Source: Calditerrivibrio sp. (GTDB taxonomy: Bacteria > Chrysiogenota > Deferribacteres > Deferribacterales > Calditerrivibrionaceae). Taken from it: a stretch of DNA of 59,932 nucleotides. The notes beneath the pieces were generated by a model. That model was given only the letters and a program-made list of their open reading frames with translations. It did no database searches and was not told where the DNA came from. The translations under genes and the position numbers were made by a program. The stretch is from positions 1 through 59,932 of the forward strand of contig JAOAHS010000011.1 in the NCBI GenBank assembly GCA_026415135.1, written 5' to 3'. Below, one piece after another: positions 1 to 59,932 of this stretch; within the stretch, counting starts at the first letter, position 1; every line of letters starts with the position of its first letter.

Positions 1-207
1 AGGATAGATCTGACCTTGAAGATGCCAAACGCTATTTACATCATCGAATTTAAGGTAGATACGAAGGATGCCTTAGCTCAGCTAAAGGAAAAAAGATACT
101 ACGAAAAATATCTAAACCTAAATAAACCGATATTCCTTGTGAGTATAGAGTTTGACTCAGCTAAAAAAAACATTACCAACATTAATTGGGAGTCTATAGC
201 TTTTTAG
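1..207 (+). CDS. C-terminal fragment of a PD-(D/E)XK nuclease-superfamily protein (partial)
   Basis: The reading frame is open from the first base of the window and ends at a TAG at 205-207, so this is the tail of a gene that starts outside. The visible residues include an Ile-Asp pair at the very edge, followed by IIEFKVD and then ALAQLKEKRYYEKYL. This is the pattern of the PD-(D/E)XK core found at the C-terminus of the AAA-ATPase-like/DUF1703 proteins common in anaerobes. In that family the Asp and the E-x-K form the nuclease-like metal site. An N-terminal ATPase half would be expected upstream but cannot be seen. Biological role is not established for most members. Confidence 0.7.
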   Translation, partial: RIDLTLKMPNAIYIIEFKVDTKDALAQLKEKRYYEKYLNLNKPIFLVSIEFDSAKKNITNINWESIAF

Positions 208-233
208 TTTATCTGATTTATTTAAGTTTCTCC

Positions 234-262
234 TTGACCGGAAAGATCTAACCGTGTAATAT
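234..262 (+). promoter_or_regulatory. Putative sigma-70 promoter of ilvA-dnaA, leaderless geometry
   Basis: TTGACC (234-239) and TAATAT (257-262) are separated by 17 bases. Only seven bases lie between the -10 and the ilvA ATG at 270, so transcription would start at or next to the start codon. There is no Shine-Dalgarno sequence before that ATG. Because ilvA overlaps dnaA, this promoter may also feed dnaA. Confidence 0.55.
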
Positions 263-269
263 CTGCAGT

Positions 270-1472
270 ATGAGTGTGAAAAATGTACATGAAGCTTATG
301 AACGAATAAAACCTTATATAAAATACTTACCGTTGTACTACTCTAACAATTTTTCTGAACCATATAAGGCTAATATCTACTTTAAAATGGAAAATCTCCA
401 ACGGACCGGATCATTTAAGCTTAGAGGCGCTCTTAATGCTATATTAAAAAACAAACATCTCTGTCAAAATGGTGTTATAACCGCATCTGCAGGTAATCAT
501 GCTCAGGGTGTAGCTTTTGGTTGTAATCTTTTAAATATACCTTCTGTTATCGTTATGCCTACAATTACTCCCCTTGTCAAAGTAGCAAATACAAAGAGTT
601 ACGGTGCAGAGGTTATTCTTCATGGTAATTCTTACGATGATGCTTACATGAAAGCCCTCCAATTAGCAAAACATCGTAACCTTTTTTTTGTACACCCCTT
701 TAACGATGAAGATGTTATAGATGGTCAAGGGACTATCGCCTATGAAATTTTAAAGGAAAAGGATGATATAGACATTATAGTTGTTCCCATTGGGGGTGGA
801 GGCCTTATTTCTGGTATTGCTAAATTTGTAAAATCAGTTAACTCAGATATAAAGGTAATTGGTGTCCAGGCTGAAAATGCCGCTTCCATGTATAATTCTC
901 TAAAAAAAGGGACAATTATAAAACTTGTTAATTCCAACACCATTGCAGAAGGTATAGCTGTAAAAGAGGCGGGGGATAAGACATTTGAGTACTGCAAAAA
1001 ATATGTAGATGATATTATTTTAGTTTCCGAAAATGATATAGCTTATGCCATCTTACAATATATTGAAAAATCGAAGCTTGTTGTTGAAGGTGCTGGAGCA
1101 GCACCCCTTGCTACCATTTTATCCAACAAATTAAGTGTAGATGGGAAAAATGTGGTCATGATCCTGTCTGGTGGCAACATTGATGTAAATCTCCTTACAA
1201 GGGTTTTTTACAAGGGGCTGGCATCCACGGGTAGGTTTCTTGAATTAAATGTTATACTGAGGGATATCCCGGGTTCCCTTGCAAATCTCACTAAAGATGT
1301 TGCAGAACTTGGAGCGAATGTTTTGGATATAAGGCATTTCAGGTATGACCTGAATGTACCAGTCGGTTCCACAAAGGTTATTTTACACCTTGAAACAAAG
1401 GGGTTTTCTCATATTGAAGAGATCATCGATACACTCGGCAAAAAGGGGTATGAGGTGAATATTTATGGATAG
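270..1472 (+). CDS. ilvA: Threonine ammonia-lyase (threonine dehydratase), medium form with ACT domain
   Basis: This PLP enzyme deaminates L-threonine to 2-oxobutanoate and ammonia, the first step toward isoleucine. The PLP lysine is K50 in the motif GSFKLRGA. A glycine-rich phosphate-binding loop (PIGGGGLISG, about residue 175) and a second glycine motif (LSGGN, about residue 300) follow. Residues 325-400 form a C-terminal ACT domain of the kind that binds amino-acid effectors. The length of 400 aa fits the one-ACT-domain class rather than the longer E. coli IlvA. The gene ends eight bases inside dnaA, so the two are probably co-transcribed and translationally coupled. Biosynthetic versus catabolic use cannot be decided from sequence. 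Confidence 0.9.
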   Translation: MSVKNVHEAYERIKPYIKYLPLYYSNNFSEPYKANIYFKMENLQRTGSFKLRGALNAILKNKHLCQNGVITASAGNHAQGVAFGCNLLNIPSVIVMPTITPLVKVANTKSYGAEVILHGNSYDDAYMKALQLAKHRNLFFVHPFNDEDVIDGQGTIAYEILKEKDDIDIIVVPIGGGGLISGIAKFVKSVNSDIKVIGVQAENAASMYNSLKKGTIIKLVNSNTIAEGIAVKEAGDKTFEYCKKYVDDIILVSENDIAYAILQYIEKSKLVVEGAGAAPLATILSNKLSVDGKNVVMILSGGNIDVNLLTRVFYKGLASTGRFLELNVILRDIPGSLANLTKDVAELGANVLDIRHFRYDLNVPVGSTKVILHLETKGFSHIEEIIDTLGKKGYEVNIYG

Positions 1473-2796
1473 CAATTTGTGGGATGAGGTACTTAAAATT
1501 GCTGAAAACACCCTTTCACCTCAGGTAATTCAAACGTGGTTAAAACCTTTAAGGATTTCAGATGTAAGAGGTGATATCATTGTAATAGAAGCACCTAATA
1601 GATTTTACAAGAATTGGGTAGAAGACAAATATTTAGATGTATTAAAGGCTATCTTTCAAAATGAGTATAACATACAGTCAGATATACAGATAGTTGTTGC
1701 TTCCTCCCAATTAGTCCAAAAGCCCGATGAACAGCAATCTGTTTTGAAGACAATTCAAATAATACATAACAATTCCACAAACCTAAACAAACAGTATACT
1801 TTCGAAAATTTTGTTGTGGGTGCCTCAAATCAGTTTCCCCATGCAGCTGCTTTGGCTGTAGCCGAGGGGTATTTCCAAACATATAACCCTCTCTTTATTT
1901 ACGGTGGTGTTGGGTTGGGTAAGACCCATTTGATGCACGCAATAGGTAATAAGATACTTGAAAAGTTTCCCAAACTTAAAATACTTTATATCTCGAGTGA
2001 ATCCTTTACCAATGAAATGATATATGCCCTAAAGTCTAAATCTATGGATATATTTAGGGAGAAATACAGAAATATCGATCTGTTGCTTTTTGATGATGTT
2101 CAGTTTTTAGCTGGTAAAACAAGAAGCACTGAAGAGTTTTTTTATACCTTTAATTGCTTGTATGACTTACAAAAACAGATCGTCCTGACTAGTGACAAAG
2201 AACCTAATGAAATAGCTGATCTAGAAGAACGGTTAAGGAGCAGGTTTTCTTGGGGTCTTGTGGCTGATATACAGCCCCCATCCATCGATGAAAAAATTGC
2301 TATTATCATAAAAAGATCAGAAATGATGAATATAAACATTTCGAACGAAGTGGCTTCTTTTTTAGCTGAAAATTTAAAAGGGGATAACATCAGAGATCTT
2401 ATAGGTGCTCTAATTAGGTTAAATGCTTTTTCAACATTTCACAATGAGCCTATAACTATAGACTTAGCTAAAAGGGCTTTAGAAAAGTTCATGATAAAAA
2501 AAGATACCGTAATAACAGCTGACATGATAATCAACAAAGTCTGTGAATTTTTCAACATTAAGCAATCAGAGATAAAGTCAAAAAACAGAAACAGGCTTAT
2601 TTCTTATCCAAGACAAATCTGCATGTACCTTCTGCGGGAAAAGCTTCATATTTCCCTACAGGATATTGCAAATATATTTGGCGGTAGAAACCATTCAACA
2701 GTTCTCCATTCCATAAAAGAGATCCAAAATAGACTTAATACTGATCAAGAATTAAAAACTGTTCTCAATACCATCTTAAGAAATATATACAAATAA
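1465..2796 (+). CDS. dnaA: Chromosomal replication initiator protein DnaA
   Basis: DnaA is the AAA+ ATPase that binds DnaA boxes and opens the origin. Domain I occupies about residues 1-75, with a short linker. Domain III has a Walker A motif at 147-154 (GGVGLGKT) and a Walker B around LLLFDDVQFL. Domain IV ends with the DnaA signature GRNHSTVLHSI, which contacts DNA. Length (443 aa) is normal. The start ATG lies inside the 3' end of ilvA, an unusual upstream neighbour, and I find no DnaA-box cluster on either side of the gene. The downstream order dnaN-recF-gyrB-gyrA is the classical one. Confidence 0.98.
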   Translation: MDSNLWDEVLKIAENTLSPQVIQTWLKPLRISDVRGDIIVIEAPNRFYKNWVEDKYLDVLKAIFQNEYNIQSDIQIVVASSQLVQKPDEQQSVLKTIQIIHNNSTNLNKQYTFENFVVGASNQFPHAAALAVAEGYFQTYNPLFIYGGVGLGKTHLMHAIGNKILEKFPKLKILYISSESFTNEMIYALKSKSMDIFREKYRNIDLLLFDDVQFLAGKTRSTEEFFYTFNCLYDLQKQIVLTSDKEPNEIADLEERLRSRFSWGLVADIQPPSIDEKIAIIIKRSEMMNINISNEVASFLAENLKGDNIRDLIGALIRLNAFSTFHNEPITIDLAKRALEKFMIKKDTVITADMIINKVCEFFNIKQSEIKSKNRNRLISYPRQICMYLLREKLHISLQDIANIFGGRNHSTVLHSIKEIQNRLNTDQELKTVLNTILRNIYK

Positions 2797-2876
2797 AACA
2801 ACAATCAAATATTTCCAACAATATTTCAACATTCAATTTTTCAAATAAATTTTTAATAAATATCCTAATTTTTTAC

Positions 2877-2905
2877 TTGTAAACAAAAAATAATTCGGTT
2901 ATTAT
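2877..2905 (+). promoter_or_regulatory. Putative sigma-70 promoter of dnaN
   Basis: TTGTAA (2877-2882) and TATTAT (2900-2905) are 17 bases apart in the 162-base, very AT-rich dnaA-dnaN gap. The predicted start near 2912 would leave a leader of about 47 bases carrying a GTGGAG ribosome-binding site. The gap shows no DnaA box matching TTWTNCACA on either strand. Confidence 0.45.
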
Positions 2906-2958
2906 TATTACTATCTTTTTTAAAAACTAATAGAAATAATATTACATGTGGAGTTCTT

Positions 2959-4065
2959 ATGAAATTTAAACTTATAAAACAGGAGTTATATTATATACTA
3001 AATAACGCGATAAACTTCACCAGTTCCAAGAATACAAATACTATATTACAAAATATATACATTTCAGCTGAAAACAACACTGTCCTTTTTAAAACTAACA
3101 ATATATTATCAGGTTTTTGTGCACAAATAGAAGCCAATGTGGAATCAGAGGGTAGTACCACAGTTATATGTAAGAAGCTTCTTGATATCGTGAAGGAATT
3201 GCCAGATTCTTCCCAGATAAGCTTCAATTTTGATGGCTCAAGGTTAAAAATAACATCAGGTCAAGCAAACTTTACCCTTGCAACCATGCCCACTGAAATG
3301 TTCCCTGCAATGACAGATATAGTTCCTGAATACAGTATAAAAGTCGAATCAAAATTGTTATACGAAGCTATAAACAAGACCATCTTCTGTGTTGCTAACA
3401 GTTCGACAAAAATCGAGTTTACAGGTTTACATCTAAAAGTATACGGTAATAAGTTGGAGCTTCATTCTGCTGACTTTCAAAGGATATCATCTATCGTTTT
3501 AAACCTTCCTGAAGAACAGTCAGATGAATTTATTATAAATATCCCCAAGAAAACAGCTTCGGATCTTCTAAAGATCATTGGTGATACATTAACCGTTGAG
3601 TTACACACAGACAAAAAGCAGTTGATGGTCATTTCAGGAAATATCAAAGTCTATTCAAGGCTAATAGACAGATCGGTAAAATCAATAAATTCACTATTTT
3701 CTGCTGATACACCTATAGAGGTTACTTTAAATAAAACAGATTTCTTAGAAAACCTCAAAAAAGTAATGGCCATAGCAAGTGAAGTAACTTATGCTGTAGT
3801 GCTCTCTTTTTCATCAAATTCTCTAACAATTTATAGTCTTGAGACTGAATATGGGCAGGGGATCGATAGAATTGAAAACATTAGCCACATAGGTGATGAC
3901 ATAGATATCATAGTAAATGGTAAGTTACTTCAGGAGATACTCAACCATATCGATAGTACCAACGTCACAATAAAAATGTCTGGCAGAAGAAATCCGATCT
4001 TTATCTATCCAGATACTGGTAATTATAAGTATCTATTGGTACCTTTAGCTATTGACAGAGGTTAG
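2959..4065 (+). CDS. dnaN: DNA polymerase III sliding clamp, beta subunit
   Basis: The beta clamp is a ring-shaped dimer that tethers the replicative polymerase to DNA. The 368-aa product has the expected length and three-fold repeated clamp architecture. It ends with the family's typical hydrophobic C-terminus (YKYLLVPLAIDRG in place of the common YVVMPMRL), which forms part of the partner-binding pocket. It follows dnaA by 162 bases and precedes recF by 13 bases. The ATG is preceded by GTGGAG at a normal distance. Confidence 0.96.
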   Translation: MKFKLIKQELYYILNNAINFTSSKNTNTILQNIYISAENNTVLFKTNNILSGFCAQIEANVESEGSTTVICKKLLDIVKELPDSSQISFNFDGSRLKITSGQANFTLATMPTEMFPAMTDIVPEYSIKVESKLLYEAINKTIFCVANSSTKIEFTGLHLKVYGNKLELHSADFQRISSIVLNLPEEQSDEFIINIPKKTASDLLKIIGDTLTVELHTDKKQLMVISGNIKVYSRLIDRSVKSINSLFSADTPIEVTLNKTDFLENLKKVMAIASEVTYAVVLSFSSNSLTIYSLETEYGQGIDRIENISHIGDDIDIIVNGKLLQEILNHIDSTNVTIKMSGRRNPIFIYPDTGNYKYLLVPLAIDRG

Positions 4066-4078
4066 CCTTAGCTAAAAC

Positions 4079-5089
4079 ATGCCTCTGAAAGGGTTAAACT
4101 TATTAAATTTTAGAAATTACACAAGTAGATCTTTTACTTTTGAAAAAAAGAATTTCATATTCGGTAAAAATGGCTCCGGTAAAACATCATTACTAGAAGC
4201 TATTTATTTCATCTTCACCGGTAAAAGTTTTAGGACAAGTAGAGTTAGTAATCTAATCAATAATAATTCAAACACCTTTAGAATAGATCTTAGATATGAA
4301 CATGATGGTATAGATATGGGTATATATATTTATTATGATCATAAAAAACATGTATATATCAATAATAAACCTGTTGAGAGCATTTACACCTTCTATTTCA
4401 ATCATCCAATAGCTTTTTATTCGCCTGAAAATGAAGGTTTTTTGTCTTACGAGCAGGAACAAAGAAGAAAATTCCTCGATAGAACTATATTTTATATTGA
4501 TTTAGATTACCTGAATCTTTTAAAAAGATATAAAAAGGTATGTGAATTAAAAAAAGGTTATATATTTAAAGGTATAAGGGATAAGCTTTTTTTTAATGTG
4601 CTAAACGAACAGATAAACGATATCTCCTCTAAGATTCAAAAGAAAAGAAAGAAGGTAATAGATAAGTATAATACGATATTATCGTCAACAATTACAAATA
4701 TCCCCTCATCTGGTGTAGAATTTTTTCAATTAACATACGAACCGAGCGTTTTTAACCCTGATATTTTAGAAAAGGAGATCTCTACGGGATTATTACTTTC
4801 TGGTCCTCATAGAGATAGAATTTCCTTCCAATTAAACGGAGATAATGCAGATATTGTCGCTTCCTTTGGTCAAAGAAAAACTATATCTATATGCTGTCTA
4901 TATTGTTTTTTAAAACTGGTTGAACTATTTAGAAAAAATGATATAATCATAATTTTGGATGAATTATATTCCAGTTTAGACACTGAACGTGCTGAATACT
5001 TTATGGATATTTTTAATACTTGTCAACTTTTTGTAACAGGACAAACTGTTCCTTCATTTAACGATATGAATTTAATAAACTTAAACTAA
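4079..5089 (+). CDS. recF: DNA replication and repair protein RecF
   Basis: RecF is an ABC/SMC-like ATPase that helps load RecA at single-strand gaps. It opens with GLNLLNFRNYT, then Walker A GKNGSGKTSLLEAIYF (about residues 30-45), the RecF/ABC signature region LLSGPHRDRISF (about 238-249) and a Walker B/D-loop IIILDELYSSLD (about 296-307). At 336 aa it is shorter than the usual 350-370 aa; the shortening is spread through the coiled arm rather than a visible truncation. Very AT-rich codon use in the middle of the gene resembles its neighbours. It lies 13 bases after dnaN and 10 before gyrB. Confidence 0.95.
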   Translation: MPLKGLNLLNFRNYTSRSFTFEKKNFIFGKNGSGKTSLLEAIYFIFTGKSFRTSRVSNLINNNSNTFRIDLRYEHDGIDMGIYIYYDHKKHVYINNKPVESIYTFYFNHPIAFYSPENEGFLSYEQEQRRKFLDRTIFYIDLDYLNLLKRYKKVCELKKGYIFKGIRDKLFFNVLNEQINDISSKIQKKRKKVIDKYNTILSSTITNIPSSGVEFFQLTYEPSVFNPDILEKEISTGLLLSGPHRDRISFQLNGDNADIVASFGQRKTISICCLYCFLKLVELFRKNDIIIILDELYSSLDTERAEYFMDIFNTCQLFVTGQTVPSFNDMNLINLN

Positions 5090-5093
5090 GTGA

Positions 5094-7490
<2,397 letters not shown>

Positions 7491-7502
7491 TAAGGAGAGT
7501 TG

Positions 7503-9920
7503 ATGACTAACAAAGATAAAGGTATTATCGATATAAGTATAGAAGAGTCCATCAAGTCAAGCTATCTTGATTATGCTATGAGTGTTATTGTGGGTAGGGC
7601 TTTACCAGATGTTCGTGATGGTCTAAAGCCAGTCCATAGAAGGGTTTTGTTTGCCATGTATGAAATGGGTCTTGCCCATAACAAGCCCTACAAGAAGTCT
7701 GCGAGGGTAGTGGGTGATGTAATAGGTAAATATCACCCCCATGGTGATACTGCTGTTTATGATACCCTTGTACGACTTGCCCAGGACTTTTCAATGAGAT
7801 ACCCGCTTGTTGATGGGCAGGGTAACTTCGGATCAGTGGATGGTGATTCTGCTGCTGCTATGCGATATACTGAAGTTAGGATGGCTAAAATCACCGATGA
7901 AATGCTTGCCGATATAGACAAGGATACCGTCGATTTTTCACCCAACTACGATGGTTCTATGGAAGAACCTTTGGTGTTACCTGCTAAGATCCCAAATCTT
8001 TTGATAAACGGTTCAAGTGGCATAGCCGTAGGTATGGCTACTAATATCCCCCCTCATAATTTATCGGAAGTGATAGATGCTCTTGTTTTTAGAATTGATA
8101 ACCCTGATTCTGATCTCAATGATATACTTAAATTTATTAAAGGCCCCGATTTTCCAACTGCTGGGTTATTGATGGGTATCTCCGACATGAAAAACGCCTA
8201 TCTTACAGGTAGAGGAACTATAAAGATTAGGGCCAGAGCAGAAATTCAACAACTTAAATCAGGAAAAGAACAGATTATTATCACTGAAATACCCTATCAG
8301 GTTAATAAATCTGCTATGATTGAAAAGATCGCCGAACTTGTCAGGGATAAGGTAATAACAGGTATATCGGAATTGAGGGATGAGTCTGATAGAGATGGTA
8401 TAAGGGTGGTTATAGAAATCAAGAAGGGTGAAATGGCTGATGTGGTTTTGAATCAGCTGTATAAGTTTACCCAGATGGAGGTATCCTATGGTATCAATAT
8501 GGTGGCTCTTGTAAATGGAAGACCTCTCACCTTACCACTTTTGCGTATATTGGATGAGTTTATTCAACACAGGATAACAGTAGTCACGAGGAGGACCCAA
8601 TACCTGCTTAAAAAAGCGGAGGAGCGTTTACATATTTTAGAAGGGCTTAAGATGGCTGTGGAAAATATAGATGAGGTGATCGCCCTTATCAAAGGCTCTT
8701 CTGATGTAAAAGAGGCAAAGATTAAGCTCATTGATAGGTTTGGTTTTTCTGATCTTCAGGTGACAGCTATCCTCGATATGCGCTTGCAAAAGCTTACTGG
8801 ACTTGAGATTGAAAAGCTTGTCGAAGAGTACAAAGAGACATTAAAGAATATAGAGTTTTATAAGTCTATTTTGGGGAATCATCAGATAAAGATGGGAATT
8901 ATAAAAGAGGAGTTACTTGATATTAAAAGCAGGTATGCGGATAAGAGGAAAACAGAGATAGTTTTAGATCATAATGAGATAAGCATTGAGGATCTAATCC
9001 CAGATACAGAAGTTGTTGTTACAATAACAAATCAAGGTTATATCAAAAGAACACCTCTGAGTTTCTTTTCCTCCCAAAAGAGGGGTGGCAAAGGGAAGTC
9101 CGCTACACTAAGTAAAGGAGAGGATTTCATAGAAACACTTCTTGTAAGCACCAATCATTCAAAACTACTTTTCTTTACAAATACTGGTAAAATACATTTT
9201 CTAAAGGTATATGAGCTACCCGAATCTGCTCCTGGTACGAGGGGTAGGCACGTGTCAAATTTTTTATCTCTTTCAACAGGAGAAAGCATTGCTTCAGTGA
9301 TAACCCTTTCTGATGCAGACCATGATAGATACATTTTCATGTGTACTAAGGGTGGTATTGTAAAAAAGACTGCTATAGAAGAATTTAAAAGTGGTAGAAA
9401 CGGAATGGTTGCAGTAAAGCTAAGAGATAATGACGAACTTGTTTCCACCGTAGTAACTACTGATAACGACAATATAATAATTGCAACGAAAAACGGTAAA
9501 ACCATTCAGTTTGAATCTAAAGAGGTCAGGGATATGGGTAGAAATGCCTCCGGTGTTAGGGGTATAACCCTTGAAGACGATGATAGTGTTGTTTCTATGG
9601 AGGTTCTTACCGGAGCGCCGTTTATATTGACAGTCACTACTAACGGTTATGGTAAGTGTACTTTGGTGTCCGACTATAGGATTCAGTCAAGGGGGGGTAA
9701 AGGGCTTAAACTTTCCAAGATCACACCAAAAACAGGTCCTGTTTGTGGCGCAAAACAGGTAAAGCTCGAAGATGATGTCATGTTAATGAGTAAGTCGGGG
9801 AAGATAATACGGATTGCGGTATCAGATATACCTGTTTTAGGTAGGGATACACAAGGTGTAAGGTTGATGAATGTGGCGGATGATGAGATTGTTTCCATCG
9901 CCATTGTAAAGGAGGAATAG
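7503..9920 (+). CDS. gyrA: DNA gyrase subunit A
   Basis: GyrA carries out DNA cleavage and religation. With the ATG at 7503, chosen because AAGGAG lies just upstream, the active-site tyrosine in RYTEVRM falls at residue 122, the same number as in E. coli. A TTG at 7500 would add one residue. The quinolone-resistance region reads GDTAVYDT, giving Thr83 and Asp87. The GyrA box in the C-terminal beta-pinwheel appears as QKRGGKG instead of the usual QRRGGKG, and it is followed by the repeated blades ending near 805. The last codon abuts the folD ATG directly. Confidence 0.98.
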
Positions 9921-10769
9921 ATGGCTATACTCATTGATGGTAAAAAAATCTCTGAAAAGATCAGAGGCTATTTGAAATCAAAAGTGATTTCGTACAAAGA
10001 GAAACATGACCGTGTTCCTGGTATTGCTGTGATATTGGTGGGTGAAGACCCAGCAAGTACAGTATATGTTAATATGAAAGAGAAGGCCTGTTTGGAGGCA
10101 GGTTACAAGTCTGTAGTAGAGCGATTACCTGCTGATTCAACAACAGATGATGTGCTAAAATTGGTGGATACTTTTAATAAAGATCGTAGTATAAATGGTA
10201 TACTCGTCCAATTGCCTCTGCCAAAACAGATAGATGAGAAAAAGATCCTTTTTTCTATAGATCCATCAAAAGATGTCGATGGCTTTCACCCTTTCAATGT
10301 TGGTCTTATGCACATCGGTGAAGATACTCTTTTCCCTTGTACCCCTTATGGTGTAATGAAGATGTTTGAGGAGCACAGTATAGATTTGACAGGAAAAAAT
10401 GCCGTTGTGCTTGGTCGAAGTAATATAGTTGGTAAACCGATGGCTGCTCTTCTATTGAAGGCCAATGCTACCGTTACCATATGTCATTCAAAAACAAAGA
10501 ACCTTCCTGATGTTTGTAAAGGTGCTGATGTCCTCATTGCTGCAATCGGTAAGCCCCATTTTGTTACTAAAGAGTTTGTAAAAGATGGTGCTGTAGTCAT
10601 CGATGTTGGTATAAACCGCCTTGATGGAAAGCTTGTAGGTGATGTTAAGTTTGATGAGGTCAAAGATATTGCTTCCTACATAACACCTGTGCCAGGTGGT
10701 GTTGGCCCTATGACGATTACTATGCTTATGTATAATACTATGAAGGCTTTCGAGCGCACATTAGCTTAA
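9921..10769 (+). CDS. folD: Bifunctional methylenetetrahydrofolate dehydrogenase / methenyltetrahydrofolate cyclohydrolase
   Basis: FolD interconverts 5,10-methylene-, methenyl- and 10-formyl-tetrahydrofolate, feeding purine and formyl-Met synthesis. Family signatures are visible: the substrate-site region VYVNMKEKAC with the catalytic lysine, PLPKQID, and the nucleotide-binding stretch VVLGRSNIVGKPMAALL, then ITPVPGGVGPMTITML near the end. Length (282 aa) is typical. Its ATG directly follows the gyrA stop, and the ribosome-binding site GGAGG is inside the end of gyrA, so translation is likely coupled. Confidence 0.97.
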   Translation: MAILIDGKKISEKIRGYLKSKVISYKEKHDRVPGIAVILVGEDPASTVYVNMKEKACLEAGYKSVVERLPADSTTDDVLKLVDTFNKDRSINGILVQLPLPKQIDEKKILFSIDPSKDVDGFHPFNVGLMHIGEDTLFPCTPYGVMKMFEEHSIDLTGKNAVVLGRSNIVGKPMAALLLKANATVTICHSKTKNLPDVCKGADVLIAAIGKPHFVTKEFVKDGAVVIDVGINRLDGKLVGDVKFDEVKDIASYITPVPGGVGPMTITMLMYNTMKAFERTLA

Positions 10770-10772
10770 AGT

Positions 10773-12086
10773 ATGGATACCATTGTAGCCCCTATAACGC
10801 CACTTGTGAATGCCGCTGTTATCGTTGTTAGGATTTCCGGTGATGATGCGTTAAAGGGGCTGACTTTTTTCGATGTAGTTAGTTGTGAACCGAGAAGAGT
10901 TTATTTTACCCGATACAAAGGTTCTGAGGTTACCGATGATGTTTTACTCACCTATTTTAAGGCTCCCCATTCTTATACAGGTGAAGATGTCCTAGAGGTC
11001 TCCTTTCATGGGAATCCCGTCATTGTATCTTCTTTTATAAGGGACTGTTATTGTTTAGGCTTTAGAGCCGCTGCTCCCGGAGAATTTACTAAGAGGGCTT
11101 TTTTAAATGGTAAAGTAGATTTATCACAGGCTGAGTCTATACTGGATCTTATAAGTTCAAAGTCTAAGTACTCTGTTCAGTTTTCTTACAATACATTGAA
11201 GGGTGGTTTACGATTCAAAGTAGATGGGATCATAGATCAGCTTGTCGATATAGGTTCTGTTATCGAAGCCTTTGTAGAGTTTCCAGAAGAGGACCTGGAT
11301 CAGGCTGTTTTTAACAATCTTAGTGCTATGATAGATGATATAACTGCCGATGTAGAGAGGCTTTTGGGTTCATACGATACGTTGCAAAATTATAAAACAG
11401 GTTTTTCTGTTGTTATTGCTGGTAAGCCTAATGTTGGGAAATCCTCTTTGTTGAATTTTTTATTATCTCAAGAGCGTTCAATTGTTTCTGATATTCCTGG
11501 CACCACAAGGGATTATATATTGGAATATGCCAATATAGGTGGTATCCCCATCCGATTGATCGATACAGCTGGTGTCAGATACACAGATAATGCAATTGAA
11601 AAGCTGGGTATAAGCCGTTCCATCGAGATGATCGAAAAATCTGATCTTACAATCGTTTTATTGGATGCGTCCAATATAGATACAGAGGATGAGTTTGTTT
11701 TAGATATCACAAAAGGGAGGAACAGGCTTATTTTTATCAATAAAATCGACCTAAAGGGAGATATTGCTGTAGAGCATGACTTGAGCTTCTCCATTAAAAA
11801 GGGGATAAACTTGGACCTTATAGTACCTAAAATAGTTGACAAACTTTCCTTTAAAGATGCCGAATCCTTCTATGTGGATATTTTAATAAACGATAGACAT
11901 TATCACCTTTTTAAAAACTTTTTATCCCATCTTAGTAATTTGAAATCGGCATTGTTTGTTCAAGATCTTGATATATCAGCTTATGAATTAAGTTGTGCAG
12001 TGGATATCCTATATGAAGTCACCGGCAAGAGATATACAGAGGATATATTGAATAATATTTTTGAAAAGTTTTGTATAGGCAAATAG
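10773..12086 (+). CDS. mnmE: tRNA modification GTPase MnmE (TrmE)
   Basis: MnmE works with MnmG to install the aminomethyl or carboxymethylaminomethyl group on wobble U34. Seen here are the N-terminal tetrahydrofolate-binding domain, the G domain with GKPNVGKSS (about residue 216), the switch region and DTAG, INKID, and the C-terminal FCIGK containing the conserved cysteine. The product is 437 aa, slightly shorter than E. coli's 454. It starts three bases after folD. mnmG and rsmG follow, so the two partners of the U34 complex are encoded next to each other. Confidence 0.96.
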   Translation: MDTIVAPITPLVNAAVIVVRISGDDALKGLTFFDVVSCEPRRVYFTRYKGSEVTDDVLLTYFKAPHSYTGEDVLEVSFHGNPVIVSSFIRDCYCLGFRAAAPGEFTKRAFLNGKVDLSQAESILDLISSKSKYSVQFSYNTLKGGLRFKVDGIIDQLVDIGSVIEAFVEFPEEDLDQAVFNNLSAMIDDITADVERLLGSYDTLQNYKTGFSVVIAGKPNVGKSSLLNFLLSQERSIVSDIPGTTRDYILEYANIGGIPIRLIDTAGVRYTDNAIEKLGISRSIEMIEKSDLTIVLLDASNIDTEDEFVLDITKGRNRLIFINKIDLKGDIAVEHDLSFSIKKGINLDLIVPKIVDKLSFKDAESFYVDILINDRHYHLFKNFLSHLSNLKSALFVQDLDISAYELSCAVDILYEVTGKRYTEDILNNIFEKFCIGK

Positions 12087-12098
12087 AGGTTTTATGCT

Positions 12099-13967
12099 AT
12101 GATAAAATATGAGAATCGTTACGATGTTATTGTCGTTGGTGCTGGTCACGCTGGTATTGAGGCTGCTCTTGCATCTGCACGAATGGGAGCAAAAACCCTT
12201 CTTTTGACCATCTATATAGAGACCATTGCCCAGATGAGTTGTAACCCTGCTATCGGTGGTCTTGCCAAAGGGTGTTTGGTAAAAGATATTGATGCCCTTG
12301 GTGGTGAAATGGCTCGTGCTATCGATAATACAGGGATACAGTTTCGTATTTTAAACAGAAAAAAGGGTCCAGCTGTGAGAAGTTCGAGGGCTCAAGCGGA
12401 TAAAAAACTCTATAGATTTTATATGACTGATGTATTGATGAATCAGTCTAATTTGAGTGTTAAACAGGCTGTTGTTACCGATATCCTTGTTAAGGATGGT
12501 CGTGTTTATGGAGTAGAGTGCGATACAGGTTATATTTTTCATTGTAAGTCACTTATTTTAGCTACAGGGACTTTTTTAAACGGTCTAATCCATATAGGAG
12601 AAAAGCGTTACCCAGCTGGTAGGGCAAATGAGTTTCCTGCTACCCATTTAGCTGAAGTATTAAAGAAGTTCGCCTTTGATGTTCAGAGGCTTAAAACAGG
12701 CACTCCTGCTAGACTTCATGCGGATAGTATTAATTTTTCGGTGTTAGAAGAACAAAAAGGTGATAATCCACCAGAACCCTTTTCTTTTGAAACTACGTCC
12801 ATCCCTCTGCCTCAGGTTTCCTGCTATATCGCCTATACAAATGAAAAGACCCATCAAATAATTAGGGATAACCTCCATAGATCACCTCTATACTCTGGTG
12901 TTATTCAAGGTATCGGTCCCAGGTACTGCCCTTCTATAGAGGATAAGGTTAAAAAGTTTCCTGATAAAAATAGACACCAGATTTTTTTAGAGCCAGAAGG
13001 TTTGGACACGAAAGAGATCTATGCTAACGGTTTTTCCTCATCTTTACCTATTGATGTTCAGATTGCTATGTATCGTTCTTTAGAGGGGCTGGAGCATGTG
13101 GAGTTTATTCGTCCGGCTTATGCTATCGAGTACGATTTTGTCCAGCCCTACGAGTTAAATCACACTCTCGAAACAAAAAAGATAAAGGGTCTTTTTTTTG
13201 CTGGGCAGATAAACGGTACCACCGGTTATGAAGAGGCTGCTGCTCAGGGCTTAATTGCTGGTATTAATGCTGTTTTATCCATTGATGCTAAGGAGTTTGT
13301 GCTTGGTCGAGATGAAAGTTTTATTGGTGTGATGATAGATGATCTTGTCACAAAAGGTGTGGATGAACCTTACCGGATGTTCCACTCAAGGGCTGAATAT
13401 CGGTTGCTTTTGAGGGAAGATAATGCTGAATATAGACTCACTGAAAAGGGTCATAGGTTGGGATTAATTAGCAATACCCGGTATAGTAGGTTTCTTTCGG
13501 AAAAAGAAGCTTTAAATGAGTGTTTGTCGCTTTTGGCTACCAGAAAACTTCCATACAATGATGAAACAAAGATAAAATTTGCTAATCTAAATGTCTATAT
13601 TGAGGGTGCAACTCTTTTGATCGATTTACTCCGAAGACCTGAGCTATCCATTTATGATCTGCTGCCCTATTTATGTAAAGATTTTTCTCAAAGGGTTTTG
13701 CATCAAGCTGAAGTTTCTGTAAAATATGAGGGTTACATCAAAAAGCAGATGGATGAGGCTAAAAGGCTTAATAAACTTGAACAAGTTAAAATCCCTGAGG
13801 ATATCGACTATTCAAAAATAGTCGGGTTGAGGAGGGAGTACGTGGAGAAATTGAATAAATTCAATCCCAAGACCTTAGGTCAAGCCATGCGTATTAAGGG
13901 TATGACACCCGCTGCTATTTCACTTTTACATATATATATAAAAGGTCTTATTAAGGATGATAGATAA
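12099..13967 (+). CDS. mnmG: tRNA uridine-5-carboxymethylaminomethyl modification enzyme MnmG (GidA)
   Basis: MnmG is the FAD- and NADH-dependent partner of MnmE in wobble-uridine modification. The dinucleotide-binding motif VVGAGHAGIEAALASARMG lies at about residues 11-29, followed by MSCNPAIGGLAKGCLVKDIDALGG, a hallmark stretch with the catalytic cysteine region. A second family motif, GTTGYEEAAAQGL, is near residue 372. The 622-aa length is normal. The last 11 bases overlap the start of rsmG. Confidence 0.97.
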   Translation: MIKYENRYDVIVVGAGHAGIEAALASARMGAKTLLLTIYIETIAQMSCNPAIGGLAKGCLVKDIDALGGEMARAIDNTGIQFRILNRKKGPAVRSSRAQADKKLYRFYMTDVLMNQSNLSVKQAVVTDILVKDGRVYGVECDTGYIFHCKSLILATGTFLNGLIHIGEKRYPAGRANEFPATHLAEVLKKFAFDVQRLKTGTPARLHADSINFSVLEEQKGDNPPEPFSFETTSIPLPQVSCYIAYTNEKTHQIIRDNLHRSPLYSGVIQGIGPRYCPSIEDKVKKFPDKNRHQIFLEPEGLDTKEIYANGFSSSLPIDVQIAMYRSLEGLEHVEFIRPAYAIEYDFVQPYELNHTLETKKIKGLFFAGQINGTTGYEEAAAQGLIAGINAVLSIDAKEFVLGRDESFIGVMIDDLVTKGVDEPYRMFHSRAEYRLLLREDNAEYRLTEKGHRLGLISNTRYSRFLSEKEALNECLSLLATRKLPYNDETKIKFANLNVYIEGATLLIDLLRRPELSIYDLLPYLCKDFSQRVLHQAEVSVKYEGYIKKQMDEAKRLNKLEQVKIPEDIDYSKIVGLRREYVEKLNKFNPKTLGQAMRIKGMTPAAISLLHIYIKGLIKDDR

Positions 13968-14553
13968 ATATTTTAATATAACAAGCGATCAGGTGCTGCT
14001 ACTTGAAGAGTTTTATAAACTACATCTCTTGTCTCCTCATAATCTCACTGCTATAAAAGATCGCCATCAATTCTATATAAAGCATTACCTCGATAGCATC
14101 TATTGTTTCAAAGATCTGCATCATGAGTTTTCTACTCTCTGTGATATAGGCAGTGGTGGAGGGTTTCCTGGCATTGTTATTGCCATCTTAATGCCCTCTA
14201 AAAATGTATTTCTCTGTGAAAGCATAAAGAAGAAATGTCAATTCCTTGAGCATGCAATTAGATATCTTTCTTTAAAAAATGTTCAGGTGATAAACGATCG
14301 CATAGAAAATATAAAAGGGGTAAATTTCGACGTATTGACAGCACGAGGTGTATCAAAAGTGCTTGATGTGCTTAAAAAAAGTTGGAATGTTTCACATGAA
14401 ACATCGCTATGGATTTTATATAAGGGGGAACACTTGTTTGATGAGTTGAAGGAAGCTGAGCAGTTTGTAAAGAAACGAGGTTTGGAGGTGTGTTATGAGA
14501 GGGTTGAGTTCCCTTTTTTTAGGACTTATTGTTTTGTTAGGAGGAAAAAGTAG
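13957..14553 (+). CDS. rsmG: 16S rRNA (guanine527-N7)-methyltransferase RsmG (GidB)
   Basis: RsmG methylates N7 of G527 in the 530 loop of 16S rRNA. The SAM-binding motif CDIGSGGGFPGI is at about residues 63-74, and HNLTAIKD upstream and LTARGVSKV downstream are further family markers. The product is 198 aa, close to the family's usual 200-210. It overlaps mnmG at its start and the following exported-protein gene by 59 bases at its end, which is consistent with a single mnmE-mnmG-rsmG transcript. Confidence 0.95.
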   Translation: MIDKYFNITSDQVLLLEEFYKLHLLSPHNLTAIKDRHQFYIKHYLDSIYCFKDLHHEFSTLCDIGSGGGFPGIVIAILMPSKNVFLCESIKKKCQFLEHAIRYLSLKNVQVINDRIENIKGVNFDVLTARGVSKVLDVLKKSWNVSHETSLWILYKGEHLFDELKEAEQFVKKRGLEVCYERVEFPFFRTYCFVRRKK

Positions 14554-15361
14554 CGAAGCTTACGACAGCAGGGTGGTGGTAAAGGGGGATATTTTTTCAG
14601 CTAAGACGAGATATTTTGTGGGGCTGTTAGAAAAGGAGGGGCATTCTTATGCTATCAATGCTGATGTTTCAGATGGGGATGTCCTTGTTGATCTGGAGAA
14701 GGAAGAGGTTACGGTAAAGGGTAAAAAAATGAACTTTGGCTTTGGCTATGGCGATATACTAAAAGCGGTTTTAGCCGAAAGGAAAAATGATTGGGACAAA
14801 GGAGCATATCTGATAAAAAAGAACAAGGAGCTGTCTGAGGTCGTTGATGTTATTAAAAATAATAATCTCAGATATATACTATATGATGATAAAAGGAGCC
14901 TGATGGATAGTATGGAAAAGCTTAAAAAGGATAAAAAGATCGATAGGTACTATTTTCTTTTATACGGTGAAGGTAAGAGGCTTTTGGAGGATATGATACT
15001 TCCTATGACGCTATTAAAAGATAACATGAAGATATATATAATAGCATTGACTAAAAAGATATGCGATGTGCTTGCAGATCAAGACTACCTCTTGGGGTTT
15101 AGGAGAACAGAGTTGTATAGCTTTATTAGCTGCCTTGAGGTAGATGCTGAAGAGAGAAAAGAAGCTGGAAAAGTTGAAAATGATGTATATTCTGTTATAA
15201 TAATTAATGGGGTTAAGAGGATGTTGGATAGAGAGATGAAGGGCTCTTTAGAGGAGAAGAATGTTTATAAAGGGGAAGAGATGTTTGGGCTTAAAGGGTA
15301 TTTTTTGAATGGAGGCAAGGTGGTCCCTGTAGACCTTATAAAACAAATAGAACTTAAATAG
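14495..15361 (+). CDS. Unrecognised exported protein, 288 aa
   Basis: I do not recognise this protein. It starts with a signal peptide or anchor (MRGLSSLFLGLIVLLGG, then a possible cleavage near SSEA). The rest is rich in Lys, Asp, Glu and Val, with alternating short hydrophobic strands and amphipathic helices (for example VIKNNNLRYILYDDK, DRYYFLLYGEGKR, MKIYIIALTKK). This suggests an alpha/beta periplasmic fold; no cysteine pair pattern or catalytic motif stands out. The start codon lies inside rsmG but has a strong GGAGGTG site seven bases upstream. The 59-base overlap is longer than usual, so a start slightly further downstream cannot be excluded, although it would lose the signal peptide. 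Confidence 0.7.
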   Translation: MRGLSSLFLGLIVLLGGKSSEAYDSRVVVKGDIFSAKTRYFVGLLEKEGHSYAINADVSDGDVLVDLEKEEVTVKGKKMNFGFGYGDILKAVLAERKNDWDKGAYLIKKNKELSEVVDVIKNNNLRYILYDDKRSLMDSMEKLKKDKKIDRYYFLLYGEGKRLLEDMILPMTLLKDNMKIYIIALTKKICDVLADQDYLLGFRRTELYSFISCLEVDAEERKEAGKVENDVYSVIIINGVKRMLDREMKGSLEEKNVYKGEEMFGLKGYFLNGGKVVPVDLIKQIELK

Positions 15362-15372
15362 TTGGGAGTGCT

Positions 15373-16047
15373 ATGAAAAGGGAAGATGTGAAACAATTTA
15401 ACGGTGAAGATGGAAAACCAGCATACATAATATACAAAAACAAAGTATATGATGTAACAGAAAGTAGGTTTTGGAAAAAAGGGAAGCACATGGGTAGACA
15501 CAAAGCAGGTGAGGATCTCACTGATTTTATATCGATGGCTCCCCATGATGATAAAGTTCTAGAGAAGGTTAAGTTTGTATGCGAGTTGGAGGATGAGATA
15601 AAGGCTGAAGACAAAAAGGACAGACTCAGAGCTTTTTATAGGAAATATCATCCTCATCCCATTTTTATCCATTACCCAATGGGGATTCTTTATTTTGGTG
15701 CTTTTATGCTGTTTTTGTATCTGATTTTTGGCAAGGAGAGCTTTGAATTGGCATCCTATTATGCGTTGATAATAGGGGGGCTTTCGATATTCCCAGCTGT
15801 GCTATCAGGTGTTCTTAGCTGGTATATAAATTATGATATGACGCCAACAGAGATTTTTAAAAATAAAATCGTTTATTCCGTTGTTTTGGTGGTCCTGTTC
15901 ATAGTAGCTACTATCCTTAGAATAAGTGTAGGCAATCTAACGGGTGGAAATATTTTATATTATATGTATGTCATAGTATATTTTCTTATGATCCCTGTGA
16001 TGACATTTATAGCCTATAACGGCGGGAGGATAACATGGCCGGATTAG
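15373..16047 (+). CDS. Cytochrome b5-like domain fused to a DUF2231-type membrane domain
   Basis: Residues 1-75 resemble a cytochrome b5-like heme/steroid-binding domain: VKQFNGEDGKPAYIIYKNKVYDVTES, then HMGRHKAGEDLTDFI with histidines able to ligate heme, and a third candidate in APHDDKVL. Residues 85-224 contain HPHPIFIHYPMGIL followed by four hydrophobic segments and end with [10 protein letters not shown], the layout of DUF2231 membrane domains, where conserved histidines are thought to bind heme. A small heme-carrying inner-membrane electron-transfer protein is the likely role (inference). The gene overlaps the following ferritin-like gene by 13 bases and has a GGGAG site at its start. 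Confidence 0.75.
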   Translation: MKREDVKQFNGEDGKPAYIIYKNKVYDVTESRFWKKGKHMGRHKAGEDLTDFISMAPHDDKVLEKVKFVCELEDEIKAEDKKDRLRAFYRKYHPHPIFIHYPMGILYFGAFMLFLYLIFGKESFELASYYALIIGGLSIFPAVLSGVLSWYINYDMTPTEIFKNKIVYSVVLVVLFIVATILRISVGNLTGGNILYYMYVIVYFLMIPVMTFIAYNGGRITWPD

Positions 16048-16289
16048 AGGGTATGAATAAAGCTGATAAGATAAAAGCTCTTGAAGAGATGGTCCAGATT
16101 GTTTTACTCAGGATACCAAAAGAGATTGAAGCGATGCATTTTTATTTGAAAGCAGCGGAGAAATCAACTACGGAAGAAGCTAAAAATCTGTTTCTTAGTC
16201 TGGCTCAACAGGAAAAAGGTCACGAGGCAGAACTACGACGGATATTGCAAGATCTAAAAAACGAACTGGAAATTCTTAAAAAGAACTAA
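16035..16289 (+). CDS. Half-size ferritin-like/rubrerythrin-type two-helix protein
   Basis: The 84-aa product has two predicted helices carrying [18 protein letters not shown] and [16 protein letters not shown]. They provide one E..E-type and one E..H-type metal-ligand motif, half of the four-helix di-iron site of rubrerythrins and ferritins. A homodimer would recreate a full site, as in encapsulated-ferritin-like proteins (inference). It has a GGGAGGA ribosome-binding site inside the end of the cytochrome b5/DUF2231 gene and overlaps it, suggesting linked function in redox or iron handling. No rubredoxin domain is attached. Confidence 0.7.
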
Positions 16290-16308
16290 GGGAAAAGAGG
16301 ACATAGGT

Positions 16309-17739
16309 ATGCATGAGGAATATGTAAATCCATTAACGGAAAGGTATGCAAGTAAAGAGATGATGGAGCTTTTTTCGCCAAAAAGAAAGTTTGCTACCTG
16401 GAGAAAGCTTTGGGTGGCATTGGCAGAGGCTGAAAGGGAGATGGGGCTTAATATAACGGAAGAACAGATTGAGGAGATGAAACAAAATATCTATAACATA
16501 GATTTTGAGTATGCAAAGGAGATGGAGAAAAGGTTTAGGCATGATGTGATGGCGCATGTTCATACCTTTGGTAAAGTATGCCCAAAAGCTATGCCGATTA
16601 TCCACTTAGGTGCAACAAGTGCTTATGTTGGGGACAATACCGATCTAATACTTATGAGGGATGGGCTTGGGCTGATTAAGAAACAGATGATAAACCTAAT
16701 TCGGAATTTAAGCGATTTTGCGATGAAATACAAGGATCTGCCCACACTTGGCTTTACCCACTTCCAGCCGGCTCAACTTACAACAGTGGGTAAAAGAGCT
16801 GCGCTATGGCTACAGGATTTTATACTTGATTTCGCAGATCTTGAATATGTTGAAGAAAATCTGAAGTTTAGGGGAGTTAAGGGAACAACAGGTACACAGG
16901 CATCCTTTTTGGCGCTTTTTAATGGTGATCATGAAAAGGTTAGGAAATTAGATGAAATTGTTTCAAAGAAGATGGGTTTTGAAAAGGTACTAAAGATCAC
17001 TGGTCAGACATACACAAGAAAGCAGGACACACAAGTGCTAAAGGTCTTGGCAGGGATAGCGGAGTCAGCTCATAAAATGGCTACAGACATAAGACTACTG
17101 CAGAATCTAAAGGAGATAGAAGAGCCCTTTGAGAAGAATCAGATAGGATCAAGCGCCATGGCGTATAAAAGAAATCCAATGAGAAGTGAAAGGGTTTGTT
17201 CCCTCGCAAGGCTTGTTATAACCCACTCAATAAACCCGTATTTTACCCATGCAACCCAATGGTTTGAGAGGACGTTAGATGACTCAGCCAATAGGAGAAT
17301 TGTGATACCCGAGTCTTTTTTAGCAGTTGATGCAATATTACAGCTTTTGATAAACATTACAGATGGCATGGTAGTCTACGAAAAGATGATTGAAAAACAT
17401 GTTATGGAAGAGCTACCCTTTATGGCTACTGAAAATATCATTATGGCCTCTGTGAAAAAAGGTGCAGATAGGCAAAAGATGCATGAGGTCATAAGGCAGC
17501 ATTCGATGGAAGCAGGGAGAAAGGTAAAGATGGATGGTTGTGTCAATGATCTATTGGAAAGGTTAGCCTTGGATGAGGATATCCCTTTGAACAGTGATGA
17601 AATATATAGTATTGTTAATCCGAAAGATTTTATAGGAAGAGCACCAGAACAGGTGGAGGAGTTTTTGAAAGAAGAGGTATACCCGCTGCTTGAAAAATAT
17701 AAGAATATGATCGGTATCAACGTGGAGATAAAAGTTTAA
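16309..17739 (+). CDS. purB: Adenylosuccinate lyase
   Basis: PurB cleaves SAICAR to AICAR and adenylosuccinate to AMP, both with release of fumarate. The fumarase/aspartase-superfamily signature [15 protein letters not shown] sits around residue 282, [14 protein letters not shown] carries substrate-binding residues near 101-114, and [18 protein letters not shown] contains the catalytic histidine. At 476 aa it is longer than the roughly 430-aa form common in Gram-positives and resembles the longer eukaryote-like class. An AGAGG-like site precedes the ATG. Confidence 0.95.
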
Positions 17740-17741
17740 AG

Positions 17742-18011
17742 ATGATAAAGTATCTGTTGTTTATAAGCATTGGGGGGGTATTGGGGTATATTAGTAGGAG
17801 AGGGATAAATGGACACCTCCATAAGCACTTAATGAATGGGAGCATCATCATACTTCTCTTTTTTATGGGGGTGGGTATAGGGAAAGATCCAGATTTAAAA
17901 AGTAAGATAGCTGATTTTGGGATAACAGCAGGGGTAATATCCCTATTGACAGTGGTTGGTAGTACTGTTTCTGTTTACGTTATATTAAGGGTATTTAGGA
18001 GAAGAAATTGA
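17742..18011 (+). CDS. LysO-family lysine exporter, N-terminal half (separate ORF)
   Basis: The 89-aa product has three hydrophobic segments and the motif FFMGVGIGKDPDLKSKIADFG, which matches the N-terminal half of LysO (DUF340), the L-lysine exporter of E. coli. In LysO one polypeptide of about 300 aa carries two such repeats; here the second half is encoded by the next, overlapping ORF. The stop TGA (18009-18011) overlaps the likely TTG start of the second ORF by four bases, so the two halves are probably co-translated and assemble together. It starts two bases after purB. Confidence 0.8.
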   Translation: MIKYLLFISIGGVLGYISRRGINGHLHKHLMNGSIIILLFFMGVGIGKDPDLKSKIADFGITAGVISLLTVVGSTVSVYVILRVFRRRN

Positions 18012-18601
18012 TAATGTTAATGATTTCTGCGATTGGCTTAGGGGTGTTTTTAACTCAAAACGGTATTGTACCATATCCCCTAATACACTATTCAAACGAT
18101 ATAACAGATTATGCTCTGTACATGCTACTATTTTTTGTGGGATTTGAAATAGGTAGGGACAAAGAATCAATGAAAAGACTTTTTACCGCTGACAGGTTTG
18201 CTTTCGTTGTCCCAATAGGTACAATTATAGGAACGTTTATTGGTGGGGTGCTAGCAGGTATTGTGTTACAGATGGAAATGAAATATGCTTTGGCTATAGC
18301 CTCTGGGTTTGGTTGGTACTCTCTTTCAGCGGTGATGATAACTAAATCCATTGGGGCTGATATGGGATCTATTGCTTTTTTAGCAAATGTTTTCAGGGAA
18401 ACTATAAGTATAGTTAGTATACCGATTATTGCAAAAAGAATTAATGGTTTTGTTGCAATTGCACCTGCTGGAGCCACTTCTATGGATACGACACTACCTA
18501 TAATTCAAAGATATGGTGGTGATGAGGCAGCTGTTGTGGCCTTTATACATGGATTTGTATTAAGTGCACTAGTACCAGTTTGTGTTTCATTTTTTATATA
18601 G
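18008..18601 (+). CDS. LysO-family lysine exporter, C-terminal half (separate ORF)
   Basis: This 197-aa membrane protein has about six hydrophobic segments. It carries the second family motif LFFVGFEIGRDKESMKRLF and then GFGWYSLSAVM, RETISI and GATSMDTTLPII, all typical of the LysO/DUF340 C-terminal half that forms the transport core. I prefer the TTG at 18008 because AGGAGA ends six bases upstream; ATG at 18014 is an alternative. Two-ORF versions of LysO are known in some thermophiles and archaea, so this looks like an ancestral or stable arrangement rather than a recent frameshift. Specificity for lysine is inferred by homology only. Confidence 0.8.
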   Translation: MIMLMISAIGLGVFLTQNGIVPYPLIHYSNDITDYALYMLLFFVGFEIGRDKESMKRLFTADRFAFVVPIGTIIGTFIGGVLAGIVLQMEMKYALAIASGFGWYSLSAVMITKSIGADMGSIAFLANVFRETISIVSIPIIAKRINGFVAIAPAGATSMDTTLPIIQRYGGDEAAVVAFIHGFVLSALVPVCVSFFI

Positions 18602-18603
18602 CC

Positions 18604-18612
18604 TGATATAAT
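18604..18612 (+). promoter_or_regulatory. Putative extended -10 promoter of pyk
   Basis: TGATATAAT combines a TATAAT hexamer (18607-18612) with the upstream TG of an extended -10. No good -35 is seen at the right distance. It sits just after the LysO stop and before AGGAGG (18621-18626), so pyk could be transcribed separately. Confidence 0.4.
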
Positions 18613-18630
18613 GTAATATTAGGAGGCTAT

Positions 18631-20019
18631 ATGAAAAGAACCAAGATAGTAGCAACACTGGGACCGGTATCGTCCAATGAAGATATCATCAAAAACTTAA
18701 TACTTGAAGGTGTCGACTTATTTAGACTAAATTTTTCCCATGGTGACCATGGTTCCCATCTGGAAAGTCTTGAAAAAATAAGAAGGGTTTCTGCGAAATG
18801 TGGTAGATACGTCGGGGTGCTTCAGGATCTGGGGGGGCCAAAGATAAGGCTGTTGGAAGTGGAGGAGCCATTTGAGATCCATAGCGGAGAGAGAATATTT
18901 TTTAATAAAAATATAAAAGCTTGCACAAGAGATGAACTGAATATCAATCATCCAGAAATACTGGATCAACTAAAAGTGGGTAGCAGGGTATATATAGCGG
19001 ATGGTTTGGTAAGGCTCGAGATAGAGGATGTAGGGGATAGGATACTGGCTAAGGTTCTTGTGGGAGGACGCATTAGTTCCAAAAAAGGTGTAAATTTTCC
19101 CAATATAAAGTTGAACATCCCATCCATTACAGAAAAGGATAGGCAAGATGTCCTTTTTGCAATCGAGCATGGTTTGGACTATATAGCGATGTCATTTGTC
19201 AAAAGAGCTGAGGATGTCAAAGAGCTGAAAGAGTTTATTTTTTCGAAAGGTGGAAGTATCCCTGTAATTGCAAAGATAGAGAAACACGAGGCGATAGAGG
19301 ATATAGATAACATAATAGATACAGCGGATGGTGTTATGGTGGCTCGTGGCGATTTGGGTGTGGAGATAGATCTGGAAAGGGTACCTGTAATTCAAAAGAT
19401 GATAATAGCAAAAGCAAACGAAAAAAACAAACCTGTCATTACAGCAACACAGATGCTAAATTCTATGGTGTCACTCCCAAGACCTACAAGGGCTGAAGTA
19501 TCCGATATTGCCAATGCAGTACTTGATGGAACAGATGCTGTAATGTTATCGGATGAGACTGCAGCAGGTGCCTATCCTGTGGAATCGGTGAAAGTGATGA
19601 AAAGAACCATTATAGAAACAGAAACCATATATGAATACCACAGGGCAAGAAGGGCAACTGGGGAATATGCGATCCCTTATTCAGGGACGGAATTGGCTAA
19701 AAACACTAAAATAGATAAGATTGTGGTGTTTACGAGCACTGGGGCATCTGCTATTAGAACCTCATACTTTAGGCCAAAAAGTAAAATAATAGCTAACGTA
19801 ACCGATATAAATGTGGCAAGGAAACTTTCCCTTATATGGGGTATTGAGCCGAATATGTTGGTCCTTAAAAGCGATGACAGTGAAGGACTAGTTGCAGACT
19901 TTTTAGAAAAAGGGTTGGAGGATGGTATCCTACAGAAGGGTGAGAAGATCATAATTATTATGGGCTACCCAGCAGGAGTTCCAGGAACTACAAACCTTTT
20001 GAGAATATTAGAGGTTTAG
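18631..20019 (+). CDS. pyk: Pyruvate kinase
   Basis: Pyruvate kinase converts phosphoenolpyruvate and ADP to pyruvate and ATP. It starts with RTKIVATLGPVSS, has the substrate-binding LFRLNFSHGDH, the active-site stretch IPVIAKIEKHEAIEDI with the catalytic lysine, MVARGDLGVEI, and NKPVITATQMLNSM. The C-terminal domain is intact, giving 462 aa, a normal length. It is preceded by AGGAGG. Together with gpmI and pyc elsewhere in the window it covers the lower glycolytic/anaplerotic node. The stop codon overlaps that of the convergent LOG-family gene. Confidence 0.96.
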   Translation: MKRTKIVATLGPVSSNEDIIKNLILEGVDLFRLNFSHGDHGSHLESLEKIRRVSAKCGRYVGVLQDLGGPKIRLLEVEEPFEIHSGERIFFNKNIKACTRDELNINHPEILDQLKVGSRVYIADGLVRLEIEDVGDRILAKVLVGGRISSKKGVNFPNIKLNIPSITEKDRQDVLFAIEHGLDYIAMSFVKRAEDVKELKEFIFSKGGSIPVIAKIEKHEAIEDIDNIIDTADGVMVARGDLGVEIDLERVPVIQKMIIAKANEKNKPVITATQMLNSMVSLPRPTRAEVSDIANAVLDGTDAVMLSDETAAGAYPVESVKVMKRTIIETETIYEYHRARRATGEYAIPYSGTELAKNTKIDKIVVFTSTGASAIRTSYFRPKSKIIANVTDINVARKLSLIWGIEPNMLVLKSDDSEGLVADFLEKGLEDGILQKGEKIIIIMGYPAGVPGTTNLLRILEV

Positions 20020-20690
20020 ATATAGAGGAAATCTTTGATATACTCCAGGATCTCTTCTGGTTCTTCCATTATCTTGATGAGCTCTAAATCTGTCTCTTTT
20101 ATGAAATTAGACATGAGCATCTGATCTTTGATCCATTGTATGAGCCCACTCCAAAATTTGGAATCGACGAGAATAAGTGGGAAGGGAAGGATCTTTTTGG
20201 TTTGGATAAGGGTTAGGGCTTCGAAGAATTCGTCCATTGTGCCAAAACCGCCAGGAAAAATAACAAAAGCTTTTGCATATTTTACAAGCATTACTTTTCT
20301 CACAAAGAAATAGTTAAAAGTGATAACCTTTTTGGCATAGGGGTTTGGTTTTTGTTCGAAGGGTAACTCGATGTTTAGACCTACTGACATACCACCTGCT
20401 TCACTGGCACCCCTATTAGCTGCCTCCATGATTCCAGGGCCACCACCAGTAAGCACAGTGATCCCCTCTTTAGCTAACAATTGACCTAATTTTCTTGCTT
20501 TACGGTAATCAGGATGATCCTCTTTTATCCGGGCAGAACCGAAGATACTCACTGCTGGCTCTATCTTAGAGAGATTTTCAAAACCTTCTACAAATTCTGA
20601 AAGAATTTTAAAAACTCGCCAGGTATCACCTACTTTTAAATTATCTATTAGGTACTGGTCATTGTGCATATTGTTTTTTGAGTCATCCAT
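20016..20690 (-). CDS. LOG-family (TIGR00730) nucleotide-binding protein
   Basis: The 224-aa product has both LOG-family signatures: GGGPGIMEAANRGA (about residues 81-94) and PGGFGTMDEFFEALT (about 145-159). Proteins with this fold act as cytokinin-riboside 5'-monophosphate phosphoribohydrolases or as other nucleotide-5'-monophosphate nucleosidases. In bacteria outside plant-associated species the physiological substrate is usually unknown. The start is supported by an AAGGAG site 13 bases upstream and a good promoter. It converges on pyk, with the two stop codons overlapping. Confidence 0.85.
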   Translation of the reverse strand: MDDSKNNMHNDQYLIDNLKVGDTWRVFKILSEFVEGFENLSKIEPAVSIFGSARIKEDHPDYRKARKLGQLLAKEGITVLTGGGPGIMEAANRGASEAGGMSVGLNIELPFEQKPNPYAKKVITFNYFFVRKVMLVKYAKAFVIFPGGFGTMDEFFEALTLIQTKKILPFPLILVDSKFWSGLIQWIKDQMLMSNFIKETDLELIKIMEEPEEILEYIKDFLYI

Positions 20691-20721
20691 ATACTGTGGT
20701 CTCCTTAGAAAGATTTATTTG

Positions 20722-20750
20722 TCTATACTTACAATAATATAATGTGTCAA
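20722..20750 (-). promoter_or_regulatory. Putative sigma-70 promoter of the LOG-family gene
   Basis: On the minus strand TTGACA (20750-20745) and TATAGA (20727-20722) are separated by 17 bases. The predicted start near 20715 leaves a leader of about 25 bases with an AAGGAG site. Confidence 0.6.
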
Positions 20751-20833
20751 TAAATGAAATTAAGAAATAGATAATAAATTTATAGATTAAAGGAAACATA
20801 GATAAGAATTGTAAATTGAAAAATAGAAAATTA

Positions 20834-20862
20834 TTGATTTCAACGATAAAATTATTTATAAG
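20834..20862 (+). promoter_or_regulatory. Putative sigma-70 promoter of sbtA, leaderless geometry
   Basis: TTGATT (20834-20839) and TATAAG (20857-20862) are 17 bases apart. The ATG of the transporter begins after only five further bases, and there is no ribosome-binding site. Transcription would begin at the start codon itself. Confidence 0.5.
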
Positions 20863-20867
20863 TAGAT

Positions 20868-21812
20868 ATGAATTCTATAGATCCAGTTATACTTTTTTTT
20901 ATAATTGGTTTGTTATCAGGGCTACTTAAATCAAACCTAAGATTACCATCTGCAATTTATGATTTCTTAAGTATTGTATTACTTTTATCGATAGGGATCA
21001 AAGGGGGTATAGAGCTAGCTAAAAGCAGTATAGTATCTCTTTTACCGCAAATTATTACCTCAGTTTCAGTGGGTATTTTTCTGCCTATTATAGCCTTTTT
21101 TGTTCTTTTTAAAGTATTCAAGCTAAGTAGAGCTGATTCTGCTTCTATAGCAGCACATTACGGTTCTGTTAGTGTTGGTACGTATGCTGTTGCTGTTGCA
21201 TATATGATCAATAGAAATATTTTTTTTGAACAGCACATGCCATTGTTGTTAGCGATTATGGAAGTTCCAGCAATCATTATAGGAATCATCTTGGCTAAGG
21301 GCTTTAGTTACGAGGAAAACTGGAAGCAGATTCTCCATGATGTCTTTTTAGGAAAAGGGATCGTTTTATTGGTTGGAGGGATTATTATAGGCTTGGTTGC
21401 TGGAGAGCAAGGTATAGCTAATATTAAGGGGTTTTATATTGATCTTTTTAAGGGCTTTTTAACACTATTTTTATTGGAAATGGGAATACTTGCTTCGATG
21501 CAAATGAAGTCGGCTACAAAATATTTTGTCCCAATTTTGATATTTGGTATATGCATGCCTATCTTTTCAGGCGTTGTTGGGGTTTTATTGGGAGCGATTA
21601 ACGGTTTATCTGTAGGTGGGACAGCGATGTTTGGTGTGCTTTGTGCGAGCGCATCTTATATAGCAGTACCAGCTGCTATGAGGATTGCATTACCTGAAGC
21701 AAATCCTACATTGTCCCTATTAGCATCTTTGGGAGTTACATTCCCTTTTAATATCATTTTAGGTATACCTATCTATTACAAGTTAGCAATATATGTAAAC
21801 AATTTTATATGA
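20868..21812 (+). CDS. sbtA: SbtA-family sodium-dependent bicarbonate transporter
   Basis: The 314-aa product has about ten hydrophobic segments and SbtA-family landmarks: LLSIGIKGGIEL in the first inverted repeat, AAHYGSVSVGTYAVA, and in the second repeat LFLLEMGILASMQ and GVLCASASYIAVPAAMRIALPEANPTL. SbtA transporters, first described in cyanobacteria, import bicarbonate with sodium. Here the neighbours are a PII-like partner and purK-purE, and PurK consumes bicarbonate. No autotrophy genes are visible in the window, so supply of bicarbonate to carboxylases is the likely purpose (inference). Confidence 0.82.
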   Translation: MNSIDPVILFFIIGLLSGLLKSNLRLPSAIYDFLSIVLLLSIGIKGGIELAKSSIVSLLPQIITSVSVGIFLPIIAFFVLFKVFKLSRADSASIAAHYGSVSVGTYAVAVAYMINRNIFFEQHMPLLLAIMEVPAIIIGIILAKGFSYEENWKQILHDVFLGKGIVLLVGGIIIGLVAGEQGIANIKGFYIDLFKGFLTLFLLEMGILASMQMKSATKYFVPILIFGICMPIFSGVVGVLLGAINGLSVGGTAMFGVLCASASYIAVPAAMRIALPEANPTLSLLASLGVTFPFNIILGIPIYYKLAIYVNNFI

Positions 21813-21820
21813 GGTAACAT

Positions 21821-22123
21821 ATGCTTACACATACCAAAAAGAAATTGACAATTGTTACTGAAGCAATATTAGAGGAGATAATTATAAAAGATTTAGAATC
21901 TCTTGGTGTTAAAGGGTATACCGTGACAGATGCTCGAGGTAAAGGAAGTAGAGGGATGAGAAATGCTTCATGGGAAGCATCCAGTAACATAAAGGTTGAA
22001 GTAATTTGTGACGAGAGTCTTGTGGCTAACATATACACTTCTATGAAGGAGAAATATTATAAGAATTATGCTATGATTTTATATGTGGAAAATGTAGAAG
22101 TATGGAGGGAACATAAGTTTTAG
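21821..22123 (+). CDS. sbtB: SbtB-like PII-family regulator of the bicarbonate transporter
   Basis: This 100-aa PII-like protein has a core beta-alpha-beta start (KKLTIVTEAILEEIIIKDLESLGVKGYTVTDA) and a T-loop region DARGKGSRGMRN, then SNIKVEVICDESL. In cyanobacteria SbtB is a trimer that binds cAMP, AMP, ADP or ATP and gates SbtA. The redox-active C-terminal extension with paired cysteines found in some SbtB proteins is absent; the chain ends at VEVWREHKF. It lies eight bases after sbtA, with a GAGGT site, and 12 bases before purK. Confidence 0.8.
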   Translation: MLTHTKKKLTIVTEAILEEIIIKDLESLGVKGYTVTDARGKGSRGMRNASWEASSNIKVEVICDESLVANIYTSMKEKYYKNYAMILYVENVEVWREHKF

Positions 22124-22135
22124 CAAAGGACTGTG

Positions 22136-23302
22136 ATGGAAAAGTTAAAAGATAAATTGATGAGGTCATCCCTTAAAATAGGGATCATAGCTGGTGGACA
22201 GCTTGGAAAAATGCTTATTCAAGAGGCAAGCAAGTGGGATATAGCAACGTATGTTCTTGATGCAGACCCGGAGTGTCCTGCTGGGGCACTGGCCACAAAA
22301 TATATAAAAGGTAAACATACAGATTTCAAAGATGTTTATGAGTTTGGAAAAGAGGTGGATCTATTAACCTTTGAGATAGAGTCGGTGAATATAGATGCTC
22401 TTAAACAGCTGCAGCAAGAGGGGGTACAAATATCACCAAAACCTTTTATCCTTGAGATAATCCAAGACAAAGGTTTACAAAAACAGTTCTTATTTAAAAA
22501 CGATATAAACACCGCATCTTTCAAGCTTTATAACGGTAGGGACGAGATTCTTGATGCCCTTAAAAAAGGGGCAATTAAGTTACCTTTTGTTCAAAAGTTG
22601 AGAAAGGGTGGATATGATGGTAAAGGTGTAATTGTTATAGAAGATGAAAGGAAGCTTAATGATGTAGTTGATGTGCCATCTGTTGTTGAAAAAAAGGTTG
22701 ATATTGACAAAGAGGTTTCACTCATTATTGGTAGAAACAATTCAGGAGATATCAGATGCTACCCTGTAGTGGAGATGGTCTTTGATCCTACTGCAAATCT
22801 ATTAGATAAGCTTATCAGTCCTGGAAATATTGAACAAGCTCAGGTTAGGAAGATGGAAGAGTTGGCCATGAAGATTGTAAACTCCTTGGAAGTTGAAGGG
22901 GTTCTGGCTATTGAGTTTTTCATTGATAAAAATGGTGAAGTACTGGTAAACGAGATGGCCCCCAGACCCCATAACAGTGGTCATCACACCCTCGAAAGTG
23001 TCATGACTTCCCAGTTTGAACAGCATCTAAGAGGTATCCTTGATCTACCTTTGGGTAGTACCAAGATCATAAAGCCTTCGGTGATGATAAATATCCTTGG
23101 AGAGGATGGTTACGAAGGGCCGGTAAGGTACGAGGGGTTGGAAGAGTTATTCCGGATGGAAGGTGTTAATATTCATCTTTATGGTAAGAAGATAACTAGG
23201 CCCTATAGAAAGATGGGTCATATTACTGTACTGGGTGATAGTATAGAAGAGGCGAGTTTAAAAGCTGAAGAGATAAAGAAAAAAATAAAGGTAAGATCAT
23301 GA
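22136..23302 (+). CDS. purK: N5-carboxyaminoimidazole ribonucleotide synthetase
   Basis: PurK is an ATP-grasp enzyme that makes N5-CAIR from AIR, ATP and bicarbonate. Visible are the N-terminal pre-ATP-grasp loop IGIIAGGQLGKML, the ATP-grasp core LRKGGYDGKGV and IEFFIDKNGEVLVNEMAPRPHNSGHHTLE carrying the magnesium ligands, and the C-terminal MGHITVLG. ATG at 22136 is chosen over GTG at 22133 because AAGGA ends five bases upstream. It overlaps purE by four bases. Its link to sbtAB joins a bicarbonate consumer to a bicarbonate importer. Confidence 0.95.
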   Translation: MEKLKDKLMRSSLKIGIIAGGQLGKMLIQEASKWDIATYVLDADPECPAGALATKYIKGKHTDFKDVYEFGKEVDLLTFEIESVNIDALKQLQQEGVQISPKPFILEIIQDKGLQKQFLFKNDINTASFKLYNGRDEILDALKKGAIKLPFVQKLRKGGYDGKGVIVIEDERKLNDVVDVPSVVEKKVDIDKEVSLIIGRNNSGDIRCYPVVEMVFDPTANLLDKLISPGNIEQAQVRKMEELAMKIVNSLEVEGVLAIEFFIDKNGEVLVNEMAPRPHNSGHHTLESVMTSQFEQHLRGILDLPLGSTKIIKPSVMINILGEDGYEGPVRYEGLEELFRMEGVNIHLYGKKITRPYRKMGHITVLGDSIEEASLKAEEIKKKIKVRS

Positions 23303-23796
23303 TGAACTTAGTTAGTATTATCATGGGGTCTGATTCAGACCTATCTATTATGAAAGATGCAGCGGAGATACTGGATTATTTTGGGATAAAATACGAAATA
23401 GATATTGTATCTGCCCACCGAACTCCTGATAAGATGTTTGAGTTTGCAATGAATGCCCATAAACGTGGTATAAAAGTTATAATAGCAGGTGCAGGTGGAG
23501 CGGCTCATTTACCCGGAATGGTGGCAGCAATTTCTCCACTACCTGTTATTGGGGTGCCGATTAAATCTAGTAATTCCATTGATGGATGGGATTCAGTATT
23601 ATCTATACTTCAAATGCCAGCAGGAGTACCAGTAGCTACAGTGGCACTAAATGGAGCTAAAAATGCAGGGATATTAGCTGCACAGATAATAGCTACCTCT
23701 GAGACATCGATATTAGAAAAGGTATCAGCCTATAAAGAGGAGCTAAAAAGACAGGTGCATGAAAAAAGTGAAAAGGTAAAAAAGAAAGCTGGTTGA
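23299..23796 (+). CDS. purE: N5-carboxyaminoimidazole ribonucleotide mutase
   Basis: PurE (class I) rearranges N5-CAIR to CAIR. The family signature GSDSDLSIMKDAAEIL is at the N-terminus, SAHRTPDKM carries the catalytic histidine, and AGAGGAAHLPGMVAA and GVPIKSSNSIDGWDSVLSI complete the octameric core. Length (165 aa) is normal, with a lysine-rich tail. Its ATG overlaps the purK stop (ATGA), which indicates translational coupling. No terminator is obvious downstream; a new promoter for ffh follows. Confidence 0.96.
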   Translation: MMNLVSIIMGSDSDLSIMKDAAEILDYFGIKYEIDIVSAHRTPDKMFEFAMNAHKRGIKVIIAGAGGAAHLPGMVAAISPLPVIGVPIKSSNSIDGWDSVLSILQMPAGVPVATVALNGAKNAGILAAQIIATSETSILEKVSAYKEELKRQVHEKSEKVKKKAG

Positions 23797-23851
23797 TATA
23801 CTACAGAATGAATAAAACAGGTATAGCCAAAGTTTAGTGTTAAAAAAAATC

Positions 23852-23880
23852 TTGACAAGATTATTGTTGTTAACTATATT
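23852..23880 (+). promoter_or_regulatory. Strong sigma-70 promoter of the ffh-ribosomal operon
   Basis: A consensus TTGACA (23852-23857) is followed after exactly 17 bases by TATATT (23875-23880). The next gene, ffh, begins at 23927, leaving a leader of about 40 bases. This is among the best promoter matches in the window and probably drives ffh through rplS. Confidence 0.7.
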
Positions 23881-23926
23881 AACCCTCCACAATTAAATAC
23901 GTAGTAGCGGGTGATAAGGTAGAAAG

Positions 23927-25273
23927 ATGTTTGCTGCGCTAAATGAAAAGCTCCAAGGGGTATTTCGTAAACTCCGTGGAGAAGTAAAACTTACTGAGGA
24001 TAATATCAAAGAAGCCATTAAGCAGGTTAGGTTAGCACTGCTTGAGGCCGATGTCCATTATAAAGTTGTAAAAAAATTCATAGAGAATGTCCAATCAAAA
24101 GCCATAGGTGAGATAGTATTAAAGTCTCTTACACCTGATCAAGTCTTTATAAAGCTTGTTCATGATGAACTTGTAGAGATATTAGGTGCAAAAACATCAA
24201 AGATAAATCTAAAGCCTAACCCACCCACTGTAATAATGCTCGTGGGACTTCAGGGCTCCGGTAAGACCACTACAGCAGGTAAGCTTGCAAGATACTTCCA
24301 AAAAGATGGTAGAGATGTCTTGCTGGTTGCAGATGATATATATAGACCTGCAGCCATAGATCAATTGATTGTTTTGGCTAACCAACTCAAGGTGGATGTA
24401 TTTTCAGATAAAAACAGTAAAAATGCGGTGGATATTGCTGTTAGGTCGATCGAACAGGCTAAGAGATCTGCAAAAGATATTGTTGTAATAGATACAGCTG
24501 GGCGTCTGCACATCGATGAAGCGCTAATGGAGGAGCTGAAATCAATAAAAATTGCAGTGGATCCAGATGAAATCCTTTTTGTGGCAGATGCTATGATAGG
24601 GCAAGATGCCGTTAATGTGGCAAAGCAGTTCCATGAGGCATTGGGTATTACCGGGGTTGTTTTTACAAAGCTTGATGGTGATGCCAGAGGTGGAGCAGCT
24701 CTGTCTATAGTGGAAGTTACTGGTGTGCCAATAAAGTTTGTAGGTATGGGGGAAAAGCTGGATGCTTTTGAGCTCTTCCATCCGGACAGAATGGCATCCC
24801 GTATCCTGGGGATGGGGGATGTGGTAACACTTGTAGAAAAAGCTCAGGAAGCCATCGATGCTGATGAAGCAAGGGAGATGGCTAATAAAGTTGGAAAGAC
24901 AGGGTTTGACTTCAACGATCTTTTACAACAGTTTAGAATGATAAAAAAGATGGGTTCCCTCGAATCGATTATGAAACTTATTCCGGGCTTTTCGGCAATG
25001 CCGGATCTGAATATAGATGAGAAACAGTTTAAAAGGATTGAGGCAATCATATTTTCTATGACACCGGAGGAGCGAAAAAAGGCAAGTATAATCAATGGAA
25101 GTAGAAAAAAACGTATAGCTAAGGGGAGCGGTACCTCTGTAAACGATGTAAACAAACTCATTATGCAATTAGATCAGATGAATAAAATGTTGAAAAAATT
25201 TAAAAATAAATTTGGTGGAATGAATAAGCTTGACAAAAGGATGTTCAAGAATATGTTCCCACCAATGCGTTAA
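23927..25273 (+). CDS. ffh: Signal recognition particle protein Ffh (SRP54)
   Basis: Ffh binds the 4.5S RNA and signal sequences of nascent membrane proteins and delivers ribosomes to FtsY. It has the N domain, the NG GTPase with LVGLQGSGKTTTAGKLARY (about residue 105) and VIDTAGRLHID, TKLDGDARGGAALSI, and the methionine-rich M domain from about residue 328 ending in MFKNMFPPMR. Length (448 aa) is typical. It heads a translation-related operon with rpsP, khpA, rimM, trmD and rplS, a very common arrangement. Confidence 0.97.
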   Translation: MFAALNEKLQGVFRKLRGEVKLTEDNIKEAIKQVRLALLEADVHYKVVKKFIENVQSKAIGEIVLKSLTPDQVFIKLVHDELVEILGAKTSKINLKPNPPTVIMLVGLQGSGKTTTAGKLARYFQKDGRDVLLVADDIYRPAAIDQLIVLANQLKVDVFSDKNSKNAVDIAVRSIEQAKRSAKDIVVIDTAGRLHIDEALMEELKSIKIAVDPDEILFVADAMIGQDAVNVAKQFHEALGITGVVFTKLDGDARGGAALSIVEVTGVPIKFVGMGEKLDAFELFHPDRMASRILGMGDVVTLVEKAQEAIDADEAREMANKVGKTGFDFNDLLQQFRMIKKMGSLESIMKLIPGFSAMPDLNIDEKQFKRIEAIIFSMTPEERKKASIINGSRKKRIAKGSGTSVNDVNKLIMQLDQMNKMLKKFKNKFGGMNKLDKRMFKNMFPPMR

Positions 25274-25287
25274 AAGGAGGTGTTTAA

Positions 25288-25548
25288 GTGGCTACAAAGA
25301 TCAGATTACTCAGAATGGGGCGTAAAAAAAGACCTTTTTATAGGATCGTGGTGGCTGATAGTAGAGCAAAAAGGGATGGTAGTTTTGTAGATATAGTTGG
25401 ATATTACAACCCCTTACCTGATCCAGCAGAGGTAAAGATCGATGAAGAAAAAGCGTTAAAGTGGCTAAAAACCGGTGCTATCCCTACAGATACTGTGAGA
25501 AGCCTTTTTTCAAAAGCCGGCATAATCAAAAAATTTGTAGAACAATAA
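25288..25548 (+). CDS. rpsP: 30S ribosomal protein S16
   Basis: The 86-aa product opens with the S16 signature [29 protein letters not shown] and continues with [10 protein letters not shown]. The start is GTG at 25288, supported by an extended AAAAGGAGGTG site directly upstream. It is 14 bases after ffh and 26 before khpA. Confidence 0.97.
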
Positions 25549-25574
25549 GAGAAAACAGATAATGGAGGTGCCAG

Positions 25575-25805
25575 ATGAAACAGTTAGTAGAATTCATAGT
25601 TAAGTCTCTTGTGGATAAGCCTGATCAGGTTCAGGTTAGAGAAGTTGATGGTGAGAAGACCACGGTTATTGAATTGAGAGTGGATCCTGCAGACCTTGGG
25701 AAAGTAATAGGTAAGCAGGGAAGAACTGCAAGATCAATTAGAACAATTTTAGGTGCTGCAGGAATCAAAAAGGGTAAAAGGGTAGTTCTTGAAATCCTTG
25801 AATAA
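25575..25805 (+). CDS. khpA: KH-domain RNA-binding protein KhpA
   Basis: This 76-aa protein is a single type-II KH domain: [16 protein letters not shown] at the start and the RNA-binding [18 protein letters not shown] loop (GxxG as GKQG). KhpA, often with KhpB/Jag, binds many RNAs and affects cell division or elongation in Gram-positives; its role here is inferred from the family. It has the usual position between rpsP and rimM. A strong hairpin terminator follows its stop codon. Confidence 0.93.
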
Positions 25806-25810
25806 ATCAG

Positions 25811-25832
25811 GAGCCCGAAAGGGCTCTTTTTT
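25811..25832 (+). terminator. Rho-independent terminator between khpA and rimM
   Basis: GAGCCC (25811-25816), loop GAAA, GGGCTC (25821-25826) and six T residues form a textbook terminator. The rimM ATG is only nine bases past the T run. Since no separate promoter is evident for rimM, the element probably acts as an attenuator that lowers readthrough into rimM-trmD-rplS. Confidence 0.85.
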
Positions 25833-25841
25833 GACGAAAAG

Positions 25842-26357
25842 ATGAAGTTTATCAGGATAGGTTATATTAAAGGTACTCATGGGCTTGATGGTGAAATGAA
25901 GATTGTGATGAATACTGACAATATAGATCTAATTGATAAATTGGACTATCTTATGTTGGGCAAGGAACGGAAGGTGCTTTTTTCTGATGAAATAGAATAT
26001 CTCGAACCTCAGAAAGATATGTATCTTGTCAAATTAAAGACGTTAAATGATATAGATGCTGCCTCTAAATATAAAGGTTTTGAAGTTCTAATACCTGAAT
26101 CTGTGCTGCCGAATGAGGCTGAGGATGAAGTCTATTGGTTTAAGATAGATGGGGCAAAAGTTGTTGACCAAAAGGGGGCTGAAATTGGCATTTTATGTGA
26201 TTACATAGAGTCAGGTAGTGTTGATGTGTTTCGAATTAAAGCAGGGGATGGTAAATTCTACCTCATATCTAACAATAAAGATCATGTAATCAGTATCAAT
26301 GTGGAACAAAAGGTTGTAGTGATAAATGAAGATGGGCTCGTGGATGAAGATCTATAA
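25842..26357 (+). CDS. rimM: 16S rRNA processing/ribosome maturation factor RimM
   Basis: RimM helps assemble the head of the 30S subunit and binds S19. The 171-aa product begins with IRIGYIKGTHGLDGEMKI, the typical RimM N-terminal motif, and has the PRC-barrel-like C-terminal half with IGILCDYIESGSVDVFRIKAGDG. It lacks a clear Shine-Dalgarno sequence, since the terminator T tract and GACGAAAAG precede its ATG. It overlaps trmD by 14 bases. Confidence 0.92.
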   Translation: MKFIRIGYIKGTHGLDGEMKIVMNTDNIDLIDKLDYLMLGKERKVLFSDEIEYLEPQKDMYLVKLKTLNDIDAASKYKGFEVLIPESVLPNEAEDEVYWFKIDGAKVVDQKGAEIGILCDYIESGSVDVFRIKAGDGKFYLISNNKDHVISINVEQKVVVINEDGLVDEDL

Positions 26358-27648
26358 CGTGGTCACTATTTTTCCGGAAATGATGGATAGTATTTTTAAA
26401 TATGGGGTTCTCTCTAAAGGGATCGAATCCGGTCTATTTAGGGTAAACTCCATCAATTTAAGGGATTATACCGAAGATAGACATAAGACTGTGGATGACT
26501 ATCAGTATGGTGGTGGACATGGTCTTGTTATGAAACCGGAGCCCATTTACAAGGCACTTATGGATATAAAATCAAAATATTCAAACACAAGGGTGATTTT
26601 TTTGGATCCAAGGGGAGAGCGTTTTACCCAGAAGACAGCAGAGCGTTTAAACAGCTATGAAAATATTACATTTGTATGTGGTAGATATGAAGGGATTGAT
26701 GATAGGGTTAGACAGCTTATGGCTGATGAGATGATCTCGGTGGGGGACTTTATTCTCACAGGCGGTGAGTTGGCGGCTGCAGTGATTATAGATGCGGTTG
26801 CAAGACTGATTCCGGAAGTGCTGGGAGATGAAAATTCACCCCATGAGGAATCGTTTACCACAGGGCTTTTAGAATACCCCCATTACACGAGACCTGCAGA
26901 GTTTATGGGGATGAAGGTTCCAGATGTTCTTATTTCTGGGAACCATGAAGAGATTAGGAAATGGCGCCTGACAGAATCTATAAAAACTACTTTACAAAAT
27001 CGCCCAGATATGATATTTAAAAAATCTTTCTCTAGGGAAGAAGAGCAGATATTGTGGTCCCTTACTAGGGGGTCGAAGAGAAGACTCGATATTTATGTGG
27101 CTCTCATGCACTATCCCATGAGAGATAAGGAAGGGAATGTGGTTACCACATCGATCACCAACATGGATCTACATGACATCTCCAGATCCTGTAGGACCTT
27201 TGGTGCTAAGAACTACTATGTGGTAAATCCTTTGCCTGCTCAGAGGGAGATTGCCCAGAGAGTGGTAAAGCACTGGGTGAAAGGGTATGGTGCAGAGTAT
27301 AATGAGAATAGAAAAGAGGCATTTGAATATACTATAATCACAGATAGCCTTACTTCTGTTATAAAGGATATAGAGGAAAAAGAGGGTAGTAGACCAACGA
27401 TTATAGCGACAACGGCAAGGTATCAGGAGAAGGCTATAAAATTGGAAAAGCTCAAAGAGATAGCAGATAACCCCATTTTGATCCTTTTTGGGACAGGTTG
27501 GGGGTTTACAAAAGATGTGTTGGAGTTTGCAGATTATGTATTTGAGCCGATATATGGTGCCGGTGATTTTAACCATCTGTCGGTGAGAAGTGCTGTGGCT
27601 ATATATTTGGATAGAATAAATAGATCGTTTCAGGAGGATATATTATGA
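26344..27648 (+). CDS. trmD: TrmD tRNA (guanine37-N1)-methyltransferase fused to a TM1570-like SPOUT methyltransferase
   Basis: Residues 1 to about 232 are a complete Trm[25 protein letters not shown], the SAM-binding knot [10 protein letters not shown] and [14 protein letters not shown], then [10 protein letters not shown]. TrmD makes m1G37 in tRNAs and prevents frameshifting. Residues about 246-434 form a second knotted methyltransferase domain of the kind seen as a separate protein in Thermotoga (TM1570, Pfam Methyltrn_RNA_4): [27 protein letters not shown] and [15 protein letters not shown]. The RNA target of that domain is not known to me. I place the start at 26344 (MKIYNVV); an in-frame ATG at 26326 would add six atypical residues. 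It overlaps rplS by four bases. Confidence 0.93.
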
Positions 27649-28001
27649 AAAATAAGCTTATCGAAGCTGTTGAAGCTGAGGTAAAAACAAAAGAGATACC
27701 AACTTTTAGAGTTGGGGATACAGTGGTGGTAAATTTTAGAATTGTTGAAGGTAACAAAGAGAGGGTTCAGCCATATAAAGGGCTTGTGATTGCTATTCAT
27801 AGAAATGGTGCCTCCTCTACATTTACTGTTAGAAAAGTAGTTGGTGATGTTGGCGTGGAGAGGATTTTTCCCCTTTATTCCCCACGGATAGAAAGTATAG
27901 AGGTGGAAAGAAGTGGTAAAGTTAGAAGAGCCAAGCTTTACTATATGAGGAAGCTAAGGGGCAAGGCTACGAGATTAAAAGAGAGAAGAAAAGGTTTTTA
28001 A
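27645..28001 (+). CDS. rplS: 50S ribosomal protein L19
   Basis: The 118-aa product has the L19 core: [52 protein letters not shown] and [20 protein letters not shown]19 lies at the interface between the two subunits. The ATG overlaps the stop of trmD (ATGA) and CAGGAGG lies about seven bases before it. Confidence 0.97.
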
Positions 28002-28003
28002 TA

Positions 28004-28033
28004 TTGACAAAAAATGTATTTAAATAATATAAA
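28004..28033 (+). promoter_or_regulatory. Putative sigma-70 promoter of rplM-rpsI
   Basis: TTGACA (28004-28009) and TATAAA (28028-28033) are separated by 18 bases in the 56-base gap after rplS. A GAGGTAGG ribosome-binding site follows before the rplM ATG. Confidence 0.6.
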
Positions 28034-28057
28034 ATTTAGAATTAAAGAGGTAGGATA

Positions 28058-28483
28058 ATGAAAACTACATGGATTAAAGAAAATGCACCTAAACAGTGGT
28101 ATGAGGTAGATGCCACAGGTAAAGTTTTAGGCAGGTTAGCATCCGAAATAGCTATGATCCTCATGGGCAAAAGAAAGGCTATTTATACACCTTTCATAGA
28201 CTCAGGGGACTTTGTTATAGTAACCAATGCGAGTAAAATTAGGGTTAGTGGTAATAAGCTAAAAGATAAGAAATACTATTGGCATTCCGGGTATTTTGGT
28301 GGTATTAAAGAGAGAACTTTGGAGAAGATGCTTCAGGAGAAGCCAGAAGAGGTTATATACCTTGCAGTAAAAAGGATGCTACCTAAGACGAGATTGGGCA
28401 GACATATGCTTAAAAAGCTAAAAGTTTATAATTCAGCAGAGCATCCTCACGCAGCCCAAAAGCCCATCAAGATAGAGATTTAA
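28058..28483 (+). CDS. rplM: 50S ribosomal protein L13
   Basis: The 141-aa product has L13 motifs: [38 protein letters not shown], and [22 protein letters not shown]13 is an early-assembling 23S-binding protein. As in most bacteria it is immediately followed by rpsI, 11 bases away. Confidence 0.97.
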
Positions 28484-28494
28484 GGAGGAAGTTG

Positions 28495-28884
28495 ATGTCA
28501 AACTATTTTTATGGAACAGGAAGAAGGAAGACTTCTGTAGCAAGGGTTTTTATAAAGCAGGGTTCTGGTAACATTTCTGTAAACGGAAAAAGTCTTGAGG
28601 ACTATTTTGAAAGACCGGTTTTAAGGCAGATAGTTTTACAACCTATTGAAACATTGGGTGCTACAGGTAAGTATGATATATTTGTGACAGTGGCTGGTGG
28701 TGGGAAAACCGGTCAAGCTGGTGCCATAAGGCATGGCCTTGCAAGAGCTCTTGTGCAACTTGATCCAAATAATAGAAAGCCATTGAAGATTCAGGGCTTC
28801 CTTACTCGAGATCCGAGAATGGTGGAAAGGAAGAAGATGGGGAAACCAAAAGCAAGAAGGGATTCCCAGTTTTCAAAGCGTTAA
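28495..28884 (+). CDS. rpsI: 30S ribosomal protein S9
   Basis: S9 reaches the P-site tRNA with its basic C-terminal tail, seen here as [16 protein letters not shown]. The start [16 protein letters not shown] and [19 protein letters not shown] are family hallmarks. ATG at 28495 is preferred to TTG at 28492 because AAGGAGGAA ends four bases before it. A strong terminator follows. Confidence 0.97.
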
Positions 28885-28905
28885 TAGTTATAGAGATATA
28901 TTACA

Positions 28906-28928
28906 GCGGGGTTATACCCCGCATTTTT
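28906..28928. terminator. Rho-independent terminator after rpsI
   Basis: GCGGGG (28906-28911), loop TTATA, CCCCGC (28917-28922) followed by ATTTTTAT. The stem lies between rpsI and the convergent isochorismatase-like gene, whose stop is at 28927-28929, so it may act on both strands. Confidence 0.8.
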
Positions 28929-29475
28929 ATTCTTTGATAATCCTAAGGGCTTCTTTAAATTCGTCTGTTCCGCCTTTTTCAAGTAGCTGGAAAATAACAG
29001 TTTCCGTGTTTGTGATGATAGCGCCTGCGTTTTCTAAATATCTCAGGGCATTTTTCCAATTATATTTTTTTGTGGAGAGTACGGCATCTGAGACAATAAA
29101 AACTTTGTAATCGGAATCCAATAGATCCAAAGCGGTTTGAAGTACACAGACATGGGATTCCATACCGCTGATGATCACGTTAGGATTGTCGGTGTTGAAA
29201 TAATCGAAAAATCCCTCTTGTCTAACTGCAGAGAAATAGATCTTTTCAAAGTATCGATTTCCTAAGATATCGGTAATCTCTTTTACTGTATTACCGAGCC
29301 CATTTGTATAGTGTTGGGTGATAAAATAGGGGAGATTTAAAAGTTTTGCTATTTTGGCAAGCTTGATAATATTGCGCAGTTTTTCATGGTATATAAGACT
29401 ATCCATGGCTGGGACTAACTTTTCTTGAATATCAATAAATAACAATGAGCTGTTGTTTAATTTTGGGAAAAACAT
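28927..29475 (-). CDS. Isochorismatase-like (cysteine) hydrolase family protein
   Basis: The 182-aa product has the family layout: a catalytic Asp in LLFIDIQEKLVPAM (YcaC-like), then TQHYTNGLGNTVKEI, and the nucleophile region ISGMESHVCVLQTALDLL with the cysteine in the conserved H-V-C-V context. The lysine normally found in the triad region is replaced locally by FSAVRQEGF, so catalysis should not be assumed to match a specific nicotinamidase or isochorismatase. It is the last gene of an operon with a hybrid kinase and a solute-binding protein (one-base overlap with the kinase). Confidence 0.82.
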   Translation of the reverse strand: MFFPKLNNSSLLFIDIQEKLVPAMDSLIYHEKLRNIIKLAKIAKLLNLPYFITQHYTNGLGNTVKEITDILGNRYFEKIYFSAVRQEGFFDYFNTDNPNVIISGMESHVCVLQTALDLLDSDYKVFIVSDAVLSTKKYNWKNALRYLENAGAIITNTETVIFQLLEKGGTDEFKEALRIIKE

Positions 29476-31943
29476 CAGTGTTTACCTCCAAATTTTAAAA
29501 AGATCTGCTTTAATCTTTTTTGGTCATAAGGTTTTGGTAAGAAGTCAAAAAAACCATATTCAGGATAATGTTCCATTAAATCGCTATCGGTATAGCCGCT
29601 CATGACAACAGCTTTTACATCTGGGTCTATGGTCTTAATCTTTTCCAAAGCATATTTTGCACCTTTCCCAAGAGGAACTGTAATGTCAAGGAAAATAAGG
29701 TCAAACTTATTCTGATGTTTTAATGCATCTAAATAAAGCTCATAAGCCTCATCACCATTTTCTGCTATTGCAACTTTACATCCGAAAGCTATCAATAAAA
29801 GCTCCAAAGAGTCTCTGACGAAATACTCGTCATCCATAATCAATACGTTATAGTTAAAGGTAACATCTGTTATATTATTTTTGTCAAATTGGGGTGTGGG
29901 ACACTTATCGCTTGAAGGTAGATAAATGGTAAACGTAGTACCTACACCCTCTTGAGTATCGATTGATATAAGACCGTTGTGCTTTTCTATGATCGATTTC
30001 GTAATATAAAGTCCAAGACCACTGCCGGTTTCTTTTGTGGTAAAAAAGGGTTGAAACACTTTATCCAAGTACTTTTGTGGGATACCTGGGCCATTATCCT
30101 TTAATACTATTTTTACAAATGGTATGTTGGTGGAATAGAGGGGTTCTAAAGAGATCGATACATCAAGGGTACCACCTTCAGGCATTGCCTGTTTCGCGTT
30201 TAATAAAAGGTTGTGGAAGACTTGTGCTATGAGGTTCTGATCCCCTTTAACATAACAGTACTGTTGGGATTTTGAAATATTGAAAAAAATGGTAGTACCA
30301 CTTAAAACGAATCGGGCAGTTTCTGATATGAGGCTGTAGATATCGATGTCTTGTAAGGCGATATGTTCTCCCCCTTTAGATAATACAAGTAGACGGTTTG
30401 AAAGAAATTTGCCCCTTTCACACAGAGTAATAATCTGATCAGCAAACTCCTGTATCTGGGGATTTTGATCGAAGGTCAATCTTGCCACTAACATATAGTT
30501 ATTTATTGCTGAGAGTATATTGTTAAAATCGTGTGCTATTCCACCTGCAACCAGACCTATTGTTTCAATCTGCTGTTTTCTTATCATCTCCTTCTTAAAT
30601 TTTTCTTTGTCGGTATCATCCCTGAAGATTAAAACACCCCCTTTGACCTCATCCCCTACAATTATGGGAGCAGCTGAGTCTGATATAATCCGTTTATCAC
30701 CATTTTTTGTTTTAAGGCTTGTATTATTGGAGATTTCAATGATGGTTCTATTTTGTAAAGCTTTTAGTAAGGGGTTTTCTACAGGTTGATTGGTAACCTC
30801 ATTGTGTATTACAAAGATCTCGGATATATGTTTACCGATTACCTCAGAAAATGAATAGCCTGTGATAGCTTCTGCTGCCTTATTAAATAATTCGATGTTG
30901 CCACTTTCATCTGTAACAATTACACCATCACCTATGCTCATGATAGTTATATATAGTTCATCACGAAGGGACTTTATTGTATTAAATGAATTTACAAGAT
31001 TTAAAGCAACGGTTCTTAGTTCATTGTCAGGAAATTTTGATATATCAAGAACTGTATCGGATGTAGAAGCAGAATTGGAAAAATCTTTAAGAGCTACTAT
31101 GGGCTTGGATATATAACTGGATAGGTATTTAGCAATTAAAAATAGTAGAATAAGATATATGGTTATGATAAAGCCCACTTGGATATAAATCCTATTTAAA
31201 TCAGCATTGATCACTTTAGATGAGATATTTATTCCAAAGATCAGATCGTTATCTCTTACTAAGTACACATAGTTAATATCTTTTTCATCTTTTTCATTCG
31301 GGAAAGGGAAAAGTCCATAGACGATACGCTCTTTGTTTTTAAAGAACTCTAACTCGGCTATGGAGATATTTTTCAAATAGATGGTGGGGTTTGTATGAAA
31401 AATTATTCTACCATCCATTTCTGCGATAAAAAAATTTTGACCATCCATTTGAAAATAGATATTTTCAAATAGTTTTCTAATGGAGTATCGATATATGACT
31501 GTCTGACCATTTGGTAAGAGGTGGGAGAAGTATATGAGTATATCGTTATCTATTATTTGAAATTTATCATTAGGAATATTGAGCTTTTCCCCTTTTTTAA
31601 TGTAGTAGAACCTTGATTCACCATCTAAAATAACATTATCGCTATTTACTATGTAGATATCATAAAGTTCTTTTATCTTGAATATAAAATATTTTATATC
31701 ATCCTGTAAGTGACCATATTTGAGTAACGTATTGATAAGTCTTTGGGGTATTCTACTTTTTGCAAAATCGATCTGACTTCTTAGATCTTTGTTAACCTGT
31801 GAAATCTGGTTGTATGATATATTGTTGTACTGTTCGTAGATATTGTTTTGCATTAAAAGTATGAATAAAATAGCTATAAAAAGAAGCGGGATTATGCTGT
31901 AAAAGAGCAGCTTTTTAAAAATATCTGTTGTTATCTTCATCAT
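29475..31943 (-). CDS. Membrane hybrid sensor histidine kinase with PAS and receiver domains
   Basis: The 822-aa protein has a membrane helix near residues 11-29, an extracytoplasmic sensor to about 248, and a second helix (VGFIITIYLILLFLIAKYL). These are followed by a short HAMP-like segment, a PAS domain (about 330-450; IELFNKAAEAITGYSFSEVIGK), and HisKA with GGIAHDFNNILSAI. The HATPase has NLLLNAKQAMPEGG, DNGPGIP and GSGLGLYITKSI. A C-terminal receiver domain has LIFLDITVP as the phosphoacceptor and PKPYD. No separate response regulator with an output domain is adjacent, so the downstream target is unknown. The start overlaps the stop of the solute-binding-protein gene (ATGA). Confidence 0.92.
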   Translation of the reverse strand: MMKITTDIFKKLLFYSIIPLLFIAILFILLMQNNIYEQYNNISYNQISQVNKDLRSQIDFAKSRIPQRLINTLLKYGHLQDDIKYFIFKIKELYDIYIVNSDNVILDGESRFYYIKKGEKLNIPNDKFQIIDNDILIYFSHLLPNGQTVIYRYSIRKLFENIYFQMDGQNFFIAEMDGRIIFHTNPTIYLKNISIAELEFFKNKERIVYGLFPFPNEKDEKDINYVYLVRDNDLIFGINISSKVINADLNRIYIQVGFIITIYLILLFLIAKYLSSYISKPIVALKDFSNSASTSDTVLDISKFPDNELRTVALNLVNSFNTIKSLRDELYITIMSIGDGVIVTDESGNIELFNKAAEAITGYSFSEVIGKHISEIFVIHNEVTNQPVENPLLKALQNRTIIEISNNTSLKTKNGDKRIISDSAAPIIVGDEVKGGVLIFRDDTDKEKFKKEMIRKQQIETIGLVAGGIAHDFNNILSAINNYMLVARLTFDQNPQIQEFADQIITLCERGKFLSNRLLVLSKGGEHIALQDIDIYSLISETARFVLSGTTIFFNISKSQQYCYVKGDQNLIAQVFHNLLLNAKQAMPEGGTLDVSISLEPLYSTNIPFVKIVLKDNGPGIPQKYLDKVFQPFFTTKETGSGLGLYITKSIIEKHNGLISIDTQEGVGTTFTIYLPSSDKCPTPQFDKNNITDVTFNYNVLIMDDEYFVRDSLELLLIAFGCKVAIAENGDEAYELYLDALKHQNKFDLIFLDITVPLGKGAKYALEKIKTIDPDVKAVVMSGYTDSDLMEHYPEYGFFDFLPKPYDQKRLKQIFLKFGGKH

Positions 31944-32935
31944 TTTATCACTCTATCAGCATAAGAATAGTATAGTTTGTTAAAAGGCATTTTTAATTTT
32001 GAAATAGCAGTTTCGTTTATGTATAGCTCCATATAATTGGGTAGTTGTATAGGCAGATACTTAGGATTGATCCCCTTTAATAGAAGATCGAGGTAATATG
32101 ATGCCTGAATCCCGTCGTTATAAAAGGATTGGGAATATGCGATGGTTGCACCTTTTTTTACAAGATAAGTGTCAATAGCCATTATCGGTACTGCATACTT
32201 TTCAGCTAATTTTTTGATTTGTTCAAAATGTCTTACTGAGAAAGCGGAGGGTGCCATGAAGATACCGGTGGATGATGGATCTTCTATATGATATCTTGAA
32301 AAGATTTCTTTGTTATAGATAGGTGATAATATTACTTCTAAACCCAATTGTTGGGCAAAGGGAGTATACTCATTTAAATGTTTTTCCAAAAAAGTTTCTT
32401 CAAGTCCATAGAAAATGATGATCGTTTTAATGTTTGGAAAAGCATCTTTAAAAATCTGGATCCTTTTTTTATATGTTACAAAAGCAGCTCTTGATGGTCC
32501 GACAAAATTTGTGCCGGAGAGTTTTTTATCAAGGGATAATTTGCTTTCTATAGGGGAAGCAATCTGGTTATAAACAACAAAAAAATCAAACTTGCTGTTG
32601 TATTCTTTTATCTTGTGTGTTAGAGGGGTGGTTGTAGAGTAGATGATCTTTATACCTTTTTCGTGAAACCTTTTTAGTGTTGGTTCTACGAGGTTTAGAT
32701 CACCATTTATATTAACGATATCAAAATCCACATGGTTGTGTCCAGTTTTTTTCAAGCCATCTTGAAGACCTAAAAAACTTTCTCTAAATTCTTCCGAGAA
32801 AAGTAAAACACCTACTAAATGGCGCTTGGAGTCGGAATTAGAGGTAGTCTGACTTAAGACTAAAATGATAACAACAGATAAGAGAAATACGCTGAGTAGT
32901 AAAACCCTTTTTTTATTTAAAGAAATATATTTCAT
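31940..32935 (-). CDS. ABC-type solute-binding protein of the PF04392 (ABC_sub_bind) family
   Basis: The 331-aa product starts with an uncleaved-looking signal anchor (KKRVLLLSVFLLSVVIILVLS). The remainder is a two-lobe Rossmann-like binding protein: GVLLFSEEFRESFLGLQDGLKKTG, IIYSTTTPLTHKI, GIFMAPSAFSVRHFEQI and GATIAYSQSFYNDGIQASYYLDLLLKG are typical of this family. No permease or ATPase gene is next to it. Instead it is overlapped by a hybrid histidine kinase gene, so I infer it presents a ligand to that kinase rather than importing a nutrient. The ligand cannot be predicted. Confidence 0.85.
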   Translation of the reverse strand: MKYISLNKKRVLLLSVFLLSVVIILVLSQTTSNSDSKRHLVGVLLFSEEFRESFLGLQDGLKKTGHNHVDFDIVNINGDLNLVEPTLKRFHEKGIKIIYSTTTPLTHKIKEYNSKFDFFVVYNQIASPIESKLSLDKKLSGTNFVGPSRAAFVTYKKRIQIFKDAFPNIKTIIIFYGLEETFLEKHLNEYTPFAQQLGLEVILSPIYNKEIFSRYHIEDPSSTGIFMAPSAFSVRHFEQIKKLAEKYAVPIMAIDTYLVKKGATIAYSQSFYNDGIQASYYLDLLLKGINPKYLPIQLPNYMELYINETAISKLKMPFNKLYYSYADRVIK

Positions 32936-32941
32936 ATAGTA

Positions 32942-32969
32942 ATTTTAACAGAGAATCGCTTTTTGTCAA
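32942..32969 (-). promoter_or_regulatory. Putative sigma-70 promoter of the solute-binding protein/kinase operon, leaderless geometry
   Basis: On the minus strand TTGACA (32969-32964) and TAAAAT (32947-32942) are 16 bases apart. Exactly six bases separate the -10 from the ATG at 32935, and there is no ribosome-binding site. This predicts a transcript that starts on the start codon. Confidence 0.55.
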
Positions 32970-32992
32970 ATTTAATTTGAGTTCTTTTTTAC

Positions 32993-33021
32993 TTGACTTA
33001 TGTTTGGTTATAATATATATA
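32993..33021 (+). promoter_or_regulatory. Putative sigma-70 promoter of rlmH, very short leader
   Basis: TTGACT (32993-32998) and TATATA (33016-33021) are 17 bases apart; a perfect TATAAT at 33009-33014 lies too close to this -35. The rlmH ATG at 33034 follows the -10 by 12 bases, with no Shine-Dalgarno sequence between. Confidence 0.4.
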
Positions 33022-33033
33022 CCTTCAATTTTT

Positions 33034-33480
33034 ATGAAAATCAGAGTGGTGTTAGCTGGAAAAGTAAAGGATATCAATTATCAACGGATAATTGAAGAGT
33101 ATGAGGCAAGGATAAGATTATTTTATAATTTCGAATTAGTAGAATTAAGGGTTAGAGAAGATACTACATTAAAGGATAAAGATACAGTTAAGATGTTGGA
33201 TATAGGCAGGGAGTTTTACAGAGTAGGATTAGATCCTTCTGGAGCTATGATGACTTCGGAGATGTTTGCTGAATCGTTAAAGGAAATGTTGAATAAGTGT
33301 AAAAATGTGGTATTTTATATAGGTGGGGCGTATGGGCTTGGAAAAGATTTCACTTCCAAATGTGATAGGTTGATATCTCTGTCTAAGATGACATTTGCCC
33401 ATAGGATTGCCCTTGTGGTCTTGATGGAGCAGATCTATAGGGCATTTACTATAATAAACAATCACCCCTACCATAAATAG
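33034..33480 (+). CDS. rlmH: 23S rRNA (pseudouridine1915-N3)-methyltransferase RlmH
   Basis: RlmH is a SPOUT methyltransferase that modifies pseudouridine 1915 in helix 69 of assembled ribosomes. The start at 33034 gives MKIRVVLAGKVKD, the expected N-terminus; an upstream in-frame start at 32977 would add 19 hydrophobic residues across the promoter and is rejected. The SAM knot is VVFYIGGAYGLGKDF, and the C-terminus IYRAFTIINNHPYHK is the family signature. At 148 aa it is slightly shorter than the usual 155. It is followed by a DksA-like gene nine bases on. Confidence 0.93.
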   Translation: MKIRVVLAGKVKDINYQRIIEEYEARIRLFYNFELVELRVREDTTLKDKDTVKMLDIGREFYRVGLDPSGAMMTSEMFAESLKEMLNKCKNVVFYIGGAYGLGKDFTSKCDRLISLSKMTFAHRIALVVLMEQIYRAFTIINNHPYHK

Positions 33481-33489
33481 GAGGATTTT

Positions 33490-33852
33490 ATGGATAAGAA
33501 CTTTTTAGAGGCTCAAAAAGAGGTTTTGTTAAAGATGAGGGAGGAATTAAGAGAAAAGCTTAAAGAGAAATATGCAGAAGCCATGTCCATAGGAACAGAG
33601 GAGGGGCAGGATTCTGCAGATGAAGCATACAACCTTTATAACAAAAATATTATGTTAGGTAGAGTTGAGACTGATGCTTTAAAGTTAACACTGGTGGAAC
33701 AGGCACTTAAAAGGATAGAGGAGGGTACGTACGGGGTATGCATAGAATGTGGTTGTGACATCGAGGAGAAACGTCTGAAGTATGTGCCCTTTGCGAGATA
33801 TTGTGTCGATTGTAAATCTGAGCTCGAGAAAAAAGGTCTTGTAAAGATGTGA
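33490..33852 (+). CDS. TraR/DksA-family C4-type zinc-finger protein
   Basis: The 120-aa product has a long coiled-coil N-terminal half with an acidic tip (GQDSADEAYNLYNKN). A C-terminal zinc finger has four cysteines: two in YGVCIECG and two in RYCVDCKSEL. DksA-like proteins enter the RNA polymerase secondary channel and alter promoter-complex lifetime, often together with ppGpp. It is closer in size to the short RNA-polymerase-binding family than to E. coli DksA (151 aa). An AGGAGG site precedes the ATG, and its end overlaps the gpmI start. Confidence 0.88.
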   Translation: MDKNFLEAQKEVLLKMREELREKLKEKYAEAMSIGTEEGQDSADEAYNLYNKNIMLGRVETDALKLTLVEQALKRIEEGTYGVCIECGCDIEEKRLKYVPFARYCVDCKSELEKKGLVKM

Positions 33853-35381
33853 ATATGAGAAAAGTGGTATTATTAGTCCTTGATGGTTGGGGGTATAGAG
33901 AAGAAACTGATCACAATGCTGTTTTACTTTCTAAACCTGAAAACTTTTTAACTTTATGGAGCACCTGCCCCAAGTTACTCATAAATGCCAGTGAAGAGTT
34001 TGTTGGGTTGCCTGCTGGACAGATGGGTAATTCAGAGGTGGGGCATACGAATATCGGTGCAGGAAGAGTTGTTTACCAGGATCTTGTTAGGATTAAAAAG
34101 GCTATTGATACAAGAGAGATTAATAAAAATGGATCATTAAATACCTTTTTTGAACAGGTTAAAAAAAACAATGGAAATATACATTTCTTTGGCTTGGTAA
34201 GTGATGGTGGAGTACATAGCCATATCGATCATTTAAAAGGGTTAATAGAGCTTACAAAAGAGGCTGGCATCAAAAATAGTTATATTCATGCTTTCATGGA
34301 TGGAAGGGATACTCCACCAAATAGTGGGCGAGGTTATCTTGGCGATTTGATAGAGTTTTTAAATGAAATAGATTATGGAACTATAGCAACGGTAATAGGT
34401 AGATATTATGCAATGGATAGAGACAAAAGATGGGAAAGGGTGGAAAAAGCTTACAAAGCTATAGTTTATGGGGAAGGTGAAAATTTCAATTCCCCTATTG
34501 AGGCCTGTGAATACTCTTATAGTCAAGGCATAACTGATGAGTTTATCATCCCAAAGGTCATAGGTACATTTGATGGAATAAAAGATGGTGACGGAATATT
34601 TTTCTTCAATTTTAGAGCTGATAGAGCAAGGGAACTAACCAGAGCATTTATAGATAAGAGCTTTAATTTTTTTGAGGTTAAAAGGTTTGATAATCTGCCC
34701 TTTATTACAATGACGGAGTACGATGCTACCTTTAATGTCCCGTTTATTTTTGCCCCTGAAGAGTTGACAAATACTTTAGGGGAATACCTAAGCAATTTAG
34801 GGTTAACCCAGCTTAGGATTGCTGAGACGGAGAAATATGCCCACGTAACATTTTTCTTTAATGGCGGTAGAGAAGTGGAGTTCCAAGGGGAAACGAGGAT
34901 CCTCGTGCCATCTCCTAAAGATGTTCCCACGTACGATTTAAAGCCAGAGATGAGTGTGGAAAAGGTTGTGGATGAATTTGTTGATGCATGGTCTAAAAAT
35001 AGATTTCATTTTACCGTGATGAACTTTGCAAACCCTGATATGGTGGGTCATACCGGTGTTGAAGAGGCCGCTATAAAAGCCTGTAAAAAAGTAGATGAAC
35101 AGCTGGGTAGAGTTGTTGAGTTTGCAAAGAAGAATGATATTGTGCTTATTGTAACTGCAGATCATGGCAATAGCGAAGAGATGTGGGATTACAAAAATAA
35201 TCAGCCCCATACGGCACATACAACTAACTTAGTGCCTTTTATTATCTATAACTACGACTGCTCCTTAAAGGGGATATTTGATGGGAAATTGGCTGATATT
35301 GCCCCTACAGTCCTACATATAATGGGGCTCGATATCCCAGTAGAGATGACTGGCAATATTTTGATAGATAAAAAGTATTGA
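33849..35381 (+). CDS. gpmI: 2,3-bisphosphoglycerate-independent phosphoglycerate mutase
   Basis: GpmI interconverts 3- and 2-phosphoglycerate using two manganese ions. It has VVLLVLDGWGYR, the serine nucleophile in QMGNSEVGHTNIGAGR, DGRDTPPNS, RYYAMDRDKRWERV, NFANPDMVGHTGV and VTADHGNSEEM, all metal or substrate ligands of the alkaline-phosphatase superfamily. Length (510 aa) is normal. The GTG at 33849 overlaps the preceding stop (GTGA) and has AAAAGG 11 bases upstream; ATG at 33855 is an alternative two codons later. Confidence 0.95.
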   Translation: MNMRKVVLLVLDGWGYREETDHNAVLLSKPENFLTLWSTCPKLLINASEEFVGLPAGQMGNSEVGHTNIGAGRVVYQDLVRIKKAIDTREINKNGSLNTFFEQVKKNNGNIHFFGLVSDGGVHSHIDHLKGLIELTKEAGIKNSYIHAFMDGRDTPPNSGRGYLGDLIEFLNEIDYGTIATVIGRYYAMDRDKRWERVEKAYKAIVYGEGENFNSPIEACEYSYSQGITDEFIIPKVIGTFDGIKDGDGIFFFNFRADRARELTRAFIDKSFNFFEVKRFDNLPFITMTEYDATFNVPFIFAPEELTNTLGEYLSNLGLTQLRIAETEKYAHVTFFFNGGREVEFQGETRILVPSPKDVPTYDLKPEMSVEKVVDEFVDAWSKNRFHFTVMNFANPDMVGHTGVEEAAIKACKKVDEQLGRVVEFAKKNDIVLIVTADHGNSEEMWDYKNNQPHTAHTTNLVPFIIYNYDCSLKGIFDGKLADIAPTVLHIMGLDIPVEMTGNILIDKKY

Positions 35382-35431
35382 AAAAAAAAATTATTTTATT
35401 TATTATAATCCTAAAAACTTTAGGAGTTGTG

Positions 35432-35665
35432 ATGAAAGAGAGGGTATTAGAGTTGAAGAAAAAAGTAATAGAGTGGGAAGATATCTATGAACTGCTTGAT
35501 GTTGATGATAGGCAGCTTCTTAAGGAAATGAAAGATGAGATAAAAATGCTCTCAGAATATTTAACCCCTGAAGAGAAGAGATGGATAGATCACAATATCT
35601 CCTATTGGTACACCAGGTATCTTGAGGTGGAGGTAAACACTCGAATAAGATTATCAGAGGGGTAG
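35432..35665 (+). CDS. Small hypothetical protein, 77 aa, helical
   Basis: I do not recognise this protein. It is charged and predicted helical (KERVLELKKKVIEWEDIYELLDVDD, then LKEMKDEIKMLSEYLTPEEKRWIDHN), without membrane segment or cysteines. It resembles small cytosolic adaptor-like proteins only in style. The ATG at 35432 has TAGGAG seven bases upstream. A TTG at 35378 would add an odd hydrophobic start overlapping gpmI and is less likely. The last 12 bases overlap the convergent coaE. Confidence 0.6.
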   Translation: MKERVLELKKKVIEWEDIYELLDVDDRQLLKEMKDEIKMLSEYLTPEEKRWIDHNISYWYTRYLEVEVNTRIRLSEG

Positions 35666-36310
35666 GGTATATTTTGTAGTCTTTTGGTGTTTAAGTCCGT
35701 AGTTTATCTTTTGTATAAGTTTGAAAACCCTTTTTACCTCTTCTTTTGTATACAGTAAATCCTTAGAGTTGTCTATTATGAAGTCAGCAAACTTTGCCTT
35801 TTCTTCGAAGCTCATCTGGGATTGGATGATTTTTTTTGCAAGATCAGGTGCTATGTTATCCCTTTGGATAACTCTCTTAAGCTGTGTTTGTTCATCTGAG
35901 TAAATTAGTATTACGGCATCAAACCTTTTATAGGTACCTTTTTCGATTATCAGAGCTGCTTGGGTGATGATTAGGTCTTTATCGTTTTTAGATTTGAACT
36001 CTGAAATGAGTTTTTTCTCATATTCAAGTATTTTTGGGTGTACGATAGATTCGAGTTTGAATCTTAGGGGTTCGTTGTTAAACACGAGCTCTTTAAGCTT
36101 TTTTCTATCTATCTCATGGTCCTTGTCTAAGATTGATGCCCCAAAAAAATTTACAATGTCTTGGTAAGCGGAACCTGTTTTATTCATCACGATCTTGCTT
36201 ATCTCATCGGCATCGATGATAAAGCACCCCAGCTCTTTGAAGAAATTTGCAACGGTGCTTTTACCAGATGCTATCCCTCCTGTAAGACCCAAATACCTGA
36301 TCCTTTTCAT
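35654..36310 (-). CDS. coaE: Dephospho-CoA kinase
   Basis: CoaE phosphorylates dephospho-CoA at the 3'-hydroxyl, the last step of CoA synthesis. The P-loop is LGLTGGIASGKSTVANFF (about residues 6-23), followed by IDADEISK and a lid region with QRDNIAPDLAKKIIQSQMS. The 218-aa length is typical. It is the last gene of a minus-strand run and overlaps the YkgJ-type gene by four bases. Confidence 0.94.
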   Translation of the reverse strand: MKRIRYLGLTGGIASGKSTVANFFKELGCFIIDADEISKIVMNKTGSAYQDIVNFFGASILDKDHEIDRKKLKELVFNNEPLRFKLESIVHPKILEYEKKLISEFKSKNDKDLIITQAALIIEKGTYKRFDAVILIYSDEQTQLKRVIQRDNIAPDLAKKIIQSQMSFEEKAKFADFIIDNSKDLLYTKEEVKRVFKLIQKINYGLKHQKTTKYTLPL

Positions 36311-36552
36311 TTTAAACCGTAGATCTTATGGATTACATGTATCTTTTCTTCAAGGGTACATGTGGATAATAATACGCATATCTCATCCGGCTTGAAGGCT
36401 CTACATACCTCTGGACGATTTTCATAATTACCACACCTGCCGTCTGATAGAAGGTACCTGCACGGTTCACCTGCTGGCTTATTCAGAGTGGAGATTTCAT
36501 AAGCTATACAGCAGGCACCACAAATATGGCATTTGATTTCATTGTTTGACAT
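36307..36552 (-). CDS. YkgJ-family cysteine-cluster protein (PF03692)
   Basis: The 81-aa product carries a compact set of cysteines: CHICGACC near the N-terminus, CRYLL..GRCGNY, RPEVCRAFKPDEIC and a final cysteine in STCTLEE. PF03692 proteins are predicted to bind zinc or an iron-sulfur cluster; their function is unresolved. It overlaps the FAH-family gene by 14 bases and coaE by four, so it belongs to that operon. Confidence 0.82.
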   Translation of the reverse strand: MSNNEIKCHICGACCIAYEISTLNKPAGEPCRYLLSDGRCGNYENRPEVCRAFKPDEICVLLSTCTLEEKIHVIHKIYGLK

Positions 36553-37294
36553 AGTTTCTGAGTATACCTATACCCTCTATTTCCACCTCAATTGTATCAC
36601 CAACATTCATAGGTCCTACCCCAGAGGGGGTACCTGTAGCCACTATATCACCTGGAAGCAATGTCATTATATTGCTGATAAAGCTTATGATTTGAAAAGG
36701 GTCAAAAACCATATCTTTAGTATTGCCATTCTGTTTTAGTACACCATTTAACCTACTTGACACCCTAAGGTTTGATGGGTCGAGTTCTGTTTCTATTACC
36801 GGACCTATGGGGCAGAAGGTGTCGAAGGATTTGGCTCTTGTGAATTTATTTTCCTTTTTTTGAATATCCCTAGCTGTCACATCGTTTACACAAGTATAAC
36901 CTAAAATATACTCTTTTGCCTGTTCAGGGGTTACTGCTTTGCATTTTTTACCTATCACTACACCTAACTCAGCCTCGAAGTGAACCTCTTTGGAAGAGTT
37001 TGGATAAACAATAGTCTCCTCGGGTCCTATAATAGCGGTGGATGGTTTTAAAAAGATCAGGGGCTCCTCAGGGACTTCATTACCCAATTCTTTGGCATGT
37101 TCTGCATAGTTTCGACCTACACAGACGACTTTTGAAGGTAATATAGGTGGCAAAAGGTTTACTTCAGATATTTTATATTCTTTGTCAGTTATTGTGTATC
37201 CAGTAAAAAAAGAACCTATGATCTCCTTAATTACATCATTTTGAACAAGACCTTTTTTTTCTTCTTTCCCAGAAAGGAATCTGCAAAGTTTCAT
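36539..37294 (-). CDS. Fumarylacetoacetate hydrolase-family protein
   Basis: The 251-aa product contains the FAH-superfamily metal-binding residues: VHFEAELGVVIGKKC (two Glu) and CVNDVTARDIQ (Asp). It also has FDTFCPIGPVI and the C-terminal IVATGTPSGVGPMNVGD. Such enzymes hydrolyse or decarboxylate beta-diketo acids; bacterial members of this size include acylpyruvases and oxaloacetate decarboxylases. No aromatic-degradation genes are near, so oxaloacetate or acylpyruvate clean-up is possible but unproven. An AAAGGAGG site precedes the ATG, 12 bases after the chemoreceptor gene. Confidence 0.85.
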   Translation of the reverse strand: MKLCRFLSGKEEKKGLVQNDVIKEIIGSFFTGYTITDKEYKISEVNLLPPILPSKVVCVGRNYAEHAKELGNEVPEEPLIFLKPSTAIIGPEETIVYPNSSKEVHFEAELGVVIGKKCKAVTPEQAKEYILGYTCVNDVTARDIQKKENKFTRAKSFDTFCPIGPVIETELDPSNLRVSSRLNGVLKQNGNTKDMVFDPFQIISFISNIMTLLPGDIVATGTPSGVGPMNVGDTIEVEIEGIGILRNYVKQ

Positions 37295-37306
37295 GAAAAC
37301 CTCCTT

Positions 37307-39112
37307 TTACTGTTTGGTATCTAAAAACATCTCCGGGGTAAGACCTACTCTTAAAGCACCCCAATGTTTGCCATGTATGTATATGGGCATGGATAGGTCT
37401 GCAATGATTTCACCGGTATCCCTTAGATAGACCTGAAGGAGAAATTTCTTTTCGTTTCTGGCTGCTTTAAGGCCTGTTGCATCGTTGAACATACGTTTGT
37501 CTCTGCTATTGAAGAGATCTGTATGGTAATCGCCAGTCGGTTTTTTGGAATACTTACTACAATGGGTTGGGGCATAACCGTTTGTATCCACAGCAAGAGC
37601 AAAGATCGATCCAGGAAGTTCTGACATTAGCCTATCATAGATAAATTGTACTTCTGTTTCAAAATATTTATCGTAATCTGTTTTATATTTTTGGGGGTTT
37701 GTGTCTGGAATCTTTTTGTAGTTTTTATCAAAGATGTTTATGCCTCTATCGGCGATCTTTTTTATGGCATTTTCAATCTCAGATTTTGCTGATTCAACCT
37801 TAGCTAAAATAGTTTCAAACATACCAGATCCGGTTTTAAATCTTGTTACAAGTTCCTGCATATTCTGGGTCTGTTCTGATAGGATTAGTGAATATTCTGT
37901 GGAGTTCTTAGCGTTTTTCAATGTCTCTTCGCTGAGGTGGCTTACTTCTTGAATGCTTGAATTGATATTACTGTTTGTGGAGGAAAGCTCCTCTATGGCT
38001 GAGGCCATAGATATGAGCTGTTCACCTATCTTTTCGAAATCTTTTATGAAAAGATTGAATTTGCTTGAGGTATCATCGACCACATTTTTAGTGTTAATTA
38101 CGTTTTCATATATGGCTTCAGTTTCCTCTTTGGTTTCATTTACATTTTTTATCATGATCTTTATACTATTATTTATATCTTGTGCAGCATTCTTTACTTT
38201 TTCAGCTAATTTTCTTACTTCATCGGCAACAACAGCAAAGCCTCTGCCATGTTCCCCTGCTCTTGCTGCTTCTATGGCTGCGTTGAGGGCCAAAAGGTTG
38301 GTTTGATCAGAAATGTCGGAGATAAGGTTTATTACCTCCATGATCTTTTGGGAATTTTCAGCTAACATATTGGTGGTTGATACAAAATTCGATATCTTTT
38401 GGTTTATCTGATCCACACTGTGGATGATAGCCTCCATCTGCTCTTTCGAGTGTCGTGCAAATATCAGGTTTTTATTGGTGGCATCTGATATGTTATTTGT
38501 GTTGTGGGAGATTTCATGAAGTGCTACGTTACTTTCGTTACTGGCTATGACGATGTTGTGGGCAAGTTCATTTTGCCTTTTTGCAGCTTCTGTTGTTACT
38601 TCAAGATTTTTTCTTACCTTTGCAGCTTCTGTGGCTACAAAGATAGTGGCTTCCCTAATTTTAGACATCATGTTTCTGAATTTTCCTAAGAAACAGTTAA
38701 AGCTTTCAGCAAGTGTTTTGAATTCGTCATAGGTGGTGGTCTTTAATTCTTTGGATAGATCCCCTTCACCGGTGCAGGCATCGTTGAAAAAAAAGACAAG
38801 CTGCTTTACTGGAGTTACGATGAGGTGCCTTAAAAAAAGTATGACGAAAATTCCTGCAGCTATTGACAGAAAAACAAGTATTGTAAAGAAGGTATATGCT
38901 AAGTCCACATCCTTTAAAATAGTAGCAATTTTCTCGGGAGGAAGGTTGAGGGCATCCAATTTTTCTCGTAATCTATTGGCAAAACCAAAAAAAACTATAA
39001 TAGACATCGCTTGAAAAAAGGCAAATACCATCACATTGCCAACGAGCTTTCTTGTTAATGTATAGAAAAATTTTCTTTCCAAATAAATATATAGTTTTTT
39101 GAATAATTCCAT
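37307..39112 (-). CDS. Methyl-accepting chemotaxis protein with a C-terminal cytoplasmic sensor-like domain
   Basis: The 601-aa protein has two membrane helices (about residues 25-46 and 70-93) separated by only about 25 residues, so there is almost no periplasmic sensor. A HAMP domain follows, then the signalling coiled coil with the highly conserved tip region containing [31 protein letters not shown]-type sequence. After the signalling domain, about 140 residues form an extra domain ([53 protein letters not shown]). This resembles the sensor domain found at the C-terminus of some chemoreceptors. Sensing is therefore probably cytoplasmic. GGAGG precedes the ATG. Confidence 0.9.
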
Positions 39113-39150
39113 GGAAGCCTCCTGAAGATCTTTTTCATGTATTTATCGAC

Positions 39151-39179
39151 AATATACAGAATTTATTTAGCAAAATCAA
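39151..39179 (-). promoter_or_regulatory. Putative sigma-70 promoter of the chemoreceptor operon
   Basis: On the minus strand TTGATT (39179-39174) and TATATT (39156-39151) are 17 bases apart. The predicted start lies about 30 bases before the ATG at 39112, with a CAGGAGG ribosome-binding site in the leader. Confidence 0.55.
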
Positions 39180-39234
39180 GAAATTTCAGCCAGAAAAAAA
39201 CAATGTTTAAAAATTAAAATATATTGATTTAATA

Positions 39235-39879
39235 TTATTTTAGGAGGGTAATTTTTCTACCTTCTATGGTGATTAGTTTCTCATCTTTGAGCTTTTTGAG
39301 CATTCTTGAAAAAGCTTCGGGTGTTGCCCCAAGAAGGATGGCGAGATCCCCTTTTTTTATCGGTAATACGATCTCATTACTCTTTTTAAGCTCAGATAGG
39401 TTTTGAATATATTTTAGAAAGCGTGTGGATAGATCTGTAAGGGTTAAATTTTCTAACATATTAATTAGATATTTTATCCTTTGGGACAGGGAACCTATGA
39501 GTTTCATTGCAAAGTGGGGGTGTTCTTTTATCAGTAGCTCTATTTTTTTGGAATCGATGGCCAGTGCAGAACAGTTTTCTATTGCAAGAGAGGTCACAGG
39601 GTATCTATTTTTTAGAAAAAAAAGGATTTCTGCAAAAATCTCACCGCTTTTGACAAAATGAATTATCGCTTCTTTACCCTCATCATTGGTCTTATAGAGT
39701 TTAACAAGACCTGATATCAAAAAGTAAACATTGGTCCCCTCTTCACCTTCTACAAAGAATAACTCCCCTTTAGATTTGTGTACGAGATTTGAGGCTGATT
39801 CAAGCATTTTACAGAGATCAGGATCATAACCCCCTAAAAAAGCATTACAGAAGATATTTATGGCATTTTGTAAGTTCAT
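39235..39879 (-). CDS. Crp/Fnr-family transcriptional regulator
   Basis: The 214-aa product has an N-terminal cyclic-nucleotide-like beta-roll (HKSKGELFFVEGEEGTNVYFLISGLVKLY, then GEIFAEILFF), a long dimerisation helix (LIGSLSQRIKYLINMLENL) and a C-terminal winged HTH with recognition helix GATPEAFSRMLKKLKDEKLI. It lacks the N-terminal four-cysteine set of oxygen-sensing FNR; it has a Cys at residue 11 and another near 24. It is divergent from hcp, so regulation of the hybrid cluster protein in response to nitric oxide or nitrite, as for HcpR/DNR-type proteins, is the natural inference. Its start has no Shine-Dalgarno sequence. Confidence 0.9.
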   Translation of the reverse strand: MNLQNAINIFCNAFLGGYDPDLCKMLESASNLVHKSKGELFFVEGEEGTNVYFLISGLVKLYKTNDEGKEAIIHFVKSGEIFAEILFFLKNRYPVTSLAIENCSALAIDSKKIELLIKEHPHFAMKLIGSLSQRIKYLINMLENLTLTDLSTRFLKYIQNLSELKKSNEIVLPIKKGDLAILLGATPEAFSRMLKKLKDEKLITIEGRKITLLK

Positions 39880-39884
39880 GGGGA

Positions 39885-39913
39885 AAAATATAATGCTTTT
39901 TGATCTAAGTCAA
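39885..39913 (-). promoter_or_regulatory. Putative promoter of the Crp/Fnr gene, overlapped by the operator
   Basis: On the minus strand TTGACT (39913-39908) and TATTTT (39890-39885) are 17 bases apart, and the ATG at 39879 follows after five bases with no ribosome-binding site. The -35 is one half of the FNR-like palindrome, which would allow autorepression. Confidence 0.4.
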
Positions 39914-39914
39914 A
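39899..39914. promoter_or_regulatory. FNR/DNR-like palindromic operator between crp/fnr-like gene and hcp
   Basis: The sequence is TTTGAT-CTAA-GTCAAA, a near-perfect match to the TTGAT-N4-ATCAA design. Its centre (39906.5) is about 40-41 bases upstream of the start predicted from the TATTAT at 39935-39940, the position used for class II activation. A second perfect 9-bp inverted repeat (AATACTTTT 39913-39921, AAAAGTATT 39930-39938) overlaps it and reaches the -10. Confidence 0.7.
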
Positions 39915-39976
39915 TACTTTTAAGATTAAAAAAGTATTATTAGATGTATAAAAAACGATAAAAAGGAGGAACTGTT

Positions 39977-41629
39977 ATGAGTATGTTTTGTTATCAATGT
40001 TCAGAGGCGGCAAAAGGTGTTGGATGTACTGTAAAAGGTGTATGTGGCAAAGATGATAAGGTGGCTGCATTGCAGGATATGTTGGTGTATAACCTAAAAG
40101 GTCTTGCTTATTGGACTAAAAAGGGAAGAGAAGTAGGTGTATTTCTGGAAGAGGCTGATCTGTTTTTACTCGAAGGGCTTTTTGCTACAATTACAAATGT
40201 TAATTTTGATGCTGAGAGGTTTGTGGATTATAACAATAAAGCGATCAAGCTAAGGGATATGGTTCGTGAGATGGCTGTTAGTAAGGGGATAAATCCCCAT
40301 ACTCCTTATGATGTTGCAAATTGGAAACCACTCGGTACGGAAGATGATTATCTGGCTAAAGCAGCAGCAGCTTCTATTCTGAGTGAAGAGCATGAGGATA
40401 TAAGATCGTTAAAGGAGCTTTTGATTTATGGGGTTAAAGGTATTGCAGCTTATGCTGACCATGCCTATGTATTAAAGTTCAAATCTGAAGAGATTTTTAG
40501 GTTTACTGAAGATGCACTCGTTGAGACATTAAGAAAAGATATTAGTGTCGAAGAGCTAATAGGGCTAGTGCTCAAGGCTGGTGAGATTGCAGTAAAAACT
40601 ATGGAGTTGTTGGATAGAGCAAATACTACCAAATATGGCAAGCCTGAGATAACGAAGGTTTATACTGGTCTGGTTGATGGGCCTGCAATTCTTGTATCTG
40701 GACATGATCTTTTGGATCTGGAGGAGCTACTTAAACAGACGGAACATTCTGGTGTAAATATTTATACCCACGGAGAGATGCTGCCTGCTCATGCGTACCC
40801 AGAGTTTAAAAAGTATAAACATCTCAAAGGTAATTATGGGACAGCTTGGTTTAATCAAAGGGAGGAGTTTGATGAGTTCAACGGTGCGATACTCTTTACA
40901 ACTAACTGTATTGTACCACCCAAAGAGAGCTACAAAGATAGGGTTTTCACCACAGGTCTGGTGGGTTGGCCCGGCATAAAACATATACCAAATGCTACTA
41001 ACGGAGGGATGAAGGACTTTAGTGAGGTGATAGCTAAGGCTAAAGAGTGTGGTGGTGTAAAGGCCAAGGTGGGTAAATATATCACCATAGGTTTTGCCCA
41101 TGATCAGGTGATGGCTCTTGCAGATAAGGTTTTAGATGCGGTACGTTCAGGTGCTATAAAAAGGTTTGTTGTGATGGCAGGTTGCGATGGAAGGTTTAAA
41201 GAGAGGGAATATTACACGGAGGTAGCGAAAAATTTGCCAAAGGATACTGTAATATTGACTGCTGGTTGTGCAAAATACCGTTATAATATGTTGGATTTAG
41301 GTGATATAGGTGGCATTCCGAGGGTGCTCGATGCTGGTCAGTGTAATGATTCTTATTCCCTTGCATACGTGGCTCTGAAATTAAAAGAGGTTTTGGGACT
41401 CGATGATATTAATAAGCTACCTATCTCCTACGATATAGCTTGGTATGAACAAAAAGCTGTATGTGTTTTGTTGGCACTTTTGTATTTGGGTGTCAAAGGG
41501 ATTAGGTTAGGACCAGTACTCCCTGCATTTTTATCCCCCAATGTGGCTAAAATCCTTGTGGAACACTTTGATATCAAGCCGATATCTGGAGTCCAAGAGG
41601 ATATTGAAGCTATGATGATGGGCAGATAG
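39977..41629 (+). CDS. hcp: Hydroxylamine reductase (hybrid cluster protein)
   Basis: The 550-aa product starts with the cysteine motif C-x2-C-x8-C-x5-C ([17 protein letters not shown]...), typical of class I Hcp proteins that hold a cubane [4Fe-4S] cluster. Later conserved residues for the hybrid Fe-S-O cluster include [52 protein letters not shown] and GPVLPAF. Hcp reduces nitric oxide or hydroxylamine and protects against nitrosative stress. With the nap cluster nearby, this protects cells respiring nitrate (inference). An AAGGAGG site and a predicted Crp/Fnr-activated promoter precede it. Confidence 0.96.
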
Positions 41630-41636
41630 TCATAAT

Positions 41637-41659
41637 GGACAGGATAAAACATCCTGTCC
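41637..41659 (+). terminator. Terminator-like hairpin after hcp
   Basis: A perfect 9-bp stem, GGACAGGAT (41637-41645) and ATCCTGTCC (41651-41659), has a five-base loop. The downstream tract (TTCTGTCCTTTTG) is T-rich but interrupted, so efficiency is uncertain. Confidence 0.65.
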
Positions 41660-41902
41660 TTCTGTCCTTTTGTTCCTGTATATTGACTGAGGTATTATTT
41701 ATTCACAACATGTTACGTTTGCAAAACATGTCTATTACTGTCTAAGATCGAAAAAATCTATAAAATATAATCAAAAATCAAAATCTATGCAAAAAAGCTG
41801 TGTAGGTTTTAAAATTTATCTTTAGTATATTGTTTTGAGTAACCATTAAGGTTAGAGAAATATTGAAAATATTCAATTATTGCAATATGTTACTTTTTTC
41901 TA

Positions 41903-41931
41903 TTGACAATTATAAAAATCTATAATATATG
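41903..41931 (+). promoter_or_regulatory. Putative sigma-70 promoter of pyc
   Basis: TTGACA (41903-41908) is followed after 17 bases by TATATG (41926-41931). A better hexamer TATAAT (41921-41926) lies only 12 bases from the -35. The pyc ATG at 41958 has a GGGGG-type purine stretch upstream. Confidence 0.45.
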
Positions 41932-41957
41932 GCGTCAGAAATAAAACGGGGGTTTAT

Positions 41958-44900
41958 ATGAGAATCAAAAAGCTTATGTGTGCAAACCGTGGTGAGATAG
42001 CGATAAGGGTGTTCCGTGCATGTACAGAGCTGGGGATAAGAACGGTTGCCATATATTCGGATGAAGATAGATATTCTCTACATAGATATAAAGCAGATGA
42101 AGCTTATTTGGTAGGTAAGGGGTTGGATCCGATTGCTGCATATATGAATATAGAAGAGCTTGTAGACTTAGCCAAAAAGCATCATATAGATGCCATTCAT
42201 CCTGGTTATGGCTTTTTGGCTGAGTCCTACGAGTTTGCTGAGGCCTGTCAAAAAAATGGGATCATATTTGTTGGGCCTGATCCAAATACTATGAAGATAT
42301 TTGGAGACAAGAAGCTTGCTAAAGATCTTGCAAAAGAGTGTAAAGTGCCAGTGATTGAAGGATCTGAAGGGGTTGTGGGTGATTTAGCTGAGGCTGAGAA
42401 GATTGCAGAAAAGATTGGATACCCAGTTTTATTAAAAGCTACAGCTGGTGGTGGTGGCAGGGGGATTAGGATATGTAAAAATAAGAAGGAACTCGAAGAG
42501 AATTTTGAATCAGCCATGAGAGAGGCTATAAAAGCCTTTGGCAAGGGTGATATTATCATAGAAAAGTATATAGAAAACCCCAAGCATATTGAAATTCAGT
42601 TGCTAGGTGATAAGCATGGAAATATGGTTCATCTGTATGAGAGGGACTGTTCCATTCAAAGAAGACATCAAAAACTTATAGAGATTGCACCATCCCTGAA
42701 TATCCCTTATGAGACTCTGAAAAGGTTATATGATGATTCGGTACGATTAGGTAAAGCTTCAGGGCTTTTTTGTGCAGCTACAGCTGAGTTTTTGGTGGAT
42801 AGTAAGGGTAATCACTATTTTCTTGAGGTCAATCCGAGAATACAGGTGGAGCACACCGTTACTGAGTTGATAACTGGGATAGATATTGTTCAGGCCCAGA
42901 TTCTGGTTTCTGAAGGTAAACAGTTGAGTGACAAAGAGATAGGTATTACATCCCAGGATAGTATCTACAAACACGGGTATGCGATACAGTGCAGGGTCAC
43001 TACGGAGGATCCAGAAAACAATTTTCTTCCTGATACGGGTGAAATAGAGGCTTATAGGATAGCTACAGGGTTTGGTATAAGATTAGATGCAGGTAACGGC
43101 TTTGCAGGTGCTAAGATTACACCCCATTACGATTCTTTACTCGTAAAGGTATGTAGTTGGGCTACCACATTTGAGCAGGCGGCTAAGAAGATGAACAGGG
43201 CTTTAAGTGAGTTCAGGATCAGGGGTGTGAAGACCAATATACCTTTTTTGCAAAACGTCATAACTAACAAGGATTTTTTAAGTGGGAATTTCCATACAAA
43301 CTTTATAGACGACAATCCAGAACTGCTGAAGTTTCCTAAGCCTCAGGATAGGGCAACCAAAGTATTAAAGTTTCTGGCAAACAATATTGTAAACAACCCA
43401 TCTGGAGTGAAACTTAGTGAAAACACTGTGCTACCTCCTATCAGAGTACCTGTGATAAAATTCGGAGAGCATGTCCCAACAGGGACCAAAGATCTACTCA
43501 ATCGGCATGGGGTAGAAGGGGTGATCGATCATATAAAGAAAAGTAAAGAGGTGCTCTTTACTGATACCACTATGAGGGATGCCCATCAGTCTCTACTTGC
43601 CACAAGGCTAAGAACAAAGGATATGCTGGCCATAGCTGATGCTTATGCTCATCACATGAGTGGATTATTCTCTTTGGAGATGTGGGGTGGAGCAACCTTT
43701 GATGTATCTTATAGATTTTTGAAAGAGTCACCGTGGGAAAGATTAAGGTTGTTAAGGGGAAAGATCCCCAATATCCTCTTTCAGATGCTTCTTAGAGGTT
43801 CTAATGCTGTGGGGTATACCAACTATCCTGATAATGTTATCAAGGAGTTTATAAGGCTTTCTGTAAAAAATGGTATAGATGTTTTCAGAATATTTGACTG
43901 TTTTAACTGGATCGACCAGATGCTTCTCGCCATAGAGGAGGTCAAGAAGAATGACAGGATTGCTGAAGCTGCTATATGCTACACCGGAGATATTTTGGAT
44001 CCAAAAAGGGTAAAATATAGCCTTAAATATTATGTGAATCTGGCAAAAGAGCTTGCAAACGCAGGCACAGATATCATAGGGATAAAAGATATGGCTGGGC
44101 TTTTGAAGCCTTATGCTGCAAAGGTTCTTGTGAAAGCTATAAAAGAGGAGACAGGTCTTCCCCTTCATTTTCATACCCATGATACAAGTGGTAATGGTGA
44201 GGCATCGGTTCTTATGGCAATAGAGGCTGGTGCTGATATTGTGGATTGTGCCATCTCTTCCATGAGTGGCTTGACCAGTCAGCCCAATCTTAATTCTATA
44301 CTTTATGCCATAGAGTCTACGGAGAGAAGATCCTCCATAGATAAACAGTGGGCCCAGAATATTTCCGACTACTTTGAGAGGGTCAGAAGGTATTACTTCC
44401 CCTTTGAAAGTGGATTAAAATCAGCAACTGCTGAGGTCTATGAGCATGAGATCCCCGGAGGTCAGTATTCAAACCTTGTGGTACAGGTAGAGGCTACTGG
44501 ATTATTGGATAGATGGGAAGATGTAAGGAAGATGTATGCAAAAGTCAATAAAGAGTTAGGTGACATAGTGAAGGTTACGCCATCATCAAAAGTTGTAGGT
44601 GATCTGGCCATATTTTTGGTGAGAAATAATCTGGATATATCAGATTTGTATGAAAAGGGGGGGCAGCTATCACTACCGGAGTCTGTTATATCGTTTTTCA
44701 AAGGGATGTTAGGTCAACCCTACGGTGGCTTCCCAGAAAAGCTACAGCAGATTGTTTTAAGGGGGGAGAAACCCCTTAAAGGGCGTCCAGGGGAGCTTTT
44801 ACCACCCTTCGACTTTCAGAAGGCAAAAGAAGATCTCGAAAAGGAGTTTGGCAGGCCTTTCAGCGAGGAGGCTGTAGTTAGTTATGCCCTTTATCCACAA

Positions 44901-45392
44901 GTATTTAAAGATTATATAAACTTTGTGAATGAATATGGTGATGGGATGGTATTTGATACAAAGGATTATTTCTATCCCCTAAAGAAAGAGGAGGAGATTG
45001 AGGTCAATATAGAGGAAGGGAAAACCCTTATCATAAAGTATTTAGGTGTTAGTGAGCCTGATGAAAAAGGATTTAGAAAGGTGTACTTCGAGTTTAATGG
45101 TCAGGCACGGACAGTAAGGATCAAAGATGAAAAGCTCTCAGATTATATAAAATCAAATAAGAAAGGTGATTTGAATAATCCAAAGGATGTTTGTGCCTCT
45201 ATGCCCGGGAAGATCACCAAGATCAACGTGAAAAAGGGTGATAAGGTCAAAAAAGGTGATCTACTTGTGATCACTGAGGCTATGAAGATGGAGACTAAGA
45301 TTGTAGCTAACACCGATGGAGTAGTAGAAGAAATTTATCTAAATCAAGGAGATAAGATAGAAGCCGGTGACCTTTTAATAAAGATCGCTTGA
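41958..45392 (+). CDS. pyc: Pyruvate carboxylase
   Basis: This 1144-aa single-chain enzyme makes oxaloacetate from pyruvate, bicarbonate and ATP. Residues 1-450 are the biotin carboxylase domain (ANRGEIAIRVFRACTELG, the ATP-grasp loop KATAGGGGRGIRI, FLEVNPRIQVEHTVTE). The carboxyltransferase domain follows from about 530 (LFTDTTMRDAHQSLLATR, metal ligands in LHFHTHDTSGNG). The C-terminal biotin carrier has EAMKMET with biotinylated Lys1110. The order and length fit the alpha4 pyruvate carboxylase class rather than the two-subunit archaeal type. It stands alone between its own promoter and a strong terminator. Confidence 0.97.
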   Translation: MRIKKLMCANRGEIAIRVFRACTELGIRTVAIYSDEDRYSLHRYKADEAYLVGKGLDPIAAYMNIEELVDLAKKHHIDAIHPGYGFLAESYEFAEACQKNGIIFVGPDPNTMKIFGDKKLAKDLAKECKVPVIEGSEGVVGDLAEAEKIAEKIGYPVLLKATAGGGGRGIRICKNKKELEENFESAMREAIKAFGKGDIIIEKYIENPKHIEIQLLGDKHGNMVHLYERDCSIQRRHQKLIEIAPSLNIPYETLKRLYDDSVRLGKASGLFCAATAEFLVDSKGNHYFLEVNPRIQVEHTVTELITGIDIVQAQILVSEGKQLSDKEIGITSQDSIYKHGYAIQCRVTTEDPENNFLPDTGEIEAYRIATGFGIRLDAGNGFAGAKITPHYDSLLVKVCSWATTFEQAAKKMNRALSEFRIRGVKTNIPFLQNVITNKDFLSGNFHTNFIDDNPELLKFPKPQDRATKVLKFLANNIVNNPSGVKLSENTVLPPIRVPVIKFGEHVPTGTKDLLNRHGVEGVIDHIKKSKEVLFTDTTMRDAHQSLLATRLRTKDMLAIADAYAHHMSGLFSLEMWGGATFDVSYRFLKESPWERLRLLRGKIPNILFQMLLRGSNAVGYTNYPDNVIKEFIRLSVKNGIDVFRIFDCFNWIDQMLLAIEEVKKNDRIAEAAICYTGDILDPKRVKYSLKYYVNLAKELANAGTDIIGIKDMAGLLKPYAAKVLVKAIKEETGLPLHFHTHDTSGNGEASVLMAIEAGADIVDCAISSMSGLTSQPNLNSILYAIESTERRSSIDKQWAQNISDYFERVRRYYFPFESGLKSATAEVYEHEIPGGQYSNLVVQVEATGLLDRWEDVRKMYAKVNKELGDIVKVTPSSKVVGDLAIFLVRNNLDISDLYEKGGQLSLPESVISFFKGMLGQPYGGFPEKLQQIVLRGEKPLKGRPGELLPPFDFQKAKEDLEKEFGRPFSEEAVVSYALYPQVFKDYINFVNEYGDGMVFDTKDYFYPLKKEEEIEVNIEEGKTLIIKYLGVSEPDEKGFRKVYFEFNGQARTVRIKDEKLSDYIKSNKKGDLNNPKDVCASMPGKITKINVKKGDKVKKGDLLVITEAMKMETKIVANTDGVVEEIYLNQGDKIEAGDLLIKIA

Positions 45393-45407
45393 CTTCCATA
45401 AACACAG

Positions 45408-45437
45408 CTGCCCGTCACCCCCGGGCAGCCCCCCCTT
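45408..45437 (+). terminator. Rho-independent terminator after pyc
   Basis: CTGCCCG (45408-45414), a seven-base loop, and CGGGCAG (45422-45428) form the stem, followed by a C run and then at least eight T residues. It separates pyc from the convergent nap cluster; there is no T tract on the minus side. Confidence 0.8.
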
Positions 45438-45440
45438 TTT

Positions 45441-46235
45441 TTAGATTCTAAACTTTAACGTGTCAGCTTTTTTGTTGTCAGGGCAGGCATCTATGCAATC
45501 ACCACAGTTATGACAGAGGAAGTTATTACCTTCTTTCATAGGGTTTAATATCATAGGGCAAGCAGCTACACAACTTAGGCAATTACTGCATAGGTCTTTT
45601 ACTTTAGCTATCCTTAACCCTTTGCTAAATTTGAAAACGGATAAAAAAATTCCCTGGGGACAAAAGAACCGACACCAAAATCTGAAGTAAAAAAGTTCCA
45701 ATATTAAAAGGACTAAAATAAAAAAGGCTTCAAATGTTATATAATGGAACTTTACGAGCACCAAAGCTTGGGAGGAAATAATACCGGGAGCGGAGATTAG
45801 GTTTAATAGTGGGATACCTGCAATACCAGAAAGAAAGATAAATAATAGTAAAAGGAGAAATCTATAAGTATTTGTTTTGTGGGGTAAGGAGGGGTGATAT
45901 TTTGGTTTATCATATTTAAAGCCTAACTTTATTTTAAGAGCATCAAGTATTTCTACGATAAAATAGTAAGGACACATCCAACTACACCAAACTCTCCCCA
46001 ACACGAGCATCATCAAAAGTGGTAACAGTACGGAAACAAGCATGGTAACAGTAACTGTTTTAGATGATATTATTGCCTGCAGAATTGCAAGGGGATCAGC
46101 TATTGCTATATCCCCTATATCGATGGAATAAAAGGTCCCTTTTATGAAATAGATTTCAAAGATATTCAAAACAGGGACAATAAACATCCCTAAAAAAATG
46201 ATTAACTGGACAATTCTTCTATATTTTCTGAGCAT
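45441..46235 (-). CDS. napH: NapH-type quinol-oxidising membrane ferredoxin
   Basis: The 264-aa protein has four to five hydrophobic segments and the two membrane-proximal CxxxCP motifs typical of NapH/NosR-like proteins (WCSWMCPYY and WCRFFCPQG). Its cytoplasmic C-terminus binds two [4Fe-4S] clusters (CSNCLSCVAACP and CHNCGDCIDACP). In NapGH systems it draws electrons from the quinol pool and hands them to NapG and on to NapA. It is the last gene of the cluster, two bases after napG. Confidence 0.9.
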   Translation of the reverse strand: MLRKYRRIVQLIIFLGMFIVPVLNIFEIYFIKGTFYSIDIGDIAIADPLAILQAIISSKTVTVTMLVSVLLPLLMMLVLGRVWCSWMCPYYFIVEILDALKIKLGFKYDKPKYHPSLPHKTNTYRFLLLLLFIFLSGIAGIPLLNLISAPGIISSQALVLVKFHYITFEAFFILVLLILELFYFRFWCRFFCPQGIFLSVFKFSKGLRIAKVKDLCSNCLSCVAACPMILNPMKEGNNFLCHNCGDCIDACPDNKKADTLKFRI

Positions 46236-46237
46236 TT

Positions 46238-46987
46238 TTACCAGCCTTCAATTTTTTCCTGAACTTTAAAATTGTTTTTAAATTTAGGTTTGTCCTCACC
46301 CTGAATCGATTGTTTTCTTTGCAGGAGCTTATCACCTTTTAAATAATCTTTTGATAACTCATCTGATTTTTGAAAAGTTATCTTTGATCGCTGATAATAA
46401 AAGCCAGCTGTATCTTTATTACCCATGCCTGTAGGGATTATGTTTACAGATTTTGGCTCAGTGGGACACTTCTCTACACATATACCACAGCCTACACATT
46501 TATCTGTGATAACGGGTAATATATATTTTTCCATGACAATGGCTTTGTCCTGAAAAGGGCAAACATTGTAGCAGGTGGAACATATTTGAGCTTTGCCTGT
46601 GTTTATTAGACCTTCTTCCTCTTTGAGATAAAGATAGTTTAAACAGCGGTTTTGGTCGATATGGGCAATACCTATTTTTACCTTTTCAGCGTCCACAAGG
46701 GTGTTATCTAAAGCACCTGTTGGACAAACCGATGGGCATTTCATACACAAGTAGCAGGCCCTCTCCTTTGCAAATATATAAGGGGTCCCTATCTGCATCT
46801 TTTCAAACAGGTCTGCTCTTTTTATGGAATCATAGGGGCATACTTCTATACATCTTGCACATCTTATACATAGCTCCATAAACCTTTTTTCTTCTACTGC
46901 ACCGGGAGGTCTTAATCTATTTACCTGAAAAAAGCCTTTAAAAGGGTTGTTGTTTAACAGATTTTGGAAAAATTTTCTAATATTCAC
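46238..46987 (-). CDS. napG: NapG-like ferredoxin with four [4Fe-4S] motifs, no visible Tat signal
   Basis: The 249-aa product has four cysteine clusters: CIRCARCIEVCP, CYLCMKCPSVCP, CSTCYNVCP and CVGCGICVEKCP, matching NapG. Known NapG proteins carry a twin-arginine signal and act in the periplasm. Here the GTG start at 46987 is immediately preceded by an in-frame TAA, and the N-terminus (NIRKFFQNLLNNNPFKGFF) has neither RR nor a signal-length hydrophobic stretch. The protein is thus predicted to be cytoplasmic or exported in a complex. It overlaps napD by 11 bases. Confidence 0.88.
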   Translation of the reverse strand: MNIRKFFQNLLNNNPFKGFFQVNRLRPPGAVEEKRFMELCIRCARCIEVCPYDSIKRADLFEKMQIGTPYIFAKERACYLCMKCPSVCPTGALDNTLVDAEKVKIGIAHIDQNRCLNYLYLKEEEGLINTGKAQICSTCYNVCPFQDKAIVMEKYILPVITDKCVGCGICVEKCPTEPKSVNIIPTGMGNKDTAGFYYQRSKITFQKSDELSKDYLKGDKLLQRKQSIQGEDKPKFKNNFKVQEKIEGW

Positions 46988-47309
46988 TTAGCTTATCCCT
47001 TTCCTTTCGTTGTTCACTTTTAGAAAACCCCTTTAGACTCATGTCGGTAGGGATACCTTGATGGATCTTATCTATTTCATCTTCGAAGTTGAAATAGTGA
47101 TGTGAGATCTGGATGATCTTTGGATGCTCTTGGAGCTTCTTGCAGAGAGCCTGCAAGGCAGCATCTGTTTCCTCTTCTATAACAATAATAATGCTGTTTT
47201 TTTCTTCTGATGCTGCATAAACTTTTATTTGAGGGTATTCCAGTAAAAAATCTGATACCTCTTTAAGACTTCCTTCTATACAAGCAACTACACTACCAGA
47301 AATAATCAT
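46977..47309 (-). CDS. napD: NapD-like chaperone for nitrate reductase maturation
   Basis: NapD binds the twin-arginine signal of NapA and holds back export until the cofactor is inserted. The 110-aa product has a ferredoxin-like beta-alpha-beta start (ISGSVVACIEGSLKEVSDFLLEYPQIKVYAASEEKNSIIIVIEEE), in line with NapD, and a charged tail of about 30 residues beyond the usual 85-90 aa. It lies between napA and napG, with GGAGG before its start. The preceding gap holds a strong hairpin. Confidence 0.82.
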   Translation of the reverse strand: MIISGSVVACIEGSLKEVSDFLLEYPQIKVYAASEEKNSIIIVIEEETDAALQALCKKLQEHPKIIQISHHYFNFEDEIDKIHQGIPTDMSLKGFSKSEQRKERDKLSEY

Positions 47310-47328
47310 GCTACCTCCTAAAAGAGAT

Positions 47329-47346
47329 GGGGGCTGATAAGCCCCC
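47329..47346 (-). other. Intercistronic hairpin between napA and napD
   Basis: GGGGGC (47329-47334), loop TGATAA, GCCCCC (47341-47346), six bases after the napA stop. On the transcribed minus strand the hairpin is followed by ATCTCTTTTAGGAGG, not an immediate T run, so it more likely protects napA mRNA from 3' decay or tunes napD translation than ends transcription. Confidence 0.6.
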
Positions 47347-47351
47347 TTATA

Positions 47352-49739
47352 CTAAGCAAATGGTTCGTTTACGTCTGAAATGTTGTATTTGTCTTTAAGT
47401 TTTATAGGTCCTGATATACGCTTGATCCTCACAGCTGCGACTTTGTACTCTGGTTCGAAGGAGCCTGGGTCGATTGCATCGTTGCAAACAAAATTGACCA
47501 TTCTATCCTTGTGTTGATCATGCATTGGGATAAAAAGTATACCCGGCAGCGATTTTTGGGTAACAAGGGCTGGTAGGATTACTTTACCCCTTTTGCTTTC
47601 TACTTCCACCATGTCACCGTTTGTTATGGAATACTTTTTAGCATCCTCAGGATGAATTTCCACATAGGCATAGGGATGTGCGCGGGCTATCTCAGGGATT
47701 CTATTTGTCATTGTACCTGTGTGCCACTGCTCAATTACACGACCGGTGGTGAGGAAGAATGGATAATCTTTATCTGGATTTTCCGCTGCTTCTTTATAGG
47801 GACGCAGGAAGATATTTGCCTTACCCTCATTTTTAGCATCCATATAGAAATAGATCTTTGCATCCGCAGGGATCTTCTTATCAAATTTTTCTAAAAAGCC
47901 CTTGTGTTCGAACATGGGGTCAAGACCTTTTACATACCTTCTCACTGTTCCTGGATGATTTGGGTATGGGCATGGCCATTGTATTCCGGCTTTAGATGCC
48001 TTTAATCTCTCATAGGAGACACCAGCAAAGGTGTGGTCTGTATCTTTTGTTACCCTTGTGTAGTCTTCCCAAGCCATAACACAGGCTTTTTCTATGTCAT
48101 CCATATTCCATGGGATTAGCTTTTCAAGACCCATCCTCTTTGCGATCTGGGCTGCAATCCAGAGGTCTGGTTTGGCTTCACCTGGTGGGTTTAAAGATTT
48201 TTCTGTGTGTTGGCTTCTTCTTTCAGAACATCCATAAACACCACCTTTTTCATATAAAAATGCTGCTGGCAATATTACATCTGCAAACTGAGTGGTTCTT
48301 GTGGGGAATATGTCGATAACCACAAGGAAGGCGTCCTTCATGTTTTTATGATATTTATGGGCATTTGGTAAAGATTGGGCTGGATTTGTGGTGCATACAA
48401 GCATAGCTTTTATTGGCTTTGTGCTATCGTTTTCTGCTCCGAGGCTTTCAAACATTTTGATAGTATGGAAACCTGGTTTTGGATCTATAGTGCCCTCGGG
48501 AAGTCCCCACTCTTTTTCCACATGGGCACGCCACTTGGCATTTGTAACAGGCTTTGTACCCGGCAAAAGATGGCATAAGGCACCAGTTTCTCTTACTCCA
48601 CCACAGGCGTTTGGTTGACCAGTCAAAGAGAAGGGTTCAGCACCGGGATAGCCTATCTGTCCGGTAATAAGGTGTAGGTTGTGCACCAAATTGTTTGCCC
48701 AAACACCCCTTGTCCTCTGGTTAAGTCCCATACACCATAGGGACATTGTGGGCCCGCTTTTGGCGAAAAGCTCCGCTGCTTTTTTAATGTTTTCAGCGGG
48801 ACATCTTGTTGTCTTTTCCACAGCTTCAGGAGTGAACTGTTCCAAAAATTTTACATAATGATCGAAATCGTATACCTTTTCACCATCTGTTATCCGGGTA
48901 TTTGTATCTATAAACTTTTTGTCATGCCACCCATTTTTGATGATCTCCAATGCCATGGCATGGAATATTGCAAGGTCAGTTCCAGGGTCTACTGGTAGCC
49001 ATAGATCAGCGATCTTTGATGTATTTGTTTTGCGGGGCTCACATACGATAACTTTTACCGAAGGATCGGACATTTTGCGCTTCATAATCCTTCTAAAGAT
49101 AATAGGATGTGCTTCGCTGGTGTTGGAACCAACAATGAAGAAGCATTTGGCATGCTCTATATCTTCATAACTACCAATCGGTTCATCTGATCCGTAAGTG
49201 GTGATATATCCTGCAACCGCACTTGCCATACACAGTCTTGGGTTACCTTCCACCATGTTGCTACGGAAACCACCTTTCCAGAGCTTGTTAAAGGTATAGG
49301 TTTCTTCAGTGGTTGCCTGCCCAGAGCCATAGTAGGCAACAGAATCTTTACCATATTTTTCGTGGAAGTATTTAAATTTGTTTGCCACGAGGTTCAAAGC
49401 TTCATCCCAGCTGACCCTTTTGAACTTGCCATCTGCTTGCTTGATCATTGGGTATTTTAATCTGTCTGGATGCTCGATTACTTTATAAACAAGAGCACCT
49501 TTTACACACAAGAATCCGAAGTTAGTTTTGGCTTCGGGGTTGCCTTTTATGGCTACAGCTTTTCCACCTTTTATGCCAAGGTAGATACCACAACCGGTCC
49601 CACAAAATCTACATACCCCTTTAACCCATTTGTCTACCTCTGCGTCTTTTGCGTTGACAGTTTTTGGCAAACTGATTCCTGCAGCTGCTGCTGTAGCTGC
49701 CGCCGCACTAAGCTTTATAAATTCTCTTCTTGTTAACAT
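47352..49739 (-). CDS. napA: Periplasmic nitrate reductase catalytic subunit NapA
   Basis: NapA reduces nitrate to nitrite with a Mo-bis-MGD cofactor. A twin-arginine signal (LTRREFIKLSAAAAT) starts the 795-aa chain. One [4Fe-4S] cluster site is CRFCGTGCG...FLCVKG (about residues 43-82), and the molybdenum-ligating cysteine is in NPRLCMASAVAGY. MopB substrate and cofactor motifs continue to the C-terminal dinucleotide-binding domain (FFLTTGRVIEQWHTGTMTNR). The length is between the monomeric Desulfovibrio NapA and the longer NapAB-type enzymes. An exact GGAGG site lies before the ATG. Confidence 0.95.
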   Translation of the reverse strand: MLTRREFIKLSAAAATAAAAGISLPKTVNAKDAEVDKWVKGVCRFCGTGCGIYLGIKGGKAVAIKGNPEAKTNFGFLCVKGALVYKVIEHPDRLKYPMIKQADGKFKRVSWDEALNLVANKFKYFHEKYGKDSVAYYGSGQATTEETYTFNKLWKGGFRSNMVEGNPRLCMASAVAGYITTYGSDEPIGSYEDIEHAKCFFIVGSNTSEAHPIIFRRIMKRKMSDPSVKVIVCEPRKTNTSKIADLWLPVDPGTDLAIFHAMALEIIKNGWHDKKFIDTNTRITDGEKVYDFDHYVKFLEQFTPEAVEKTTRCPAENIKKAAELFAKSGPTMSLWCMGLNQRTRGVWANNLVHNLHLITGQIGYPGAEPFSLTGQPNACGGVRETGALCHLLPGTKPVTNAKWRAHVEKEWGLPEGTIDPKPGFHTIKMFESLGAENDSTKPIKAMLVCTTNPAQSLPNAHKYHKNMKDAFLVVIDIFPTRTTQFADVILPAAFLYEKGGVYGCSERRSQHTEKSLNPPGEAKPDLWIAAQIAKRMGLEKLIPWNMDDIEKACVMAWEDYTRVTKDTDHTFAGVSYERLKASKAGIQWPCPYPNHPGTVRRYVKGLDPMFEHKGFLEKFDKKIPADAKIYFYMDAKNEGKANIFLRPYKEAAENPDKDYPFFLTTGRVIEQWHTGTMTNRIPEIARAHPYAYVEIHPEDAKKYSITNGDMVEVESKRGKVILPALVTQKSLPGILFIPMHDQHKDRMVNFVCNDAIDPGSFEPEYKVAAVRIKRISGPIKLKDKYNISDVNEPFA

Positions 49740-49758
49740 CTATGACCTCCAAAATTAA

Positions 49759-50121
49759 TTATTTGTTTAACTTATGGGCATTAAAGGTATGAGCCGGATG
49801 ACATGTAATGCAGGGGATATTCTTTTTGGTGAGGCTTTCAAATTGTGTTGAGTGACATTTTACACAGACAGCATTTTCTGGTACTTTTTTGAAAGTTGTC
49901 TCTTCACCGTGACAGACCTCACATTTGACTAAACCCAGTCCATGACCACTTTTCTCCCATTGCTGGTATTGAACAGTGCCGACATGACACGATTCACAAT
50001 TTTGATTCCCCATAGGGATGGGATGTTTGCCTGCTGGCTTGGCTTTAGTTTTACTAAAAACTGGAGTTGTAGCAAGTATTGCCATAATAGACAATAAAAT
50101 TACAAACTTAAAAAACTTCAT
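49759..50121 (-). CDS. Small periplasmic tetraheme cytochrome c of the nap cluster (NapM-like)
   Basis: The mature protein has four CxxCH heme-binding motifs (CESCH, CEVCH, CVKCH, CITCH) after a signal peptide (MKFFKFVILLSIMAILATTPVFS). I choose the ATG at 50121 because GGAGGTG lies five bases upstream; the ATG at 50133 contains that site itself. Its place directly before napA matches napM in the napCMADGH clusters of Desulfovibrio, where it is thought to carry electrons to NapA. No napC or napB is present. This cytochrome is therefore the most likely direct donor (inference). Confidence 0.85.
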   Translation of the reverse strand: MKFFKFVILLSIMAILATTPVFSKTKAKPAGKHPIPMGNQNCESCHVGTVQYQQWEKSGHGLGLVKCEVCHGEETTFKKVPENAVCVKCHSTQFESLTKKNIPCITCHPAHTFNAHKLNK

Positions 50122-50288
50122 AAACACCTCCATACTTTTCTTGTGTTATTATTATATGAAATATTGTAAGTATGGGTTAAATGTTGCAAATTTTATGTAA
50201 ATTTTGTAAAGAATATGTTTGTAAAATATGTTGCTCGTAAACTAACAAAAATGTAGACAATGTTATATTTTTGTGCTAATAAAAAATT

Positions 50289-50301
50289 GTATACAGTATA
50301 C
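50289..50301. promoter_or_regulatory. GTATAC-A-GTATAC palindrome upstream of the SfrB-like gene
   Basis: Two copies of the self-complementary hexamer GTATAC are separated by one A (50289-50294 and 50296-50301), 36 bases before the ATG. It lies in the 215-base divergent gap that also holds a minus-strand TATAAT (50156-50151) suitable for the nap promoter and a weak TAGACA-N17-TAATAA (50254-50282) for the plus strand. An operator role is plausible only. Confidence 0.4.
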
Positions 50302-50336
50302 CGAGGCAGTGGAAAAATTTTGATGGAGTAGCAGTT

Positions 50337-52277
50337 ATGGCAAAAGTATACTTTGGGTTTTGGAAAGGGAATTTGATAGATAACAGAGCTAAGTTGCCAG
50401 AAGAGTGGACTGAATCGCCTTTTAAGATCGATGATAAATTTAATGGGAAACCACTTAAGGCATTTGTAAATTGGGATGGATTTTTGGTGTTTGATAAAGA
50501 AGCGGATATATTGAAAACCCTTGCTGACTATATGTATGAGATAAGCAGTTATGGCTGCTGTGGAAGGTGTTTCCCAGGAAGAACGGGTACGAGGATCATC
50601 GCAGAAGAGCTTATGAAGCTTAGGGAGGACAGGTCAAACTCTGCACCCTTAGAGCTCATCAAAGATATGTGTTTATCTATAAACAAGGCTGCGAAGTGTA
50701 CTGTTGCGCCCACTGCGGTTATCCCAGTTATCGGTTTTATAGATCATTTTGCTGATGAGATAGGTAGAAATGTTAACAAAACATATAAATATGTAAGACA
50801 TCTGACTGCTCCATGCACTGCAGGTTGTCCTGCCAATGTGAAGATACCAGAGTTTATTGAGGCTATAAAGGATTATAGATTTGATGAGGCTCTTGCCATT
50901 ATTAGGGAAACAATGCCTTTGCCGGGTGTTTGTGGTAGGGTTTGTCCCCACCCCTGTGAGAAAAACTGTCGAAGGGGCCTAATAGATGATCCGGTAAATA
51001 TAATGGTTTTAAAAAGAACACCATGGGATTATGAGTACTACCATCATAAAGAACCGAAGATCCCTGTGTATAGAGAAAAAACAGATAAAAGGATCTGTAT
51101 CGTTGGAGCTGGGCCAGCTGGTCTTACGGCTGCCTATTACCTTGCTCAGCTTGGTCATAGTATAAAGATCTTTGATATGTTGCCCGAGCCGGGGGGGATG
51201 GTGGCAGTGGGTATCCCTGATTACAGACAGCCAAGAGAGCTTTTAAGAAGAGAAGTGGAGATAATTCAGTCGTTGGGTGTGGAGATACAGTATAACACAA
51301 AATTAGGCAGGGATATCTTCCTGGATGACCTAAAAAAAGAGTACGATGCAATTCTGATTGCTATTGGTGCTTTTAAAAGTAGAGAGATGGGGGTTGAGGG
51401 GGAAGATGCTGGATATGACGGCGTAATGAGCAGTGGTATAGACTTTTTGCAGGATTTTTCCTTAAAGAAACCAGTGAAAATTGGTAAAAGGGTAGTGGTT
51501 GTAGGTGGTGGTAATACAGCAATAGACTGCGTAAGGACTGCGCTTAGATTAGGTTGTACTGATGTTAATCTTGTGTATAGAAGATCGAGGGCTGAGATGC
51601 CTGCTGAGGATTATGAGGTGGCGGATGCTGAGGCGGAAGGTGTTAAATTCCACTTTTTAATAAACCCAATTAAAATAATAGCTGAAAACGGGAAGGTTGT
51701 TGGGATGGAATGCTTGAGGATGCAGCTGGGTGAGCCAGATGAATCTGGTAGAAGAAAGCCTGAGCCTGTTCCAGGTTCTAATTTTGTGATCGAATGCGAT
51801 ACGATAATACCAGCTATCGGCCAGTATCCTGATCTGAGCTTTTTAAAGGAGAGCGACGGGATCAAGGTTACCAAGTGGAATACTATTAGTGTAAAAGAAG
51901 ATCTGTATATGACAGATGTGCCGGGGATCTTTTCGGCAGGTGATTGTGAGTGGGGGCCAAATACTGTTGTAAAGGCTATAGGTGCAGGTAGATGGGCTGC
52001 GATAATGATGGATAGGTACCTTATGGAAGGGGATGTATATCTGACTGATGAAGAGAAACTGCAGTTGACCCTTTATAAAAACAAGGTATTTGATAAAACT
52101 GAAAAGGTTTGTGAAACCCCTACCATACATAGGGTTCATCAGGAAAAGTTGGATGTGCAGTATAGGCTGAAAAATTTTGAAGAGATAGAAAAACCTTATA
52201 CGGAGAAACAGGCATACTTAGAATCTACAAGGTGCTTGCGATGTATGAGAATGGCAATGGTAAGTTTAGGTGAATAA
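50337..52277 (+). CDS. SfrB-like NAD(P)H oxidoreductase: NuoF-type Fe-S domain fused to a GltD-type flavoprotein
   Basis: Residues 1-150 resemble the iron-sulfur end of NuoF (SYGCCGRCFPGRTGTRI with clustered cysteines). Residues 160-230 carry the GltD-type double [4Fe-4S] motif CTAGCPANVKIPEF and CGRVCPHPCEKNCRRG. An FAD-binding motif follows (IVGAGPAGLTAAYYLAQLG), then an NAD(P)H-binding one (VVVVGGGNTAIDCVRTALRLG) and the C-terminal cysteines RCLRCM. Size (646 aa) and layout fit SfrB of the Geobacter SfrAB NADPH-dependent soluble reductase. The partner gene follows by 18 bases. The physiological acceptor is unknown; ferric citrate reduction by SfrAB is in vitro work. A ferredoxin:NADP role is an alternative. 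Confidence 0.82.
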   Translation: MAKVYFGFWKGNLIDNRAKLPEEWTESPFKIDDKFNGKPLKAFVNWDGFLVFDKEADILKTLADYMYEISSYGCCGRCFPGRTGTRIIAEELMKLREDRSNSAPLELIKDMCLSINKAAKCTVAPTAVIPVIGFIDHFADEIGRNVNKTYKYVRHLTAPCTAGCPANVKIPEFIEAIKDYRFDEALAIIRETMPLPGVCGRVCPHPCEKNCRRGLIDDPVNIMVLKRTPWDYEYYHHKEPKIPVYREKTDKRICIVGAGPAGLTAAYYLAQLGHSIKIFDMLPEPGGMVAVGIPDYRQPRELLRREVEIIQSLGVEIQYNTKLGRDIFLDDLKKEYDAILIAIGAFKSREMGVEGEDAGYDGVMSSGIDFLQDFSLKKPVKIGKRVVVVGGGNTAIDCVRTALRLGCTDVNLVYRRSRAEMPAEDYEVADAEAEGVKFHFLINPIKIIAENGKVVGMECLRMQLGEPDESGRRKPEPVPGSNFVIECDTIIPAIGQYPDLSFLKESDGIKVTKWNTISVKEDLYMTDVPGIFSAGDCEWGPNTVVKAIGAGRWAAIMMDRYLMEGDVYLTDEEKLQLTLYKNKVFDKTEKVCETPTIHRVHQEKLDVQYRLKNFEEIEKPYTEKQAYLESTRCLRCMRMAMVSLGE

Positions 52278-52295
52278 ATATTTAAGAGGTAAGCT

Positions 52296-54506
52296 ATGCC
52301 AGAAGTGATAATCAATGGAAATAGTTATAGGTTCGAAGAGGGAGAGACCATTCTTGATATAGCAAAAAGAAATGATATTCAAATACCTGTAATGTGTTAC
52401 CTCGAACACATTACCCCAACAGGGGCCTGTAGATTGTGCCTTGTTGAGGTGGAGGGGTATTCGAAACCGATGGCTGCTTGCGTTACCTATGCGGTGGATG
52501 GAATGAAGGTACTTACTGATACTGAGGAAGTGAGAAAACAAAGAAATAGAATGATGGAGTTTATTCTAATAAAACATCCCCTCGATTGTCCGGTATGTGA
52601 TAAAGCTGGTGAATGTATGCTTCAGGATACGGCTTACAGCTTTGGCATCAGAGAGGAATCTGTGAAATCCCAGAAACCAAACAAGCCTGTTTTTGATTGG
52701 AGTATGATAGTTCATGATGCAAACCTATGTATACTTTGTGAAAGATGTGTCAAAGTCTGCCATGAAATAACTGGGAACAGTGCCCTGAAGATAGAGGATA
52801 GAGGGTTTAATAATATCATTGTTCCAGTTAAGGGTGAAACCTTAAATTGCGATTTTTGTGGATTGTGCGTGGATTTTTGTCCTGTAGGTGCTCTGCTGGA
52901 CAAGCCTTACAAACATAGTGTTCGCAGTTGGGATCTTGAAAAGATAAAAAGTGTTTGTGTGATGTGCCCATTGGGGTGTAATGTGGAATACGATGTGAAG
53001 GAGGATGAGGTCTACAGGGCGAGGTCAACATGTGATACCTTTATATGTGCGTTGGGCAGATACACCTACAAACATCCGGATAACCCTGCGAGGATAACTT
53101 ACCCTTCAGAAAACAGTGGAGGGTTTAAACAGATTGCGTTAGAGGATCTTATACAAAAAGTGGCTACCAACATCAGATCTGCTGTAAACAATTATAAAAG
53201 CGATTCAATAGCGTTGCTTTTGGGTAGTAGATTGCCAACAGAGGCTATTTTTGCGTACAAGCGTTTTGCTGAAAAAAATGGGTTCAGGGTTTTATCAGAT
53301 GTGGATTTTGAGGCAAACGGTTATTATGAGCTATACTATAAAAAGTTTGGTTCATTTGCCAGCAAAGGCGGTATAAGTGAGATAAAGAATTCTGATCTTA
53401 TATTTGTAATAGGATCAGATCTTTCTACTGAGGCTTTGGGGATCAAGTGGAATATCATGAATGCAGTGATAAAAAACAACTCTAGACTTGTTACCATAGG
53501 CCTTAAACGTTACGAATATGATTTCTTTACTGATGCCTCACTGCTTGCAGATTATGGTAACTTTGCAAGTATATTCGAACAAATTAAAAATGGCTCAGAT
53601 CAGATTTCAAAGGATATCTTAGAATATATAGCTAAAGCAAATAGGGTGACCATTATTGTAGGCAATGAATATATAAATGCTGAGACCCAGCTCGAATCTG
53701 TGTTTGCCTTTGCTGATTTTATTGGTCAGGAGAAGTTACACTGTTTTATAAATGTAAGCGACAAAACAAATATAAACGCCATATTTAAAGCTGGGCTTGG
53801 GACAAAAAGATCTGAAACAGCTAAGTTTTTGACAGATCTTGAGGATGATAAGATAAAGGTTATTATATCTGCAGCATTTTATCCCTACAACACCTTTGGA
53901 ACATATAAGCGATTAGCAAAATCGATTTCAAAAGCTGAGCTAATAGCAGTGGATATGTACGAGAATGACTTTACTAAAAATGCTAAATACTTTATCCCTG
54001 TGGCTTCGTCTTTAGAAGCTGAGTATAGCTACCTGACGTTGGATGGAAGATTAGTAAAGACTAAACAGGTATTAAATCGTAGGGGAGCATCGTTAACGGA
54101 CGTTGAGTTTGTGGGTATGTTGTCTAAAGCATTTGATGATAACATTCCTACTAGTGGTGCCCTTTATTTTGACAGCTTTGTATCTGGTAAAAATGGTATC
54201 CCTGCAATAACCTTCGAAGAGATCGATGGCACCATTAGGATAACCGAAGATCTCCAGTATAACATAACTTCATATACCTACAACGAACCACCTAAGGGGA
54301 CAAAAGAGGTGTATGTCAACTCTAAATATCACAATGGGATACTTACAAAATATGCTGCAGTAAAGTGTGAAGATGAGTTATGTAAGAGAGATTATTATTT
54401 TGAGCCGTCAGCACAGATCATATCCGGGCCGGATGCCTGTTATGCTGGTAGCTGTAGTATTAGTACTTCGGTTGCTAAAGGGGTTGTTTTAATTCCAAAA
54501 GTGTGA
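52296..54506 (+). CDS. SfrA-like NuoG/formate-dehydrogenase-type Fe-S oxidoreductase subunit
   Basis: The 736-aa protein starts with a NuoG-like [2Fe-2S] domain (VMCYLEHITPTGACRLCLVEVEG, then AACVTYA) and a His-Cys3 [4Fe-4S] motif (HPLDCPVCDKAGECMLQ). Two ferredoxin-type clusters follow (CILCERCVKVC and CDFCGLCVDFCPVGAL), then another four-cysteine motif (CVMCPLGCNVEYD...STCDTFICALG). The C-terminal half is a molybdopterin-oxidoreductase-like fold, but I cannot identify a molybdenum ligand, as in NuoG. With the SfrB-like protein it would form a cytoplasmic NAD(P)H-linked complex. A terminator follows. Confidence 0.82.
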   Translation: MPEVIINGNSYRFEEGETILDIAKRNDIQIPVMCYLEHITPTGACRLCLVEVEGYSKPMAACVTYAVDGMKVLTDTEEVRKQRNRMMEFILIKHPLDCPVCDKAGECMLQDTAYSFGIREESVKSQKPNKPVFDWSMIVHDANLCILCERCVKVCHEITGNSALKIEDRGFNNIIVPVKGETLNCDFCGLCVDFCPVGALLDKPYKHSVRSWDLEKIKSVCVMCPLGCNVEYDVKEDEVYRARSTCDTFICALGRYTYKHPDNPARITYPSENSGGFKQIALEDLIQKVATNIRSAVNNYKSDSIALLLGSRLPTEAIFAYKRFAEKNGFRVLSDVDFEANGYYELYYKKFGSFASKGGISEIKNSDLIFVIGSDLSTEALGIKWNIMNAVIKNNSRLVTIGLKRYEYDFFTDASLLADYGNFASIFEQIKNGSDQISKDILEYIAKANRVTIIVGNEYINAETQLESVFAFADFIGQEKLHCFINVSDKTNINAIFKAGLGTKRSETAKFLTDLEDDKIKVIISAAFYPYNTFGTYKRLAKSISKAELIAVDMYENDFTKNAKYFIPVASSLEAEYSYLTLDGRLVKTKQVLNRRGASLTDVEFVGMLSKAFDDNIPTSGALYFDSFVSGKNGIPAITFEEIDGTIRITEDLQYNITSYTYNEPPKGTKEVYVNSKYHNGILTKYAAVKCEDELCKRDYYFEPSAQIISGPDACYAGSCSISTSVAKGVVLIPKV

Positions 54507-54509
54507 TAT

Positions 54510-54533
54510 GGCCGGGGCTTTACCCGGCCTTTT
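54510..54533 (+). terminator. Terminator-like hairpin after the SfrA-like gene
   Basis: GGCCGGG (54510-54516), a six-base loop, CCCGGCC (54523-54529) and four T residues. The stem is very stable, but the T run is short. It is three bases past the stop codon. Confidence 0.7.
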
Positions 54534-54560
54534 GATAGATAAAGGGCTGTACATTTGAAG

Positions 54561-54589
54561 TTGATTTTTTTTGTTTCGCGTCATATAAT
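54561..54589 (+). promoter_or_regulatory. Sigma-70 promoter of the sensor kinase, leaderless geometry
   Basis: TTGATT (54561-54566) and a perfect TATAAT (54584-54589) are 17 bases apart. Six bases separate the -10 from the kinase ATG at 54596, which has no ribosome-binding site (TTACCC precedes it). The transcript should start at the A of the start codon. Confidence 0.6.
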
Positions 54590-54595
54590 TTACCC

Positions 54596-55996
54596 ATGTT
54601 TACATTAAGAAGTAGACTTATTTTTTTGATGGTATTTTTGTATATTTTAGTTGCTATAGTTTTGTTTATCATCAGCCAGCAGTCCCAGAAAGCGATAATA
54701 AACGAGATAAATGATAACATAGAGGATTTGACAAAAGCTATACAACTGAGTGTCCAAAATTTAACATCAGAAAATCTCGATACCCAAAATCAGGTGGAAG
54801 AGTTGGTGAAAAAGTTTAGGAAAAAGGGGGTCAGTGAGGTTTCGATTCTTTCTGATACAAAGGAGATCATAGCTAGTTCTAATCCTACGAAGATTGGAAA
54901 AACTGTAAACAAGGCCCTCCAGACTGATTTCCTTATAAAGGCAGAACTTGGTTCTAAATCTGAGAGTGATAAAATAAAGGAGATCAGTTTGCCCATCGTC
55001 ATTGGAGATGAAAAGTATGGGTATGTTAATGTGGTACTTCATTTGGATACTTTCACAACAATCCAGCAGAGGCACTTTTATCTGAGGCTCATTACGACGA
55101 TGGGGATCTTCATATTTGGTACGGTACTGATTGTTTTTTTGACATCCCAATACTTAAAACCTATAGATAAACTTGTTGAAGCCACAGCAAGAGTCTCCAG
55201 AGGTGAGCTTGTCCCTATCGATGATAAAAAACTTTCAACAATCCCTGAGATGAGAATACTGATTGATAATTTTAATGATATGATAATCAAGTTAAAGGAG
55301 CGAATTGAGTTGGAGAAGCAGTTGGAGGAGATGTCCCACATGTACAAAGTAGGTCAGCTATCTTCAGCAATTGCCCATGAGGTGAAAAACCCACTCAACT
55401 TCATAAATCTTGCGGTTAATCAGGTAAAAGATGAGTTAAATGAAAAAAAAGTTGATGAAAATCTTGTCAAGATGCTGACTATGGTAGAAGATGAAGTGAA
55501 AAGGATTTCCGATCTGATGGTAAACTTTTTAGAATATGGCAGACCTATAGTGCTCAATATGCAAAAAAACAGTATATATGAGATACTAAAGAACCTGAGC
55601 AAAATTGTACATCTTAGGCTTGTTGATGCACATATTGATCTTGAGATAAAAATGAGCGAGGATATCCAAGTAATATGCGATAAGGATAAGCTATTGGGAT
55701 GTTTTATTAATTTAGTACTAAACTCTATCGAGTCTATTGGGAAAAATGGGCGGATCATTTTCGATATCTATAAAGATGACAGAAATGTAATTATAGCTGT
55801 GATGGACAACGGAAAAGGTGTTCCAGAAAATATCAAACATAGAATTTTTGAGCCTTACATCTCTTCTAAAGCCACGGGAATGGGGTTGGGTCTGGCATTT
55901 ACTAAAAGGATAATTGAAGAACATGGGGGAAGGATCTATTTAGATGATAGCTATGAGACGGGAGCAAAGTTTATAATAGAGTTGCCTTATGAATAG
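54596..55996 (+). CDS. Membrane sensor histidine kinase (partner of sigma-54 activator)
   Basis: The 466-aa kinase has membrane helices at about residues 9-25 and 163-182 around a periplasmic sensor of about 135 residues with no recognisable family. HAMP follows, then HisKA with phosphoacceptor His261 in SSAIAHEVKNPLNFI, and a HATPase domain (FINLVLNSIESIG, MDNGKGVP, GMGLGLAFTKRIIEEHGG). It overlaps the response-regulator gene by eight bases. Kinases of this layout include ZraS and AtoS types; the signal cannot be named. Start 54596 is the only ATG consistent with the promoter. Confidence 0.92.
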   Translation: MFTLRSRLIFLMVFLYILVAIVLFIISQQSQKAIINEINDNIEDLTKAIQLSVQNLTSENLDTQNQVEELVKKFRKKGVSEVSILSDTKEIIASSNPTKIGKTVNKALQTDFLIKAELGSKSESDKIKEISLPIVIGDEKYGYVNVVLHLDTFTTIQQRHFYLRLITTMGIFIFGTVLIVFLTSQYLKPIDKLVEATARVSRGELVPIDDKKLSTIPEMRILIDNFNDMIIKLKERIELEKQLEEMSHMYKVGQLSSAIAHEVKNPLNFINLAVNQVKDELNEKKVDENLVKMLTMVEDEVKRISDLMVNFLEYGRPIVLNMQKNSIYEILKNLSKIVHLRLVDAHIDLEIKMSEDIQVICDKDKLLGCFINLVLNSIESIGKNGRIIFDIYKDDRNVIIAVMDNGKGVPENIKHRIFEPYISSKATGMGLGLAFTKRIIEEHGGRIYLDDSYETGAKFIIELPYE

Positions 55997-57359
55997 GATA
56001 TTGATAGTAGATGATGAACCGAAACAACGGGAAATACTTACGTATATATTAAGTAGAGAAGGTTTTAATGTTTTTTCTGCTGCCGATGTTGATAGCGGAT
56101 TGAAAATCTTAGATACGGAAGATATAGATCTAGTTGTGACCGATCTACTCTTGCCTGAAAGAAGCGGGGTGGATCTCCTTGACGAAATAACTGCCAAATA
56201 TCCTGAGACTACAGTGATCATCATCACCGGACATGGGACAGTTGATTCAGCAGTAGCTTGTATGAAAAAAGGGGCCTTTGATTACATTCAAAAACCCCTT
56301 AGTAAAGAGAATGTACTTTTAACTATTAAAAAGGGGTTGGAGAGGACAGCCCTTTTGAAAGAGAGAAAATATCTGTATAGTCAGTTAAAAAGTAAAGAAC
56401 AGTTTGCAGATTTTGTTGGAGAACACCCCCTTTTCAAGCAGGTACTAAATGCGATTTTAAAGATTGCACCGCTGGATGCAAATGTATTGATCACGGGTGA
56501 AAGTGGTACCGGTAAGGATATTGCAGCTCAGTATATCCATAGGCTTAGCAGTAGGAAAGATAAACCTTTTGTTCCAGTTAACTGTGCGGCGATCCCCGAA
56601 TCCCTTATAGAAAGTGAGCTTTTTGGGTATGAAAGAGGAGCTTTTACCGGCGCTGTTGGGAAAAAGAAGGGTATTTTTGAGGCTGCTGAAGGTGGTACTA
56701 TCTTTTTGGATGAGGTTTCAGAGATATCTACAATGGTGCAGGCCAAGCTTTTAAGATTGATCCAAAACAAAGAGATCCTACCCCTCGGAAGCAATAACCC
56801 AATCAAGATAGATGTCAGGATCATCGCTGCCACAAATAAAAATCTTGAGGAGGAGGTAAGGAAAGGTAATTTTAGACAAGATCTTTTTTATAGATTGAAT
56901 GTCTTTAACATCAAGATGCCATCGCTTAGGGAGAGAATCAGTGACATTCCGCTACTTGTCAATCATTTTCTACACAAGTTTAAATACCTTTCCAACAATT
57001 ATGAGAAATTTTTTAGTAAGAACGCTATAAAGACCTTATTGGACTATCCATGGTATGGGAATATTAGAGAACTGGAGTCGTTTATCCAAAAGGTGATCAT
57101 TATGTCTGAGGGGCAGGAGATAAATGAGAAAGAGGTAAAAGAACTGCTTCAAATGGAAAATGGAGTAGAGCCAACTAAGGATGCTATAGATATGGGGAAA
57201 AGCCTTGAGCAGATAGAAAAAGAATTGATTGAAAATGCCTTAAAAGAATCGGGAGGGAATATCACAAAGGCAGCAAAGAGACTTGGACTGTCTTTTAGAA
57301 CACTTCAGTACAGAATAGGCAAGTATGGTATAAACACCAAAAACTATTATACTAAATAG
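55989..57359 (+). CDS. NtrC-family sigma-54-dependent response regulator
   Basis: The 456-aa protein has a receiver domain with phosphoacceptor Asp52 (VVTDLLLPERSG) and KPLS. The AAA+ domain has Walker A GESGTGKD, the sigma-54 contact loop GAFTGA at residues 217-222, and Walker B GTIFLDEVSEI. A C-terminal Fis-type HTH follows (SGGNITKAAKRLGLSFRTLQYRI). All parts needed to activate sigma-54 RNA polymerase are intact. Its likely target is the sigma-54 promoter 78 bases past its own stop. A palindromic site overlaps its stop codon. Confidence 0.95.
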   Translation: MNRILIVDDEPKQREILTYILSREGFNVFSAADVDSGLKILDTEDIDLVVTDLLLPERSGVDLLDEITAKYPETTVIIITGHGTVDSAVACMKKGAFDYIQKPLSKENVLLTIKKGLERTALLKERKYLYSQLKSKEQFADFVGEHPLFKQVLNAILKIAPLDANVLITGESGTGKDIAAQYIHRLSSRKDKPFVPVNCAAIPESLIESELFGYERGAFTGAVGKKKGIFEAAEGGTIFLDEVSEISTMVQAKLLRLIQNKEILPLGSNNPIKIDVRIIAATNKNLEEEVRKGNFRQDLFYRLNVFNIKMPSLRERISDIPLLVNHFLHKFKYLSNNYEKFFSKNAIKTLLDYPWYGNIRELESFIQKVIIMSEGQEINEKEVKELLQMENGVEPTKDAIDMGKSLEQIEKELIENALKESGGNITKAAKRLGLSFRTLQYRIGKYGINTKNYYTK

Positions 57360-57384
57360 TATAGTAGGTACACCAAATGGTGTA
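57348..57384. promoter_or_regulatory. Two tandem palindromes, candidate enhancer sites (UAS) for the sigma-54 activator
   Basis: Site 1 is TATACT-AAAT-AGTATA (57348-57363) and site 2 is TACACC-AAAT-GGTGTA (57369-57384). Both are perfect 6-4-6 palindromic arms with an identical AAAT core, and their centres are 21 bp apart, two helical turns. They are about 55-90 bp upstream of the sigma-54 promoter, a usual position for NtrC-type activator hexamers. Confidence 0.75.
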
Positions 57385-57436
57385 GAATAGTTTGTGTCTT
57401 TGTCGTAATGCGTTGATGAATAATGGGTGTCAGATG

Positions 57437-57452
57437 TGGCATGTTTCTTGCT
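57437..57452 (+). promoter_or_regulatory. Sigma-54 (-24/-12) promoter
   Basis: TGGCATG-N4-TTGCT matches the sigma-54 consensus TGGCAC(G/A)-N4-TTGC(A/T) at all but one base, with GG at 57438-57439 and GC at 57450-57451 at the required 12-base spacing. Transcription would start near 57463, 38 bases before the start codon of the Ala/Lys-rich protein. Confidence 0.85.
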
Positions 57453-57500
57453 CTAATATATTAGCTTTTAAAAACACTATAATAAAATGGAGGAACCATT

Positions 57501-57755
57501 ATGAAAAAGTTACTTTCAGTTGTTCTTGCAACACTTGTTTTTGCTTCTCTTGCAGTAGCTAGTGAGCCAGCTAAGCAGGCTGCTCCTGCTAAAGCTGAGA
57601 AGAAAGCTGAAGCTAAGGCTGAGCCAAAAGCAGAAGCTAAAGCTGAGCCAAAGGCTGAGGCTAAAGCCGCTGATAACGCTGCTAAGAAGCCAGCTAAGAA
57701 AGCTCCTGCTAAGAAAGAAGCTAAACCAGCTGACAACGCTCCTAAGAAAAAGTAA
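57501..57755 (+). CDS. Small secreted Ala/Lys/Glu-rich repeat protein, 84 aa
   Basis: A clear signal peptide (MKKLLSVVLATLVFASLAVA, cleavage after residue 20) is followed by about 64 residues made almost only of Ala, Lys, Glu, Pro and Asp. An eight-residue repeat AEPKAEAK occurs twice with partial copies. The mature chain has no cysteine, aromatic or long hydrophobic segment; it should be disordered or helical and carries a strongly basic tail (KKPAKKAPAKK). Function unknown. Its control by a sigma-54 promoter beside a two-component pair suggests an envelope-stress, metal or polyanion-binding role (inference). GGAGGA precedes the ATG. Confidence 0.8.
   Translation: MKKLLSVVLATLVFASLAVASEPAKQAAPAKAEKKAEAKAEPKAEAKAEPKAEAKAADNAAKKPAKKAPAKKEAKPADNAPKKK
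57618..57665 (+). repeat. Two 24-base direct repeats in the Ala/Lys-rich gene
   Basis: Units 57618-57641 and 57642-57665 both encode AEPKAEAK and differ at four third-codon or near-synonymous positions. A partial copy (57606-57617) precedes them. Synonymous differences mean the peptide repeat is kept by selection or is not very recent. Confidence 0.75.
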
Positions 57756-57765
57756 ATTTTATAAA

Positions 57766-57789
57766 GGGGGGTGTAACCCCCCTTTTTTT
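57766..57789. terminator. Terminator between the Ala/Lys-rich gene and the TonB-like gene
   Basis: GGGGGG (57766-57771), loop TGTAA, CCCCCC (57777-57782) and seven T residues, inside the 32-base gap between two convergent genes. It lacks a strong T tract on the minus side. Confidence 0.85.
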
Positions 57790-58330
57790 ATTCCTGTTCG
57801 AGGGTGAATACCATATTGACTTTTATTGTGATCGTTAGCTCCCCGTGGGGTGGGAAAACTATGGTGGAAAGTCTGCTTTTTACGAAATGTTCAAGGGCAG
57901 TAGAGCCTTGTTTTCGAAGGGTTTTTATGGATCTTACTTTACCAGAGCCCTCTATCTCTATTTGAAAAAGATACTCCCCTTCTAAGCCAGTTTGCTCTAA
58001 GTAATCTTTGATATTTAGTTTTTCTCTTAACATCATAAGAAACTCCTGATGGTAGCTGTCTCTATCAAAGCTGTATGTAGTGGTAGGTATCTTTTTGGAG
58101 TTGATACCTTGTGGGTTGGAATTTTGGTTACTTTGGGGTGTGTTGTCTTGAACAGTATTTGTGCCGTTATTATTATGTTCTGCTGTGGGGTCTATTTTTT
58201 TTAGGTCTACTACGTAAAACTTCAAACTGGGTCTATTAGGGGATTTTTCAATGTTGATAGGAATTGTGAAAATTATGATATGTATGGATAATGAAAGAAG
58301 AAAAGTTAGAAAAGTCATATTTTTTTTCAT
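57788..58330 (-). CDS. TonB-like C-terminal-domain protein
   Basis: The 180-aa product has one N-terminal membrane anchor (FLTFLLSLSIHIIIFTIPI), a polar Asn/Thr/Gln-rich spacer (about residues 50-85), and a C-terminal alpha/beta domain. That domain has YLFQIEIEGSGKVRSIKTLRKQGSTALEHFVKSRLSTIVFPP, matching the TonB C-terminal pattern. The spacer is short and not Pro-rich as in classical TonB, and no exbB/exbD genes are adjacent, so it may be a TonB-domain protein of another envelope role. The start has no clear ribosome-binding site. tRNA-Val lies just upstream on the same strand. Confidence 0.75.
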   Translation of the reverse strand: MKKNMTFLTFLLSLSIHIIIFTIPINIEKSPNRPSLKFYVVDLKKIDPTAEHNNNGTNTVQDNTPQSNQNSNPQGINSKKIPTTTYSFDRDSYHQEFLMMLREKLNIKDYLEQTGLEGEYLFQIEIEGSGKVRSIKTLRKQGSTALEHFVKSRLSTIVFPPHGELTITIKVNMVFTLEQE

Positions 58331-58381
58331 ATTAAAGTGTTAACAATTATTATAAGGGTTTGCAAGAGGAATTTAGCGGAA

Positions 58382-58453
58382 TAGGAGCGAGGGGGATTGA
58401 ACCCCTGACCCTTGCGACGTCAACGCAATGCTCTCCCACTGAGCTACGCTCCT
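58382..58453 (-). tRNA. tRNA-Val (anticodon GAC)
   Basis: Read on the minus strand, the acceptor stem is AGGAGCG/CGCTCCT with discriminator A73. The D arm is GCTC/GAGC, the anticodon stem TTGCG/CGCAA with loop TTGACGT (anticodon GAC), and the T arm AGGGG-TTCAATC-CCCCT. All stems are fully paired and the total is 72 bases. The CCA end is not encoded. The anticodon reads GUC and GUU. Confidence 0.95.
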
Positions 58454-58465
58454 TTACATATATAT

Positions 58466-58494
58466 TACATAAATCACAAACAATTTTTTGTCAA
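58466..58494 (-). promoter_or_regulatory. Sigma-70 promoter of tRNA-Val
   Basis: On the minus strand TTGACA (58494-58489) and TATGTA (58471-58466) are 17 bases apart, 12 bases before the mature tRNA 5' end. It lies back to back with the bacterioferritin promoter. Confidence 0.55.
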
Positions 58495-58499
58495 CTGTA

Positions 58500-58527
58500 T
58501 TGCAAAAAAATAAAGGGTAGTTATAAT
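58500..58527 (+). promoter_or_regulatory. Putative sigma-70 promoter of bacterioferritin
   Basis: TTGCAA (58500-58505) and a perfect TATAAT (58522-58527) are 16 bases apart, followed by AAGGAGG and the ATG at 58552. The -35 elements of this promoter and of the tRNA promoter are only five bases apart, so the two may interfere. Confidence 0.5.
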
Positions 58528-58551
58528 ATAATATATAAAAAAGGAGGTTTT

Positions 58552-59055
58552 ATGCACAAAAAGAGTATAGAGCTTTTGAATAAAGCTATTGCAGAAGAGA
58601 TGACAGCACTACAACAGTATATGTATTTCCACTTCCATTGCGATGATAAGGGGTTGGACCTTTTATCTACGATGTTTAGACAAAATGCTATTCAGGAGAT
58701 GATCCATGTGGAGAGGTTTGCAGAGAGGATCCTGTTTTTAAAAGGTGAAGTGGAGATGAAGGCATCCCAAGAGGTACAAAAGATTACTGATCCAGAAGAG
58801 ATGCTAAAGATGGCACGAAAGCTTGAAGAGGACGCCATAGCACTGTATAACAGATTTGCCAATGAATGTGCTCAAAATGGAGATGCAATGACAAAACAAC
58901 TTTTCGAATCGGTAATAGCGGATGAGGAAAGGCATTACGATGATTTTGACAAGGAAGCTGAAAATGTAGAGATATATGGTAAGGAATATCTTGCTCTACA
59001 ATCTATGGAAAGAGCTAAAAAAAGAAGTACCGCAAAACCAACATTAAATGAGTAA
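58552..59055 (+). CDS. bfr: Bacterioferritin-like iron-storage protein
   Basis: The 167-aa product has the four-helix ferritin fold with di-iron ligands in helices: LLNKAIAEEMTALQQY, QEMIHVERFAERILFL (E..H), LKMARKLEEDAIALYNRFA and SVIADEERHYDDFD (E..H). It best fits bacterioferritin/DPS-like ferritins; I do not see a clear heme-ligating methionine, so heme content is open. The start is ATG at 58552 with AAGGAGG seven bases upstream. A longer frame from 58360 runs through the tRNA and is wrong. A terminator follows. Confidence 0.85.
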   Translation: MHKKSIELLNKAIAEEMTALQQYMYFHFHCDDKGLDLLSTMFRQNAIQEMIHVERFAERILFLKGEVEMKASQEVQKITDPEEMLKMARKLEEDAIALYNRFANECAQNGDAMTKQLFESVIADEERHYDDFDKEAENVEIYGKEYLALQSMERAKKRSTAKPTLNE

Positions 59056-59056
59056 A

Positions 59057-59077
59057 GGGTCATTAGTGACCCTTTTT
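59057..59077 (+). terminator. Rho-independent terminator after bfr
   Basis: GGGTCA (59057-59062), loop TTAG, TGACCC (59067-59072) and five T residues, directly after the bfr stop codon and 10 bases before the next gene. Confidence 0.85.
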
Positions 59078-59087
59078 CTATATAGAT

Positions 59088-59876
59088 ATGGCTGGTAGAA
59101 AAAGTATTAAGGTATACTGCACTGCAAAGGAATTTGATCGAAACAAGCTTTTCACTTATCTTAATTCCCGATATAAATCTTTTGTGATAAAAGATGCTGT
59201 TATTGTAGAACTTTTGGATCATTCTACTGTAATTGTTTTTAGTTATGGCGTAACAGTTTTTTGGGGGGTAGATTTTGATACACAAAAATCACTACTTGAT
59301 GAGATTGCAGAATTTGAGATCGATAGTTTCAGCAAGCCTATAGTAGAGGATTTCAGTTTTGTTGTGGATGAGGGTCAGCAGAAGACAAAGGTAACTAAGG
59401 ATGTTTTCATACTCCATGAAGATTCCCAGTTGATCAAACTTGCCATCTCTTATGCACTTTCCCAGTCAACAGAGCTATACTCCTTTGAGGAGTCAGCCCT
59501 TGATATAATTAAGAGGAATGATTACATAGTAAAAGAGCTCTTAAGTAGAGGTAAAGTAAGTCTAAGCCAAAAAGATATTTCAAAGGAAAGGGGAAGAATT
59601 TTCAAAGAGATCTCCCAAATATATTTGAGCTACGGATTTTTGGATGTACCTGAGTTTTTTTGGGAGTATCCAGAGCTGGAGCCTATCTATCAGACCACCG
59701 CGAACTATTTGGATATAAGGCCAAGAATAGAAGTGCTCAATAAAAAGCTCGCAATAATCCAAGATCTTTTGAATATGCTTGCTGATGAGCAAAAACATAA
59801 TCACTCTGCATTCCTTGAGATGGTGATTATTATTCTTATAGCGATAGATATCATCATAAGTTTGATTAAATGGTGA
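59088..59876 (+). CDS. RMD1/YagE-family (DUF155) protein with a C-terminal membrane anchor
   Basis: The 262-aa product fits the RMD1/SIF3 (DUF155) family: an N-terminal region with VFSYGVTVFWGVDF, then DFSFVVDEGQQKTKVTKDVFILHEDSQLIKLAISYALSQS, and FLDVPEFFWEYPELEPIY near residue 185. Two long helices and a C-terminal hydrophobic segment (MVIIILIAIDIIISLIKW) follow. Members in yeast are involved in meiotic division or mitochondrial inner-membrane translation; the bacterial role is unknown. It has no Shine-Dalgarno sequence, and a TATATA stretch ends three bases before the ATG. It may depend on readthrough of the upstream terminator or on its own unrecognised promoter. The stop is 56 bases from the window end. 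Confidence 0.82.
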   Translation: MAGRKSIKVYCTAKEFDRNKLFTYLNSRYKSFVIKDAVIVELLDHSTVIVFSYGVTVFWGVDFDTQKSLLDEIAEFEIDSFSKPIVEDFSFVVDEGQQKTKVTKDVFILHEDSQLIKLAISYALSQSTELYSFEESALDIIKRNDYIVKELLSRGKVSLSQKDISKERGRIFKEISQIYLSYGFLDVPEFFWEYPELEPIYQTTANYLDIRPRIEVLNKKLAIIQDLLNMLADEQKHNHSAFLEMVIIILIAIDIIISLIKW

Positions 59877-59932
59877 TATTTTTATGCTTAAGTAAAGTTT
59901 TACAATGTCTTTAAGGATATCGTTGTTTGTGT

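What the first reader, a model, noticed from the sequence alone, without database searches (positions are those of the whole stretch)
28927..32935. Solute-binding protein, hybrid kinase and isochorismatase-like hydrolase in one operon
The PF04392 protein has no transporter partners, overlaps the kinase gene, and has a membrane anchor. The kinase has only a receiver output. This looks like a ligand-binding sensor complex with an attached hydrolase, an unnamed combination.
Basis: partly seen in the sequence, partly recalled or inferred. Interest (0 to 1): 0.5.

Follow-up and report, generated by a model that had tools for sequence, protein, structure and literature searches.

The report
Binding protein paired with sensor kinase
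A bacterial binding protein that elsewhere helps import amino acids appears here to work instead as the outer ear of a signalling kinase: its old amino-acid pocket is gone and its gene sits directly before the kinase gene, so it very probably senses a different, still unknown molecule.

Summary
The three-gene operon is real. PF04392 binding protein (31940-32935) overlaps a hybrid kinase (29475-31943) by 4 nt; the kinase overlaps an isochorismatase-fold hydrolase (28927-29475) by 1 nt. Relatives show that the first two genes are a conserved unit: in 20 of 20 evaluable loci from two phylum-level groups, this clade of binding proteins lies directly before a homologous kinase, overlapping or abutting. 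The clade is separate from transporter-linked PF04392 proteins (support 99/97) and persists in two 99%-complete genomes without the PF04392-type permease. Pocket residues that hold amino acids in transport relatives are replaced. The kinase sensor is predicted as a dCache fold. Best reading: a LuxP/LuxQ-like co-receptor with PF04392 in the binding role, for a ligand that is not an alpha-amino acid. The hydrolase looks cytosolic, occurs order-wide, and joins the operon only in this genus (2 of 9 loci in the order), so it is a genus-level addition, not part of the sensor. Physical contact, ligand and output are inferred. New variant of a known kind; moderate interest.

The parts
31940..32935 (-). 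PF04392 (ABC_sub_bind) binding protein, 331 aa, proposed periplasmic co-receptor
   Evidence: Pfam E 1.9e-30; AlphaFold2 model pLDDT 87.2 matches 3lkv Z 32.8, 286 aligned, 2.2 A; 3lft_A Z 32.2; 6hni Z 31.7
32849..32905 (-). N-terminal hydrophobic segment (residues 11-29), anchor or uncleaved signal
   Evidence: mean hydropathy 2.82, no lipobox; helix 6-31 in the model
32489..32491 (-). R149, at the place of the ligand-contact Asp (D152 of S. suis TrpX)
   Evidence: His or Arg in 21 of 21 clade rows, Asp in 25 of 30 transporter-linked rows
31940..31943 (-). 4-nt stop/start overlap (ATGA) of binding-protein and kinase genes
   Evidence: among the 20 pairs (this one included) overlap 4-17 nt in 18 and 0 nt in 2
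29475..31943 (-). hybrid sensor histidine kinase, 822 aa
   Evidence: Pfam; full-length homologue in G001, 54% identity over 826 columns
31194..31847 (-). periplasmic sensor domain (about residues 33-250), predicted dCache fold, flanked by hydrophobic segments 12-30 and 252-270
   Evidence: model pLDDT 77.2; 2p7j_B Z 15.6, 208 aligned, 3.4 A; 3lid_B Z 15.6; segments
30606..30938 (-). cytoplasmic PAS domain (about residues 336-446)
30531..30533 (-). H471, predicted phospho-accepting histidine
   Evidence: HDFNN motif, invariant in 9 aligned kinases; position
29913..30245 (-). HATPase_c ATP-binding domain (residues 567-677)
   Evidence: E 2.6e-24; DNGPGIP and GSGLGL boxes
29502..29846 (-). C-terminal receiver domain (residues 700-814), predicted acceptor D753
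   Evidence: E 1.3e-17; position
28927..29475 (-). PF00857 isochorismatase-fold hydrolase, 182 aa, probably cytosolic; D15, K78, C110 invariant
   Evidence: E 1.2e-23; invariant in 12 of 12 aligned homologues
28906..28922 (.). terminator-like stem between the convergent hydrolase and rpsI genes
   Evidence: 7 pairs, 6 of them G-C
32942..32969 (-). promoter-like TTGACA-16-TAAAAT just upstream of the binding-protein start
   Evidence: 11 of 12 matches; consensus match only

Best explanation
The first two genes make a two-part receptor. The PF04392 protein binds a small molecule in the periplasm, closes, and docks on the tandem-PAS (dCache) domain of the kinase dimer, changing autophosphorylation at H471 and transfer to D753 of the fused receiver, much as LuxP acts on LuxQ. 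Shown here: conserved gene order and gene overlap, common descent of both partners, a clade separate from transporter-linked relatives, loss of the amino-acid pocket, survival without the transporter, and predicted folds. Inferred: physical docking, the direction of the effect, the ligand (probably not an alpha-amino acid; a basic residue stands where the contact aspartate was, so an anion such as a carboxylate is the first guess), and the route from the receiver onward. The hydrolase is a probably cytosolic enzyme, kept order-wide, that in this genus became part of the same operon and may act on a related metabolite; it is not needed for sensing.
For: 20 of 20 evaluable clade members lie directly before a kinase on the same strand, overlap 4-17 nt in 18 and 0 nt in 2. 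Clade support 99/97 in a 40-row tree, SH-aLRT 99 in a 74-row tree. Contact residues named for S. suis TrpX (PMC9382623 passages): D152 is His or Arg in 21 of 21 clade rows and N233 is Asn in 0 of 21; in 30 transporter-linked rows Asp 25, Asn 30. G004 and G011 keep the pair without the permease; G018 has only a broken scrap at E 6e-4. Sensor dCache fold Z 15.6; relatives' kinases hit PF02743 below its cut-off. Binding-protein model closest to 3lkv, 3lft and 6hni, with LuxP (1jx6) at Z 17.1.
Against: No complex was modelled and no binding was tested. PMC11113362 (passages) reports that two binding proteins encoded near AgtS did not bind its sensor domain, so adjacency is not proof. dCache domains often bind ligands themselves. 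The dCache model is moderate (pLDDT 77.2, eight divergent sequences). The pocket-contact list comes from one paper's homology model. No stand-alone Hpt was found in the genome (6 matches, all in open frames of 699 aa or more), so the receiver has no evident downstream partner. Two of 20 kinases lack the receiver (L035, L036).
Confidence: 0.72

Rival explanations
1. The binding protein is an ordinary transport component that uses a permease encoded elsewhere; the kinase merely regulates that uptake.
For: PF04392 proteins with solved ligands are amino-acid binders (PMC6816091 passages); six of the nine genomes with the pair also hold the permease.
Against: In G000 that permease adjoins the canonical PF04392 gene. 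G004 and G011 have the pair and no such permease. Pocket contacts are replaced. A permease of an unrelated family was not searched for.
Confidence: 0.1
2. The kinase senses through its own dCache domain; the binding protein is a co-expressed scavenger or antagonist without direct contact.
For: dCache domains of other receptors bind ligands directly (KinD, DctB and PctA ligand structures among the fold matches).
Against: One-to-one coupling in 20 of 20 loci. LuxQ's tandem domains do not bind the signal directly but through LuxP (PMC8534201 passages).
Confidence: 0.15
3. One reading: the hydrolase is physically attached to the sensor and modifies its ligand.
For: The three-gene order is kept in G000 and G001 although the flanks differ (rpsI/rlmH against surA-like/sprT), so the cassette behaves as a unit there.
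Against: No hydrophobic export segment in the hydrolase; homologues in 36 of 59 genomes, most without the pair; 7 of the 9 genomes of the order with the pair do not have it adjacent.
Confidence: 0.03

Closest known systems
LuxP/LuxQ (Vibrio AI-2 receptor)
   Same: separate periplasmic binding protein plus a kinase with a tandem-PAS periplasmic domain that senses through it (PMC8534201 passages; that LuxQ carries a fused receiver is recalled); LuxP fold match Z 17.1
   Different: PF04392 rather than the LuxP family; LuxQ family score not reached; no stand-alone Hpt found; ligand unknown
TorT/TorS, HptA/HptS, XylFII/LytS
   Same: a binding protein acts on a kinase (PMC8534201 and PMC9602780 passages)
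   Different: other binding-protein families (recalled); TorS sensor is all-helical
TrpX / CD0873 / VC_1101 binding proteins (PF04392)
   Same: family and fold
   Different: TrpX and CD0873 are described as parts of amino-acid import systems; their contact residues are lost here
PF04392 plus dCache-HAMP-guanylate cyclase on Rhizobium plasmids
   Same: PF04392 gene overlapping a dCache receptor gene
   Different: cyclase output; different residues at the contact places

Membership tests
PF04392 ABC_sub_bind | score above the curated cut-off | tested here: met
   106.6 against 25.9 bits
TrpX tryptophan transport binding protein (NF041285) | NCBIfam cut-off 390 bits | tested here: not met
   80.2 bits
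TrpXYZ-type transporter component | permease and ATPase genes beside it | tested here: not met
   permease missing from G004 and G011 altogether
Aromatic amino-acid-binding PF04392 | contacts T108, A127, T129, D152, N233 (TrpX numbering) | tested here: not met
   window has T, Q, A, R, A
Hybrid histidine kinase | HATPase_c, acceptor His, fused receiver | tested here: met
   HisKA itself 19 bits, below 26.9
dCache sensor domain (PF02743) | Pfam score above the cut-off of 45 bits | tested here: not met
   no match in the window kinase at E up to 1; clade relatives 22-36 bits
dCache sensor domain (fold) | tandem PAS fold after a long helix | tested here: met
   predicted model only: Z 15.6, 208 aligned, 3.4 A
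LuxQ (NF041947) | NCBIfam cut-off 1200 bits | tested here: not met
   83.1 bits, residues 242-765 only
LuxP/LuxQ-type receptor mechanism | binding protein contacts the kinase sensor domain | not testable with these tools
   no complex prediction or binding data available
PF00857 isochorismatase superfamily | cut-off score and D-K-C triad (triad recalled) | tested here: met
   84.5 against 27 bits; D15, K78, C110 invariant in 12 of 12
YcaC equivalog (NF041461) | NCBIfam cut-off 310 bits | tested here: not met
   50.7 bits

The most novel reading that the evidence does not exclude
A deep lineage of PF04392 binding proteins has left transport altogether and become a plug-in co-receptor for dCache sensors, with exchangeable outputs (hybrid kinase, plain kinase, nucleotide cyclase) in Deferribacterota, Desulfobacterota-like groups and Rhizobium, each branch with its own altered pocket; the window's branch senses an anionic metabolite, perhaps a 2-oxo or 2-hydroxy acid.
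Probability: 0.35. Interest if true: 0.6.

Novelty: new variant of a known kind. Interest (0 to 1): 0.42.

Why it matters
Only about ten cases of a binding protein acting on a kinase sensor domain are recorded, and 13 of 22 binding-protein families are recorded as interacting with receptors (PMC9602780 passages). PF04392 proteins are normally labelled transport components. If this is right, partner gene and pocket residues together separate signalling from transport members, would correct many annotations, and give a ready set of receptors whose ligands can be screened. It also offers another natural system in which to test how a binding protein drives a tandem-PAS kinase.

Tried and rejected
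The first genome-contig scan, with the window protein alone, found no relative. PF06541 was the wrong permease family and is uninformative (1 of 9 genomes); it was replaced by a protein query. A search for an Hpt relay partner gave only domains in large proteins. The idea that every signalling-linked PF04392 partner carries dCache was rejected: of the 12 loci with a kinase but no dCache match, 11 partners were scanned (L198 left out); PF02743 was not listed for any and 4 hit sCache_4. The idea that a membrane anchor defines the clade was dropped: most relatives show signal-peptide-like N-termini (no dedicated predictor was available). A metabolic clue for the ligand is weak: a 2-oxoacid:ferredoxin oxidoreductase operon lies divergently beside the pair in 9 of 11 evaluable loci of the Tharpella-type group (L071-L074, L199, L201-L204; not L069 or L200; L075 is at a contig edge; families named for L073, the others by matching ORFs), but these genomes are related and the window and G001 lack it. 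LuxQ's own sensor structure was not among the 50 listed fold matches, which excludes nothing. Paper searches for PF04392 or ABC_sub_bind with kinases or cyclases listed no paper on such a pair; a review on binding proteins in signalling (PMC8050422) is not held, so absence from print is not shown. In the 74-row tree six near-duplicate rows were dropped beforehand (K_L036, K_L039, T_L024, T_L029, T_L017, T_L083).
Full report
Observation. Pfam assigns PF04392, a PAS/HATPase_c/Response_reg hybrid kinase and PF00857. The first pair overlaps by 4 nt, the second by 1 nt. The operon is bounded by a terminator-like stem shared with the convergent rpsI gene and by a promoter-like match just before the first gene, the latter no more than a consensus match. 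The window genome has a second PF04392 gene on another contig, followed by a permease homologue.

Is the pair conserved? Among 59 genomes (the window's own included), 36 have some PF04392 match. Nine genomes, again counting the window's own, carry a close orthologue at E 3e-45 or better; the next match is 4e-19. In all nine the next gene is a kinase homologous to the window's. A scan of named genomes with an alignment of six orthologues gave 26 loci. Eight score higher against the window protein than against the transport-type protein; seven of these have the kinase next, and the eighth (L071) stops at its contig end. The other 18 score higher with the transport-type reference or show no labelled gene at that place; ten of them have the permease, nine of those ten the ATPase too. 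Two of the eight (L068, L070) are the same loci as in G018 and G022, judging from contig lengths and gene coordinates. In 297 genomes of the phylum of G060 (Candidatus Tharpella), nine matches stand at E below 1e-100 and the next is 1.9e-56; eight of the nine have the kinase next with a 4-nt overlap and the ninth is the truncated locus. Without duplicates that makes 20 evaluable pairs, 20 of 20 on one strand, overlapping by 4-17 nt in 18 and abutting in two. The receiver is present in 18 of the 20 and absent in L035 and L036.

Is it a separate lineage? In a 40-row tree the 15 kinase-linked rows form one side of a branch with support 99/97. In a 74-row quick tree the 19 kept rows again form one group (SH-aLRT 99). 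One side of a deep branch (also 99) holds this clade with 10 of the 12 dCache-partnered rows, the Rhizobium cyclase-partnered protein and one orphan; the other side holds the 26 transporter-linked rows, 11 rows with other kinases, two dCache-partnered rows and four orphans. The quick tree has long branches that meet, so the deep split needs a fuller analysis.

Is it free of transport? In the nine genomes with the pair, a permease like that beside the canonical gene was found in six at E 4e-125 or better; G004 and G011 (both 99% complete) have none and G018 has a broken fragment at 6.3e-4. A permease of an unrelated family was not looked for.

What does it bind? Solved PF04392 proteins hold tyrosine, phenylalanine and tryptophan (PMC6816091, passages). 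For S. suis TrpX the authors name T108, A127, T129, D152 and N233 as conserved contacts (PMC9382623, passages). Mapped by alignment, the window protein has T103, Q124, A126, R149 and A231. In 21 clade rows T108 is kept in 21, A127 in 2, T129 in 0, D152 in 0 (His 19, Arg 2) and N233 in 0. In 30 transporter-linked rows the counts are 30, 20, 25, 25 and 30. Across all 45 rows linked to signalling (one of them, L071, with its partner beyond the contig end), D152 is Asp in 0 and N233 is Asn in 2. So the partner gene and the pocket go together. That the lost aspartate holds the amino group, and that His or Arg there favours an anion, is inference.

The kinase sensor. Pfam finds nothing above cut-off in the first 330 residues of the window kinase. 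A model from eight sequences (pLDDT 77.2) matches tandem-PAS (dCache) sensor domains, best 2p7j_B and 3lid_B at Z 15.6 over 208 residues at 3.4 A. Relatives' kinases hit PF02743 weakly, below its cut-off. The binding-protein model (pLDDT 87.2) matches the three solved PF04392 proteins at Z 32.8, 32.2 and 31.7 (25.8 for the open form of CD0873), then drops to 18.4; LuxP (1jx6) is at 17.1 and XylFII (5xss_B) at 17.0.

The hydrolase. Homologues occur in 36 of 59 genomes, including G002 of the same genus, which lacks the pair; it adjoins the pair only in G000 and G001. In those two the three-gene cassette sits in different places: beside rpsI in the window, between a surA-like gene and sprT in G001. 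In G001 and G003 rpsI is followed by another gene, and sprT in G000 lies on contig C27 without the cassette beside it. The cassette therefore behaves as a unit within the genus, which makes a shared regulation or pathway likely. The enzyme has no hydrophobic segment and keeps D15, K78 and C110 in 12 of 12 homologues, so it is probably an active cytosolic hydrolase of unknown substrate; the nearest solved sequences are a protein named only 'Isochorismatase family' (8rkz) and MAR1-type proteins.

Mechanism and standing. The most economical account is a two-part receptor of LuxP/LuxQ type, with PF04392 in the role of LuxP. LuxQ's tandem domains do not bind the signal themselves but sense it through LuxP (PMC8534201, passages). 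It is not a LuxQ family member by score. Direct contact, ligand, sign of the response and the route from D753 onward are unproven; the genome shows Hpt domains only in large proteins. Adjacency alone can mislead: PMC11113362 (passages) reports neighbours of AgtS that did not bind its sensor domain.

Wider picture. Of 89 other PF04392 loci examined (88 and L104; windows reaching about 1.5 to 4 kb on either side, some cut by contig ends), 36 were classed as transport, 10 with a dCache partner, 12 with another kinase and 31 as other; two of the 31 (L149, L173) do have a permease beyond the distance rule. PF04392 next to a signalling gene is thus common there, while the window's clade is the one with strict coupling. 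Papers were seen as search listings, abstracts or passages only; none was read whole.

Noticed in passing
L071-L074, L199, L201-L204: The pair in Tharpella-type genomes lies divergently beside a 2-oxoacid:ferredoxin oxidoreductase operon (9 of 11 evaluable loci), a possible ligand clue.
   Followed up: partly
L037-L039: In one Deferribacterales family the pair is divergent from an FAD-oxidase/CCG protein resembling 2-hydroxyacid dehydrogenases; L038 also has indolepyruvate oxidoreductase genes nearby.
   Followed up: partly
L138, L149, L157, L160, L162, L167, L173, L178: Two to four PF04392 domains in tandem next to the permease, mostly in single open frames of about 940 to 1267 aa.
   Followed up: no
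L028, L030: Tandem PF04392 genes (three in a row in L028) without a permease in view in one Deferribacterales family.
   Followed up: no
L053:4851-7647: Rhizobium plasmid gene pair: PF04392 protein overlapping a dCache-HAMP-guanylate cyclase.
   Followed up: partly
window 41958-45392, 47352-49739, 58360-59055: Pyruvate-carboxylase-like protein, molybdopterin oxidoreductase and ferritin/rubrerythrin-like protein by Pfam; ordinary.
   Followed up: no
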